In this document: piece after piece, positions 1 to 47,971 of the stretch | How positions within the stretch are numbered: position 1 is the stretch's first letter | How the letters are laid out: every line of letters starts with the position of its first letter | NCBI GenBank assembly: GCA_030431615.1 | Contig: JAUIID010000011.1 | Span: 1-47,971 of the forward strand | Direction: 5' to 3' | Length of the DNA: 47,971 nucleotides | Source of the DNA: Alphaproteobacteria bacterium | GTDB taxonomy: Bacteria > Pseudomonadota > Alphaproteobacteria > Geminicoccales > Geminicoccaceae | Made by a program: the position numbers and the translations under genes | The notes under the pieces: generated by a model | Seen by the model: the letters and a program-made list of their open reading frames with translations, nothing else | Databases searched by the model: none | What the model was told of the DNA's origin: nothing

Positions 1-387
1 CTGGTCGAGTACGAGGGCGGCGGCGAGGAGACCCGGTCGAACAAGTGGTTGGCCGAGCTGCAGCAGGAGATGTTCATCGAGGTCAACCCGGCGGACGCCG
101 AGAGGCTCGGCGTCAGGGATGGCGGCATGGTCTGGGTCTTCGGCCCGTCCGAGGGCAAGGCCAGGGTCAAGGCGCTGGTCACCAACCGGGTCGGCGAGGG
201 CGTGGCCTTCATGCCCTTCCACTTCGCCGGCTTCTGGTCGGGCGAGAGCCAGCGGGCGAAATATCCCGAGGGCGCCGATCCGATCGTGCTCGGCGACAGC
301 GCCAATGCCTGCACGACCTACGGTTATGACCCGGTGACCGCGATGCACGAGGGCAAGGCCACGCTCTGCCGCATCGAGGCGGCCTGA
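1..387 (+). CDS. fdhA: Formate dehydrogenase alpha subunit, C-terminal part (5' end outside window)
   Basis: The reading frame is open from base 1 and ends in TGA. About 128 residues remain, matching the C-terminal molybdopterin-dinucleotide-binding beta-barrel of large molybdopterin oxidoreductases. Landmarks are EVNPADAERLGVRDG (usual 'place where two conditions meet' loop) and GVAFMPFHFAGFW, followed by a tail that resembles FDH catalytic subunits. The family oxidises formate to CO2 at a Mo/W-bis-MGD centre and passes electrons to an Fe-S subunit. Two genes directly downstream encode such an Fe-S subunit and a cytochrome b, which supports formate dehydrogenase over other molybdoenzymes. 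The active-site Cys/Sec and N-terminal Fe-S motif lie outside the window, so activity cannot be judged. Confidence 0.88.
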   Translation: MVEYEGGGEETRSNKWLAELQQEMFIEVNPADAERLGVRDGGMVWVFGPSEGKARVKALVTNRVGEGVAFMPFHFAGFWSGESQRAKYPEGADPIVLGDSANACTTYGYDPVTAMHEGKATLCRIEAA

Positions 388-413
388 GCGAGCTCGACAA
401 GGAGAGACGAACC

Positions 414-1013
414 ATGGCCCGCATGAAGTTCCTCTGCGACGCCGAGCGCTGCATCGAGTGCAATGCCTGCGTCACTGCCTGCAAGAACGAGAACGAGGTG
501 CCCTGGGGCATCAACCGGCGCCGGGTGGTGACGCTCAATGACGGCGAGATGGGCAAGGAGCGCTCGATCTCGATGGCCTGCATGCACTGCACTGACGCGC
601 CCTGCGCCGCGGTCTGCCCGGTCGACTGCTTCTACACCACGGCCGACGCGGTGGTGCTGCATTCCAAGGACCTCTGCATCGGCTGCGGCTACTGCTTCTA
701 CGCTTGCCCGTTCGGCGCGCCGCAATACCCGCAGCTCGGCAATTTCGGCGGCCGCGGCAAGATGGACAAATGCACCTTCTGCGCCGGCGGTCCCGAAGAG
801 GACAACACGCCTTTGGAATATGCGGTCTACGGGGCCAACCGGCTGGCCGAGGGCAAGCTGCCGCTCTGTGCCGAGATGTGCTCGACCAAGGCGCTGCTCG
901 CCGGCGACGGCGAGATCATCGCCGCCATCTACAAGGAGCGGGTGGTGACCCGGGGCTACGGCTCGGGCGCCTGGGGCTGGTCGACGGCCTATCCCGACAG
1001 CCAGGGCGTGTGA
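414..1013 (+). CDS. fdhB: Formate dehydrogenase beta subunit, four [4Fe-4S] ferredoxin-like protein
   Basis: This 199-residue protein carries sixteen cysteines in four groups: C13/C16/C19/C23, C56/C59/C64/C68, C88/C91/C94/C98, and C120/C123 with C152/C156. That is the layout of the Fe-S electron-transfer subunit of membrane-bound formate dehydrogenases (DmsB/FdoH family). It should pass electrons from the molybdenum subunit to the cytochrome b encoded next. The ATG sits behind AAGGAGAG, a strong ribosome binding site, 26 bp after the alpha-subunit stop. It lacks the C-terminal membrane helix of E. coli FdoH and is about 100 residues shorter, as in the soluble-beta FDH3 type. Confidence 0.92.
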   Translation: MARMKFLCDAERCIECNACVTACKNENEVPWGINRRRVVTLNDGEMGKERSISMACMHCTDAPCAAVCPVDCFYTTADAVVLHSKDLCIGCGYCFYACPFGAPQYPQLGNFGGRGKMDKCTFCAGGPEEDNTPLEYAVYGANRLAEGKLPLCAEMCSTKALLAGDGEIIAAIYKERVVTRGYGSGAWGWSTAYPDSQGV

Positions 1014-1035
1014 GATGGCGAGCAAGGACGGTTAC

Positions 1036-2037
1036 ATGACGATGCTCCGGCGCTGCCTGGCGCTCGGCCTCTTGGCCCTGCTCTTGGGCCTGGCCCAGCC
1101 GGCCGCTGCGCAGGTCCAGGACCAGGGCCGCCCGTCGGATGCGGAGCTGCAGCTCATGCAGGAGCTGCAGGGGCAGGGGCCGCTGACCGGCCGGGTCAGC
1201 ATCCCCGACCAGCGGGCCGCCACCCTGATCCAGCCCGCCGGCAAGGAATGGCGCGACTTCTGGCGCGGCACCTCGCCCTGGATCGGCGGCATCGCCATGG
1301 GCGGGATGCTGGCGATCCTCCTGCTCTTCTTCCTCATTCGCGGCCGCATCCCGATCGAAGGCGGGCGCTCCGGCGAGACCATCACTCGCTTCAACGGGCT
1401 CGACCGCTTCGCCCACTGGCTGACGGCGACCAGCTTCATCGTGCTCGCCATCACCGGGCTCAACATTGCCTTCGGCCGCGACCTCCTCCTGCCGCTGATC
1501 GGGCCGGAGGCCTTCTCGGCGTTCTCGGATGCGGGCAAGGTTGCCCACAACTTCCTCTCCTTCCCCTTCACGCTCGGCATCCTCCTGATGCTCGTGCTCT
1601 GGGTCAGGGACAACATCCCGAGCCGGCTCGACCTCGAGTGGCTGGCCGCGGGTGGTGGCATCATCGGGCACGGCCATGCCCATGCCGGGCGGTTCAACGG
1701 CGGGCAAAAGGCGATCTTCTGGTCGGTCGTGCTGATGGGCGGGGCGATCGCCGCCACCGGCTACGTGCTCATGTTCCCGTTCACCGTGGTCGCCGATGTC
1801 GGCGGGATGCAGACGACGCAAATGGTCCACTCGGTCCTGTCGATGCTTCTCGTCGCCGTCATCCTGGCGCACATCTACATCGGCTCGATCGGCATGGAGG
1901 GGGCGTTCGACGCGATGGGCTCGGGCGAGGTCGACCTCAACTGGGCCGAGGCGCATCACGACCTCTGGGCCGAGGAGATCCGGGCGCGCGAGCAGCGGGC
2001 GACGGGCGAGGCGCCGGGGGCGGTCCCGGCCGAGTAG
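1036..2037 (+). CDS. Formate dehydrogenase gamma subunit (cytochrome b556)
   Basis: This is the membrane cytochrome b that anchors formate dehydrogenase and passes electrons to quinone. An N-terminal signal-like segment (LRRCLALGLLALLLGLAQPA) is followed by a periplasmic stretch and about five hydrophobic helices. Candidate haem ligands lie in FNGLDRFAHWL, GKVAHNFL, and MVHSVLSMLLVAVILAHIY. The helices and their histidines match the FdoI/FdnI cytochrome b family. I chose the ATG at 1036 because AAGGA lies 7 bp ahead and it gives a clean signal peptide; an in-frame ATG at 1015, 1 bp after the fdhB stop, is possible. A histidine-rich loop (GHGHAHAG) may bind metal. Confidence 0.9.
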   Translation: MTMLRRCLALGLLALLLGLAQPAAAQVQDQGRPSDAELQLMQELQGQGPLTGRVSIPDQRAATLIQPAGKEWRDFWRGTSPWIGGIAMGGMLAILLLFFLIRGRIPIEGGRSGETITRFNGLDRFAHWLTATSFIVLAITGLNIAFGRDLLLPLIGPEAFSAFSDAGKVAHNFLSFPFTLGILLMLVLWVRDNIPSRLDLEWLAAGGGIIGHGHAHAGRFNGGQKAIFWSVVLMGGAIAATGYVLMFPFTVVADVGGMQTTQMVHSVLSMLLVAVILAHIYIGSIGMEGAFDAMGSGEVDLNWAEAHHDLWAEEIRAREQRATGEAPGAVPAE

Positions 2038-2048
2038 CCCCGGCCGGG

Positions 2049-2065
2049 CAGCCCCCTCAGGGCTG
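2049..2065. terminator. Hairpin between convergent fdh operon and hydrolase
   Basis: CAGCCC and GGGCTG form a 6-bp stem around CCTCA just after the fdh gamma stop. Flanking CCCGGCC and GGCCGGG can extend it. There is no T-run, so intrinsic termination is only a possibility, but the position between convergent genes fits. Confidence 0.4.
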
Positions 2066-2079
2066 TGTCGGGCCGGGCC

Positions 2080-2904
2080 TCAGCTGCGCGCGAAGGCCAG
2101 GAGATCGGCGTTCAACCGGTCCTTGTGGGTATCGGTGAGGCCATGCGGGGCACCCTCGTAGACGACGAGCTTCGCGTGCGGGACCAGCTTCGCGGAAGCC
2201 CTGGCCGAGGCGTCGATCGGCACGATCTGGTCGTCGTCGCCATGCAGGATGAGGGTCGGCCGGTCGAACTTCGGGAGATCGGCCGTGAAGTCGGTCGCCG
2301 AGAAGGCGGCGATGGAGTCGTAGGCGTTCTTGTGACCGGCCATCATGCCCTGCAGCCAGAAGGCGTCGATCATGCCCTGGCTGACCGCGGCACCCGGCCG
2401 GTTGAAGCCGAAGAACGGGCCGCTGGCGAGGTCGCGATAGAGCTTCGAGCGATCGGCGATCGAGCCCTCGCGGATTCCGTCGAAGACCTCGATCGGCAGG
2501 CCCCCCGGATTCTCCGCCGTCTTCAGCATGAGCGGCGGCACGGCGGCGATCAGGCCGAGCTTCGCCACCCGGCCGGTGCCGTGGCGCCCGACATAGCGGG
2601 TGATCTCGCCGCCACCGGTCGAGAAGCCCATGAGGATCATGTCCCGAAGGTCGAGCGTTTCGACCAGCTGCGCCAGGTCGTCGGCGTAGTGGTCCATGTC
2701 GTTGCCGTCCCAGGGCTGGCTCGAGCGGCCATGCCCGCGCCGGTCGTGGGTGATCACGCGGAACCCGTTCGAGGCCAGATGGAAGGCCTGGGCTTCCCAG
2801 CTGTCGGCGCATAGCGGCCAGCCGTGGCTGAGGACCACAGGCTGGCCCGTGCCCCAGTCCTTGTAGTAGATGCTCACCCCATCCGACGTTGTGATGGTTC
2901 CCAT
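2080..2904 (-). CDS. Alpha/beta hydrolase, non-haem chloroperoxidase-like
   Basis: This 274-residue alpha/beta-hydrolase belongs to the cofactor-free haloperoxidase/esterase group. The nucleophile is S95 in GFSTGG, the acid is D225 in GDDDQIVP, and the histidine is H254 in [10 protein letters not shown]. The oxyanion strand carries the HGWP motif near residue 28. Family members hydrolyse esters or perhydrolyse short acids; the real substrate cannot be read from sequence. There is no signal peptide, so it is cytoplasmic. It stands alone, convergent with the fdh operon and divergent from the symporter gene. An enzyme annotated as chloroperoxidase need not halogenate in vivo. Confidence 0.9.
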
Positions 2905-3263
2905 CGGCGCGATTCCTTCCCCATTGGGCGTGCCGGGCGCACCCCGACCGCCTGCCGACCGGGAAATGACCCGACATCCAGTTCCGCACTCTCGAGGACC
3001 CGGGCCGCAGCCGTTCGGGCCTCGCCTTCAGCGAATATGTCCGGCCGCTGCACCGCGATAGATGGAATCGGGGGGTGCGACGCCATTGCCGAGACGAATG
3101 CGTTCACGGCTATTGGCACGCGCAGCGTGACATTCGTGTTACGGATTTTTCATAGTCGCGCTTGCGCCGCTTCAATTGGCGGGCATAGTCGACGACGGAA
3201 ACGTCGCGTGGTGCATGCTCTCCCGAAGCAAAAGCGCTGCGCCTCCTCGCCAAGGAGGGCGCC
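2905..3263. other. Intergenic region between divergent hydrolase and symporter genes
   Basis: These 359 bases should hold both promoters. I find no convincing gene. The stretch around 3110-3165 is less GC-rich than its surroundings and could hold the symporter promoter. I looked for a glycine riboswitch, common upstream of this symporter family, and did not see its conserved core. The symporter ATG has a good AAGGAGGG ribosome binding site at 3252-3260. Confidence 0.5.
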
Positions 3264-4679
3264 ATGGTCGCGGTTATCAATTTCCTGAACACGATCTTCT
3301 GGGGCTACGTGCTGATCTACGGCCTGCTGGCCGTCGGGATCTTCTTCACCATCCGGCTCGGCTTCATCCAGTTCCGCCATTTCGGCGAGATGTTCCGGGT
3401 CATCCGCGGCTCGCGCGAGACGGATGCGGCAGGCATCACGCCCTTCCAGGCACTGACCATCAGCCTCGCTTCCCGGGTCGGCACGGGCAATATCGCCGGT
3501 GTCGCCGTGGCTCTCTATCTGGGCGGCCCTGGTGCCATCTTCTGGATGTGGATGGTGGCGCTGGTCGGCATGGCGACCGCCTATTCCGAGAGCACGCTCG
3601 CCCAGCTTTTCAAGGTCAAGAACGAGGAGGGCCAGTATCGCGGCGGCCCGGCCTTCTACATTGCCCGCGGGCTCGGCGCTCCCTGGGCGGCGGTGATCTT
3701 CTCGATCGCGCTGATCCTCTCCTTCGGCCTCGTCTTCAACGCGGTGCAGGCCAATTCGATCGCCCAGGCGGTCGAGGGTGCGTTCAGCATCCCGCCCGTG
3801 GTCACCGGCATCGCCATCGCCGCCCTGACCGGCATCGTCATCTTCGGCGGCATCCGGCAGATCGCGACCGTGGCCGAGTTCGTCGTGCCGTTCATGGCGG
3901 GCATCTATCTCCTCCTCGCCGTGATCGTGCTGATCATGAACATCGGCGAGGTACCGGGCATGCTGGGCCACATCCTGGCCAGCGCCTTCGGTCTCGAGGA
4001 GGCGGCGGGCGGGGTCACCGGCGGTCTGGCGGCGGCCATGCTCAACGGCGTGAAGCGGGGGCTCTTCTCGAACGAGGCGGGCATGGGCTCTGCCCCGAAC
4101 ATCGCCGCCTGCGCCGTGCCGCAGCCGCATCATCCCTCGTCGCAGGGCTTCGTCCAGGCCCTGGGCGTGTTCATCGACACGCTCCTGGTCTGCACGGCGA
4201 CCGCACTCCTGATCCTGCTCTCCGGCGTCATGGGGCCGGAGAACGAGCTCACCGGCACGGCCCTCACCCAGGCGGCACTGGTCGAGCATATCGGCGTCTT
4301 CGGTGGTCCCTTCATCGCCATCGCCATCTTCTTCTTCGCCTTCACCTCGATCATCGGCAACTACTCCTATGCGGAGAACGCGCTGACCTATCTGGGTGTC
4401 GGCAACAAGACGGGCATCACCGTCCTCAGGGTGGTCGTGCTGGGGATGGTGGTCTGGGGCGCCGTGCAGGCGGTGGCGACCGTGTTCGATACCGCCGATG
4501 CCTCGATGGGCCTGATGGCGACGATCAACCTGATCGCCATCGTGCTGCTGTCAGGGACGGTGGTGAAGCTGACGAAGGACTACTTCGCGCAGCGCCAGGC
4601 CGGTCAGGAGCCGGTCTTCCACGTGGCCGACTATCCCGAGCTGACCGGCGAGATCGACGGCGAGATCTGGCGCCGCTGA
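3264..4679 (+). CDS. Sodium:alanine/glycine symporter (AGCS family)
   Basis: This 471-residue integral membrane protein has about ten to eleven hydrophobic helices and the hallmark AGCS segments: TISLASRVGTGNIAGVAVAL near residue 75, EGQYRGGPAFYI near 125, GLFSNEAGMGSAPNIAA near 265, and a C-terminal FTSIIGNYSYAENAL. The family imports alanine or glycine with sodium ions across the inner membrane. Length and motif order are normal and nothing is missing. The ATG lies behind a strong AAGGAGGG. The gene ends at a long hairpin shared with the small leftward gene that follows, so it is probably transcribed on its own. Whether alanine, glycine or another small amino acid is preferred cannot be told. 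Confidence 0.93.
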   Translation: MVAVINFLNTIFWGYVLIYGLLAVGIFFTIRLGFIQFRHFGEMFRVIRGSRETDAAGITPFQALTISLASRVGTGNIAGVAVALYLGGPGAIFWMWMVALVGMATAYSESTLAQLFKVKNEEGQYRGGPAFYIARGLGAPWAAVIFSIALILSFGLVFNAVQANSIAQAVEGAFSIPPVVTGIAIAALTGIVIFGGIRQIATVAEFVVPFMAGIYLLLAVIVLIMNIGEVPGMLGHILASAFGLEEAAGGVTGGLAAAMLNGVKRGLFSNEAGMGSAPNIAACAVPQPHHPSSQGFVQALGVFIDTLLVCTATALLILLSGVMGPENELTGTALTQAALVEHIGVFGGPFIAIAIFFFAFTSIIGNYSYAENALTYLGVGNKTGITVLRVVVLGMVVWGAVQAVATVFDTADASMGLMATINLIAIVLLSGTVVKLTKDYFAQRQAGQEPVFHVADYPELTGEIDGEIWRR

Positions 4680-4687
4680 GGCGGGAG

Positions 4688-4724
4688 ACCCGTCCGTTCG
4701 GCTCCTAGAGCCGGACGGACGGGT
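4688..4724. terminator. Bidirectional hairpin whose loop is the stop codon of the small leftward gene
   Basis: Bases 4688-4704 and 4708-4724 form a 17-bp stem with one mismatch and a three-base loop, CTA at 4705-4707. On the minus strand that loop is the TAG stop of the 41-residue protein, and the right arm encodes its last six residues. It lies 8 bp after the symporter stop. No T-run is present, so strength is uncertain. Confidence 0.6.
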
Positions 4725-4830
4725 CGGTGGCGAACGCCTCCTGGACCGAGCGCTGGAAGTCGCCGATCAGGAAATAGGCGCCGGCCGCGATGACCACGGT
4801 GGCGACAAGGCTCGCGAGGAAGGCCCGCAT
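4705..4830 (-). CDS. Small single-span membrane protein, conserved hypothetical
   Basis: This 41-residue protein has one strong hydrophobic helix (FLASLVATVVIAAGAYFLI, residues 4-22) followed by a short polar tail ending in DPSVRL. The ATG at 4830 is preceded on the minus strand by GGGAGAAGAA, a good ribosome binding site; the longer upstream extension lacks one and is not protein-like. From memory, similar 40-residue proteins with a tail ending in SVRL occur in other alphaproteobacteria, without known function. It is probably an inner-membrane protein with the tail outside. It could be transcribed with, or separately from, the allantoate genes, whose last stop is 66 bp upstream. Confidence 0.65.
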   Translation of the reverse strand: MRAFLASLVATVVIAAGAYFLIGDFQRSVQEAFATDPSVRL

Positions 4831-4895
4831 CGTTTCTTCTCCCGTCCAGGCCGGCCGGTCCGGCACCCTTGTTCCTAGCAACAATCGAGGCGGCA

Positions 4896-5402
4896 TCAAA
4901 TCCCGGCGACGTCCGCCGGGACGATGAGCCGGGCAGCGCCCTCCGGCAGCACCACCTCCTCGTAGTTGACGCCCGGCCCCTGCCGATCGACGACGACGAA
5001 GTCCTGGGCAGGGGCGAGGACGAGGAGCGGGTGGTGCCAGACGCCCCTGGCGTATTGCACGCCCTGGTCGCCGCGCAGGAGAAAGGCGCGCAAGGCTTCG
5101 GGCTCCGGCCGCTCGGCGACCACGACGAGCCAGGGGTGTGGCTGCATCGGCACGAAGGCCTGGCTGCCGAGCGGGTGGCGCTCCATGAGCGTCATGACGA
5201 TCGGCTGCGGGCGCGGCAGGCCGTGGAAGAGATTGATGATGACCTTGCCGTCGGGGCCGGGATCGGCCATCGCCAGCGCATGGTAGCGGGTGGTGGTGCC
5301 GGCGTTGATCTGGCGCGCGGTCTTCGGGTCCGCCTCGATCACGTGGCCGAAGGGGGCGAAGGCCTCCGGCGTGAGCGGCTGGGGGTGCAGCTCGATGGTC
5401 AT
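4896..5402 (-). CDS. allA: Ureidoglycolate lyase
   Basis: This 168-residue cupin-fold protein matches AllA, which splits ureidoglycolate into glyoxylate and urea, the last ureide step of purine breakdown. Family features are the opening PLTPEAFAPFGHVIEAD, a mid-protein MERHPLGSQAFVPM strand, and WHHPLLVL near residue 122. Its ATG overlaps the stop of the allantoicase gene by 4 bp (ATGA), so the two are translationally coupled and act in sequence. Length is normal (about 160-170) and the fold predicts a cytoplasmic dimer. Identification rests on both motifs and context. Confidence 0.93.
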   Translation of the reverse strand: MTIELHPQPLTPEAFAPFGHVIEADPKTARQINAGTTTRYHALAMADPGPDGKVIINLFHGLPRPQPIVMTLMERHPLGSQAFVPMQPHPWLVVVAERPEPEALRAFLLRGDQGVQYARGVWHHPLLVLAPAQDFVVVDRQGPGVNYEEVVLPEGAARLIVPADVAGI

Positions 5403-6412
5403 GCCCGGCGCCCCCAGATGCGCAGCCGGCTGACGCCGCCGTCGGGGTGGATGTTGAGCTTGACGTGGGTGACGGGGCCGAGCTCGGCGAGGTCCTTGCC
5501 CGCGAAGACGTGGATGGCGTCGGCCCCGAGCGGGCGCTCGCCCATGAGCTCCGGCCAGAACATGGCCTGGGTGACCAGCGAGCGGTCGGTGCCGAAGGTG
5601 ACGCGTGCCGCCTGGAGCGAGCAGCGGTCGGGGTAGTTGCCCTTGTAGTGGGCGGTGTCGACCTCGACGCGCTCGATCGTGCCGGCGGCGCCCAAGGCGA
5701 GGATCAGCCAGTCGTTGCCCGGCTCGCGCCGGCGCCTGGTCTCCCAGCCGTCGCCCATGTCGCGGCCGCGGCCGGCGCTGAGCAGCGCCCAGACATTGCC
5801 GTAATGGGCGTCGTTGTAGGCGATGACCCGGCCGCCATTGACGAGGGCGGAGAGCTCGACCGGGCCGTCGCCCGCAGCACTCCAGTCCGGGGCGGGCTGG
5901 CCGAGGACGCGCAGCCGGGCGATGCCGCCATCGGGGTAGATGTTGAGCCGGAGCCAGCGCCAGGGGCCGGCCTGCTCGACCTCGAGATAGTGCTGGGCCG
6001 AGGGGCCGAGGCTGGTGGCGGGCAGGATCTCGGTCCACTCCGCCGCGTCGTCGCCCGGCTCGGCCTCGCTGTCCGAGGCCCAGAGCGAGGCGGCGGGCGG
6101 GTAGTTGCCGGTGAAGTGGCTGGTGTCGAGGTCGACGCCCTGGATGGTGCCGCGGGCACCCAGGCGGACGACGCACCAGTCATGGCCACCATGGCGCCGG
6201 CGCTTGGTTTCCCAGCCGTCCATGTACTTGCCGAAGGCGTCGTAGCGGCCGGGCTCGAAGACGGCGGGGCCGTCCTGGAGCATGCGGTCCATGGCGGCGA
6301 AGCTGTCGTCCGAGCAGCGGACCGCCGCGGTCCCGAGGCGCGGCGAGGCGAGGTTGACGAGGCCTTCTGCCCAGTCCGGCAGCGCTGCCGGCGTGGCGAC
6401 GATTTCCGCCAT
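5399..6412 (-). CDS. alc: Allantoicase
   Basis: This 337-residue enzyme hydrolyses allantoate to ureidoglycolate and urea. It has the two tandem allantoicase repeats: DGWETKRRR...DWCVVRLGARGTIQGVDLDT around residues 68-100, and DGWETRRRR...DWLILALGAAGTIERVEVDT around 220-255. Each is followed by an HFTGNYP or HYKGNYP strand, and each half ends with a LNIYPDGG or LNIHPDGG motif. The ATG at 6412 follows GGAAGGAAA on the minus strand; an in-frame upstream ATG would add 19 unlikely residues. It is the first gene of a two-gene operon with allA. Urea is released in both steps, but no urease genes lie in the window. Confidence 0.94.
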   Translation of the reverse strand: MAEIVATPAALPDWAEGLVNLASPRLGTAAVRCSDDSFAAMDRMLQDGPAVFEPGRYDAFGKYMDGWETKRRRHGGHDWCVVRLGARGTIQGVDLDTSHFTGNYPPAASLWASDSEAEPGDDAAEWTEILPATSLGPSAQHYLEVEQAGPWRWLRLNIYPDGGIARLRVLGQPAPDWSAAGDGPVELSALVNGGRVIAYNDAHYGNVWALLSAGRGRDMGDGWETRRRREPGNDWLILALGAAGTIERVEVDTAHYKGNYPDRCSLQAARVTFGTDRSLVTQAMFWPELMGERPLGADAIHVFAGKDLAELGPVTHVKLNIHPDGGVSRLRIWGRRA

Positions 6413-6507
6413 GGTTTCCTTCCCGATGCGATGGCCCGATGCGGCGGCCCGTTGTGATGGCGGGCGCATCGTAGCGGCCGCGCGGGCGCCCGTCTGCCCT
6501 TGCGAGT

Positions 6508-6531
6508 ATGCCCGTGCATGCCGGCGGGCAT
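6508..6531. repeat. Inverted repeat in the divergent alc / multidomain gene promoter region
   Basis: ATGCCCG at 6508-6514 pairs with CGGGCAT at 6525-6531 around a 10-base loop. It sits 95 bp ahead of the allantoicase start and 70 bp ahead of the large rightward gene. It might be an operator for either gene; no regulator gene is adjacent. Confidence 0.4.
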
Positions 6532-6600
6532 GATGAATGTTGAATTAACCATTCGCCAAATGCTCGATTAGGGGCCGCATTCATCAACCGGATCCGCACC

Positions 6601-8895
6601 ATGAGCCAGGTCACGATCACCGTTCGCGCCCATGCGGCTGCCGGCAGCGATTTCAGCAAGCTGCGGCTCCTGCTCGACGGCCGGGTGGTCGGCGAGGCGG
6701 TGGTGCGGGGTGCTGCGCCGACGGACACGGTCTTCGTGCTCGAGGATGTCGACCCGGCGGTGGCGCACCGGATCGGCGTCGAGCACTACCACGACACCAC
6801 GGCACGGGCCCTGACCATCGAGAGCGTCACCATCGCCGGCACGGTGATCGAGGCGAGCCAGGGCGTGCAGGACGTGGGGCCGCATGACGGCCGCGTGCTG
6901 GTGGCCGGGGCTGACGCCGGCCGGATCGTCTATAACGGCACCTGGGAGGTCGACGTGCCGGCGAGCGTCTTCGGCGCGGAGCCGACGCCCGATCCCGATC
7001 CGGACCCCGAGCCCGACCCGGAGCCGGTGCCGGACCCGACCCCCGACCCCACGCCCGACCCAACGCCCGAACCTGTGCCCGATCCAGGCCCGACCGGGGA
7101 CGGCGGCGACACGGAGATCGTCCTGACGCTGGCCGCAGCGCCGGGTTCGGACTTCGCCAAGTTCAAGCTCCTGGTCGACGGTGCCGTGGTCGGCGAGGCG
7201 CGGGTGACCAGTGCGTCGGCGACCGAGTTCGCCTTCACGGTCGCCGGGCTCGACGATGGGGCACCGCACGAGGTGGCGATCGAGCACTATCACGACACGG
7301 CCGCGCGGGCGCTCGACATCCTGGGCGTGGCCGTCAACGGCACGGCGCTCGACCCGGCGGCCGGCACGCAGGACGTGGGGCCGCGGGACGGCAAGACGAT
7401 CTGGCACGGCGAGGCGGCGACGACGATCACCTATAACGGCACGTGGTATGTCCAGGTGCCGGCTGCCGTCTTCGGCGAGCCGGGGCCGGCCCCCGACCCG
7501 GATCCCGACCCCGACCCCGAGCCAGATCCTGGGCCAGATCCAGTTCCCGACCCGGATCCGGCACCGGACCCGGTCCCCGATCCGGTCCCGGGCGGCGATT
7601 ACGGGGCGCTGGTGGCCGGGCTCGGCGGCATCGCGCACTGGCGCTTCGCCGAGACGGCGGGGAGCCAGGCGGCGGATGCGCTGGGCTCGAGCGATGCCGG
7701 CCTGCGCGGCGGCGTCGGCCTCGGTGCGGCGAGCCTGGTCGGCGACGATGGCGCCGTCCGGCTCGACGGGCAGGACGACTATCTCCTGGTACCGTCGGGC
7801 GGCGACCCCATCCGGCTCATGATCCTCGGCGACAGCCTCTCGACGCCGACCTCGCCGCGCATGGCGGCGAGCGAGACGATCCCAGGCCAGCTGGCACCGC
7901 GGCTGGCGGAGGCCGGCTGGAACGTCGAGCTGATCAATCTCTCGAAGAGCGGCAGCACCGTGGTCGGCGGGCTCGACCGGCTCGAGGCCTATCTCGCCGA
8001 CGGCAGCAACCCGCTGCCGGACGCAGCACTCGTGGCGCTCGGCACCAATGACAGCCGGAGCAAGCTGGCGCTCGAGACGGTCGAGGCCAAGCTGCACGGC
8101 ATCATGAACCTGCTCGACCAGAACGAGGTGGCGACGCTGCTCGCCGGCAGCCCGGCGCAGTGGGCGGAGGCGGGCAAGGGCTATCCGACCGAAGCCCAGG
8201 CCGAGGCGTTCCACCAGATCTTCGCGGACGAGGCCGCCGAGCACGGTGCTGCCTACTACGCGGACTTCCTGGGGGCGGTCTTCGACGCCGGCGTCGACAC
8301 CTACACGAATGACGGCGTCCACCCGACGCCGGCGGGCAACACGCTGATCCTCGACGACCTGATCGACGAGATCGAGGAGCTGCTCGCACCCTTCGGCAAG
8401 GGCGATGCCGATCCCCTGGCGCTCGCCCAGGGCACCGTCTCCCTCTGGTTCGCGGCCGATGACCTGAACGGCAGGCAGGGCCTCCTGAGCAAGGATGCAT
8501 CGGGCTATGGCGGGGGCGGCGATGTCAGCCTCTATCTGGACGGGGATCAGCTGGTGCTCCGGCTGCAGGATGGCTCGAGCAGCCATGTGCTGAGCTCGGC
8601 GGACGGCGTGGTCACCGCGGGCGAGGCGCATCATGTGGCCTTCACCTTCGGGCAGGGCGGGGCAGCCCTCTGGCTCGACGGGGCCGAGGTGGCGCGCTCG
8701 GCCTATACGGGCGGGCTCGAGAGCAATGCCGAGCCGCTGGTGCTGGGCGCACTCGCCTGGACCAGTGCCCGCGGCACCGGCAACAAGATCACCGACGCGT
8801 TCGACGGCCGGCTCGACGAGGTGGCGATCTTCGACGGCCAGCTGACGCACGAGGCGGTGGCGATGCTGGCGGGTCTGAGCGAGGCCGCCGTGTAG
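6601..8895 (+). CDS. Multidomain carbohydrate-active protein: two CBM-like domains, SGNH hydrolase nested in a LamG domain
   Basis: This 764-residue protein has two homologous beta-sandwich domains of the xylan-binding/CBM60-like type (about 1-125 and 167-298). Each contains EHYHDT and ends in YNGTW..VP..VFG, and each is followed by an Asp-Pro/Glu-Pro linker. The first half of a concanavalin-like LamG domain follows (335-400, HWRF to DDYLLVPSGG). Next is a complete SGNH hydrolase with S412 in GDS, G451, N483 in GTND, and D571/H574 in DGVHP. The LamG domain then resumes from DPLALAQGTVSLWF (about 604) to the end (RLDEVAIFDG). No classical signal peptide is seen, so secretion may use a C-terminal signal. 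It probably deacylates polysaccharide. The ATG has no clear ribosome binding site. Confidence 0.85.
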   Translation: MSQVTITVRAHAAAGSDFSKLRLLLDGRVVGEAVVRGAAPTDTVFVLEDVDPAVAHRIGVEHYHDTTARALTIESVTIAGTVIEASQGVQDVGPHDGRVLVAGADAGRIVYNGTWEVDVPASVFGAEPTPDPDPDPEPDPEPVPDPTPDPTPDPTPEPVPDPGPTGDGGDTEIVLTLAAAPGSDFAKFKLLVDGAVVGEARVTSASATEFAFTVAGLDDGAPHEVAIEHYHDTAARALDILGVAVNGTALDPAAGTQDVGPRDGKTIWHGEAATTITYNGTWYVQVPAAVFGEPGPAPDPDPDPDPEPDPGPDPVPDPDPAPDPVPDPVPGGDYGALVAGLGGIAHWRFAETAGSQAADALGSSDAGLRGGVGLGAASLVGDDGAVRLDGQDDYLLVPSGGDPIRLMILGDSLSTPTSPRMAASETIPGQLAPRLAEAGWNVELINLSKSGSTVVGGLDRLEAYLADGSNPLPDAALVALGTNDSRSKLALETVEAKLHGIMNLLDQNEVATLLAGSPAQWAEAGKGYPTEAQAEAFHQIFADEAAEHGAAYYADFLGAVFDAGVDTYTNDGVHPTPAGNTLILDDLIDEIEELLAPFGKGDADPLALAQGTVSLWFAADDLNGRQGLLSKDASGYGGGGDVSLYLDGDQLVLRLQDGSSSHVLSSADGVVTAGEAHHVAFTFGQGGAALWLDGAEVARSAYTGGLESNAEPLVLGALAWTSARGTGNKITDAFDGRLDEVAIFDGQLTHEAVAMLAGLSEAAV
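6991..7098 (+). repeat. Asp-Pro-rich linker repeat, first copy
   Basis: This in-frame stretch encodes alternating P-D-P-D, P-E-P and P-T-P dipeptides between the two CBM-like domains. A second such linker (about 7492-7593) follows the second domain. Codons vary (CCC, CCG, CCA; GAT, GAC), so the repeat is kept at protein level as a stiff linker. Confidence 0.85.
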
Positions 8896-8928
8896 CCGGC
8901 GCTATCCGGGGCGCCTAGGATGGGTGCC

Positions 8929-9351
8929 ATGCTCATCGTCAGCGACCGGATCGCCATTCCCGAGCACGAGCTCGTCGAAGCCTTCGTGCGCGCCTCGGGG
9001 CCGGGCGGGCAGAATGTCAACAAGGTGTCGAGTGCGGTTCAGCTCCGCTTCGACGTGCGCGGCTCGCCGAGCCTGCCGGAGGCCGTGCGCGAGCGGCTCG
9101 AGCGCCTCGCCGGGCGGCGGCTGAGCCGGGACGGGGTCCTCGTGATCGACGCGCGCCGCTATCGCACCCAGGAACGCAATCGCGAGGATGCGCGGGAGCG
9201 GCTGGCGGCACTGGTGCGGGCGGCGGAGGAGCTGCCAATCGCCCGGCGGGCGACGCGCCCGACCCGGGCGAGCCGCGAGCGGCGGCTCGCGGGCAAGGCC
9301 GTGCGGTCGCGGGTGAAGACGCTGCGGTCGCGGCGGCCCGAGCCGGACTAG
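8929..9351 (+). CDS. arfB: Alternative ribosome-rescue factor, RF-1 domain peptidyl-tRNA hydrolase
   Basis: This 140-residue protein has the GGQ motif (G26-G27-Q28 within RASGPGGQNVNK) that hydrolyses peptidyl-tRNA in the ribosome. The lysine/arginine-rich C-terminal tail (about 95-135) is the part that ArfB/YaeJ inserts into the empty mRNA channel. It lacks the codon-recognition domains of RF1/RF2, so it should rescue stalled ribosomes without a stop codon. I prefer the ATG at 8929 because AGGATGGG lies 5-8 bp ahead; an ATG at 8920 would add three residues. Its stop directly abuts the stop of the convergent fatty-acid synthase gene with no spacer. Confidence 0.9.
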   Translation: MLIVSDRIAIPEHELVEAFVRASGPGGQNVNKVSSAVQLRFDVRGSPSLPEAVRERLERLAGRRLSRDGVLVIDARRYRTQERNREDARERLAALVRAAEELPIARRATRPTRASRERRLAGKAVRSRVKTLRSRRPEPD

Positions 9352-10680
9352 TCAGGAATCGGTGTAGAGGTCGGCGCGGGTCGGTGGCAAAGGTGACGTG
9401 CCGTCCGGCGCCTGGCGGGTGGCGACGACCTGGAAGAGCCGGAGCGGGCCGCGGTCGAAGCCGATGGCGACCCCGGCGAGGTAGGCCGCCCACATCCTGA
9501 AGCGCTCGGCGCCGACATGGCCGATCGCCTCGTCGCGCCGGGCCATCAGCCGCTCGTGCCAGAGCCGGCAGGTGCGGGCGTAGTGGCGGCGGAGACCCTC
9601 GACGTCGTGGACCTCCAGCCCGGCGGTCTCCATAACCTCGAGCGTGTGGCCGATATGGTCGAGCTCGGCGCCGGGGAAGATGTAGCGCAGGATGATGCGG
9701 CGGCTGGCTGACGGGCGGCGGAAGGCCTTCTTCTCCTTCTTGGCGCGGCGGGTGATGCCGTGGTTGAGCAGGATGCCGCCGGGGGCCAGGAGCTTGCCGA
9801 GCTTCTTGAAATAGCGCGGGTAGTTGTCGATCCCGACATGCTCGTACATGCCGATGCTGGCGATCTTGTCCCACTGGCCGTCGAGGTTGCGATAGTCCTC
9901 GAGGGCCAGGGTCACGCGGTCGCCGAGGCCCAGGCTCTGCACCTTCGCCCGAGCGAGGTCGAGCTGCGCCTGGGACAGGGTGACGCCATGCGCGGTGACG
10001 CCGTAGTGGCGGGCCGCATGGCAGACGAGGGCTCCCCAGCCGCAGCCGATATCGAGGAACCGCTCGCCGGGGCGAAGGCGGAGCTTTTTGCAGATGAGGT
10101 CGAGCTTGGCGGTCTGGGCGGTATCGAGATCGGTCTCGAAGGTGTCGAAATAGGCGCAGGAATAGACCATCTCGGCATCGAGGAAGAGCCGGTAGAAGTC
10201 GTTGCTGGCGTCGTAGTGGAACTGGACGAGGCGCTTGTCGTCGCGGGACCGGCTGTCGCGCGCCTCCTCGTCACCCGCATAGGCATGGGTGACGCTCCCC
10301 GCCCGCGAGGGGGCGAAGGCGAGCTTGCGGGCGGCGTTCCAGGGAAAGCCGGCGAGCACGTGGCGAAGGCGGCCCCGGTGCCGCTTGGCCTCGCCCTGCA
10401 GCCGGTTCATCAGCGCCAGGAGGTCGTGGTCGACGGGCTCGACGGCGCCCGTGACGTAGAGCCGAAAGAGCGTGTCGAGGGTCGGGCGACGCAGGAGGGA
10501 GCGCAGGGCGCCGGGCCCGACGATCCTGATTTCGTCGACGTCCGGGCCGGCGCCCGGGGCCGTGACCCGCCGTTCGTCCCAGAGGCGAACGGCGAGCGGC
10601 AGGTCGAGCCGCTCGAGGAGGTGGGCGACGAGGCTGGTCGCCGCTTCGAGCAGGGGGGCGCCCTCGGGCGGTGTCGGCAT
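9352..10680 (-). CDS. cfa: Cyclopropane-fatty-acyl-phospholipid synthase
   Basis: This 442-residue SAM-dependent methyltransferase adds a methylene group across double bonds of membrane phospholipid acyl chains. Key parts are an N-terminal lipid-binding domain, HYDASNDFYRLFLD and YSCAYF before the catalytic domain, and the SAM loop LDIGCGWGAL near residue 208. GVTLSQAQLDLA and IGMYEHVG, which holds a conserved active-site glutamate, follow. The start at 10680 follows GGAACCCGCC on the minus strand; an upstream in-frame start adds a low-complexity Ser/Thr/Pro segment and is less likely. The end abuts arfB, and the start lies 19 bp after the mntR stop, so it could be co-transcribed with mntR. 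Confidence 0.93.
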   Translation of the reverse strand: MPTPPEGAPLLEAATSLVAHLLERLDLPLAVRLWDERRVTAPGAGPDVDEIRIVGPGALRSLLRRPTLDTLFRLYVTGAVEPVDHDLLALMNRLQGEAKRHRGRLRHVLAGFPWNAARKLAFAPSRAGSVTHAYAGDEEARDSRSRDDKRLVQFHYDASNDFYRLFLDAEMVYSCAYFDTFETDLDTAQTAKLDLICKKLRLRPGERFLDIGCGWGALVCHAARHYGVTAHGVTLSQAQLDLARAKVQSLGLGDRVTLALEDYRNLDGQWDKIASIGMYEHVGIDNYPRYFKKLGKLLAPGGILLNHGITRRAKKEKKAFRRPSASRRIILRYIFPGAELDHIGHTLEVMETAGLEVHDVEGLRRHYARTCRLWHERLMARRDEAIGHVGAERFRMWAAYLAGVAIGFDRGPLRLFQVVATRQAPDGTSPLPPTRADLYTDS

Positions 10681-10699
10681 GGCGGGTTCCGGCAATGGG

Positions 10700-11185
10700 C
10701 TAGCGTTCGGTGACGAAGCGGTGAAAGGCGTCGAGGGTCTCGTCGCTGACGTGGTGCTCGATGCCCTCGGCATCGACCCGGGCGATATCGGCGCTGACCC
10801 CGAGCGCCAGGAGGAAGGATTCGACGATCTGGTGGCGCCGGCGTGTTTCCTCGGCGAGGCCGCGGCCGGTTTCGGTGAGGAAGACCGCGCGGTAGGGGCG
10901 CTGCTGGATCAGCCCGTCCTCGGCCAGGCGCTTGAGCATCTTGGCGACGGTCGGCTGCGCCACGCCGAGCCGGGCCGCGATGTCGACCTGTCGCGCCTCG
11001 CCGCCATCGTCGATGAGGTCGGCGATCAGCTCCACATAATCCTCGACCAGCTCGGTGCGCCGGGCGGCACGGACATGGCGGAACGCCTCGACATGGGTTT
11101 CCTTGGCGACCAGGCCCGGCGCTGCCGGCTCGTCGTTCCCGGCCGTCTCCGGTGCCGGGGATCTTGTGACGCTGCTGCTCGTCAT
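10700..11185 (-). CDS. mntR: Manganese-responsive transcriptional repressor MntR (DtxR family)
   Basis: This 161-residue DtxR/MntR regulator has a winged helix-turn-helix (about 66-92, [20 protein letters not shown]) and a metal-binding dimerisation domain with [16 protein letters not shown] and [11 protein letters not shown]. The histidines and glutamates of these two motifs are the usual metal ligands. It ends after the dimerisation domain, without the SH3-like third domain of DtxR, as in MntR. It is transcribed away from the sit manganese transporter, and two MntR-box-like sites lie between them. It should repress that transporter, and possibly itself, when manganese is plentiful. Confidence 0.93.
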
Positions 11186-11246
11186 CTGCCTGCCATCTGG
11201 TGCCTGCCATCCGGCGGGGGCGTGCTTGTTAATCGCCGTAGGGCTT

Positions 11247-11261
11247 CATAGCAACGTCTAT
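11247..11261. promoter_or_regulatory. Candidate MntR operator near the mntR start
   Basis: CATAGCAACGTCTAT at 11247-11261 closely resembles the core of the enterobacterial MntR box (CATAGCAAAGGCTAT), differing at two positions. It lies about 60 bp upstream of the mntR ATG, where autoregulation would act. Confidence 0.6.
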
Positions 11262-11345
11262 AACATGTCGCACCGCTTCGAATCGATCCAGCTTCGTCGT
11301 GGTCAAGGGAGGTGCTGCTCAACGAACCAGCCTGTTGACCTAAAG

Positions 11346-11359
11346 TTAGCCTTGGCTAT
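11346..11359. promoter_or_regulatory. Candidate MntR operator in the sit promoter
   Basis: TTAGCCTTGGCTAT contains the perfect 12-bp palindrome TAGCC-TT-GGCTA (11347-11358) and fits the TAGC...GCTAT pattern of MntR boxes. It lies about 65 bp upstream of the sitA GTG, in the expected promoter position. Confidence 0.62.
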
Positions 11360-11424
11360 ATCAGTTAGGCCATGCGTGAACCGCAGGCACATGCGGCAGC
11401 AATTCTGGTGAAGGAGACGCGGAC

Positions 11425-12345
11425 GTGATCGACGGGAGTGTGCGGCGGGTCATTCTTGCCTCGGTTGCGGCCGGCATCCTCCTCGGTGCCGGTGCCACGG
11501 GGACCGCTGCCGCTGCGGAGAAGCTGAAGGCGGTGACGACCTTCACCGTCCTTGCCGACATGGCGCAGAACGTCGCCGGCGACGCCGCCGAGGTCGTCTC
11601 CGTCACCAAGCCGGGGGCCGAGATCCACGGCTACGAGCCGACTCCGCAGGACATCGTCCGGGCGCACGACGCCGACCTGATCCTCTGGAACGGCCTCGGT
11701 CTCGAGCGCTGGTTCGAGCAGTTCCTGGCCAATCTCGGCGACGTGCCGGCCGTCGTCCTGAGCGACGGCATCGAGCCGGCCTCGATCACCGAGGGCGCCT
11801 ATGAGGGCAAGGCCAATCCGCATGCCTGGATGGGGCTCGAGAACGCCCTCGTCTATGTCGACAATATCCGCGACGCCTTCGTGGCGCAGGATCCCGAGAA
11901 CGCTGTGACCTACGAAGCCAATGCGGAGGCCTACAAGGCGCTGATCCGGGAAACCATCGAGCCCTTGCGCGAGCGCATCGCGGCCATTCCCGAGGACCGG
12001 CGCTGGCTCGTCACCTGCGAGGGCGCCTTCAGCTACCTCGCGCGTGATTTCGCCATGCACGAGCTCTATCTCTGGCCGATCAACGCAGACCAGGTCGGCA
12101 CGCCGCAGCAGGTGCGCAAGGTGATCGATGCCGTCCGGGATCACCAGATACCGGTCGTTTTCTGCGAGAGCACGGTGAACACCGCACCCGCCGAGCAGGT
12201 GGCGCGGGAGACGGGTGCCGCCTATGGCGGCGTCCTCTATGTCGATTCGCTGTCCGAGGCGAACGGGCCAGTGCCCACATATCTGGACCTGCTCAGGGTG
12301 ACTGCCGAAACGGTGGCCACGGGGCTGGAGGGCGGCGGCGGATGA
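11425..12345 (+). CDS. sitA: Manganese ABC transporter, periplasmic binding protein
   Basis: This 306-residue cluster-A1 metal-binding protein captures Mn2+ (perhaps Fe2+) in the periplasm. The four ligands are visible: H68 (EIHGYEPTP), H133 (NPHAWM), E199 (TCEGAFSYL) and D274 (VDSLSE). A Glu at the third position, rather than His, marks the manganese/iron subgroup as opposed to zinc-binding ZnuA, and there is no ZnuA-type His-rich loop. A signal peptide covers residues 1-31, ending at TAAAAE. Translation starts at GTG behind AAGGAGA. It is the first gene of sitABCD, downstream of a candidate MntR box. Confidence 0.94.
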
Positions 12346-13268
12346 ACGCAGCGGTGCCGCAGACGGCGATCGCCGGGGCGGGTGGCCGGGACGCAGCCGA
12401 GCCTGGCAGCGGCATTTTCGGCCGGGACGTCACGGTGACCTACCGCAACGGCCACACGGCGCTGCGCCACGCCAGCTTCGCCGTTCCCACGGGCACGATC
12501 ACCGCCCTCGTCGGCGTCAACGGCGCCGGCAAGTCGACGCTCTTCAAGGCGATCATGGGCTTCGTGCCGATCGCCGCGGGCGAGATTCGCATTCTCGGCG
12601 TCGGCGTGCGCGAGGCGCTGGCGAAGAACCTCGTCGCCTATGTGCCGCAGGCCGAGGAGGTCGACTGGGCCTTTCCGGTGCTGGTCGAGGACGTCGTGAT
12701 GATGGGCCGCTACGGCCACATGGGCTTCTTCCGGCGGGCGCGGCCGGCGGATCGGGCCGCGGTCGCCGAGGCGCTGGCCCGGGTCAACATGAGCGACTAC
12801 CGCAAGCGCCAGATCGGCGAGCTCTCCGGCGGCCAGCGCAAGCGCGTGTTCCTCGCCCGCGCCCTCGCCCAGGAGGGCCGGGTGATTCTCCTCGACGAGC
12901 CGTTCAGCGGCGTCGACGTCAAGACCGAGGAGCAGATCGTGGGCCTGCTCAAGGGCTTGCGCGACGAGGGCCGGGTGATGCTGGTCGCCACCCACAACCT
13001 CGGCTCCGTGCCCGAGTTCTGCGACCGCACCGTGCTGGTCAAGGGCACGGTGCTCGCCGACGGGCCGACCGAGCTGGTCTTCACCCGCGAGAATCTCGAG
13101 CGTGCCTTCGGCGGCGTGCTCCGCCACTTCACGCTGAGCGGCGAGCACCTGCACGACGACGACGATCCGCGCCGGCTCACCGTGATCACCGACGACGAAC
13201 GGCCGCTCGTGCGCTATGGCGGCCGGACCTGGCGGTCGGGCACGAACGGCAAGGACCGCAAGCTTTGA
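12342..13268 (+). CDS. sitB: Manganese ABC transporter, ATP-binding protein
   Basis: This 308-residue ABC ATPase powers manganese import. Walker A is GVNGAGKS (58-65), the signature LSGGQRKR (161-168), Walker B VILLDEP (181-187), and the switch histidine is in ATHNLGS. The [18 protein letters not shown] segment after the Q-loop (QAEEVDW) is typical of SitB/MntB ATPases. The ATG overlaps the sitA stop by 4 bp. The C-terminal tail of about 40 residues after [11 protein letters not shown] is variable and may reach the membrane partner. Confidence 0.95.
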
Positions 13269-14149
13269 TCGAGCTGCTGCTGCAGCCCTTCGACTACGGC
13301 TACATGACCAACGCCATCTGGGTCTCGGCGCTGGTCGGCGGGGTCTGCGCCTTCCTCTCGGCCTATCTGATGCTCAAGGGCTGGTCGCTCATCGGCGATG
13401 CGCTCAGCCACTCCATCGTGCCGGGTGTCGCCGGCGCCTACATGCTGGGCCTGCCCTTCGCGCTCGGCGCCTTCGTCGCCGGCGGGCTCGCCGCGGGGGC
13501 CATGCTCTTCCTCAACCAGCGCTCGGGCCTCAAGGTCGACGTCATCATCGGCCTGATCTTCACCTCGTTCTTCGGCCTCGGCCTCTTCATGGTCTCGATC
13601 AACCCGATGGCGGTGAGCATCCAGACCATCACCATGGGCAACATCCTCGCCATCGATGCCGCCGACACGCTGCAGCTCGCCATCATCGGCTTCGTCTCGC
13701 TCGCCGTCCTGCTCGCCAAGTGGAAGGACCTGATGGTCACCTTCTTCGACGAGAACCACGCGCGGGCGATCGGCCTCCGGCCCGACCTCCTGAAGGCCGT
13801 GTTCTTCGTCCTGCTCGCCGCCTGCACCGTCGCCGCCATGCAGACCGTGGGCGCCTTCCTCGTCATCGCCATGGTGGTGACGCCGGGGGCCACGGCCTAT
13901 CTGCTCGCCGACCGTTTCGAGCGGCTGCTCGTCCTTTCCGTGGCGATCGGTGCCTCGACCGGGGCGCTCGGCGCCTATGCCAGCTACTTCCTCGACGGCG
14001 CTACCGGCGGCATCATCGTGACGCTGCAGACGGTGATCTTCCTCGTGGCCTTCTTCCTGGCACCCCGGCACGGGCTGCTCGCCGCCCGGCGCCGGGCGGA
14101 AGCGGCGCTGGCCCCGGGGCCGGGCGAGGCAAATGAGGCGGCACCTTGA
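13265..14149 (+). CDS. sitC: Manganese ABC transporter, permease (first of two)
   Basis: This 294-residue ABC-3 family inner-membrane permease has about eight helices. [20 protein letters not shown] near residue 40 is the family hallmark, and the second conserved stretch is [20 protein letters not shown]. It starts with TTG overlapping the sitB stop by 4 bases (TTGA), pointing to translational coupling and probably limiting its expression. It pairs with the next gene as a heterodimer, the SitC/SitD arrangement known in enterobacteria and rhizobia. Confidence 0.94.
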
Positions 14150-14997
14150 GCGTCGCCGACCTCCTTTTGCCGTTCCAGTTCCCGTTCATGCAGAACGCCT
14201 TCTGGATCGTCCTCATCATCTCGATCCCGACGGCGCTTCTCTCCTGCTTTCTCGTCCTCAAGGGCTGGGCGCTGATGGGCGACGCGGTGAGCCACGCCGT
14301 CCTGCCGGGCGTGGTGCTCGCCTATGTCGCCGGCCTGCCGCTCATCGTCGGCGCCTTCGGCGCCGGCATGACCTGCGCGCTCGTCACGGGCTATCTCGCG
14401 CACAACAGCCGGGTGAAGCCGGATACCGTCATGGGTGTCGTCTTCTCCGGCATGTTCGCCATCGGCATCATCCTCTTCACCTCGATCGAGTCCGACCAGC
14501 ATCTCGACCACATCCTCTTCGGCAACATGCTGGGGGTGGGGCGGGCGGACCTTTTGACCTCGGGCGCCATCTCGGCCGGCGTCGCCCTCGTGCTGCTCGC
14601 CAAGTGGAAGGACTTCCTCCTGCACGCCTTCGATCCGGCGCAGGCGCGGGCCTCGGGGCTCAAGGTGGCGTGGCTGCATTACGGCCTGCTCGTGATCCTC
14701 TCGCTCACCATCGTGGCAACCCTTTCCTCGGTCGGCATCATCCTCGCCGTGGGTCTTCTGATCGCCCCGGGTGCCATCGCCTTCCTCCTCGCCCGCCGCT
14801 TCGGGACGATGCTGGTGACCGCCATCGCCGTCACCGTGCTCGCCACCTTCCTCGGCACCTATCTCAGCTTCTTCCTCGACAGCGCCCCGGCGCCGACCAT
14901 CGTGCTCGTGCTCACGGGCCTCTTCCTTATGGCCTTCGTCCGGCGCCTGCATCTGAGCCGGCTCGCCTCGGCGAGCGTCGGCACGAACGACGGCTGA
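14146..14997 (+). CDS. sitD: Manganese ABC transporter, permease (second of two)
   Basis: This 283-residue permease of the same ABC-3 family is a paralogue of the preceding protein: VLKGWALMGDAVSHAVLPGV near residue 38 and LSSVGIILAVGLLIAPGAIA near 200. It again starts with TTG overlapping the previous stop by 4 bases. Together the two permeases form the membrane channel fed by SitA. It is probably the last gene of the operon; a 77-bp gap with an inverted repeat separates it from the nucleoside hydrolase gene. Confidence 0.93.
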   Translation: MSVADLLLPFQFPFMQNAFWIVLIISIPTALLSCFLVLKGWALMGDAVSHAVLPGVVLAYVAGLPLIVGAFGAGMTCALVTGYLAHNSRVKPDTVMGVVFSGMFAIGIILFTSIESDQHLDHILFGNMLGVGRADLLTSGAISAGVALVLLAKWKDFLLHAFDPAQARASGLKVAWLHYGLLVILSLTIVATLSSVGIILAVGLLIAPGAIAFLLARRFGTMLVTAIAVTVLATFLGTYLSFFLDSAPAPTIVLVLTGLFLMAFVRRLHLSRLASASVGTNDG

Positions 14998-15040
14998 CGG
15001 CGGGCCTCGCCGGGCTTGAACATCCGCGTCGCGTGATCGA

Positions 15041-15058
15041 TCTTGGGTTTAACCAAGA
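15041..15058. repeat. Inverted repeat just upstream of the nucleoside hydrolase
   Basis: TCTTGG (15041-15046) and CCAAGA (15053-15058) flank GTTTAA, 16 bp ahead of the ATG. The position would overlap a promoter or leader, so it may be an operator or a leader hairpin of the nucleoside hydrolase gene. Confidence 0.45.
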
Positions 15059-15074
15059 CTCGGGGAGGTCAATC

Positions 15075-16139
15075 ATGCGTCGCTACACCACCGCCGTCCT
15101 GACCGCTGCCCTGCTGGGTGTCGGCACCACTGCCTGGGCGCAGGAGAAGGTGATCTTCGACACCGACTTCAACACCATGGGCGATGACGGCCAGGCCTTC
15201 GTCATGCTCGCCCAGGCGATGAAGGAGGGGAAAATCGACCTGCTCGGCATCACCGTGGTGAGCGGCAACCAGTGGCTTATGCAGGAGGTGGCGGATGCCG
15301 AGCGCGCGGTCGAGCGCATGGGGCTCGCCGGCGAGGTCGAGGTCTATGCCGGCGCCAACTACCCGTTGTTGCATGACGCCGCCATGCTCGAGGCCGAGCA
15401 GGCGCTCTACGGCAAGGGCTATTCCGGCGCCTGGCGCACGCCCGAGCCGAAGAGCCGGGAAGAGCTGACGCCACCGCCGGACGGCTTCGCCAGCGCGGTG
15501 AAGGTCGCGGACGAGAACGCGGTCGGCTGGCTGATCGACACCATCCGCGCCAACCCGGACGAGGTGACGATCCTCGCCGTGGGGCCGCTCACCAATATCG
15601 CGCTGGCGATGCGCACCGATCCCGGGATCGTCCCGCTCATCAAGCGCATCATCTACATGGGCGGCGCGGTCGAGGTGCCGGGCAACGTCACGCCGGCGGC
15701 CGAGTTCAACTGGTGGTTCGATCCGGAGGCCGCGAAGATCGTGGTGCGGGCACCGGTCGAGCATGTCGTGGTGCCGCTCGACGTCACCGACACCGCCGCC
15801 TTCGACAAGGCCGTCTTCGACGCGATCACGGCCAACGACACGCCCGTGGCCCGGATGTTCGAGGCGACCTACGAGAAGCGCTTCGCCGACGACCCCGAAG
15901 CCACCGCCTATGTCTGGGACACGATCGCCGTCGCCTATCTCCTCGACGAATCCATCGTCACCGACAGCATCGACGTCCATCTCGACGTGAATGCCCAGTT
16001 CGGCCCGGACTACGGCCGCTCGCTCGGCCACACCAAGAACCCGCCGATCGGGACGCAGCCGACGACCGTGATCCGCCGGATCGACCTGGACCGGTTCTGG
16101 GCGATGTACGCGGATTTGCTGGGGCGGCCGGTGGAGTAG
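15075..16139 (+). CDS. Periplasmic inosine-uridine-type nucleoside hydrolase
   Basis: This 354-residue member of the IUNH family splits nucleosides into base and ribose. The calcium/ribose site motif is IFDTDFNTMGDDGQA (DxDx5DD) just after a cleavable signal peptide (1-22, ending AWAQ). Other conserved parts are TILAVGPLTNIALAM, IYMGGAVEVPGNVTPAAEFNWWFDPEAA, VPLDVT, and a late active-site stretch YVWDTIAVAYL, where D replaces the usual H/D pair region. The ATG follows GGGGAGG. A periplasmic location suggests nucleoside salvage from outside. No matching transporter genes are adjacent, and co-transcription with sit is possible but unproven. Confidence 0.9.
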   Translation: MRRYTTAVLTAALLGVGTTAWAQEKVIFDTDFNTMGDDGQAFVMLAQAMKEGKIDLLGITVVSGNQWLMQEVADAERAVERMGLAGEVEVYAGANYPLLHDAAMLEAEQALYGKGYSGAWRTPEPKSREELTPPPDGFASAVKVADENAVGWLIDTIRANPDEVTILAVGPLTNIALAMRTDPGIVPLIKRIIYMGGAVEVPGNVTPAAEFNWWFDPEAAKIVVRAPVEHVVVPLDVTDTAAFDKAVFDAITANDTPVARMFEATYEKRFADDPEATAYVWDTIAVAYLLDESIVTDSIDVHLDVNAQFGPDYGRSLGHTKNPPIGTQPTTVIRRIDLDRFWAMYADLLGRPVE

Positions 16140-16168
16140 GGGGGTGACGCTCGGGGAGCGGGCCGGAC

Positions 16169-16205
16169 TTTCGACCGCGGAAGCAAAGTGGTATGCTCGG
16201 GGCAT
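16169..16205 (+). promoter_or_regulatory. Possible promoter and operator of the toxin-antitoxin pair
   Basis: A TATGCT -10-like hexamer (16192-16197), preceded by TG and spaced 17 bp from a weak TTTCGA (16169-16174), would start transcription at about the A of the antitoxin ATG. An inverted repeat ATGC-TCGGG-GCAT (16193-16205) overlaps it, as expected for an autoregulatory site. Confidence 0.35.
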
Positions 16206-16386
16206 GAAGGAAACATCCGACAAGACGCGCTTGGCCGAGCTTGCCGCGGAACAGGCGGATTCCGTCGACCCGAAGTATCTGGAGTGGGTCGAAGAGAAGA
16301 TCGCCGAGGGCCGGGAGCAAATGAAGGACCAGTCGAAGCGCATCCCCGCTGAAGCGGTTTGGGAAGCCTTCGACCTCGAGCACTGA
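16204..16386 (+). CDS. Antitoxin of ParE-type toxin-antitoxin system
   Basis: This 60-residue charged, mostly helical protein directly precedes a ParE/RelE toxin. The opening is KETSDKTRLAELAAEQADS, the middle is an amphipathic helix (LEWVEEKIAEGREQMKDQ), and the end is AVWEAFDLEH, a pattern typical of the toxin-wrapping C-terminus of such antitoxins. I see no clear DNA-binding ribbon-helix-helix. The start at 16204 is chosen over one at 16144, which would run through the probable promoter. Identity comes mainly from position and size. Confidence 0.75.
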   Translation: MKETSDKTRLAELAAEQADSVDPKYLEWVEEKIAEGREQMKDQSKRIPAEAVWEAFDLEH

Positions 16387-16390
16387 TCGG

Positions 16391-16672
16391 TTGGCGACCA
16401 TCGAGTTCAGTCGACAGTCGGTGGACGATCTCCGACAGATCCGCGACCACATAGCCCAGGACGATCCGGTTGCCGCCGACCGGGTCGTCCTTCGCATCCT
16501 CCAGTCGGTGCGGCTGTTCGAGCAGTTCCCGGCTCTTGGGGCTGGCTGGCGCGGCGATGCAACCCGTGCGCTGGTGATCCCGGGCCTTCCCTATCGCGTC
16601 CACTACCAGATCAATGGCGACGTCGTGGAAATCCTCACGATCGTCCATATGCGCAGGCGGTTTCCCCGATGA
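16391..16672 (+). CDS. ParE/RelE-family toxin
   Basis: This 93-residue protein has the ParE fold: FSRQSVDDLRQIRDHIAQDDP at the start, a central RILQSVRLFEQFPALGAG helix-turn, and the final strands ALVIPGLPYRVHYQINGDVVEILTIVHMRRRFP. The last strand with HMRRR holds the positively charged residues typical of the family. ParE proteins poison DNA gyrase, while RelE relatives cut mRNA; sequence alone favours ParE. It starts with TTG, 4 bp after the antitoxin stop. The pair is complete, so it may be active. Confidence 0.86.
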   Translation: MATIEFSRQSVDDLRQIRDHIAQDDPVAADRVVLRILQSVRLFEQFPALGAGWRGDATRALVIPGLPYRVHYQINGDVVEILTIVHMRRRFPR

Positions 16673-16691
16673 GCGTGTGGCACCACGCGGG

Positions 16692-17372
16692 TCACTGCCG
16701 CGGCGGGCGCCAGCCGGCGGCGAGGGCCTCGCCTTCGCTGCAGAACCAGCGCTCGCCCTTGCTCTCGGTGATCCTCGTCCGGTCGTAATGTGGCGACCAG
16801 GGTGTGTGGTAGATGCGGTCGCCGCTGCTCTGGCTGATATTGCCCTTGATGGCGCAGCCGTCCGGGGCGGCCTGCCCGGCCGCCTGCCAGCGGCGGGCGC
16901 GGTATTCCCAGGGTGGCTCGAGGCTCGCCTGCCAGAGGCCGGCGAGCTTGGCTTCGGCCTCCTCCTGCAGGGGAACGAGGCGGACCGAGTACCTCACGAA
17001 GGCGAGGGCGAGGCCTTCGGCGACCAGCCAGGCCGAGAGGTCCTGGCCCGCATGGCTGCAGATGGCGATGGACCTGCCATAGTCGTCGAGGCCGCTGACC
17101 TCGCAGGTCACGGCTTCGCCTGCGACGCGCTTGGCGAGGCGGGTGGCGGCCACGACGCCGCAGCGTCGCAGCGCCGGCGGGCCGTCGCATTGCTGGCCGA
17201 GCTCGGGCGCGTCGATGTCGGCGAGCCGCACCACGGTGGCGCCGAGGCGGATGGTGTCGCCGTCGATGACCTCGGCCGGGCCGGTGAGCGTGGTCGCCGC
17301 TGCATCGGCGGACCACGGCAGCAGGGCGAGCACGACGAGCAGCGACAGGCGATACCGCCGGCGCGGCGCCAT
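16692..17372 (-). CDS. Secreted thermonuclease-like protein with C-terminal sunset-type domain
   Basis: This 226-residue protein has a signal peptide (1-24, ending ADA) and a staphylococcal-nuclease domain. Catalytic-type residues are in VIDGDTIRL (D37, D39), VRLADIDAPELGQ (R49, D54, E57) and DDYGR (R100). A C-terminal motif, CAIKGNIS....GDRIYHTPWSPHY and ERWFCSEGEALAAGW, resembles the 'sunset' domain found after SNase domains. It should be an extracytoplasmic, calcium-dependent endonuclease. It is convergent with the ParE gene, with 19 bp between stops. Five or more cysteines suggest disulphides in the periplasm. Confidence 0.88.
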   Translation of the reverse strand: MAPRRRYRLSLLVVLALLPWSADAAATTLTGPAEVIDGDTIRLGATVVRLADIDAPELGQQCDGPPALRRCGVVAATRLAKRVAGEAVTCEVSGLDDYGRSIAICSHAGQDLSAWLVAEGLALAFVRYSVRLVPLQEEAEAKLAGLWQASLEPPWEYRARRWQAAGQAAPDGCAIKGNISQSSGDRIYHTPWSPHYDRTRITESKGERWFCSEGEALAAGWRPPRQ

Positions 17373-17612
17373 TTCGGTGTTTCCTCCCGCAGCCCCGGGC
17401 TCGGGACCTTTGGTTAATTCCCGGCAAGCATAGGTAGTTGGTGGTGCGGCGGAAGGGCGTCGCCGACTTCAAATGCCAAAAGTCATCCCTGGATGCTCAA
17501 ATGTCGCTTTCCTCTGAACTCGCGTGAAATATTAACTTCAACCGTTTGAAATGAAATGACGAATGTAATCCGGTGAGCCGCTCGAATAAGCAGCGCAACG
17601 CCGGCACTTGCG

Positions 17613-17627
17613 TTAAGCGTTCATTAA
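17613..17627 (+). promoter_or_regulatory. CtrA-type box TTAA-N7-TTAA
   Basis: TTAA at 17613-17616, seven bases, then TTAA at 17624-17627 exactly match the CtrA consensus spacing of alphaproteobacteria. It lies about 40 bp ahead of the regulator gene start, within an AT-rich stretch. The motif is short, so chance occurrence is possible. Confidence 0.45.
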
Positions 17628-17665
17628 TGACATATTAAATCAACCTTATAGTCGGATCGAGCAAT

Positions 17666-19396
17666 TTGATCAGCTCAGCCGTCTCCTTGGTGCGCGCGAA
17701 GCACAGGCTTTCGATTCTCGGGCCTTTCCGCCTGCAGGACGGAGCAAGGTGCGATGTGCGGATCGCCAGCCGAAAAAGCCGGGCATTGCTTGCCATGCTG
17801 GCGCTTTCCCCACATGGCCTGCGGACCCGTGCGTGGCTGCAGGACAAGCTCTGGGGCAGTCGCGCGCCCATGCAGGCGCGCTCCAGCCTGCGTCGCGAGC
17901 TTGCCAATCTCCGCGCGGTCCTTGCGGAAGCCGGCGTGCCCATCCTGCGCTGCGAGGAGGACAGAGTCGGTTTGCTGCTCGGCGACGTCGAGATTGATGC
18001 GTTGGAGGCGGCCGAAACAGATGCACCGCTCAACGGCGAGAGCCTGCTCGAGGGCATGGATATCGCCGGTGAGGAGGGTTTCGAGGACTGGTTGCGGGAG
18101 CAGCGTTTGCGGCTCGAGCGGGCACCGCCGCCCGCCCGCGCTGCATCCATCGGACCGGTTGTTGCGAGCCTGCCTACTGCGCCCCGGGCGGTTGATCCGG
18201 CGGTTGTGCGCCTGGCACTTATGCCGGTGGCTGCGGTATCTCCCAAGGTTGCACTGCTCGCCGCCGGCGAATGCCTGCTCGACCGGCTGGTGAACACGTT
18301 GAACGATCATGGAGGTGTAAAGATCTTCGATCATCGCCGGCTCTCTCTCCGGCCCTCGATCGAGGACGAGGCGCCCGACGCGCTACTGACGTTGCGAGCG
18401 CAGGGAGGGGACGACACCTCAATCCTTTGCCTGCAGCTCGTTCACGCGTCGGATGGCCGAGTCCTGATGGGGCGCACCTTGCGGCTTGACGCTGAGACGG
18501 GCCTCGACGCGCTGGCCGAGCGGCCGCTGCAGGCCGCTGTCGTTTGCCGGCTGGCCGAGGAGATCCTTCGGTCGTTGGCGGCGGACGCGCCGTCGCGCGC
18601 CACAGCACGGCATCTGGCGATCATTCAAGTGCGCGCCGCGATCCACAAGATGTTCGGCGCCGGCACGACCGATGTCGAAGGGGCGAGGCGCTGCCTCGAT
18701 CGGGCGACGAGTCTCCTCGAATGCGGCGTCTTTCACGCCTGGCACGCCTATCTTGGCGCCTTTGCCCTCGACCCGATGGCGTCGGTAGGCGGCAGCACGA
18801 AGCATCGAAGCCTCCGCGACGAGACACGCGAGCACGCCCGGCGCGCGCTCGAGCTGGACCCGCAGAACCCCTTGACCCTGGCGCTGCTGGCCCATGCCTA
18901 CGGCTTCGTGCTGCGCGACCTGGAGGAGGCCGGACGTCTCCTTTCGATCGCCCGGTCGAGCGGTGCCGATCACATCATGCTGCATGACAGCGAGGCGCTC
19001 CACGCCCTCTACACGGGCGAGCTCGCGCGCGCCTATCGCTCGGCACTGCGGGCCGAGGAGCTCGGGCGGTGCCTGCCCTACCGCTACTGTTTCGAAACGA
19101 CGCTCTTGATGCTCGAGTCGCTACGCGGCGATTTCGCAGGGGCGATCCGGCATGGCGAGGCCTCGATCCGGCTTCGGGACAACGGCCAAGGCAGTCCCTA
19201 TCCTCCGACCTTGCGCTATCTCGGCGCCAGCTATGCGATGGCCGGGAACAGCGAGGCCGCCGAGAGCACCTTCGCACGCTTGCGCGAGATCGAGCCCGAC
19301 CTCTCGTCCGCGAAGGTCGACGATCCAGGCTATCCGCTGCCATCGGGTGCGGCCCGCGAGCTCGTCCGATCGGCGCTGGAACGAACGGGGAGTTGA
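17666..19396 (+). CDS. SARP-like winged-helix regulator with TPR region
   Basis: This protein of about 576 residues begins with an OmpR/SARP-type winged helix (about 13-115; HRLSILGPFRLQDG, RKSRALLAMLAL, TRAWLQDKLWG, SSLRRELANLRAVL), the layout used by BTAD-type activators. A middle part (about 170-300) resembles the adenylate-cyclase-associated 'LRPS/AEEILR' sensor region without a catalytic site. The C-terminal half (about 310-560) is TPR-like (ARRALELDPQNPLTLALLAHA, EHSTFARLREIEPD-type repeats). It probably activates or represses the two genes downstream, 28 bp away. Start codon is uncertain: TTG at 17666, TTG at 17687 or GTG at 17690. Confidence 0.75.
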   Translation: MISSAVSLVRAKHRLSILGPFRLQDGARCDVRIASRKSRALLAMLALSPHGLRTRAWLQDKLWGSRAPMQARSSLRRELANLRAVLAEAGVPILRCEEDRVGLLLGDVEIDALEAAETDAPLNGESLLEGMDIAGEEGFEDWLREQRLRLERAPPPARAASIGPVVASLPTAPRAVDPAVVRLALMPVAAVSPKVALLAAGECLLDRLVNTLNDHGGVKIFDHRRLSLRPSIEDEAPDALLTLRAQGGDDTSILCLQLVHASDGRVLMGRTLRLDAETGLDALAERPLQAAVVCRLAEEILRSLAADAPSRATARHLAIIQVRAAIHKMFGAGTTDVEGARRCLDRATSLLECGVFHAWHAYLGAFALDPMASVGGSTKHRSLRDETREHARRALELDPQNPLTLALLAHAYGFVLRDLEEAGRLLSIARSSGADHIMLHDSEALHALYTGELARAYRSALRAEELGRCLPYRYCFETTLLMLESLRGDFAGAIRHGEASIRLRDNGQGSPYPPTLRYLGASYAMAGNSEAAESTFARLREIEPDLSSAKVDDPGYPLPSGAARELVRSALERTGS

Positions 19397-19424
19397 CAAA
19401 ACAGAACAAGGAAGGGGCGAAACG

Positions 19425-20306
19425 ATGCCGGTTCCTGGCCAATACACAGATAATGAATATGACGAGGCCTTTCTCTGGCGGGGCCACGAGCTGGTCATGT
19501 TCGCCACTGATGCAAGCGGTGTAATCGAACCCACCGAGTCGCGCGGCGTTTCCTCGCTCGGTCGCAGCAGATCGCTCAGCCGTAGCCGAAGTCGCTCGCG
19601 CAGTCGCAGCCGGAGTCGCAGCCGATCACGTGGGGTTCTGGCGGCTCGCGGCGATCCGGCGACCCAGCAGCAGAACTGGCAGGAGTTGCGTCGGCTCTTC
19701 GACCGCGCATCGAAAGTTTACGGCGGCTGGCATCGAATCGTCCTGCCCTACCCGGAGACGCCGAGTGAGACGGGGAAGGAAATCCAGTGCATGTTGAAGA
19801 TGCAGGCCGAGCTCAGGGGTGATCCGATGCGGCAGGCCGAAATCCGCCAGCAGATGTTTCTCGACGATATCACCGACCTGCTTCGTCCGCTCGGCCTCGG
19901 CGAGGTCGCGGGATTCGAAGTTACCGAGGAGCTGATCATCAACGTCCTCGATCTCGCCGGCCTGATCGGCTTCGTCTACAAGGACATTTTCCAGCGGCCG
20001 CGACCGAGCGAGTCGGTGCCGATGTTGCGCCCGATGCTCGATATCCCGCCGCACGCCTCCTATCCGAGCAATCATGCCCTGCAGATGTTTTGCGTCGCCG
20101 AGGTGATGACCCGACTGCTGCCGGAGAATCCGGCGACGCACGAACTGTTCTTCATCGCCCAACGCGTCGCCGAAAACCGGGAGTACGCGGGGCTTCACTA
20201 TCCCTCCGACAGCGCTGCCGGCCGCGAACTGGCGAAGCGGGTCTGTCCTGTGCTCGTGCAGGTGCTCAGGCGACAGATGACCGACGCGACGCGGGAGTGG
20301 TTCTGA
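19425..20306 (+). CDS. Soluble PAP2 / vanadium-haloperoxidase-fold enzyme with Ser-Arg repeat
   Basis: This 293-residue protein has all three PAP2 motifs: K186-X6-RP (KDIFQRPRP), YPSNHAL (215-217, Asn in place of the usual Gly), and R252-X5-H258-X3-D262 (REYAGLHYPSD). These bind phosphate or vanadate. Without membrane helices or a signal peptide, it resembles soluble vanadium haloperoxidases or phosphatases. Residues 47-69 form an almost pure Ser-Arg tract, nine SR dipeptides after a short RSRSL lead, very unusual in bacteria. The ATG follows GGAAGGGG, 28 bp after the regulator. Its stop overlaps the start of the subtilase gene (TGATG). Substrate unknown. Confidence 0.8.
   Translation: MPVPGQYTDNEYDEAFLWRGHELVMFATDASGVIEPTESRGVSSLGRSRSLSRSRSRSRSRSRSRSRSRGVLAARGDPATQQQNWQELRRLFDRASKVYGGWHRIVLPYPETPSETGKEIQCMLKMQAELRGDPMRQAEIRQQMFLDDITDLLRPLGLGEVAGFEVTEELIINVLDLAGLIGFVYKDIFQRPRPSESVPMLRPMLDIPPHASYPSNHALQMFCVAEVMTRLLPENPATHELFFIAQRVAENREYAGLHYPSDSAAGRELAKRVCPVLVQVLRRQMTDATREWF
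19563..19631 (+). repeat. Ser-Arg dipeptide-coding tract
   Basis: Residues 47-69 of the PAP2-fold protein are encoded by mixed synonymous codons (AGC, AGT, TCG, TCA for Ser; CGC, CGT, CGA, CGG, AGA for Arg). The DNA is degenerate while the peptide is regular, so the dipeptide repeat has been kept by selection on the protein rather than being recent slippage. Confidence 0.9.
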
Positions 20307-21886
20307 TGGTCGTGGCCAGCGGTGATCTCGACAGGTTCTACAGCTTCTATCTCTGGCACCTGCATCACGCAGGGGTGCTCGGCATCACGCCAGTGCCGGA
20401 GCCGGGTGTGCCTATCAAGGGTAAGTTAACATTCGACGACGCCCTGTGGAGCGAGCTGATGGGGAGCGCCAACCCGAGGATCGCGATCATCGACAATGGC
20501 GTCTCCACGCTGCACCCGAACCTGCCGGCCGGCACCATCGTCGCGTCTGTCGATCTCGCCACGCATCCCTACGGCGCCACCTATGAAACAATCTGTGGGT
20601 CGGGCGATCAGCCGACCGAGACGCCCGTCAAGCATTTCCTTGATCTCGACTTGCACAAGCTCGGTCTCGAGGGGGACGGGTGCCTCGCCGACATTGCAAC
20701 CGAATTGCGAGAAAATTGGGGAGTGCGGCGCGTTCCGGGCGCCTATTCGGAGGAGTTTTGCCCGCATGGCACCGCCTGCGCCGGGCTGGTGGCCGGGCGA
20801 TGGCTCAAGCCGCGGGAAGGCCAAGGCGATCCGGCGCCGATCCGATACTACGGCGTGGACCCGGAGGCCGAGATCATTGCGGTCAACACGCCGTTCGGTC
20901 CGGAAATAAAGCCAATCATTGCCGGCATTCTCTATGCCTTGATGCACAGGGCGAACGCGATCCTGCTGCCGCGGACGGTTTATGACGCGCGGTCGCGAAA
21001 ACGCGCAAGCGAGGCAAGGCCCTGCGAGCATGAGGCGCCAGGCGACAAGGACGCGTCTAAGGCGCCGCCATTCGGGCACGAAACGCGAATCGACCGCGAT
21101 CAGCGCCTTCTCAAACAGCAAAAGACTTTCGAGCGGCTGCTCGACAAGGTGGTCGCGAAAATGCCCGTCATCGTCGCTGCGGGTAATGGCGGCCTAGACG
21201 AACTCGAGTATCCGGCGTCACTAGCCTCCAAGAAGAAGCCAAAGATCGGAAGCAACGACAAGAACGATCCTGCTGACAGGGAAGATGCGGACAAGGAGCC
21301 CTGGATCCGTAATCTCATCGTCGTCGGTGCCGTGAACGCCAAGAAAAAGCCGTCCTCCTACAATAGCGGACTCGCGGACGTCACATTGCTGGCGCCGAGC
21401 GATGATGCGGAAACCCTGCATGCCGGGATCCAGCGCCTCGACGCGGATGGGCGGCGGGTCAAGGACCATGGGCTGGCAGCCGGGACGGGGTGGCCCATGA
21501 GTCCAGCGGGAGAACCTGGCCCGACGGACTTCTCCGACTGGACGGTCCTGGCGATCCATGTCGGCGGGCCGGAGAACTGGCGCCTCGGCGACCGGCTCGA
21601 GGAGGTTCCAACCCCGACCCACGGCACCGCCCGCACTCCCCTCTATGTCCCGTTCGGTGGCACGTCGGCGGCCTGCTCGCTCACCGCAGGGGTCGTCTCG
21701 CTCCTGCAGCGCGCCAAATGGAAATATTCGTGCGGAGGCACGCAGTTGCACGCGGCGGAGGCCATTGAGGCCCTGAGAGCCGGTTCGACATCCGAGGCTC
21801 CATCGAACAAGCCGTTGCTCAACGCCAGGAAGGCGGTCGATAGCCTGAAGGACAAGCTCCAGACACCGTCGAAGCCGGACGACTGA
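20306..21886 (+). CDS. Cytoplasmic subtilisin-like serine protease (S8 family)
   Basis: This 526-residue protein has the complete subtilase triad: D63 in IAIIDNGVS, H154 in CPHGTACAGLVAG, S454 in FGGTSAACSLTAGV, with the oxyanion N294 in VIVAAGNGG. There is no signal peptide or recognisable prodomain; the first 55 residues (FYSFYLWHLHHAG) are short and unlike an I9 inhibitor. Two charged, low-complexity insertions (about 225-275 and 308-333, rich in Lys, Asp and Arg) distinguish it from secreted subtilisins. Its ATG overlaps the PAP2-gene stop by 1 bp. It probably acts with the PAP2-like protein, perhaps processing it or a common target. Unconfirmed. Confidence 0.85.
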   Translation: MVVASGDLDRFYSFYLWHLHHAGVLGITPVPEPGVPIKGKLTFDDALWSELMGSANPRIAIIDNGVSTLHPNLPAGTIVASVDLATHPYGATYETICGSGDQPTETPVKHFLDLDLHKLGLEGDGCLADIATELRENWGVRRVPGAYSEEFCPHGTACAGLVAGRWLKPREGQGDPAPIRYYGVDPEAEIIAVNTPFGPEIKPIIAGILYALMHRANAILLPRTVYDARSRKRASEARPCEHEAPGDKDASKAPPFGHETRIDRDQRLLKQQKTFERLLDKVVAKMPVIVAAGNGGLDELEYPASLASKKKPKIGSNDKNDPADREDADKEPWIRNLIVVGAVNAKKKPSSYNSGLADVTLLAPSDDAETLHAGIQRLDADGRRVKDHGLAAGTGWPMSPAGEPGPTDFSDWTVLAIHVGGPENWRLGDRLEEVPTPTHGTARTPLYVPFGGTSAACSLTAGVVSLLQRAKWKYSCGGTQLHAAEAIEALRAGSTSEAPSNKPLLNARKAVDSLKDKLQTPSKPDD

Positions 21887-21906
21887 TGGTTCGTGACGAA
21901 GCGAAA

Positions 21907-21939
21907 GCCCGGCGGACGCTGTCGTGGCGTCCGCCGGGC
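21907..21939. terminator. Perfect 13-bp hairpin at the convergent junction
   Basis: GCCCGGCGGACGC (21907-21919) and its exact complement (21927-21939) surround a 7-base loop. It lies 20 bp past the subtilase stop. Read leftward, it is followed by TTTCGCTTCG, a weak U-tract, so it probably ends transcripts of the leftward gene and possibly both. Confidence 0.7.
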
Positions 21940-21945
21940 AGAGGC

Positions 21946-22428
21946 TCAGAAGCTGCGCGAGTTGCGCGCGAACGTCTCGATGTTGAGGATCGCGTCGCAC
22001 ATCGAGCCGTCAAACGTTCCGACCCAGATGTCGTACCAGCCCTCTGACGGCTGGTTCAGGGTGATCCCGGCGTCACGGCCCAGCGCATCGTCGTTGTAGA
22101 ACCAGTTGCCGTTGCCCGTGTTGACCAGCAGGACGGTGTCGCACCGGCTTTCGACCGCGAAGTCGATCATGTAGGCGCTGGCCTCGGACAGGTGCATCGT
22201 GAAGTCCGGCCGGCGGGCAGTCCAGCCGGTACGGGTGCCAATCTGACGGAGCGGGCAGACATCGAGGTTGCTTTCGCCGCCGGCGACCACCCTCAGGCGT
22301 TCCGGGACCCAGAGATCGGCGCCGGTGCGATAGAAAGTGGCACCGCTGAGCGAGTAGTCCGGGCAAGCCTGGGCGGCCGCCCCGGTGACGCTCATGATGC
22401 CGGCGAGAACCAAGCAACGGTACGTCAT
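21946..22428 (-). CDS. Small secreted cysteine-containing protein, PPC-like beta-sandwich
   Basis: This 160-residue protein has a signal peptide (1-19, ending AAAQA) and then a domain with VLLVNTGNGNWFYNDDALG and EGWYDIWVGTFDG, a strand pattern seen in bacterial pre-peptidase C-terminal-like domains. Four cysteines after the signal (CPDYS, VCPL, SRCDT, SMCDA) could form two disulphides. The start at 22428 follows AAGGTGA. No catalytic motif is visible. It is convergent with the subtilase gene, and PPC-like domains often accompany secreted proteases, but the two are on opposite strands, so a joint role is only a suggestion. Confidence 0.7.
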   Translation of the reverse strand: MTYRCLVLAGIMSVTGAAAQACPDYSLSGATFYRTGADLWVPERLRVVAGGESNLDVCPLRQIGTRTGWTARRPDFTMHLSEASAYMIDFAVESRCDTVLLVNTGNGNWFYNDDALGRDAGITLNQPSEGWYDIWVGTFDGSMCDAILNIETFARNSRSF

Positions 22429-22499
22429 TGTCTTCACCTTCGTTTCCTCCGCGACGGCGTCCCATACGTCGCCGCGCATCAAGGCCTACGAGTGGTGGC

Positions 22500-22531
22500 G
22501 TTCGCGAAGCGTGAATGAAGCGCTCGCGAAC
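22500..22531. repeat. Inverted repeat between the secreted-protein and GH5 genes
   Basis: GTTCGCGA (22500-22507) and TCGCGAAC (22524-22531) are perfect complements, and extend to 11 bp with one bulged A. The element lies about 72 bp ahead of the leftward secreted-protein start and 44 bp beyond the GH5 gene stop, so it may be an operator or a terminator. Confidence 0.5.
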
Positions 22532-22574
22532 CGTGAAAAATTCGGTCCCGGCTCGATCTATCGATGGTGGAGCC

Positions 22575-23627
22575 TCAGGGCCGCACGAGGCCGTCCGGGA
22601 TGTGGGCCCTGGCGTAGTGGCCGTAGGCGGTGAGGGTGGCGGGTTCTGGCTTGGGCCAGCCGGTGGCGAGGCCGGAGGGGTCCGACCAGATGGAGTGGGC
22701 CCAGGGGCAGTGGCCGACGAAGCTGCCGCCGGGGAAGGCGTGGGTTTCGAGCCAGCGGGTGAAGCCCGCGTCGGGGGGTGCCGGCAGGTTGGTCGGCAGG
22801 TAGCCCCAGCCGCCGCAGAGGAAGGGCATCTCCTGGTCGAGGCCGCCGACGAGGCGGTCGAAATCGTCCCATTCGCCGCCGGCGAACATGTGGAAGGAGG
22901 CGAGGTAATTATCGGCCGGATCGTCGATCGGACGTTCGTTCCAGCGGCTGAAATCCTTGGCCCAGTGGCCACCCGACACGCTGAGGAGGTTGGTGGCGCC
23001 GGTGGCACGGATGGTCTCGATCACGCCCTGGTAGAGAGGCTGGACGTGGTACCACTGGTCGAGCCGGTCGAAGCGGGTGGCCGGCGGGTTGTAGTGGGCG
23101 GTCGGCTCGTCGAAGAGGCTGAAGGCGATGGCGCCCCGGTCGCCGAGGCGGGTCGCCGCATCCTGCCAGAAACGGGTCCAGAGCGGGATCGAGGAGTCGT
23201 TGTAGTTAGCGAAGCGGAACCAGTGGTCGATGTCCTGCGACGACCCACCGGGCCAGCCGATGCACCACCAGTTGAGGATGACGAAGAGGCGCTGGCGTTC
23301 GCAGGCGTCGAGGATCGGCAGGAGGTGGGCCCAGAAGGCCTCCGGCGAGCGTTCGCGATATTCGGCCGGTGCCACCAGCAGGCGCACGCAGTTGGCGCCC
23401 CAGAGCTCGGCTATGGTGGCGATCTCGGCGACATGCGGCTCCGGGCCGAGATCGCCCGTGAAGGCGTTGAAGTTGGGGCCGTAGAGGTGGAGTGGCCGGC
23501 CCTGCCATTGCAGGCCGGCGCCAACGCGCTGGAGGCCCGGGGAGGCAGCACGGGCCGGCCCGCCGGCGGCGAGGGCGCCGGCCGCGGCGGTGGCCGCGAG
23601 GAGCCGCCGCCGCGTCGGGCCGGGCAT
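22575..23627 (-). CDS. GH5-like protein with twin-arginine signal, nucleophile missing
   Basis: This 350-residue protein has a Tat-like signal (RRRLLAATAAAGALA, 6-20; ends AARA) and a GH5 (cellulase-like) TIM barrel. Family landmarks are NCVRLL (R82), VILNWW, and FSLFDEPT with E174 as acid/base. H246 in LASFHMF and W309 also fit. The strand that should end with the nucleophile reads PFLCGGWG (residues 268-275), with Gly273 where GH5 has Glu (consensus PxxxGEWG). It may thus be inactive, polysaccharide-binding, or use another nucleophile. It lies at the edge of the exopolysaccharide locus, 10 bp after the epimerase stop, implying a shared transcript. Confidence 0.83.
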   Translation of the reverse strand: MPGPTRRRLLAATAAAGALAAGGPARAASPGLQRVGAGLQWQGRPLHLYGPNFNAFTGDLGPEPHVAEIATIAELWGANCVRLLVAPAEYRERSPEAFWAHLLPILDACERQRLFVILNWWCIGWPGGSSQDIDHWFRFANYNDSSIPLWTRFWQDAATRLGDRGAIAFSLFDEPTAHYNPPATRFDRLDQWYHVQPLYQGVIETIRATGATNLLSVSGGHWAKDFSRWNERPIDDPADNYLASFHMFAGGEWDDFDRLVGGLDQEMPFLCGGWGYLPTNLPAPPDAGFTRWLETHAFPGGSFVGHCPWAHSIWSDPSGLATGWPKPEPATLTAYGHYARAHIPDGLVRP

Positions 23628-23637
23628 GGCGGCGGAC

Positions 23638-24738
23638 TCAGCCGACGGCGCTGGCCGGCTGACGCCGCGGTGCCTGCTGGCCGTATTTGCGCCAGTAGTA
23701 GCCGACGGTCTCGTCGAGCACGTGGTCGAGCGGACGGTGCGGCTGCCAGGCGAGCCGCTCCTGCTCGCCGCTGATGTCGACCACCCGCCGGTCGCAGTCC
23801 TCGTAGCCGTCGCCGTAGAACTCCGTCGAGGTGATCTCCCGGATCGGGTGCTCGAGGTAGCGGTCGTCGCCGCTGACCCGGGCGAAGGCGCGGCGCACGC
23901 CGTGCGCCAGGTCGCGCATGCTGACCTCGTTCGCCGGGTTGCCGATATTGTAGAAGTGATTGAGCGAGTGTTCCGGGCGATCGATGATCGCGACCAGCGC
24001 GTCGATGGCGTCGTGGATCGAGGTGATGGTGCGCATGGCGTGGCCGCCGTCGACGAGCAGGATCGGGTCGTCGTTGAGCACGGCGCCGACGAACATGGCG
24101 AGCACGCGCGGCTTGCCCTCGCCCTCGATGCCCGGGAGGTAGTCCATGCGCGGGCCGAAGAAGTTGAACGGCCGGACGATGGCGAACTGCAGCCCGGCCT
24201 CCTTGTGGTAGGCGTAGACCAGCCGCTCGAGCAGCTGCTTCGCCGTGGCATAGGTCCAGCGCTGGTTCTGGATCGGCCCCATGATCATCGGCGTCGTCGC
24301 CGCGTCCAGCACGTAGAGCTCGGGATTGTCGTAAGCCTGGCCCGGCAGGTAGCTGGACAAGGTACGGCCATAGACCTCGCTGGTCGAATAGTGGATCAGG
24401 GGTTTCTTGTATTTGGCAGCGAGCTCGACGATCTGGTAGCCGTCAATGAAATTGGCATAGATCGTGCGCAGCGGCTCGGTGTTGTACTGCGAGGGGTTGC
24501 AGATCGCGGCGAGATTGACGACCCAGTCGCAGGCAGCGAGATCCTTCTCGAACTGGACGAACGCCTCCGGCCCCTTGAGCAGCTGGCGCCGCAGGGTGAG
24601 TCGCGGATGGTCGAGCAGATGCTCGATCTTGTCCGTCTGCCCGTCCCAGCCGATGATCTCGACAGCCTCTCGCGCGAGCATCCGCTCGAGGAAGTGGCTG
24701 CCGATGAATCCGGCGCAGCCGGGCACAAGCAATTTCAT
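23638..24738 (-). CDS. UDP-sugar epimerase/decarboxylase, ArnA dehydrogenase-domain-like
   Basis: This 366-residue extended short-chain dehydrogenase has NAD-binding GCAGFIGSH (7-16), the S118-T119-S120-E121 active-site loop with VYG, and Y163-x3-K167. RPFNFFGPRMDYLPG, HFYNIGNPANEVSM, and D-R-R-V-V-D-I-S near residue 330 match the decarboxylase half of ArnA and related UDP-glucuronate decarboxylases. ArnA converts UDP-glucuronate to a UDP-4-keto-pentose. No formyltransferase half is fused here, so the product may feed polysaccharide synthesis directly (UDP-xylose-like or a keto-pentose). The ATG at 24738 follows GAGG. It is a likely first gene of a leftward pair with the GH5-like gene. Confidence 0.88.
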   Translation of the reverse strand: MKLLVPGCAGFIGSHFLERMLAREAVEIIGWDGQTDKIEHLLDHPRLTLRRQLLKGPEAFVQFEKDLAACDWVVNLAAICNPSQYNTEPLRTIYANFIDGYQIVELAAKYKKPLIHYSTSEVYGRTLSSYLPGQAYDNPELYVLDAATTPMIMGPIQNQRWTYATAKQLLERLVYAYHKEAGLQFAIVRPFNFFGPRMDYLPGIEGEGKPRVLAMFVGAVLNDDPILLVDGGHAMRTITSIHDAIDALVAIIDRPEHSLNHFYNIGNPANEVSMRDLAHGVRRAFARVSGDDRYLEHPIREITSTEFYGDGYEDCDRRVVDISGEQERLAWQPHRPLDHVLDETVGYYWRKYGQQAPRRQPASAVG

Positions 24739-25042
24739 GGTTCGATCCTCGCGGTAGACACCGATCGCCGGCATAGAGGTGCAGTCGGGCCGAAGCAAAA
24801 GGTTTGCCCGACCGCCGCTGCCCGCGTCCCCGAGTGTGTCATTGTTGCGTCGCGTCATCTACCTTTGCGCGATTTCTTGTTCCGGGGCTTCCGTGATCAG
24901 GGAAAACTTCCGGATTCTGTCGCCGCCGCGCCACAGCGTGCCGGCGACGACCGGGTGAAGGGATCGTCGCGGTGGCCCACGGCCGCTGCTGCTGTACTGT
25001 CCGCATCGGGAGAAACGTGCAATTTCGCTATACCAGTGGGCT
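24739..25042. other. Divergent intergenic region in the polysaccharide locus
   Basis: These 304 bases separate the leftward epimerase pair from the rightward glycosyltransferase genes and should hold both promoters. An inverted repeat GTCGGGC (24784-24790) / GCCCGAC (24806-24812), with the A-rich loop CGAAGCAAAAGGTTT, is the only structure I see. No gene is convincing. Confidence 0.5.
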
Positions 25043-26197
25043 ATGCTGAACCGAATTTGCGTTAACGGATCGGCGTTCTCGATAAAAGCACCTTACGTGC
25101 AGTCTAAGTTGATCGATATGAGTCTGATTAACCTTGGAGTAGAGAGTGAACGTAGCGGCTGCGACGCCCGATTGCTTGGCGCCGAACCGGCCGTGATCTG
25201 TGGGCAACCGGAGGTCGGGGACGAGGACTACCGGTACTTCAAGGATATCTTCGGGCACCTGAAGGAGCTCGCCGGGCGGCCGGAGCTGCGTCTCGCCCTG
25301 GCCGCCGACACGCACCACCAGGTGGACGAGGTCGATGCGGCGACCGTGGCGATCGTCACTTCCGACGAGAACTGCCAGCTGCCGGTCAATGTCAGGGATG
25401 CCGGCCTCATCCTGAAGTGCCACGGCGTCGAGCCCTATCCGGTCCCGACCACGCCGGTCTCTCCGGCGGTGCTGGTGGAGCGGCTGCGGCTGGTGCGCGA
25501 GCGGCGGCGCTGGCGGGCGGACGCGGCGCGGCTCGGGCCAGCCGGCCTGGCCGGGCTCCTGGCCAAGACCGAGCTCGTGCCGATGGGCTACTGCAAGCAG
25601 CTCGACCTGCCGCTCGTGCCATTCGCCGAGCGGCGCCGGGTGTTCTCGTTCCGCGGCTCGATCGACAACTACCGTGCCGGCCTCTTCTCCCGCCATGCAG
25701 TGACCAACTACCCCAAGCGCGTTGCACGTCAGCGCTTTCTCGCCGCCTTGCGCGAGATCGCCCGGGAGCTGCCCGACGACGCCTGCGACCTGCACATCAC
25801 GACGGATTTCGACGACAGTCTCAAGGATGGCGGCCGCGACTACTCGGCGGCGCTGATGGACAGCCGCTTCTGCCTCTGCCCGCGCGGCACGCGGCTCGAG
25901 ACCTTCCGCATCTTCGAGGGCCTGCGCTACGGCTGCATCACGGTGACCGAGGCGCTGCCCGACCGCTGGTACCTGCGCGGCGCGCCCCTGCTGGTCGTGG
26001 CCGACTGGCGCGAGCTTCCGGACCTGATGCGCCGGCTGCTGGCCGACCCGAAACGCATGGCGGAGCTGCATCGCCGCTCGCTCGCCTGGTGGCGCGACAT
26101 GGTCTCGCCCGAGGCGGTCGCGCGCCGGGTGCTGCCCCGGCTCGGCGGCGACCCGGTTCCCCGGGCGGCGGCCCAATTGTGCGGAGTGGCCGGCTGA
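25043..26197 (+). CDS. Exostosin-like glycosyltransferase (GT47-type)
   Basis: This 384-residue protein has the conserved C-terminal exostosin-type region: FSFRGSIDNYRAGLFSRH near residue 200, then DYSAALMDSRFCLCPRGTRLETFRIFEGLRYGCITV near 270-305. A cluster of basic residues and acidic carboxylates in this segment typifies the donor-binding site. Bacterial relatives transfer sugar from nucleotide donors into surface polysaccharides. It is likely cytoplasmic, with no signal peptide. The first part (1-25) is AT-richer, and an alternative ATG at 25118 would remove 25 residues. Its stop overlaps the next gene's ATG by 1 bp, so the two are coupled. Confidence 0.78.
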   Translation: MLNRICVNGSAFSIKAPYVQSKLIDMSLINLGVESERSGCDARLLGAEPAVICGQPEVGDEDYRYFKDIFGHLKELAGRPELRLALAADTHHQVDEVDAATVAIVTSDENCQLPVNVRDAGLILKCHGVEPYPVPTTPVSPAVLVERLRLVRERRRWRADAARLGPAGLAGLLAKTELVPMGYCKQLDLPLVPFAERRRVFSFRGSIDNYRAGLFSRHAVTNYPKRVARQRFLAALREIARELPDDACDLHITTDFDDSLKDGGRDYSAALMDSRFCLCPRGTRLETFRIFEGLRYGCITVTEALPDRWYLRGAPLLVVADWRELPDLMRRLLADPKRMAELHRRSLAWWRDMVSPEAVARRVLPRLGGDPVPRAAAQLCGVAG

Positions 26198-28521
26198 TGG
26201 CGCTCACCCTCTTCGCGCTGGCTGCGTTGGCCCTGCTTCTCGGCCTCTATTCCTTTGTCCTCTATGCACCGAGCCTCGCCCTGTTGCCGGCACGCCCGGT
26301 CCGGCGCGGTGCGCCGGGTGGCGAGCGGCCGCGCCTCACCTTGTGCTTCTGCGCCTATCGCGAGGAGCAGATGGTGCCGCTGAAGCTGCAGAACCTGCGG
26401 CTGCTGCGCGAGCGCCATCCGGAGCTCGAGATCCTGGCCTATGTCGACGCCTCGCCGGATCGCACGGCCGAGCTGCTCGAGGCGGCACCCGAGCTCCTGC
26501 GCGTGATCGTCGGCGAGGAGCGGCGCGGCAAGAGCCACGGCATGAACCAGCTGGTCGAGGCCGCGACCGGCGACATCGTCGTCTTCACCGACGCCAACGT
26601 GCTGCTCAAGGACGACGCGCTCGACGTGATCGCCGCGCACTTCGCCGACCCCGAGGTCGGCTGCGTCTGCGGGCGGCTGCTCTATGTCGACAACCACAAC
26701 CCGGCGGCCCACGTGAACTCGCTGATGTGGCGGCTGGAGGAGCGGATCAAGCGGGCCGAGACACGGACGGGCTCGGTGATCGGCGCCGACGGCTCGCTCT
26801 TCGCCATTCGCCGGACCCTGCACCGGCCGCCCCCGGCCGACATCATCGACGATTTCCACGTCTCCCTGTCGATCCTGCTCGACGGCCACCGGGTGATCTC
26901 GGCGCCGGACGCCATCGCCTACGAGAACTCGGTGCACGACCCTTACGAGGAGATGCAGCGCAAGATCCGCATCGCCTGCCAGGCCTGGAACGTCCACCGC
27001 CTGCTCTGGCCCCGGCTGCGCCGGCTGGATGCGGTGCACCTCTACAAGTACGTCGCGCACAAGCTGCTGCGCTGGTTCTCGCCATTCGCCCTGACGCTCG
27101 CCGTGCTGCTGTTCTCGGCGGGCCTCTTCATCACCCTGCCGCTGGCGCTCTTCCTCCAGCTGCTGGTCATCGGCCCGCTGGCCTTTGCGCTCGGGCTCTG
27201 GGCCCGGCTGGGCCCGGTCGAGGCGACACACAGCACCCTCCTGTCGCTCCTCGGCGTCGGCCTCGGCATTACCCGCTCGCTGCGCGGCGAGCGTTTCCAG
27301 ACCTGGACGCCGGCGACCTCGGCGCGGCAGCGGCTGGAGCGGCCGCGGCTCGTCTATTTCAGCCACGACCGCAACGACGCGAATGTCTGGCAGCGTTGCC
27401 AGGACTTCACCGCCCTCGGCTTCGTGCTCACCAATGTGAGCTGGCATCGCGACAAGAACTCGCAGGACGGGGAGCGGCCCTGGCACGAGATCGACCTTGG
27501 CCGGACGGTCGATGCCGCCTACTGGCACCGCGCCTGGAGCGTGGTGCAGGGCGCCTTCGGCGTGCTCTGCCACTACCAGCTGTTCCGGGACGCCGATCTC
27601 ATCGTCGCGCGCAATTTCGAGCCGTCCGTTCTCGCCATGATGGCGCGGCGCCTGTTCAACCGCCGGGTGCCGTTCGCCTATGAGTGCGTCGACATCCACC
27701 GTTTCCTCACCAGCCCCTCCGTGCTCGGCAAGGCCTGCCGCCTCGCGGAGCGCCGGGTGCTGGCGGCCGCCGACCTGCTGATCGTCAGCTCGCCCGACTT
27801 CGCCAGCCGCTATTTCGCGCCCGTGCACGGCTATGACGGACCGGTCTATCTGCTCGAGAACAAGATGCCGAGCTTCCTTGCCCGGCGCTTCGCCGCCCCC
27901 ACCATGCTGCGCCGGCCGCATGTCGGCCCGCCCTGGCGGATCGGCTGGTTCGGCATGCTGCGCGACATGGAGAGCCTGGGCCTGCTCTTGCGCCTCGCGG
28001 CGATGCGGCCGGAGCTCGTCGAGGTCTCGATCCGCGGCTATCCCACGGAGATCACCGAGGTCGAGCTCCGGCAGATGGTCGAGCCCTATCCCAACGTCAC
28101 CTATGGCGGCCCCTACCAGAAGGCGACGGAGCTCCGCTCGATATACGAGGACGTCGACCTCGTCTGGGCCATCGATCTCTACGATGCCGGGGTCAATTCC
28201 GACTGGCTCCTGCCCAATCGCCTCTACGAGGCGGGCTTCTTCGGGCGGCCGGTGATCGCGCGGGCCGACACGGCGATCGGCCGCTTCGTCGCCGACCTGC
28301 AGATGGGCTGCGTGCTCTCGCCGCCCTACGACGTTGCCTGCCTCGATCTGCTCGGCCAGCTCTCCGGCGACCACTACGCGGCGATCGTCCACTGGATGGA
28401 GGAGCTGCCCCGCCAGCGCTTCGTGCTCGACGAGGAGCTGCGCGAGATGACGCAGAACCTCCTCGCGCCGCAGCCGGCGAATGCCGCGATCGTCGAGCTG
28501 CGGAATCGCAACGTTGCCTGA
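26197..28521 (+). CDS. Two-domain glycosyltransferase, membrane GT2 fused to GT4-like domain
   Basis: This 774-residue protein starts with a transmembrane helix (3-28), then a GT2 domain. It includes LTLCFCAYREE, DASPD and FTDANV (donor-binding DxD-type site near 130), VIGADGSLFA, and the acceptor motif DDFHVSLSILLDG. QRKIRIACQAWN follows at about 245-260. Hydrophobic helices (about 290-340) follow. From residue 386 a GT4-like half begins (VYFSHDRNDANVWQRCQDFTALGF), with LIVSSPDFASRYF and a late IYEDVDLVWAIDLYDAGVNSDWLLPNRLYEAGFFGRPV donor loop. Such two-enzyme fusions would add successive sugars to the growing repeat unit. Its ATG overlaps the previous stop by 1 bp. Confidence 0.86.
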   Translation: MALTLFALAALALLLGLYSFVLYAPSLALLPARPVRRGAPGGERPRLTLCFCAYREEQMVPLKLQNLRLLRERHPELEILAYVDASPDRTAELLEAAPELLRVIVGEERRGKSHGMNQLVEAATGDIVVFTDANVLLKDDALDVIAAHFADPEVGCVCGRLLYVDNHNPAAHVNSLMWRLEERIKRAETRTGSVIGADGSLFAIRRTLHRPPPADIIDDFHVSLSILLDGHRVISAPDAIAYENSVHDPYEEMQRKIRIACQAWNVHRLLWPRLRRLDAVHLYKYVAHKLLRWFSPFALTLAVLLFSAGLFITLPLALFLQLLVIGPLAFALGLWARLGPVEATHSTLLSLLGVGLGITRSLRGERFQTWTPATSARQRLERPRLVYFSHDRNDANVWQRCQDFTALGFVLTNVSWHRDKNSQDGERPWHEIDLGRTVDAAYWHRAWSVVQGAFGVLCHYQLFRDADLIVARNFEPSVLAMMARRLFNRRVPFAYECVDIHRFLTSPSVLGKACRLAERRVLAAADLLIVSSPDFASRYFAPVHGYDGPVYLLENKMPSFLARRFAAPTMLRRPHVGPPWRIGWFGMLRDMESLGLLLRLAAMRPELVEVSIRGYPTEITEVELRQMVEPYPNVTYGGPYQKATELRSIYEDVDLVWAIDLYDAGVNSDWLLPNRLYEAGFFGRPVIARADTAIGRFVADLQMGCVLSPPYDVACLDLLGQLSGDHYAAIVHWMEELPRQRFVLDEELREMTQNLLAPQPANAAIVELRNRNVA

Positions 28522-29665
28522 GCGCGCGCGCGTGACCCCGCCGGCGGGGAAGCCGGGAGCCCGCGCGGAGCGTCTCGCTCACATCGACACGCTCCGCGGC
28601 GTCGCCTGCTTGCTCGTCGTCCACATCCATGCGGTGCAATGGCTCGAGCGCAATGCCTTTCCGATGTCGGGGCTCGAGGCGACGCTGCTTCACGACTCGA
28701 TCACTTGGTTCGATCCCGGCAAGGTGGGCGTGCTCGTCTTCTTCGCCATCAGCGGCTATGTCGTGCCCTTCTCGCTGCGCCGCCCGCTCGCCCATCCCTT
28801 GCGCGAGTTCGTGGTCAATCGCTTCTTCCGGCTGATGCCGGCCTACTGGTTCTCGCTCGTGGCCGGCGTCGTGATCATCCTCTGGTTCGAGCAGCAGCCG
28901 ACCGATCTCACGAGCTGGCTGGGCAATCTGGTACTGGCGCCGCAGCTGCTCGGCCGCGAGCCCCTGCTCTATGTCTACTGGACGCTGCAGGTCGAGCTCG
29001 TGTTCTACGTCATCTGTGCCGGGCTCGCCGTGCTCGGCCTGATCCACGTGCAGCGGCTCGCCGGCTGGCTGGCCATGCTCGGCCTCACCGGTGCCCTCGC
29101 CGCGGCGGCGGCCAAGCATTTCCTCATGATCGACCTGCCGGTCGGCCTCGCCTTGTGGATCAGCCTCATGTTCTGGGGCTTCGCCGCGCGCGAGGCCGAG
29201 GTGAGCGGCGACCGCCTCGTCGCGTGGCAGGTGCAGATCCTCTTCGTCGCCTATCTCCTGGCGCTCGGCCCGATCTGCTATCTGGGCTACCACCGCCTGC
29301 CTTCGATCTATGGCACCTGGCAGAGCTATTTCTGGTCCTATGTGCTGGCCGTGCTGATCTTCTGGGCCTTTGGCATCCGCTGGACCTGGAGCGTGCGCTG
29401 GCTCACCTGGGTCGGGCGGATCAGCTACTCGGTCTATCTCCTGCACGTGCTCTGCATCATCGTGCTCGGCGCCTGGCTCGGCCCCTGGCTCGCCGGCTAC
29501 GTGCCGGGCTCGGTCTTCATCGGCCTCGTCGCACTCGCCAGTGTTGCTGCAGCGGCCCTGACCTTCGCCTGGCTGGAGCAGCCGGCGATCACCCTCGGCC
29601 GTGAGTTGAACAGGCGCTGGCGCATCACCCCGGACGGCCGGCTGCGGCAGCGGCCGCTGCTCTGA
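28514..29665 (+). CDS. Membrane acyltransferase (acyltransferase-3/OafA family)
   Basis: This protein of about 383 residues has ten to eleven membrane helices and the family start HIDTLRGVACLLVVHIHAV. The catalytic-type His lies in VHIHAV, and RFFRLMPAYWF and SYSVYLLHVL are further hallmarks. The family moves acetyl or other acyl groups onto sugars of surface polysaccharides. It sits between glycosyltransferase genes, so O-acetylation of the polysaccharide is likely. Start is uncertain: TTG at 28514 (behind GCGGAA and overlapping the previous stop by 8 bp), GTG at 28532, or an ATG at 28481 inside the previous gene. Confidence 0.85.
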   Translation: MPERARVTPPAGKPGARAERLAHIDTLRGVACLLVVHIHAVQWLERNAFPMSGLEATLLHDSITWFDPGKVGVLVFFAISGYVVPFSLRRPLAHPLREFVVNRFFRLMPAYWFSLVAGVVIILWFEQQPTDLTSWLGNLVLAPQLLGREPLLYVYWTLQVELVFYVICAGLAVLGLIHVQRLAGWLAMLGLTGALAAAAAKHFLMIDLPVGLALWISLMFWGFAAREAEVSGDRLVAWQVQILFVAYLLALGPICYLGYHRLPSIYGTWQSYFWSYVLAVLIFWAFGIRWTWSVRWLTWVGRISYSVYLLHVLCIIVLGAWLGPWLAGYVPGSVFIGLVALASVAAAALTFAWLEQPAITLGRELNRRWRITPDGRLRQRPLL

Positions 29666-29682
29666 CCGGCGCGACCCGGAGC

Positions 29683-30666
29683 ATGTCCCAGAGCGTGCCG
29701 GCGGTCGCCGAGCCAGTCGTGAGCGTGATCGTGCCCGTCTTCAATTCGGCGCACTGCCTGCCGGCGGCGATCGCCTCGGTGCGGGCGCAGACGCTCGCCG
29801 ACTGGGAGATCGTGCTCGTCGACGATGCGTCGACCGATGCGAGCCCGGCGCTGATCGAGGCGCTGGCCGCGAGCGACCAGCGGATCCGGGCGGCTCGCCT
29901 GCCGGCGAATGCCGGTCCGGCCGCTGCCCGCAATCGGGGGCTCGAGCTCGCCCGCGGCACCTGGATAGCGCTGCTCGATGCGGACGACGCCTATCTTTCC
30001 GACCGGCTCGCGGTGCTGACCACCCTTGGTGCGGAGACAGGGGCCGATCTCGTCTCGGACAACCTCCTCCTTGCCGATCCGGTGGACGACCGCGAGCGCG
30101 GTCTCGCCTGGCCAGCGGCGACCCTCGCCGGCGAGCCCTGGATCGACACGGCGCGGTTTCTCGCGAGCAATCTCTTCCACAGCGGCAAGGCCGGCTACGG
30201 CTTCATGAAGCCGCTCGTCGCCCGCGCGTTCATCGACCGGCACGGCCTGCGTTACGACCCGGCGCTGCGGCTCGGCGAGGACTACGAGTTCTACTGGGCC
30301 TGCCTGCAGCAGGGCGCCCGCTGGCGGGTCCTGGCGACGGCGCATTATCGCTATCACCTGACCCCGGGCTCGGCCACCCGGCGGATCACGTCGACGCAGA
30401 TCCTCGCCATGCGCGACCGGGCGGAGGCGGCGCTGCGCCAGGCGAGCGATCCGCGCCTCCTGCCGCTGCTGCGCCGCCGCCTGCGCCAGCTTCGGGGTTT
30501 CCACGAGCATCACGCGGCCGTGCAGGACCTCAAGGCGGGGCGCTATGCCGCCGGCATTCGCCGGCTGGCCGCCGAGCCGGCCGTCCTGCCCTTCCTCGTC
30601 GAGATGCTGCGCACCGGCGTGCCCAAGCGCCTCGGCCTGCGCCGCCGCCACGACCACGGCTTCTGA
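29683..30666 (+). CDS. GT2 family glycosyltransferase
   Basis: This 327-residue inverting glycosyltransferase has the GT-A signatures VSVIVPVFNSAHCLPAAIAS (12-31), VLVDDASTDAS, AARNRGLELARG, and LLDADDAYL with the metal-binding DxD. The acceptor stretch GEDYEFYWACLQQGA near residue 205 (the ED base) is typical. It is cytoplasmic or membrane-peripheral and has a basic C-terminus. It probably adds one sugar to the lipid-linked repeat unit made by the locus. It follows the acyltransferase gene by 17 bp and converges with the tyrosine-kinase gene. Confidence 0.9.
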   Translation: MSQSVPAVAEPVVSVIVPVFNSAHCLPAAIASVRAQTLADWEIVLVDDASTDASPALIEALAASDQRIRAARLPANAGPAAARNRGLELARGTWIALLDADDAYLSDRLAVLTTLGAETGADLVSDNLLLADPVDDRERGLAWPAATLAGEPWIDTARFLASNLFHSGKAGYGFMKPLVARAFIDRHGLRYDPALRLGEDYEFYWACLQQGARWRVLATAHYRYHLTPGSATRRITSTQILAMRDRAEAALRQASDPRLLPLLRRRLRQLRGFHEHHAAVQDLKAGRYAAGIRRLAAEPAVLPFLVEMLRTGVPKRLGLRRRHDHGF

Positions 30667-30692
30667 GCCGCGGCAGGCGGCCGGCCGGGTCG

Positions 30693-33068
30693 CTAGGCGC
30701 TGTGGTAGTGGTAGCGAGAGTCGTTGCGGTAGCGGCTGCTGTAGATCTCGAGCTCGGGGAAGGCGTCGGCGGCCTTCTTGCGGACGTCGACATTGTTGAT
30801 GACGACGCCGAGCTCGAGCCCGGCCCGGGTCGCCCTGATCCGGGCGGCGCCGGCCTCGATGACGTCGGGCCGCATGCGCGACCAGTCGACGATGAAGAGG
30901 GCCGCGTCGGCGACCTCGACCAGCGTGCCGAAATCGGCCACCGGCAGCACCGGCGGCGTGTCGATGACGATCAGGTCGAATTGCTGGCGCAGCCCCTGCA
31001 TGGCGCGGCGGAGGTGTCCCGACTGCAGCAGCACCCCGGCCTTGTAGCCCTGCCGGCCGCAGGGCAGCACCTTGAGCCGGGTCGAGGGGTCGCTTTGCCA
31101 GAGGCTCGCGATGTCCTTGCCGTTCGGCTCGGCGAGGTAGTCGGCGAGGCCCGGCGTCGCCGGGATGTCGAGCGCCTTGTGCACGCGGCCGAGGCGCATG
31201 TCGGCATCGACGAGGAGCACCCGCTGGTCGCTGAGCGCCGCCGACCGGGCGAGCGAGACGGCGAGCATGGTCTTGCCTTCGCCCTGCACAGACGAGGTGA
31301 CGGCGATGATCAGCGCACCGGGCCGGTCCTTGTCCAGGTCGCCCGGCAGATTGGCGGCTCCGCCGGTCGCCGGGCCGCCGGCGGCACCGGATCGAGGCAG
31401 GTGGCGCAGCTGGTTGGTCACGGTGCGAACGGCCTCGGCGAAGGCACCGCCCGGGTAGATCACGACGGTGTCTTCGGGCTCGAACTCCGCCGGCTGGCCG
31501 GGCAGGCCCTCGAGGCTCGGCACCACGCCGATCACCCGCAGCCCGAGCTGTGCCTCGGCCTGGCCGACCGTGCGAAAGCGCCGGTCGAGCAGCTCGCGGC
31601 TGACCGCCGTGACCAGTGCGAGGCCGCAGCCGAGGACGAAGCCGAGGCCGCCCATCAGGGCGAGGCGCGGCTTGGTCGAGACCGTCGGCGGGGCGGCGGG
31701 CGACAGCATCCTTCCGTCGGAGGGCGTCGTCGCCGGCGTCGGGTCGGCCGCCTCGGCCCGGCGCAGCGTGTCCTGGTAGAGCTCGCGCGTCGCCTCGGCC
31801 TCGCGCTCGAGCACGCGCAGCCGCGCCATGGCGGCATCCTCCTGCACCACCTTCGCCCGCACCTCGGCCACCTCGACCTGGAGCAGCTCGACCCGCTGGC
31901 GATAGGTCTCGGTCTCGCTGGCGAGGCTGGCGAGGATCCGGTCGACCTCGTTGCCGATGCTCCGGCGGACCTGGGCGAGGCGCTGGCGGAGATCGACCAT
32001 GCGCGGGTGCTGGGGACCGTACACGCTCTCGAACTGGGCGACCTCGCTGGCGATCTCGCTTTCCTGCGCCCGAAGATCGCGGATCGTCTCGGACTCCAGC
32101 ACCTCGGCCAGGGCCGCTCCGCGGCCGGCTTCCCGGGCGGCCGCCGCCTCGTCGTAACGGCCACTCGCCCGGACCAGCGCCGCCCGTGCCTCGAGCAGCT
32201 GGCTGTTCAGCGCGGAGAGGCGCTCCGAGGTGAGGGATGCCGTCACACCCTGCAAGAGCCCTTCCTCGCGACGGTAGTCCTCGACCGCGGTCTCACGCCG
32301 CTCGAGCTCGTCCCTGAGCTGGTCCAGGCGCTCGCGCAGCCAGCTGCCGGCAAGCCGTGCGGCGGCCGTCTGGTTGTCGGTGCGATCGAGCAGATACTCC
32401 TCGACCATGGTGTTCGCGATCAGGGCCGCAAGGCCGGGTGCCTCGGTCCTGAAGGTGACGTCGATGACCTGCGAGCGGCCCCGCGGGGCGATCGTGACGT
32501 GCTTCAGGAAGCGGTCGATCACGTCCTCCATCTCGCTGCGGCCGTAATCGGCGTCCTCCACCGCGTCACTGGCGAGCGGCAGCTGGCCGGCCCAGGCCCG
32601 GAACGCGCCGACCTGGTCGCGCAGCCATGCGACGATGCCGGTCTGCGCACCGGCATCGGCCTCGGGCTTCGGCGGGTTGAAGACGTCGAGCCGGTGCAGC
32701 TGCAGCCGCTCGATGACGCGCAGCGCCAGAGCCCGTGACTGCAGGATCTCGACCTCGTTGGTCAGCGTGTCCTGGTTCAGCACGGCGCTGACGACGAGGC
32801 TGTCGAGCTCCGGCTGCCGGGCCTGCGGCCCGCCGATCAGCACCGAGGCGGTAGCCTCGTACTCGGTCGGCAGCAGGCGGTGGATCCCGACGCCCAGGGC
32901 CGTGCCGAGCACGATCAGGCAAAGCGTGGAGAGCCAGTACCTGCGGATCGCATTGACGATGGCGGAAAGGCCCGACGACAGCCGGCCATCCGCCGATCCG
33001 ACGGGCTCGGACCCGCTGGCGAGCGCCGGCAGCCGCCCGCTATCGGATCCCCAAGCCAATTGCCGCAT
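30693..33068 (-). CDS. Polysaccharide co-polymerase / tyrosine autokinase (Wzc/ExoP type)
   Basis: This 791-residue protein controls polysaccharide chain length and export. It has an N-terminal membrane helix (about 42-62), a long periplasmic coiled-coil domain (about 75-455, with repeated heptads), and a second membrane helix (about 462-482, LALMGGLGFVLGCGLALVTAV). A cytoplasmic BY-kinase domain follows, with Walker A SSVQGEGKT (about 594), A' VLLVDADMR and Walker B LIVIDTPPV. The Tyr-rich tail YSSRYRNDSRYHYH gives autophosphorylation sites. Unlike ExoP/GumC relatives lacking a kinase, this one is complete. No phosphatase gene is seen nearby. It converges with the GT2 gene and diverges from another GT2 gene. 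Confidence 0.92.
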   Translation of the reverse strand: MRQLAWGSDSGRLPALASGSEPVGSADGRLSSGLSAIVNAIRRYWLSTLCLIVLGTALGVGIHRLLPTEYEATASVLIGGPQARQPELDSLVVSAVLNQDTLTNEVEILQSRALALRVIERLQLHRLDVFNPPKPEADAGAQTGIVAWLRDQVGAFRAWAGQLPLASDAVEDADYGRSEMEDVIDRFLKHVTIAPRGRSQVIDVTFRTEAPGLAALIANTMVEEYLLDRTDNQTAAARLAGSWLRERLDQLRDELERRETAVEDYRREEGLLQGVTASLTSERLSALNSQLLEARAALVRASGRYDEAAAAREAGRGAALAEVLESETIRDLRAQESEIASEVAQFESVYGPQHPRMVDLRQRLAQVRRSIGNEVDRILASLASETETYRQRVELLQVEVAEVRAKVVQEDAAMARLRVLEREAEATRELYQDTLRRAEAADPTPATTPSDGRMLSPAAPPTVSTKPRLALMGGLGFVLGCGLALVTAVSRELLDRRFRTVGQAEAQLGLRVIGVVPSLEGLPGQPAEFEPEDTVVIYPGGAFAEAVRTVTNQLRHLPRSGAAGGPATGGAANLPGDLDKDRPGALIIAVTSSVQGEGKTMLAVSLARSAALSDQRVLLVDADMRLGRVHKALDIPATPGLADYLAEPNGKDIASLWQSDPSTRLKVLPCGRQGYKAGVLLQSGHLRRAMQGLRQQFDLIVIDTPPVLPVADFGTLVEVADAALFIVDWSRMRPDVIEAGAARIRATRAGLELGVVINNVDVRKKAADAFPELEIYSSRYRNDSRYHYHSA

Positions 33069-33135
33069 CCTCTCCCGTTCGTCCGTTGATCGCTGGTCGA
33101 CGCCCGTCCCGGCTTGCGCCGGTGAGCGGATCGCC

Positions 33136-33147
33136 TAACGTACGTTA
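33136..33147. promoter_or_regulatory. Perfect 12-bp palindrome upstream of the tyrosine-kinase gene
   Basis: TAACGTACGTTA is a perfect palindrome at 33136-33147, 68 bp ahead of the leftward kinase gene and about 145 bp ahead of the rightward GT2 gene. It looks like a dimeric regulator site, perhaps controlling polysaccharide synthesis. No matching site was noticed elsewhere by eye. Confidence 0.5.
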
Positions 33148-33202
33148 CCCTGTCCCCTCATCGGCCTTCAAGCTAAAGCTGGGCCGGCTCCCGCAGGAGT
33201 CC

Positions 33203-33221
33203 GGGCAGGTTTTCCTTGCCC
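33203..33221 (+). repeat. Small hairpin in the leader of the GT2 gene
   Basis: GGGCAGG (33203-33209) and CCTTGCCC (33214-33221) can pair with one bulge around a TTTT loop, about 70 bp ahead of the GT2 ATG. It may be a leader structure or an attenuator-like element of the polysaccharide genes. Confidence 0.35.
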
Positions 33222-33292
33222 GCGTCGTGCCAAGCCTTGTCGATTGATCGGCTAGTCTTCAAATTCAACCATTGAGATTTTCAGGGCCCACA

Positions 33293-34219
33293 ATGGACTA
33301 CACCATCGCCATTGTCACCCGCGGCCGGCCGGCTGGTCTTACCCGGCTGCTCAAGGCGCTCGGCCGCTGCCGGCTGCCCTCGCCGGCGTGCTCCGTGCTC
33401 GTGGTCGACAACGATCCGGCGCGCACTGCCGAGCCGGTGGTGACGGCGCTCGCCGCGGGCCATCCCCTGGCCCTCGACTACCTGCACGAGCCCCGGCCGG
33501 GCGTGGTCTTCAGCCGCAATGCGGCGCTCGACCAGGCGCGGGGCACGCGCCTCGCCTTCATCGACGACGACGAGGAGCCGGACCCGGGCTGGCTCTTGGC
33601 CCTTGCTTCCGCCATGGACGGCGGTGCGGCCCAGGCGGTCAGCGGCCCGGTGCGGCCGGTCTTCGCGCGGCCGATGCCGGCCTGGTTCGCCGATGCCTAT
33701 GCCCTTTGCTATGTCCGGCCCTTGCCCGACGGCTCGCTCAGCGAGCTGATGACCGGCAATCTCCTGCTCGACCGTCCGTTCCTCGCCCGGCATGGCCTGC
33801 GCTTCCCCGAAGCGCTGGCGACGCATGGTGCCGAGGACACGGCGCTGTCGGCGCTGCTGCTCGAGGCCGGCGGCCGGCTCGCCTGGGCGGCGGACGCGGT
33901 CGTCCTAGAGTACATCCCGGCCGAGCGCCTCGGGCTCGCCTGGCTCCTTGCCCGGTGGTACCGCTACGGCATGTCGGATGTGCGGATTCGTCTCCTCGAC
34001 CGCGCCTCGCCGGCGGTTCGGCTGCGCGCCATCGCCCGCGGTGCGCTGCGGGTCGGTGCCGGCGGGCTGCTCCTGCTTCTCACCTTGCCGGGGCTCGCCA
34101 CGGGACGGCCGGGCCCGGCGGTGCGGCGCTGCTACACGGTCATGCGGGGCTTGGGGATGATCGCGGGCGGGCTCGGCTTTTCGAGCGAACCCTACGCGGC
34201 CAGGCCCGGCCATGGCTGA
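33293..34219 (+). CDS. GT2 family glycosyltransferase
   Basis: This 308-residue GT-A enzyme has the family motifs YTIAIVTRGRP, VLVVDNDPARTAEP, SRNAALDQARGTRLAFIDDDEEPDPGW with the metal-binding acidic triad, and TGNLLLDR...FPEALATHGAEDTAL. A hydrophobic C-terminal segment (LRVGAGGLLLLLTLPGLA, around residue 260) may anchor it at the inner membrane. It probably adds one sugar to the polysaccharide repeat. ATG at 33293 follows CAGGGCC; a TTG at 33272 would add 7 residues. Its end overlaps the flippase gene by 8 bp. Confidence 0.88.
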   Translation: MDYTIAIVTRGRPAGLTRLLKALGRCRLPSPACSVLVVDNDPARTAEPVVTALAAGHPLALDYLHEPRPGVVFSRNAALDQARGTRLAFIDDDEEPDPGWLLALASAMDGGAAQAVSGPVRPVFARPMPAWFADAYALCYVRPLPDGSLSELMTGNLLLDRPFLARHGLRFPEALATHGAEDTALSALLLEAGGRLAWAADAVVLEYIPAERLGLAWLLARWYRYGMSDVRIRLLDRASPAVRLRAIARGALRVGAGGLLLLLTLPGLATGRPGPAVRRCYTVMRGLGMIAGGLGFSSEPYAARPGHG

Positions 34220-35675
34220 GGGTTTCGGCCGGCGCGCGGTCAAGGGGAGCCTCTGGGCCACCTTCGACGGCTGGGCGACCGAGGCGCTCAGCCTCGTCGT
34301 CTTCCTGGTGCTCGCCCGGTTGCTCGGCCCGGACGAGTTCGGTCTCGTCGCGATCGCGCTCGGCTTCACCGCGGTTGCCGCGCACCTGACCGCCTTCACC
34401 ACCGGCGAGGTGCTGATCCAGAAACAGGATCTCACCGACGCCGATTGCGACGCGGTCTTCTGGGTGACCGTCCTGGCGGCCGGGCTGCTCGCGCTCGTCC
34501 TCGTGCTGGCGGCACCGGCGATCGGCCGGCTGTTCGACGCCGCCGAGCTCGCCACGGTGATCCGCTGGCTCTGCATCGTCCTGGTGCTGCAGGCCTTCAC
34601 CACCGTGCCGCTGGCGCTGCTCACCCGCGAGCTGCGCTTCGATGTCACCGCACGGCGGTCGCTCATCATGCTCATGGGCGGTGCGATCACCGGCATCGCC
34701 ATGGCAGTGCAGGGCTATGGCGTCTGGGCCCTGGTCGGCCAGCATCTCGCGGGCGCCCTGCTCAACACCGTTCTCCTGCTGGGCGCCACGGGCTGGCGAC
34801 CCGGGCTGCGCGCCGGCTGGCCAGAGGTCCGCGCGATCCGGCGCTTCGTTGCCAGCAGCCTCGGCAACAGCGCCCTGCAGATGGTCGACGAGCGGGCACC
34901 GCAGCTGCTGGTCGGCTTCCTCCTGGGGCCCGCTGCGGCAGGCCTGATGAACGTCGCCCTCAGGCTCGTGCAGATGATGCAGCGGCTGTTTGCGGTGCCG
35001 ATCAACCAGATAGCCATGCCGGCCTTCGCGCGGCTGCGTGACGACCCTGAGGCGCTCAACCGGTTTCGCGACGTGGCGCTGTCGCTCGGGCTCGCGGTCA
35101 GCCTGCCGGCGGGGGTGGGGGCGGCGGCGATTGCGCCCGAGCTCATCGGCCTCGGCCTTGGCGAGGCGTGGCTGGAGATGGTCCCGGTCTTCCAGATCCT
35201 CTGCGTCGGCGTCGCCATCTGGCCGGTGATCCTGCAGGCCCGCTCGGCGCTCTACGGCCTCGGCCGGCCGGAGCGCCTGCTGCGGGTCGGCCTGCTCGAC
35301 GGCATTGCCGGGGTGATCGTGATCCTCGCCGCGGCACCGTTCGGGCTCGTCGCGGTCGCCCTCGGGCTGAGCCTGCGCGTCGTCCTCTGGCGCTGGCCGC
35401 TGACCGCGCACCAGATGCGGCTGGAGCTCGGTACGGGCTTCGCGCACGAGCTCAGGCTCGTCCTGCCGCCGCTCCTCGCCAGCCTTTTCGTGCTGCTGGT
35501 CTTCGTCGCCCTCCGGCTGGCGCTCGAGGCGGCGCTCGGCGCCTGGCCGGCCATTCTCCTGGCCGGGCTCGCGGCCGGGCTCGTCTATGCCGGCGTGACC
35601 CTGGTGCTGCAGCGGTCGCAGCTACGCGTGGCCTGGGCGCTCTGGCGCGGCCTGCCCGTGGCCGTTCCGGCGTGA
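34212..35675 (+). CDS. Wzx-type polysaccharide flippase
   Basis: This 487-residue protein has about twelve to fourteen helices and the polysaccharide-transporter (MOP superfamily) signature GSLWATFDGWATEALSLVVFLVLARLLGPDEFGLVA at its start. The family flips lipid-linked repeat units across the inner membrane. VGQHLAGALLNTVLLL and ALQMVDERAPQLLVGFLLGPAAAGLMNVA are repeated patterns of the fold. The ATG overlaps the GT2 gene by 8 bp. It is followed 12 bp later by the polymerase gene, a common Wzx-Wzy pairing. Confidence 0.9.
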   Translation: MAEGFGRRAVKGSLWATFDGWATEALSLVVFLVLARLLGPDEFGLVAIALGFTAVAAHLTAFTTGEVLIQKQDLTDADCDAVFWVTVLAAGLLALVLVLAAPAIGRLFDAAELATVIRWLCIVLVLQAFTTVPLALLTRELRFDVTARRSLIMLMGGAITGIAMAVQGYGVWALVGQHLAGALLNTVLLLGATGWRPGLRAGWPEVRAIRRFVASSLGNSALQMVDERAPQLLVGFLLGPAAAGLMNVALRLVQMMQRLFAVPINQIAMPAFARLRDDPEALNRFRDVALSLGLAVSLPAGVGAAAIAPELIGLGLGEAWLEMVPVFQILCVGVAIWPVILQARSALYGLGRPERLLRVGLLDGIAGVIVILAAAPFGLVAVALGLSLRVVLWRWPLTAHQMRLELGTGFAHELRLVLPPLLASLFVLLVFVALRLALEAALGAWPAILLAGLAAGLVYAGVTLVLQRSQLRVAWALWRGLPVAVPA

Positions 35676-35686
35676 GGAGTGCCGGG

Positions 35687-36967
35687 ATGCCCGCCGCCCG
35701 GCCGGCCGGCAGTCCCCTCGGCGCCTGGCTCGCCCTGCAGCTGCCGCGCGTCGAGTATGTCGTCTTCGCCTTCCTCCTGGCGAACGGGACGGGAGCGCTC
35801 GGCTTCGTCGACAATCGCCTCTATGCGATCGGTACCGATTTTCCGACGCAGTTCAGCATCTTCACCGTCCTCAGCTGGCCGGTCCTGTATCTCTGCTTTG
35901 CCGTCTTCATGCTGCAGCGGCCGGCCCTCTTGCGCCGGGGGCTGATGGCGGCGCCCTGGGTGCTCCTCTTCCCCCTCGTGGCCCTGCTCTCGGTCGCCTG
36001 GTCGATGGACCGGGCGGTAACCGCCGGCGAGGCCTTCCGGCTCGTCATGACGGTGCTGATCGGCGTCTATCTGGGTGCCCGCCTGTCACCGGTCGGGCTC
36101 GCCCGGCTGACCGCCCTCGTGCTCGGTGTCGCGGTCGCCGCCTCGGTGCTGCTGCACCTGGCCGGCGTCGACTTCGCGACGATGATCAACGGTGCCGCGC
36201 GGGGCGTCTTCTACCACAAGAACACGCTCGGCAACGCCGCGGTGGTGCTGATCGCCGCCGCCACGGCGCTGCTCGTCGGCCGGCCGACCGATCCGCTCGG
36301 GCTCATCGGGCTCGCGGCCGGCCTCGCCGCCCTGCCGTTCGCCGAGTCCGCCACCGCGATCGTCACCGCCGGCATCGTCCTCGCCGGCACGGGCGTGCTC
36401 GTCCTGCGCAACCGCTTCCTCGTCCTGGCGCTCTGGGTCGGGCTGCTGCTGATCGTCGCGGCGCTGGTCGTCGGCGTCTTTTTGGCGCTCGGCACGACGC
36501 CGGTCGAGCTGGTCTTCGGCGCGCTCGACAAGGACCCGACGCTCACCGGGCGCTCCTATCTCTGGGAGACCGGCCTGCTGCAGCTCGAGCAGCGGCCGCT
36601 CCTGGGCACCGGCTATGCCGCATTCTGGACGGCGGCGGTCGACTGGCGGACGCTGCGCGTGCTCGATCTGCTCGGCCAGGTCGGGCATTTCCACAACACG
36701 CTGCTCGAGATCGCCGTCGAGCTCGGGCTGGTCGGCGTGGTGGCGGCACTGGTCACGCTCGGCCTCTACATGCGGGTCGCCTGGCGCCATCTGCGCCGTG
36801 CCATGGACCGGCGCGCCGTCTTCGCCTCGCTCTTCTTCTTCGTCTTCGTCGTGACCGGCCTCACCGAGGTCTACGGCTTCGTCAAGCACAGCACCGCCAC
36901 GCTGCTCTTTGTCGCCCTGGCGGTGGCGATGGGGCTCGAGCTGTCGCAAGCCGATCGACGCCGTTAA
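35687..36967 (+). CDS. O-antigen ligase/polymerase-type membrane protein (Wzy/ExoQ-like)
   Basis: This 426-residue membrane protein has about eleven helices and the family pattern of short helices with a large periplasmic loop. YHKNTLGNAAVVLIAAATALL near residue 175 and the loop with GRSYLWETGLLQLEQRPLLGTGYAAFW (about 285-312) are characteristic of Wzy_C/O-antigen ligase proteins. The later H in VGHFHNTLLEIAVELGL is a conserved periplasmic residue. It should polymerise flipped repeat units, or attach them to a lipid. The ATG follows GAGGAG about 8 bp upstream. The gene is preceded by the flippase and ends before glycogen phosphorylase. Confidence 0.88.
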   Translation: MPAARPAGSPLGAWLALQLPRVEYVVFAFLLANGTGALGFVDNRLYAIGTDFPTQFSIFTVLSWPVLYLCFAVFMLQRPALLRRGLMAAPWVLLFPLVALLSVAWSMDRAVTAGEAFRLVMTVLIGVYLGARLSPVGLARLTALVLGVAVAASVLLHLAGVDFATMINGAARGVFYHKNTLGNAAVVLIAAATALLVGRPTDPLGLIGLAAGLAALPFAESATAIVTAGIVLAGTGVLVLRNRFLVLALWVGLLLIVAALVVGVFLALGTTPVELVFGALDKDPTLTGRSYLWETGLLQLEQRPLLGTGYAAFWTAAVDWRTLRVLDLLGQVGHFHNTLLEIAVELGLVGVVAALVTLGLYMRVAWRHLRRAMDRRAVFASLFFFVFVVTGLTEVYGFVKHSTATLLFVALAVAMGLELSQADRRR

Positions 36968-37037
36968 CCGGTCCGTCATCTCCTTCGGCTAGAGGTGGGG
37001 TGGCCATCGGCCGCGGCAGCATCCGGGTGCCTGCGGG

Positions 37038-37078
37038 GGCAAACGGCCATTCCTGCTTGCTGCGCCGCGGCAAACGGC
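37038..37078. repeat. Two direct 10-bp repeats upstream of glgP
   Basis: GGCAAACGGC occurs at 37038-37047 and 37069-37078. The starts are 31 bp apart, close to three DNA turns, and the second copy ends 42 bp before the glgP ATG. This could be a paired regulator site; chance repetition in GC-rich DNA is the alternative. Confidence 0.4.
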
Positions 37079-37120
37079 GTTATTCGGCATCGTCATCGAC
37101 CAGATCGGAACCGCGCATCG

Positions 37121-39574
<2,454 letters not shown>

Positions 39575-39882
39575 CGGGCTGAAGGGCGGCAGGCGAGCGG
39601 CTGCCGGGAGCGCTACGGTTCCGGGCGGCGCAGTCCGGGGTGGCACCGATCGGGGGTGGCGTCGTGCCGGGCGGCGCGGTTTTGGGCGGCCCAGTTCCGG
39701 GCGGCTCAGTTCCGGGCGGCGCGGGGATGGCTGCGAGTGGGGCCGGGCCATCTTCTGCCGGTCATTGCGATAGCGGCATTGGTCCGCTCGAACCCCAGCT
39801 TCCCGCTGCGGGAGATGCTGGACTTCGTCGACCGGTGCGCCAGTTGGAAGCATGAGGGATTCCTGCCAGTGGAGGCACTGCC
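39575..39882. other. Intergenic region with a minisatellite between glgP and the DUF4864 gene
   Basis: These 308 bases hold four tandem 15-bp units (39664-39723) and their flanks. Several open frames cross it, but their composition (Arg/Gly/Ala-rich) and lack of ribosome binding sites argue against genes. The DUF4864 gene has a GTGGAGG ribosome binding site at 39869-39875. Confidence 0.6.
39664..39723. repeat. Four tandem 15-bp units (GTTCCGGGCGGCTCA-like)
   Basis: Units start at 39664, 39679, 39694 and 39709. The last two differ at only two positions (GTTCCGGGCGGCTCA, GTTCCGGGCGGCGCG), and a fifth partial copy stands alone at 39618-39631. In one rightward frame it would encode VPGGx pentapeptides, but no gene is supported. 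Confidence 0.8.
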
Positions 39883-40293
39883 ATGCGCCTGCTCGCCAGC
39901 CTGCTCCTCGCTCTCCTCCTCTTCGCCGGTCACCAGCCCGCTCGGGCGGAGGGCCAGCCCGACGCGTTTCGGGCGGTGATCGAGGCGCAGCTCGACGCCT
40001 TCCGGAAGGACGATGGCGGCACGGCCTTCTCCTTCGCCTCGCCGACCATCAAGGACCTCTTCGGCACGCCCGAGAACTTCATGAGGATGGTCGTGCGTGG
40101 CTATCCGCAGGTCTACCGCCCGAGCCGCGTCACCTTCGGCGCCGTCATCACCTATCGGGGCGAGCCCACGCAGATGGTGCATCTCGTCGGCCCGGCGGGC
40201 GAGACGGTGACCGCCTACTACCAGATGCAGCAGCAGGCGGACGGCAGCTGGAAGATCAACGGGGTCTTCCTGGAGCCGGCGACGACGGCCTGA
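39883..40293 (+). CDS. DUF4864 family secreted protein
   Basis: This 136-residue protein has a signal peptide (1-22, ending ARA) and one DUF4864 domain: VIEAQLDAFRKDDGGTAFSFASPTIKDLFG, then FMRMVVRGYPQVYRPSRVTFG, and WKINGVFLEP at the end. The fold resembles NTF2/SnoaL-like domains. The family is widespread in alphaproteobacteria and of unknown function, periplasmic by prediction. The ATG follows GTGGAGGCACTGCC. The last 38 bp overlap the end of the convergent NnrS gene on the other strand. Confidence 0.85.
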   Translation: MRLLASLLLALLLFAGHQPARAEGQPDAFRAVIEAQLDAFRKDDGGTAFSFASPTIKDLFGTPENFMRMVVRGYPQVYRPSRVTFGAVITYRGEPTQMVHLVGPAGETVTAYYQMQQQADGSWKINGVFLEPATTA

Positions 40294-41479
40294 CCCGGGC
40301 GGCCGCACCCGTCAGCACCGGCCAGTAGGCGACGGCGAAGCCGGCGAAGGCGAGGATCCAGGCGGTTGCCGCGAGGTGCAGGAGGCCGGGCATGGCGAGC
40401 GTCGTGCCGGCCATGATGCGCGCCAGGGCCGCCACCACCAGGGCCGCGAAGATGGTGACCGTCGGCCGGTCCGCCGTGAGGGCGCGCCCCGAATGGCCGA
40501 GGCTCGCCCGCGTCATGACGGCGAGCGTCATCAGCCCGACGCCGCCCGCGAGCCAGGCGTGGATCGCCGCCACCGGTAGCACGGTCGACGGCAGGAGATG
40601 CGCCAGGAGGACGAGCAGGAAGCCCAGCGGTACGAACGCATAGGCGACGTGCAGGACGAGGAGCAAAGGCTCGGCCGTGGTCCGCTCGCCGGCCCAGCGG
40701 CCGAGCCGGGCGAGATGCAGGGCGCCGGCCACGGCGCAGAGCCAGGCCGTCGCCGCCGCTTCCGGTGCCGGGACCCAGGCGGCGAGGGCGAGGGCGGCAC
40801 CGGCGAGGCAGATCCCGTCGAACCGGCCGAACGACGCCGGCAGCCGCCCCGGGTCGCGCCTGGCCAGCCAGTTGCGGGTGAAGCTCGGCACGATGCGGCC
40901 GCCGATCAGCATGATCAGCATCAGGATGGCGGCAATGCCGATGCGCGTGCCGTAGACCGCCATGCCGTGACGGGCGGCCTCGAGATGGAAGAGCGCATTG
41001 CCGGCCAGCAGCAGGCCGACCAGGCCGAGCACCGGCAGGTTCCGCCGGTTGCGGCCGGCCAGAAGCTCGCGGAGGATGACGGCGAAGACCGCCGCCAGGA
41101 AGGCGAGGTCGACGAGGGCGCTCAAGAGCGGGCCGAGCGTGTCGCCGCAGAGCACCGCCACGCGACCGGCCAGCCAGATGAGGGCCAAAGCGAGGAGCGG
41201 CATGCCCGTGACCGGCAGCCGGCCGGTCCAGTTGGGCACGGCGGTCAGCAGGAAGCCGGTGACCGTCGCCGGAACGAAGCCGTAGAGCAGGGAATGGACG
41301 TGCCAGTCGACGGGGGCCAGGGCGATCGGCGGGGCGAAACCGCCGGTCAGCATCAGGACCCAGAGCAGCATGGCGGTCGCGGACCAGAGCCCTGCTCCCA
41401 GGAAGAACGGGCGGAACCCGAGGCCGAGCACGGCGGGGCCTTGCCAGGTGCGGATTCGCTCGGCGGTCGTGGCGCTCAT
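40256..41479 (-). CDS. nnrS: NnrS family protein
   Basis: This 407-residue membrane protein has about twelve helices. GLGFRPFFLGAGLW at the start, DWHVHSLLYGFVPATVTGFLLTAVPNW near residue 58, IGGRIVPSFTRNWL, and AIHAWLAGGVGLMTLAVMTRASLGHSGR are the conserved NnrS stretches, carrying the histidines that bind haem and copper. NnrS is expressed with nitric-oxide-handling genes and protects cells under nitrosative stress. It is divergent from the NsrR-type regulator gene, with a candidate operator between them. Length is normal. Confidence 0.92.
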   Translation of the reverse strand: MSATTAERIRTWQGPAVLGLGFRPFFLGAGLWSATAMLLWVLMLTGGFAPPIALAPVDWHVHSLLYGFVPATVTGFLLTAVPNWTGRLPVTGMPLLALALIWLAGRVAVLCGDTLGPLLSALVDLAFLAAVFAVILRELLAGRNRRNLPVLGLVGLLLAGNALFHLEAARHGMAVYGTRIGIAAILMLIMLIGGRIVPSFTRNWLARRDPGRLPASFGRFDGICLAGAALALAAWVPAPEAAATAWLCAVAGALHLARLGRWAGERTTAEPLLLVLHVAYAFVPLGFLLVLLAHLLPSTVLPVAAIHAWLAGGVGLMTLAVMTRASLGHSGRALTADRPTVTIFAALVVAALARIMAGTTLAMPGLLHLAATAWILAFAGFAVAYWPVLTGAAARVRPSSPAPGRPR

Positions 41480-41549
41480 GGGCTTTCCAGGGATGGCCGG
41501 CCCGGCATGGCCGGCGGGGTTGCGAAGGACAGTCCACTCGCATTAAACA

Positions 41550-41562
41550 GTATTTACAATAC
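41550..41562. promoter_or_regulatory. Candidate NsrR operator between nnrS and nsrR
   Basis: GTATT-TAC-AATAC is a perfect 13-bp inverted repeat, 20 bp ahead of the regulator ATG and 70 bp ahead of the nnrS start. Together with its AT-rich flanks it resembles the ATGTATTT-type halves of NsrR sites, and fits repression of both genes. Confidence 0.55.
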
Positions 41563-41582
41563 CCATTCAGAACGGAGCGGCG

Positions 41583-42017
41583 ATGCGTCTCACCGCGTTC
41601 ACCGATTTCGGCCTTCGGGTGCTGATGCGGCTGGCCGACGCACCGGACCGGGTGATCACCACCGAGGCGCTGGCGACCGAGCTTGCCATCTCGCGCCATC
41701 ACCTGACCAAGGTGGTGCGGGCGCTGGGTGCCGCCGGTTTCGTCAGCACCGCCCGCGGCGCAGGCGGCGGCTTTCGTCTCGCCCGGCCGGCCGGCGCCAT
41801 CACCGTGGGCGACGTCGTCCGGCGGCTCGAGGCGCGGCACGCTTTGGTCGAATGCTTTCGCGCCGATGGCGGCGCCTGCGTGCTGACGCCGGGCTGCCGG
41901 CTCAAAAAGTACCTGGCCCGCGCCCGCGAGGCCTTCCATGCCGAGCTCGAAACGGTGACGATCGCCGATTGTGCGGCGGCACCACCGACCGCTTCGCCCG
42001 CGGCCATCGCAAGCTGA
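41583..42017 (+). CDS. nsrR: Rrf2 family regulator, NsrR-type nitric-oxide sensor
   Basis: This 144-residue Rrf2 repressor has the winged helix (MRLTAFTDFGLRVLMRLAD; TELAISRHHLTKVVRALGAAGFV; ARGAGGGFRLARPA) and three cysteines C91, C99 and C105 (ECFRADGGACVLTPGC) that bind an Fe-S cluster. This cysteine spacing is that of NsrR and related sensors. Nitric oxide destroys the cluster and relieves repression. It is divergent from nnrS, with a palindrome in between, and lies near the nitrate reductase operon, which can generate NO side products. Confidence 0.92.
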   Translation: MRLTAFTDFGLRVLMRLADAPDRVITTEALATELAISRHHLTKVVRALGAAGFVSTARGAGGGFRLARPAGAITVGDVVRRLEARHALVECFRADGGACVLTPGCRLKKYLARAREAFHAELETVTIADCAAAPPTASPAAIAS

Positions 42018-42030
42018 CCGGCGCTGTCCG

Positions 42031-42633
42031 CTACAGATCTCCGAGGCCGGTCACCGTCACGTCGAGATCGCGGATCAGGCCGTCGGCGAGACCGTAGATC
42101 CAGCCGTGGATGGCGAGCTCCTGACCCGCGGCCCAGGCGTCGCGGATGATGGTCGTGGCGGCCACGTCCTGGACCCGGTCCTGGACGTTGAGCTCGCAGA
42201 GCAGGTTGATGCGGTCGGCCTCGCTGCCGATGGCGTCGATCCGCGCGGTGTTGCGCCGGTAGGTGCCGCGCACCGGCTCCAGCCAGTGATCGACGATGCC
42301 GTTGCGCTCGTCGAGCAGGGCGGCGCGCACGCCGCCGCAGCCGTAATGACCGCAGACGATGACGTGCTGCACCTTGAGCACGGCCACCGCGAAGGAGAGG
42401 ACCGACAGGAAATTGATGTCGGAGGGCGGGGCCAAATTGGCGACGTTGCGGTGAACGAAGAGCTCGCCCGGGTCGAGCCCGACGATCTCGTTCGCCGGCA
42501 CCCGGCTGTCGGCGCAGCCGATCCAGAGGAAGGCCGGGCGCTGCTGGCGGGCCAGACGCGGGAAGAAATCCGGATCGCGCTCCCGGCGGGCGATCGACCA
42601 GGCGCGGTTGCGGCGAAAAAGGTCGTCGATCAT
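42031..42633 (-). CDS. Beta-class carbonic anhydrase
   Basis: This 200-residue enzyme interconverts CO2 and bicarbonate. Zinc ligands are C40 in IGCADSRV, H96 and C99 in CGHYGCGGV, with the D42-R44 dyad; the HRNVANLA and AIHGWIYG stretches are standard. It is the last gene of the leftward nitrate reductase cluster, its ATG overlapping the hemerythrin-like gene by 4 bp. Co-transcription suggests a supply of bicarbonate or pH balance during respiration, an inference from position only. Confidence 0.94.
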   Translation of the reverse strand: MIDDLFRRNRAWSIARRERDPDFFPRLARQQRPAFLWIGCADSRVPANEIVGLDPGELFVHRNVANLAPPSDINFLSVLSFAVAVLKVQHVIVCGHYGCGGVRAALLDERNGIVDHWLEPVRGTYRRNTARIDAIGSEADRINLLCELNVQDRVQDVAATTIIRDAWAAGQELAIHGWIYGLADGLIRDLDVTVTGLGDL

Positions 42634-43190
42634 GCGGCGGACGGCCCCGGGTCATCGATGAGCAGGCCGCGGCGTGCAGCCATGCGCAAGGACAGAGCAC
42701 GCAGATCGCCGGCCGTCAAACGCAGCCGGGCGAGCGGCATGACCACGGCGTTCTCGAGCGCCAGATGCTCCCGCTCGCTCCGGGCGAATTCGGCGAGGTC
42801 GAGGCGCGTCGCCCGGTCGATGGGGCGGCCGGTGAGTGCTGCCTCGTCGAGCGCCTGGGCGAGCCGGGCTGCCAGAACGCCGCCGCTGCGGTGCTCGGCG
42901 GCGAGCCGGCCGAGCACGGCGTCGATCGCATCCTCCGGGGTCGCCCGGCGACGCAGCAACGGGAACAGGTCCTGCTCCTCGTCGATCACGTGGATCGCCA
43001 TGTCGCGGCCGATGAACGTGCCGACGGCCCGGGCGCGGTCGGGATCGGCGCCGGGGGTCGCCGCCAGCGCATCGGCGAGGCGGCAGAGCACGCGATGGCG
43101 ATGATGGTCGGCCGTGAGATAGTCGAGCGGCTGGCGCAGGAGGCCGTGGGGCAGGGGGTCGAGATTGTCGCTCCGCCGATCGTCCCGCAT
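42630..43190 (-). CDS. Hemerythrin-like domain protein
   Basis: This 186-residue protein has the hemerythrin-type pattern: a first histidine cluster (H29-H30-H32 in TADHHRHR), AIHVIDEEQDLFP (H67, E71/E72), and AAEHRSGG and SEREHLALENAVVMPLA further on. It probably binds a di-iron centre. Hemerythrin-like proteins sense or bind oxygen or nitric oxide and can repair iron-sulphur centres. A start at 43190 gives a domain without the long GC-rich extension. It lies 8 bp after the preceding small gene, in the extended nar cluster. Confidence 0.82.
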   Translation of the reverse strand: MRDDRRSDNLDPLPHGLLRQPLDYLTADHHRHRVLCRLADALAATPGADPDRARAVGTFIGRDMAIHVIDEEQDLFPLLRRRATPEDAIDAVLGRLAAEHRSGGVLAARLAQALDEAALTGRPIDRATRLDLAEFARSEREHLALENAVVMPLARLRLTAGDLRALSLRMAARRGLLIDDPGPSAA

Positions 43191-43198
43191 GGGCGATC

Positions 43199-43492
43199 TC
43201 AGGGCAGCGCCGCTTCGTCGAGCTCCGCCAGCGCCTGCTCGAGCATCATGACGACGGCCGCCAGACCCGGCACCTCGCTCCGGTTCACGACCCCGATGAG
43301 CCGGACCCATGCCTCGTCATCCGCACGGGCGAGCCAGGTGCGGACGATGTAGGAGGCAAGATCGCCGGGATCGCTGGCGAGCCGACCCGCCGCATCGTTC
43401 AGCCGGGCGAGCAGGGCGAGCTCGCCCGCCTCGACCAGGGACGCTTCGGCGACCCCCGGTTCGGCCAGGCCCTTGACCAGTTCACCCATCAT
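43199..43492 (-). CDS. Uncharacterised 97-residue protein in the nar operon
   Basis: I do not recognise this protein. It is 97 residues, acidic, apparently mostly helical, with no cysteine, no signal peptide and no membrane span. It lies 12 bp after the parvulin gene and 8 bp before the hemerythrin-like gene, all on the same strand, so it is probably translated. The second Met (43489) could be the start. A role in nitrate reductase assembly is possible, but there is no direct evidence. Confidence 0.6.
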   Translation of the reverse strand: MMGELVKGLAEPGVAEASLVEAGELALLARLNDAAGRLASDPGDLASYIVRTWLARADDEAWVRLIGVVNRSEVPGLAAVVMMLEQALAELDEAALP

Positions 43493-43504
43493 GCGCCGAC
43501 CCCG

Positions 43505-44350
43505 CTACTGCACGAGTGGCGAGCGGGCGCCATCGAGCTCGATGCCGGTGATCTCGGCACGGCCGACCAGGATCGAGACGTACTGGCGCACGGCATGCCG
43601 CCAGACCCGAGCACCGAGCCATTCCCGGATGCGTTCCTCGACCATCTCGAACGGCAGCACCTTGCCGGCGATCCGCCGCTCGAGCCGGAGCACGTGGACG
43701 CCATACGGGGTCTCGACCGGCTCCGGATGGACCCGGGCGGGCTCGGCGCAGCGCAGCGCCTCGGCGAAGGCCGGCGTCACCGCATCGCCGGTGACCTGGC
43801 CGAGATTGCCGCCCGAAGCCGCGGACGGGCAGGCCGAGGCCTCGCGGGCGAGAGCTGCGAACCGCTCGGGCTGTTCGGCGAGGAGGGCGAGGGCGGCCGT
43901 TGCCTGCTCGCGCGCTCGACCATAGGCCTGCGGGTCCGCCGCATCGGCGGAGAACAGGATATGCGCCGCCTCGTAGAGGTCGGCGCTGGTGAAGCGCGCC
44001 TGGTTCTGTGCGTAGAAGCGCCTCGCCGCTTCCTGGTCGGCCTCGGGCACCTGGACCTCCTGCCTGAGCAGAGTCGAGATCCGCGCCTCCTCCGGTGTCT
44101 CGCGCCGGCCCTCGTCGTCGACCTCCGGCACGCACTCGATGGCGAGCCGCTCCGCCTCCGCGAGCAGCAGGTGGCGGATCACCAGGGCGCGCGCCGCCGC
44201 CTCGCCGGCCTCGCGGGCGGAGCTGGCCGGATGGTGCTGCGCCTCGCGGGCGATGGCCGCCTGGTCGATCACCGTGCCGTCGACGGTGACCGGTGGCGGC
44301 GGGCGCAGCTTCGCCCGGCTCTCCAGATCGAAGATGCGCATCCCGCTCAT
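43505..44350 (-). CDS. Parvulin-type peptidyl-prolyl isomerase, nar operon
   Basis: This 281-residue protein has an N-terminal helical part and a parvulin domain: SADLYEAAHILFSADAAD near residue 148, FAALAREASACPSAASGGNLGQVTGDAVTPAFAEAL, and VETPYGVHVLRLERRI. These are the PpiC/NifM-type core motifs. Parvulins assist folding at proline bonds. There is no signal peptide, so it acts in the cytoplasm, probably on nitrate reductase subunits. The ATG at 44350 overlaps the narI stop by 4 bp, a strong sign of joint expression. Parvulin genes beside nar are found in other bacteria. Confidence 0.88.
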   Translation of the reverse strand: MSGMRIFDLESRAKLRPPPPVTVDGTVIDQAAIAREAQHHPASSAREAGEAAARALVIRHLLLAEAERLAIECVPEVDDEGRRETPEEARISTLLRQEVQVPEADQEAARRFYAQNQARFTSADLYEAAHILFSADAADPQAYGRAREQATAALALLAEQPERFAALAREASACPSAASGGNLGQVTGDAVTPAFAEALRCAEPARVHPEPVETPYGVHVLRLERRIAGKVLPFEMVEERIREWLGARVWRHAVRQYVSILVGRAEITGIELDGARSPLVQ

Positions 44351-45105
44351 TCGGCCGGCTCCATCGGCTGGCCGCTCGTGTCGATCGTCGGCCGCCCGAC
44401 CGGGCCGCCGACGCGGCGGTCGCCGCCAGCGCTCCGGACCACCTGATAACCCGGCCGCCAGACGTAGCGGACCGGCACCGACCAGATGTGGACAAGGCGG
44501 CTGAACGGGAAGAGCAGGAAGATGGTGAGGCCGAGAATGATGTGGACCTGATAGGGCCAGTTGACGCCCGCCACCAGCACCGCCGCGTCGCCGCGGAAGG
44601 TGAGGATGCGCTGCGCCCACTCGGCCAGGGTCATCATCGTCCCGCCATCACTGTGCGAGAGCGAGAAGGGCAGGGTCAGGAGGCCCAGCGAGAGTTGCAC
44701 CCAGAGGATGACGAGGATGGCGATGTCCATGGTGGTGCTGGTCGAGCGGATGCGCGGGTCGGTCAGCCGGCGATGCAGCAGCAGCGTGAGGCCGACGAAG
44801 CAGACCACGCCGGCAATCCCGCCGGCGATCACGGCGACGAGCTGCTTGACGCTGGCATCGAAGGCCCAGGAGTAGCCCCAGTGCGGCGTCAGGAGGCCGA
44901 CCAGATGGCCAAAGAAGAGGAAGATGACGCCGAAATGGAAGAGGTTGGAGCCCCAGAAGAGCTGCTTCTTGCGGAGCATCTGGCTCGAGCCCGAGCGCCA
45001 GGAATAGGGCTCGCGGTCGTAGCGGATGATCGAGCCCGCGATCATCACGGCGATGCAGATATAGGGATAGATACCGAAGAAGAAGGTATTGTACCAGGTC
45101 GCCAT
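44347..45105 (-). CDS. narI: Respiratory nitrate reductase gamma subunit
   Basis: This 252-residue cytochrome b has five helices and the NarI landmarks: NTFFFGIYPYICIAVMIAGSIIRYDREPYSW, FHFGVIFLFFGHLVGLLTPH, and NWPYQVHIILGLTIFLLFPFSRLVHIWSVP. Histidines in these segments bind the two haems b. It takes electrons from quinol and passes them to NarH. Slightly longer at the C-terminus than E. coli NarI (225), with a polar tail. It lies 11 bp after narJ. Confidence 0.95.
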   Translation of the reverse strand: MATWYNTFFFGIYPYICIAVMIAGSIIRYDREPYSWRSGSSQMLRKKQLFWGSNLFHFGVIFLFFGHLVGLLTPHWGYSWAFDASVKQLVAVIAGGIAGVVCFVGLTLLLHRRLTDPRIRSTSTTMDIAILVILWVQLSLGLLTLPFSLSHSDGGTMMTLAEWAQRILTFRGDAAVLVAGVNWPYQVHIILGLTIFLLFPFSRLVHIWSVPVRYVWRPGYQVVRSAGGDRRVGGPVGRPTIDTSGQPMEPAE

Positions 45106-45116
45106 GGGGTTGCTCC

Positions 45117-45826
45117 TCAGGCGCTGCGATCGTGGACGCTGCGGATTTCAGCGCGGATGCGGGTGGCGAGGCGGCCCTTGCCGCAGGCGTCATTGGCATC
45201 GGGGCCGCCGGGGCCAAAGCTGACGGCCGCCTCCTCCCAGTCGGCGTCGAGCGCCTCGAGGTCGTCAGGGTCGTCATCGGCGGTGGTCGCCAGCGGCACC
45301 GATGCGGCCTTGCTGCCGGCGAGCGCCAGGAGCGCCACGAAGACCGCGACATAGGTCGAGCCGCGGCGCCGCAGCCGCTCCTCCAGGGCTTCGAGGATCG
45401 GCAGCGGCTGCTGCAAGAGCCCGTGCGCCTCGTCGCGCGGCAGGAGCGCCAGGAACTCGAGGAAGAGCGGCAGGAAGTCCGGCAGCTCGTTCGCCCGGAT
45501 CCAGTAGCCGTGCCGCTCGTAGTGGGCGGCAAGGTCGACCATCGCCTGGCCGCGGTCGCGGCTCTCGCCGTGGACATGCTCGAAAAGATGGAGCGAGAGC
45601 GAGCGCGACCGGTCGAAGAGCACCGTGTAGCGCTCCTGGATCTCGTAGAGATCGAGCGAGGCGAGCTCGGCGATCAGCCGGTCGAGGGCGGGCAGGGCGT
45701 GTGCCGGCACCAGCCGCTCCTGGTGGAGGACCGCCTGGATCTCGCCACAGGCGGCTTGCAGCTCCGCCGTCGGATAGGTGAGAAGGGCCGAGAGCGCCTT
45801 GTAGGTGCGGTTTCCGCTGGCGGCCA

Positions 45827-45827
<1 letters not shown>
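45117..45827 (-). CDS. narJ: Nitrate reductase assembly chaperone
   Basis: This 236-residue all-helical protein has the NarJ pattern: YKALSALLTYPTAELQAAC, DLYEIQERYTVLFDRSRSLSLHLFEHVHGESRDRGQAMVDL, and ANELPDFLPLFLEFLALLP. NarJ binds the N-terminus of NarG and guides insertion of its molybdenum cofactor and Fe-S centre before membrane attachment. The start at 45827 overlaps the narH stop by 1 bp. The last 40 residues are acidic and variable, as usual. Confidence 0.94.
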
Positions 45828-47352
<1,525 letters not shown>

Positions 47353-47356
<4 letters not shown>

Positions 47357-47971
47357 TCTGCGGCCTCCACACCGGCGGGTTGCGACGTTTTCTCGAGGGC
47401 GGGACGGTTCAGCGGCCCCTCGAGCCAGTCGACGTTCTGCATCTTGCGGCAGATCACGAACTCGTCGCGGTTCGAGCCGACCGTGCCGTAGTAGTTGAAG
47501 CCGTAGGAGAGCTGGGCGTAGCCGCCGATCATGTGGGTCGGCTTGAGGATGGCCCGGGTCACCGAGTTGTGGATGCCGCCGCGCTTCTTCGTGGTCTCGG
47601 CACCCGGCGTGTTCACCATCTTTTCCTGGGCATGGTACATCAGCATCATGCCGGGATTGACCCGCTGCGAGACCACGGCACGGGCGGTGAGCGCACCGTT
47701 GGCGTTGTAGACCTCGACCCAGTCGTTATCGACGATCCCGGCCCGCTTGGCGTCGTCCTCGCTGAGCCAGACGATCGGCCCGCCGCGGCTCAGCGTCAGC
47801 ATCAGGAGGTTGTCGGTATAGGTCGAGTGGATGCCCCACTTCTGGTGCGGCGTGATGAAGTTGAGCACGATCTCGGTGCTGCCATTGGGCAGCTTGCCCT
47901 GGATGCGGGCCACGGATTTCACGTCGATCGGCGGCTTCCAGGTGACGAAGCCCTCGCCGAAGGCCCGCATC
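47353..47971 (-). CDS. narG: Respiratory nitrate reductase alpha subunit, C-terminal part (5' end outside window)
   Basis: About 206 residues at the C-terminus of NarG remain. The molybdopterin-binding barrel is recognisable by NFITPHQKWGIHSTYTDN, GPIVWLSEDDAKRAGIVDNDWVEVYNANG, and GMMLMYHAQEKMVN, followed by THMIGGYAQLSYGFNYYGT and DEFVICRKM. NarG reduces nitrate to nitrite at a Mo-bis-MGD centre in the cytoplasm. The N-terminal Fe-S and Asp ligand regions are outside the window, and so is the operon promoter. Confidence 0.95.

Follow-up and report, generated by a model that had tools for sequence, protein, structure and literature searches.

Periodic N-terminal tails with changing repeat units on PAP2-fold proteins encoded between a regulator and a peptidase

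The window considered here is a stretch of 47,971 nucleotides of contig JAUIID010000011.1, from an alphaproteobacterium of the family Geminicoccaceae. Within it, three genes on the forward strand encode a putative transcriptional regulator, a PAP2-fold protein bearing a Ser-Arg tract, and a subtilase, an arrangement that we refer to, here and in other genomes, as the cassette. Just upstream, at 16391-17372, a gene for a ParE-like toxin (+) lies beside one for a homologue of the staphylococcal nuclease (-). The features of the cassette are as follows.

17666..19396, + strand: BTAD/SARP-like regulator with TPR repeats; start uncertain, profile match from 17678
19410..19417, + strand: GGAAGGGG, possible ribosome-binding site, read from the sequence upstream of the PAP2 ATG
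19425..20306, + strand: tailed PAP2 protein (translation, 293 aa, ATG start; PF01569, E 1.4e-9)
19425..19562, + strand: pre-tail segment, residues 1-46, variable in the alignment of homologues; pLDDT <50
19563..19631, + strand: periodic tail, residues 47-69, SR units, from sequence and codons; predicted disordered
19677..20303, + strand: catalytic core, residues 85-293, with K186-x6-R193-P194, S215-N216-H217 and R252-x5-H258-x3-D262
20306..21886, + strand: S8 subtilase, 526 aa (PF00082, E 1.1e-10); no evident signal peptide

The tail of the window protein reads RSRSLSRSRSRSRSRSRSRSRSR, with Arg or Ser at 22 of 23 positions (Leu 51 is the sole exception) and nine uninterrupted SR units at residues 52 to 69. 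The initial annotation had described nine SR dipeptides in a row written in mixed codons, which reading of the ORF and codon counts verified: in the 18-residue perfect part, Ser is encoded by AGC (4), AGT (3), TCG (1), and TCA (1), and Arg by CGC (4), CGT (2), CGA (2), and CGG (1). Residual repetition in the DNA consists of a 24-nt unit present twice at 83% and a 12-nt unit present 3.5 times at 70% (TRF). In an AlphaFold2 model built from eight sequences, residues 1 to 79 have pLDDT values below 50 and are predicted to be disordered.

The core that follows is helical in the same model. PAP2 is the one Pfam family matched by the tailed protein at E 0.001; PF01569 spans residues 174 to 281 with 38.2 bits, against a curated cut-off of 27.2 (40.3 bits in a search of the organism's own genome), and NCBIfam, which returned sub-cut-off matches only, named no family for it. 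Across 17 diverse rows, K186, R193, P194, S215, H217, R252, H258, and D262 are invariant. The window protein carries two variants of the PAP2 motifs, Asn for Gly in S215-N216-H217 and Asn for Ser in N251-R252x5H258x3D262; the former gives PSNH, unlike the PSGH usual in class A acid phosphatases. The best fold match of the predicted core is the class A acid phosphatase 7f17 (Z 21.2, rmsd 2.3, 197 residues aligned), and PhoN 2a96 matches at Z 21.0. Likeness to the class A nonspecific acid phosphatases (PhoN/PhoC; 7f17, 2a96, 1eoi) extends over residues 81 to 293 at Z 19 to 21 and includes the PAP2 catalytic residues, whereas the vanadium-dependent haloperoxidases, larger proteins of the same superfamily fold, match less well (Z 13 to 15). 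Unlike the class A enzymes, the window protein has no evident secretory signal peptide by eye, and it has a periodic tail and a regulator-peptidase cassette. We take the protein to be a soluble enzyme with the class A acid-phosphatase fold and intact PAP2 catalytic motifs. Both the PAP2 fold and the position of the tract, which follows a short N-terminal part and precedes the enzyme core, had been proposed earlier and are upheld by the Pfam score, the catalytic motifs, and the phosphatase-like structural match in the one case and by the residue boundaries in the other.

The window regulator has weak TPR matches in Pfam, none above a curated cut-off. A homologue at another locus (L095) matches BTAD (PF03704) and has the BTAD and TPR layout of SARP/BTAD regulators of the AfsR type, and homologues are annotated as "SARP family transcriptional regulator" or "winged helix-turn-helix." Regulators of the AfsR type are tied to antibiotic clusters, whereas the regulator here is tied to a tailed PAP2 protein and a peptidase: at 42 of 46 loci the gene immediately preceding PAP2 falls in the regulator BLAST cluster, in 3 of these on the opposite strand. 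On the other side, the S8 ATG of the window overlaps the PAP2 stop (TGATG). D63, H154, N294, and S454 are invariant among eight aligned S8 proteins; we take D63, H154, and S454 to be the Asp-His-Ser triad and N294 the oxyanion Asn. The adjoining gene had been called a subtilase, and the PF00082 match, together with these residues intact in 8 of 8 proteins, bears this out.

The next gene, or a fused domain, belongs to a peptidase group at 35 of the 46 loci: two S8-type BLAST clusters (19 and 5 loci), a C1-type cluster (5), A4 peptidases (2), and PAP2-S8 fusions (4), with Pfam supporting some members of each group and not every member; in the C1-like members at L081, L086, and L087 Pfam found nothing. 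Ten further next-gene proteins comprise seven of the S8 type and three without a Pfam match. The fusions (L082, L083, L084, and L101) are single proteins in the order tail-PAP2-S8, and those at L082, L084, and L101 have twin-arginine-like starts by eye and are followed by a gene for a trypsin-like protease. The same trio of genes can be seen in public annotation of Phyllobacterium, Rhizobium, Palleronia, Phaeobacter, Paracoccus, and Pontibrevibacter. At E 0.01, PADLOC-DB 2.0.0 (2023) yielded no match for the three window proteins or for four of six homologous or neighbouring proteins; the matches were those of the L083 fusion to a subtilase model (1.6e-8) and, weakly, of the L101 trypsin-like protein to Avs1b (0.0028). 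Among the papers listed by searches of an open-access library, none describes the cassette.

Removal of near-identical ORFs from 189 hits left 101 distinct PAP2 ORFs over all fetched loci, and the 90 that matched better than 1e-35 were treated as cassette-type. A periodic N-terminal tail is present in all 87 of these that could be assessed (L057, L011, and L229 could not be judged): 80 tails, 12 to 52 residues long, are perfect, and 7, judged by eye, are short or imperfect (L023, L007, L033, L055, L148, L151, and L194). None of the 11 more distant PAP2 ORFs has a tail; ten have signal-peptide-like starts by eye, and the other, L001, is the membrane-type PAP2 of the window's own genome. A comparable tract was found in none of the 522 neighbouring ORFs of at least 100 aa at 46 loci, and comparison of these counts confirmed that the Ser-Arg tract is real and above chance. 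Tract-like matches in other frames are antisense to known tails, except for one Gly-Ser frame, which runs antisense to the window ORF 6601-8895 (+). That ORF encodes a 764-aa protein in which CBM60, GDSL lipase, and laminin-G-like domains are accompanied by two Asp-Pro-rich linkers; these repeat their dipeptide impurely, whereas the SR tail is strict.

The first ten relatives (seven genome loci and three plasmid loci) all have a short-unit tract at the equivalent place, with SR, RA, SK, TK, NRD, NK, or NR as the unit, and more distant relatives have GNA, GNT, SNT, ARD, NSF, GMD, VSG, ENA, NGD, GGLN, GGTH, GAVD, and others. A search based on the regulator recovered further adjoining tailed PAP2 genes with the units GGA, GGF, GQ, EAV, SAY, and GGQ; 24 of the 55 regulator-homologue loci checked, many of them TPR-only matches, had neither a PAP2 gene in the fetched flank nor a tract. 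In a phylum sample, 24 of 398 genomes matched at 1e-25, of which 22 were of the tailed type, 2 of these lying outside the window's class, and 2 were signal-peptide-type phosphatases. In a sample of the Rhodovulum family, 30 of 394 genomes matched at 1e-30, with 29 tailed and the remaining one (L057) not judgeable. If confirmed, these surveys would mean that an uncharacterised cassette is distributed across Alphaproteobacteria and outside that class. Homologues keep a tract written in variable codons, the pattern that the initial annotation had proposed to look for.

Within a perfect tail the unit is identical throughout, and between lineages it changes wholesale. We counted 48 units among the 80 perfect tails (SR, SK, RA, NK, NR, TK, NRD, GNT, NSF, GGA, EAV, and others), with unit lengths of 2, 3, 4, 5, and 6 residues, every chemistry, and no residue common to all tails. 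The unit was shared by all 27 pairs of proteins with 90 to 100% core identity and by 33 of 33 at 80% or more, by 27 of 42 at 60 to 70%, and by 12 of 433 at 40 to 50%; near relatives with differing units include SK/SR at 78%, TGV/AGV at 68%, GGF/NSF at 67%, and EAV/GNQ at 66%. On a 79-row tree, obtained by a quick search after 8 near-duplicates were dropped and having 17 of its 76 inner branches starred and 27 open, the 53 unit labels require at least 54 changes, and 5 are needed to account for which units contain K or R. Where a genome has two or three cassettes, as ten do, their units are not identical, which is expected by chance given so many units; the three tailed cassettes of one genome (G763; L084, L157, and L147) have TK, GGQ, and GGQGAY, the last two being alike.

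The window protein shares its alternating Ser-Arg run with eukaryotic SR proteins and their RS domains, and a eukaryote-like role specific to SR had been suggested for it. As a general explanation this is not supported by the units of its relatives, since homologous tails are built of NK, GNT, GGA, and so forth and SR is the unit in 5 of 80 perfect tails; moreover, unlike SR proteins, the window protein has no RNA-binding domain by Pfam. As to whether homologues might lack the tract and its charge, the outcome was mixed. The tract persists in homologues, and all 25 rows of the window's clade have a basic residue in the unit, but charge is not kept across the family: NRD units are net neutral, GAVD, EAV, and ENA units are acidic, and K or R is absent from 48 of the 79 tree rows.

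The codons of the tails were compared by shuffling them within each of 71 tails, 9 near-duplicate strains or species having been dropped. Of 1634 comparisons between adjacent units, 494 show a shared codon, where shuffling predicts 610.6 ± 17.8 (z -6.6), and 58 of the 71 tails lie below their own shuffle mean (for the window tail alone, 0.19 versus 0.24, the difference is not significant). The remainder of the same genes, taken as a control, gave z values of -1.0, -1.7, -0.4, +2.0, and +0.5. Units three or six positions apart agree in their codons slightly more often than after shuffling (z +3.0 and +2.5), which is a trace of block duplication of DNA. Codon homozygosity is 0.392 in tails and 0.429 in the rest of the gene (p 0.013), so tail codons are at least as mixed. 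A recent microsatellite is ruled out by the scrambled codons.

Strain-to-strain variation was followed in 15 Rhizobium-group alleles (L024 and 14 that were fetched, 13 of these from 63 records), which have 6, 7, 8, or 10 NK units, a spread that is not an unbiased range, the alleles having been picked partly for differing lengths. Between strains whole units only are gained or lost, and the 222 tail codons without exception specify Asn or Lys, each residue being written with both of its codons. In the core of 12 alleles, 122 of 229 codons are polymorphic with synonymous changes only and 39 with amino-acid changes; L166, L167, and L168 were omitted from this count for the different length of their frame after the tail, and as they also have no annotated PAP2 gene, the enzyme may be decaying in these strains. 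In L024 and L160-L173 a period-5 series (LNKSV, ANKSV, LNKAS) precedes the NK tail and looks older, as if one unit had been replaced by another. The mixed codons and the dip between adjacent units agree with the earlier proposal that the peptide rather than the DNA repeat has been maintained. Since the tail repeats itself, its unit switches wholesale, and its codons are scrambled, selection seems to hold self-repetition, keeping the tail periodic while leaving the repeated peptide free to switch.

Several explanations of these tails must be weighed. That the DNA or RNA repeat itself matters, as a contingency locus or an RNA structure, would suit the differences in copy number between strains, but the changes are in-frame and of whole units, neighbouring codons are scrambled and dissimilar, and the nucleotide sequence is wholly different from one unit to another, so that we consider this most improbable. 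The tail could alternatively be a hydrophilic spacer built as a repeat by DNA slippage, for which length and disorder are needed and exact periodicity is not. Length changes by whole units, the closer codon agreement at lags 3 and 6, the 24-nt DNA repeat in the window tract, and the predicted disorder and wide range of lengths all agree with such an origin; against it, scrambled codons and adjacent units less alike than shuffles imply that the arrays are not recent expansions, and an indifferent spacer should by then show conservative replacements, and neither the neighbouring ORFs nor the more distant PAP2 ORFs have any such tract. A spacer is an unlikely answer, though a better one than the binding of polyanions (polyphosphate, nucleic acid, or acidic lipid) to bring substrate to the phosphatase, as the initial annotation had proposed. 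The basic residue kept throughout the window's clade and the phosphatase fold of the enzyme favor the latter idea; since NRD is neutral and most rows of the tree have no K or R, polyanion binding cannot be the family-wide function, and we give it a low probability. A spacer would need no exact periodicity, a single external ligand would not allow such variety, and a role for the DNA would not scramble codons, which leaves contact with an identical tail or with a peptidase that changes along with it.

The latter is the main rival, namely that the tail presents an array of many identical sites at which the peptidase of its own cassette (S8, C1, A4, or trypsin-like) would dock or cut, so that the PAP2 enzyme is activated, released, or inactivated; the unit would then change with the preference of the peptidase. 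Cutting by the adjoining subtilase had been among the earlier suggestions for the window tract. In its favor are the peptidase next to or fused with PAP2 at most loci and the S8 majority among the further next genes, the overlapping genes and intact triad of the window, and a unit chemistry that roughly tracks peptidase class, K/R units occurring with the S8 peptidases of the window's clade, GNT/GNA with A4, and Gly-rich units with His, Asn, or Asp with the C1-like group. However, unit and peptidase both track a single tree and their association is not independent, the C1-like group includes the three members without a Pfam match, and such an array demands repeated co-evolution of specificity across dozens of unit changes. 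In addition, the residue before the S8 YP motif, which we take to be the S1-pocket position, where an acidic residue would presumably be expected in a basic-specific pocket, is E, A, S, I, A, V, V, and L in the eight aligned proteins, with no conserved acidic residue. On balance we think a peptidase-facing array is probably not the explanation, though it is the strongest of the alternatives.

The reading that we prefer, to which we assign a probability of about 40%, is that the tail is multivalent and makes contacts without a fixed register, self-contact being the likeliest. The tail would be a disordered segment acting through many equivalent contacts, and its likeliest partner would be another copy of the same tail, by which enzyme molecules would cluster or assemble. 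The cassette would be turned on by the regulator, and once assembled, the enzyme would be set free or degraded by the peptidase. Self-contact is preferred because a self-recognising tail can change its unit without any partner changing. We count in its favor the presence of the tail in every assessable cassette-type PAP2 and its absence from the distant ones, the number of unit changes and the sharing of units among close relatives, the dip in codon sharing and the well-mixed tail codons, the unchanged NK peptide of the Rhizobium-group alleles, the differing units within genomes that have several cassettes, and the predicted disorder. Against it, like-charged (SR)n or (NK)n tails should repel one another unless a polyanion bridges them, the range of unit lengths and chemistries speaks against a single assembly shared by all, seven of the tails are short or imperfectly periodic, and the constancy of the adjoining peptidase is explained no less well by a peptidase-facing role. 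Block duplication contributed to the arrays, and slippage loss of identical neighbours may itself cause the lag-1 dip. A bolder version of self-contact, in which selection acts on self-similarity itself and the tail is an orthogonal homotypic recognition tag by which the enzymes of a cassette recognise only their own kind, would belong to an undescribed system of regulator, tailed phosphatase, and peptidase; we regard it as conceivable but doubtful.

The usual view of tandem peptide repeats is that they are either slippage noise or a single conserved motif. In this family periodicity has outlasted the many changes of unit, the codon patterns indicate that the peptide and not the DNA is held, and being repetitive seems to matter more than which letters repeat. 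If confirmed, the family would provide some fifty naturally occurring tails that can be interchanged on a single enzyme scaffold, and the role of an exactly periodic disordered segment would become directly testable. Repeat units of the circumsporozoite protein differ between Plasmodium species, and these repeats are the nearest known parallel that we could name; they are described as homogeneous, differing between types, varying in copy number by slippage, and showing synonymous variation (PMC3729580). Unlike the tailed PAP2 proteins, the circumsporozoite protein is a surface antigen of a eukaryotic parasite, without an enzyme core or a peptidase cassette, and has far fewer units.

The surroundings of some cassettes have features of their own. 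One neighbour BLAST cluster recurs in the flanks of six cassettes (L025, L085, L069-L071, and L088); its members at L025, L085, and L069 match the animal-type haem peroxidase family PF03098, and that at L088 has no Pfam match. In Rhizobium johnstonii, on pRL12 (L024:7610-9996), the cassette is followed by genes annotated as a HEXXH putative peptide-modification protein and a ThiF adenylyltransferase.
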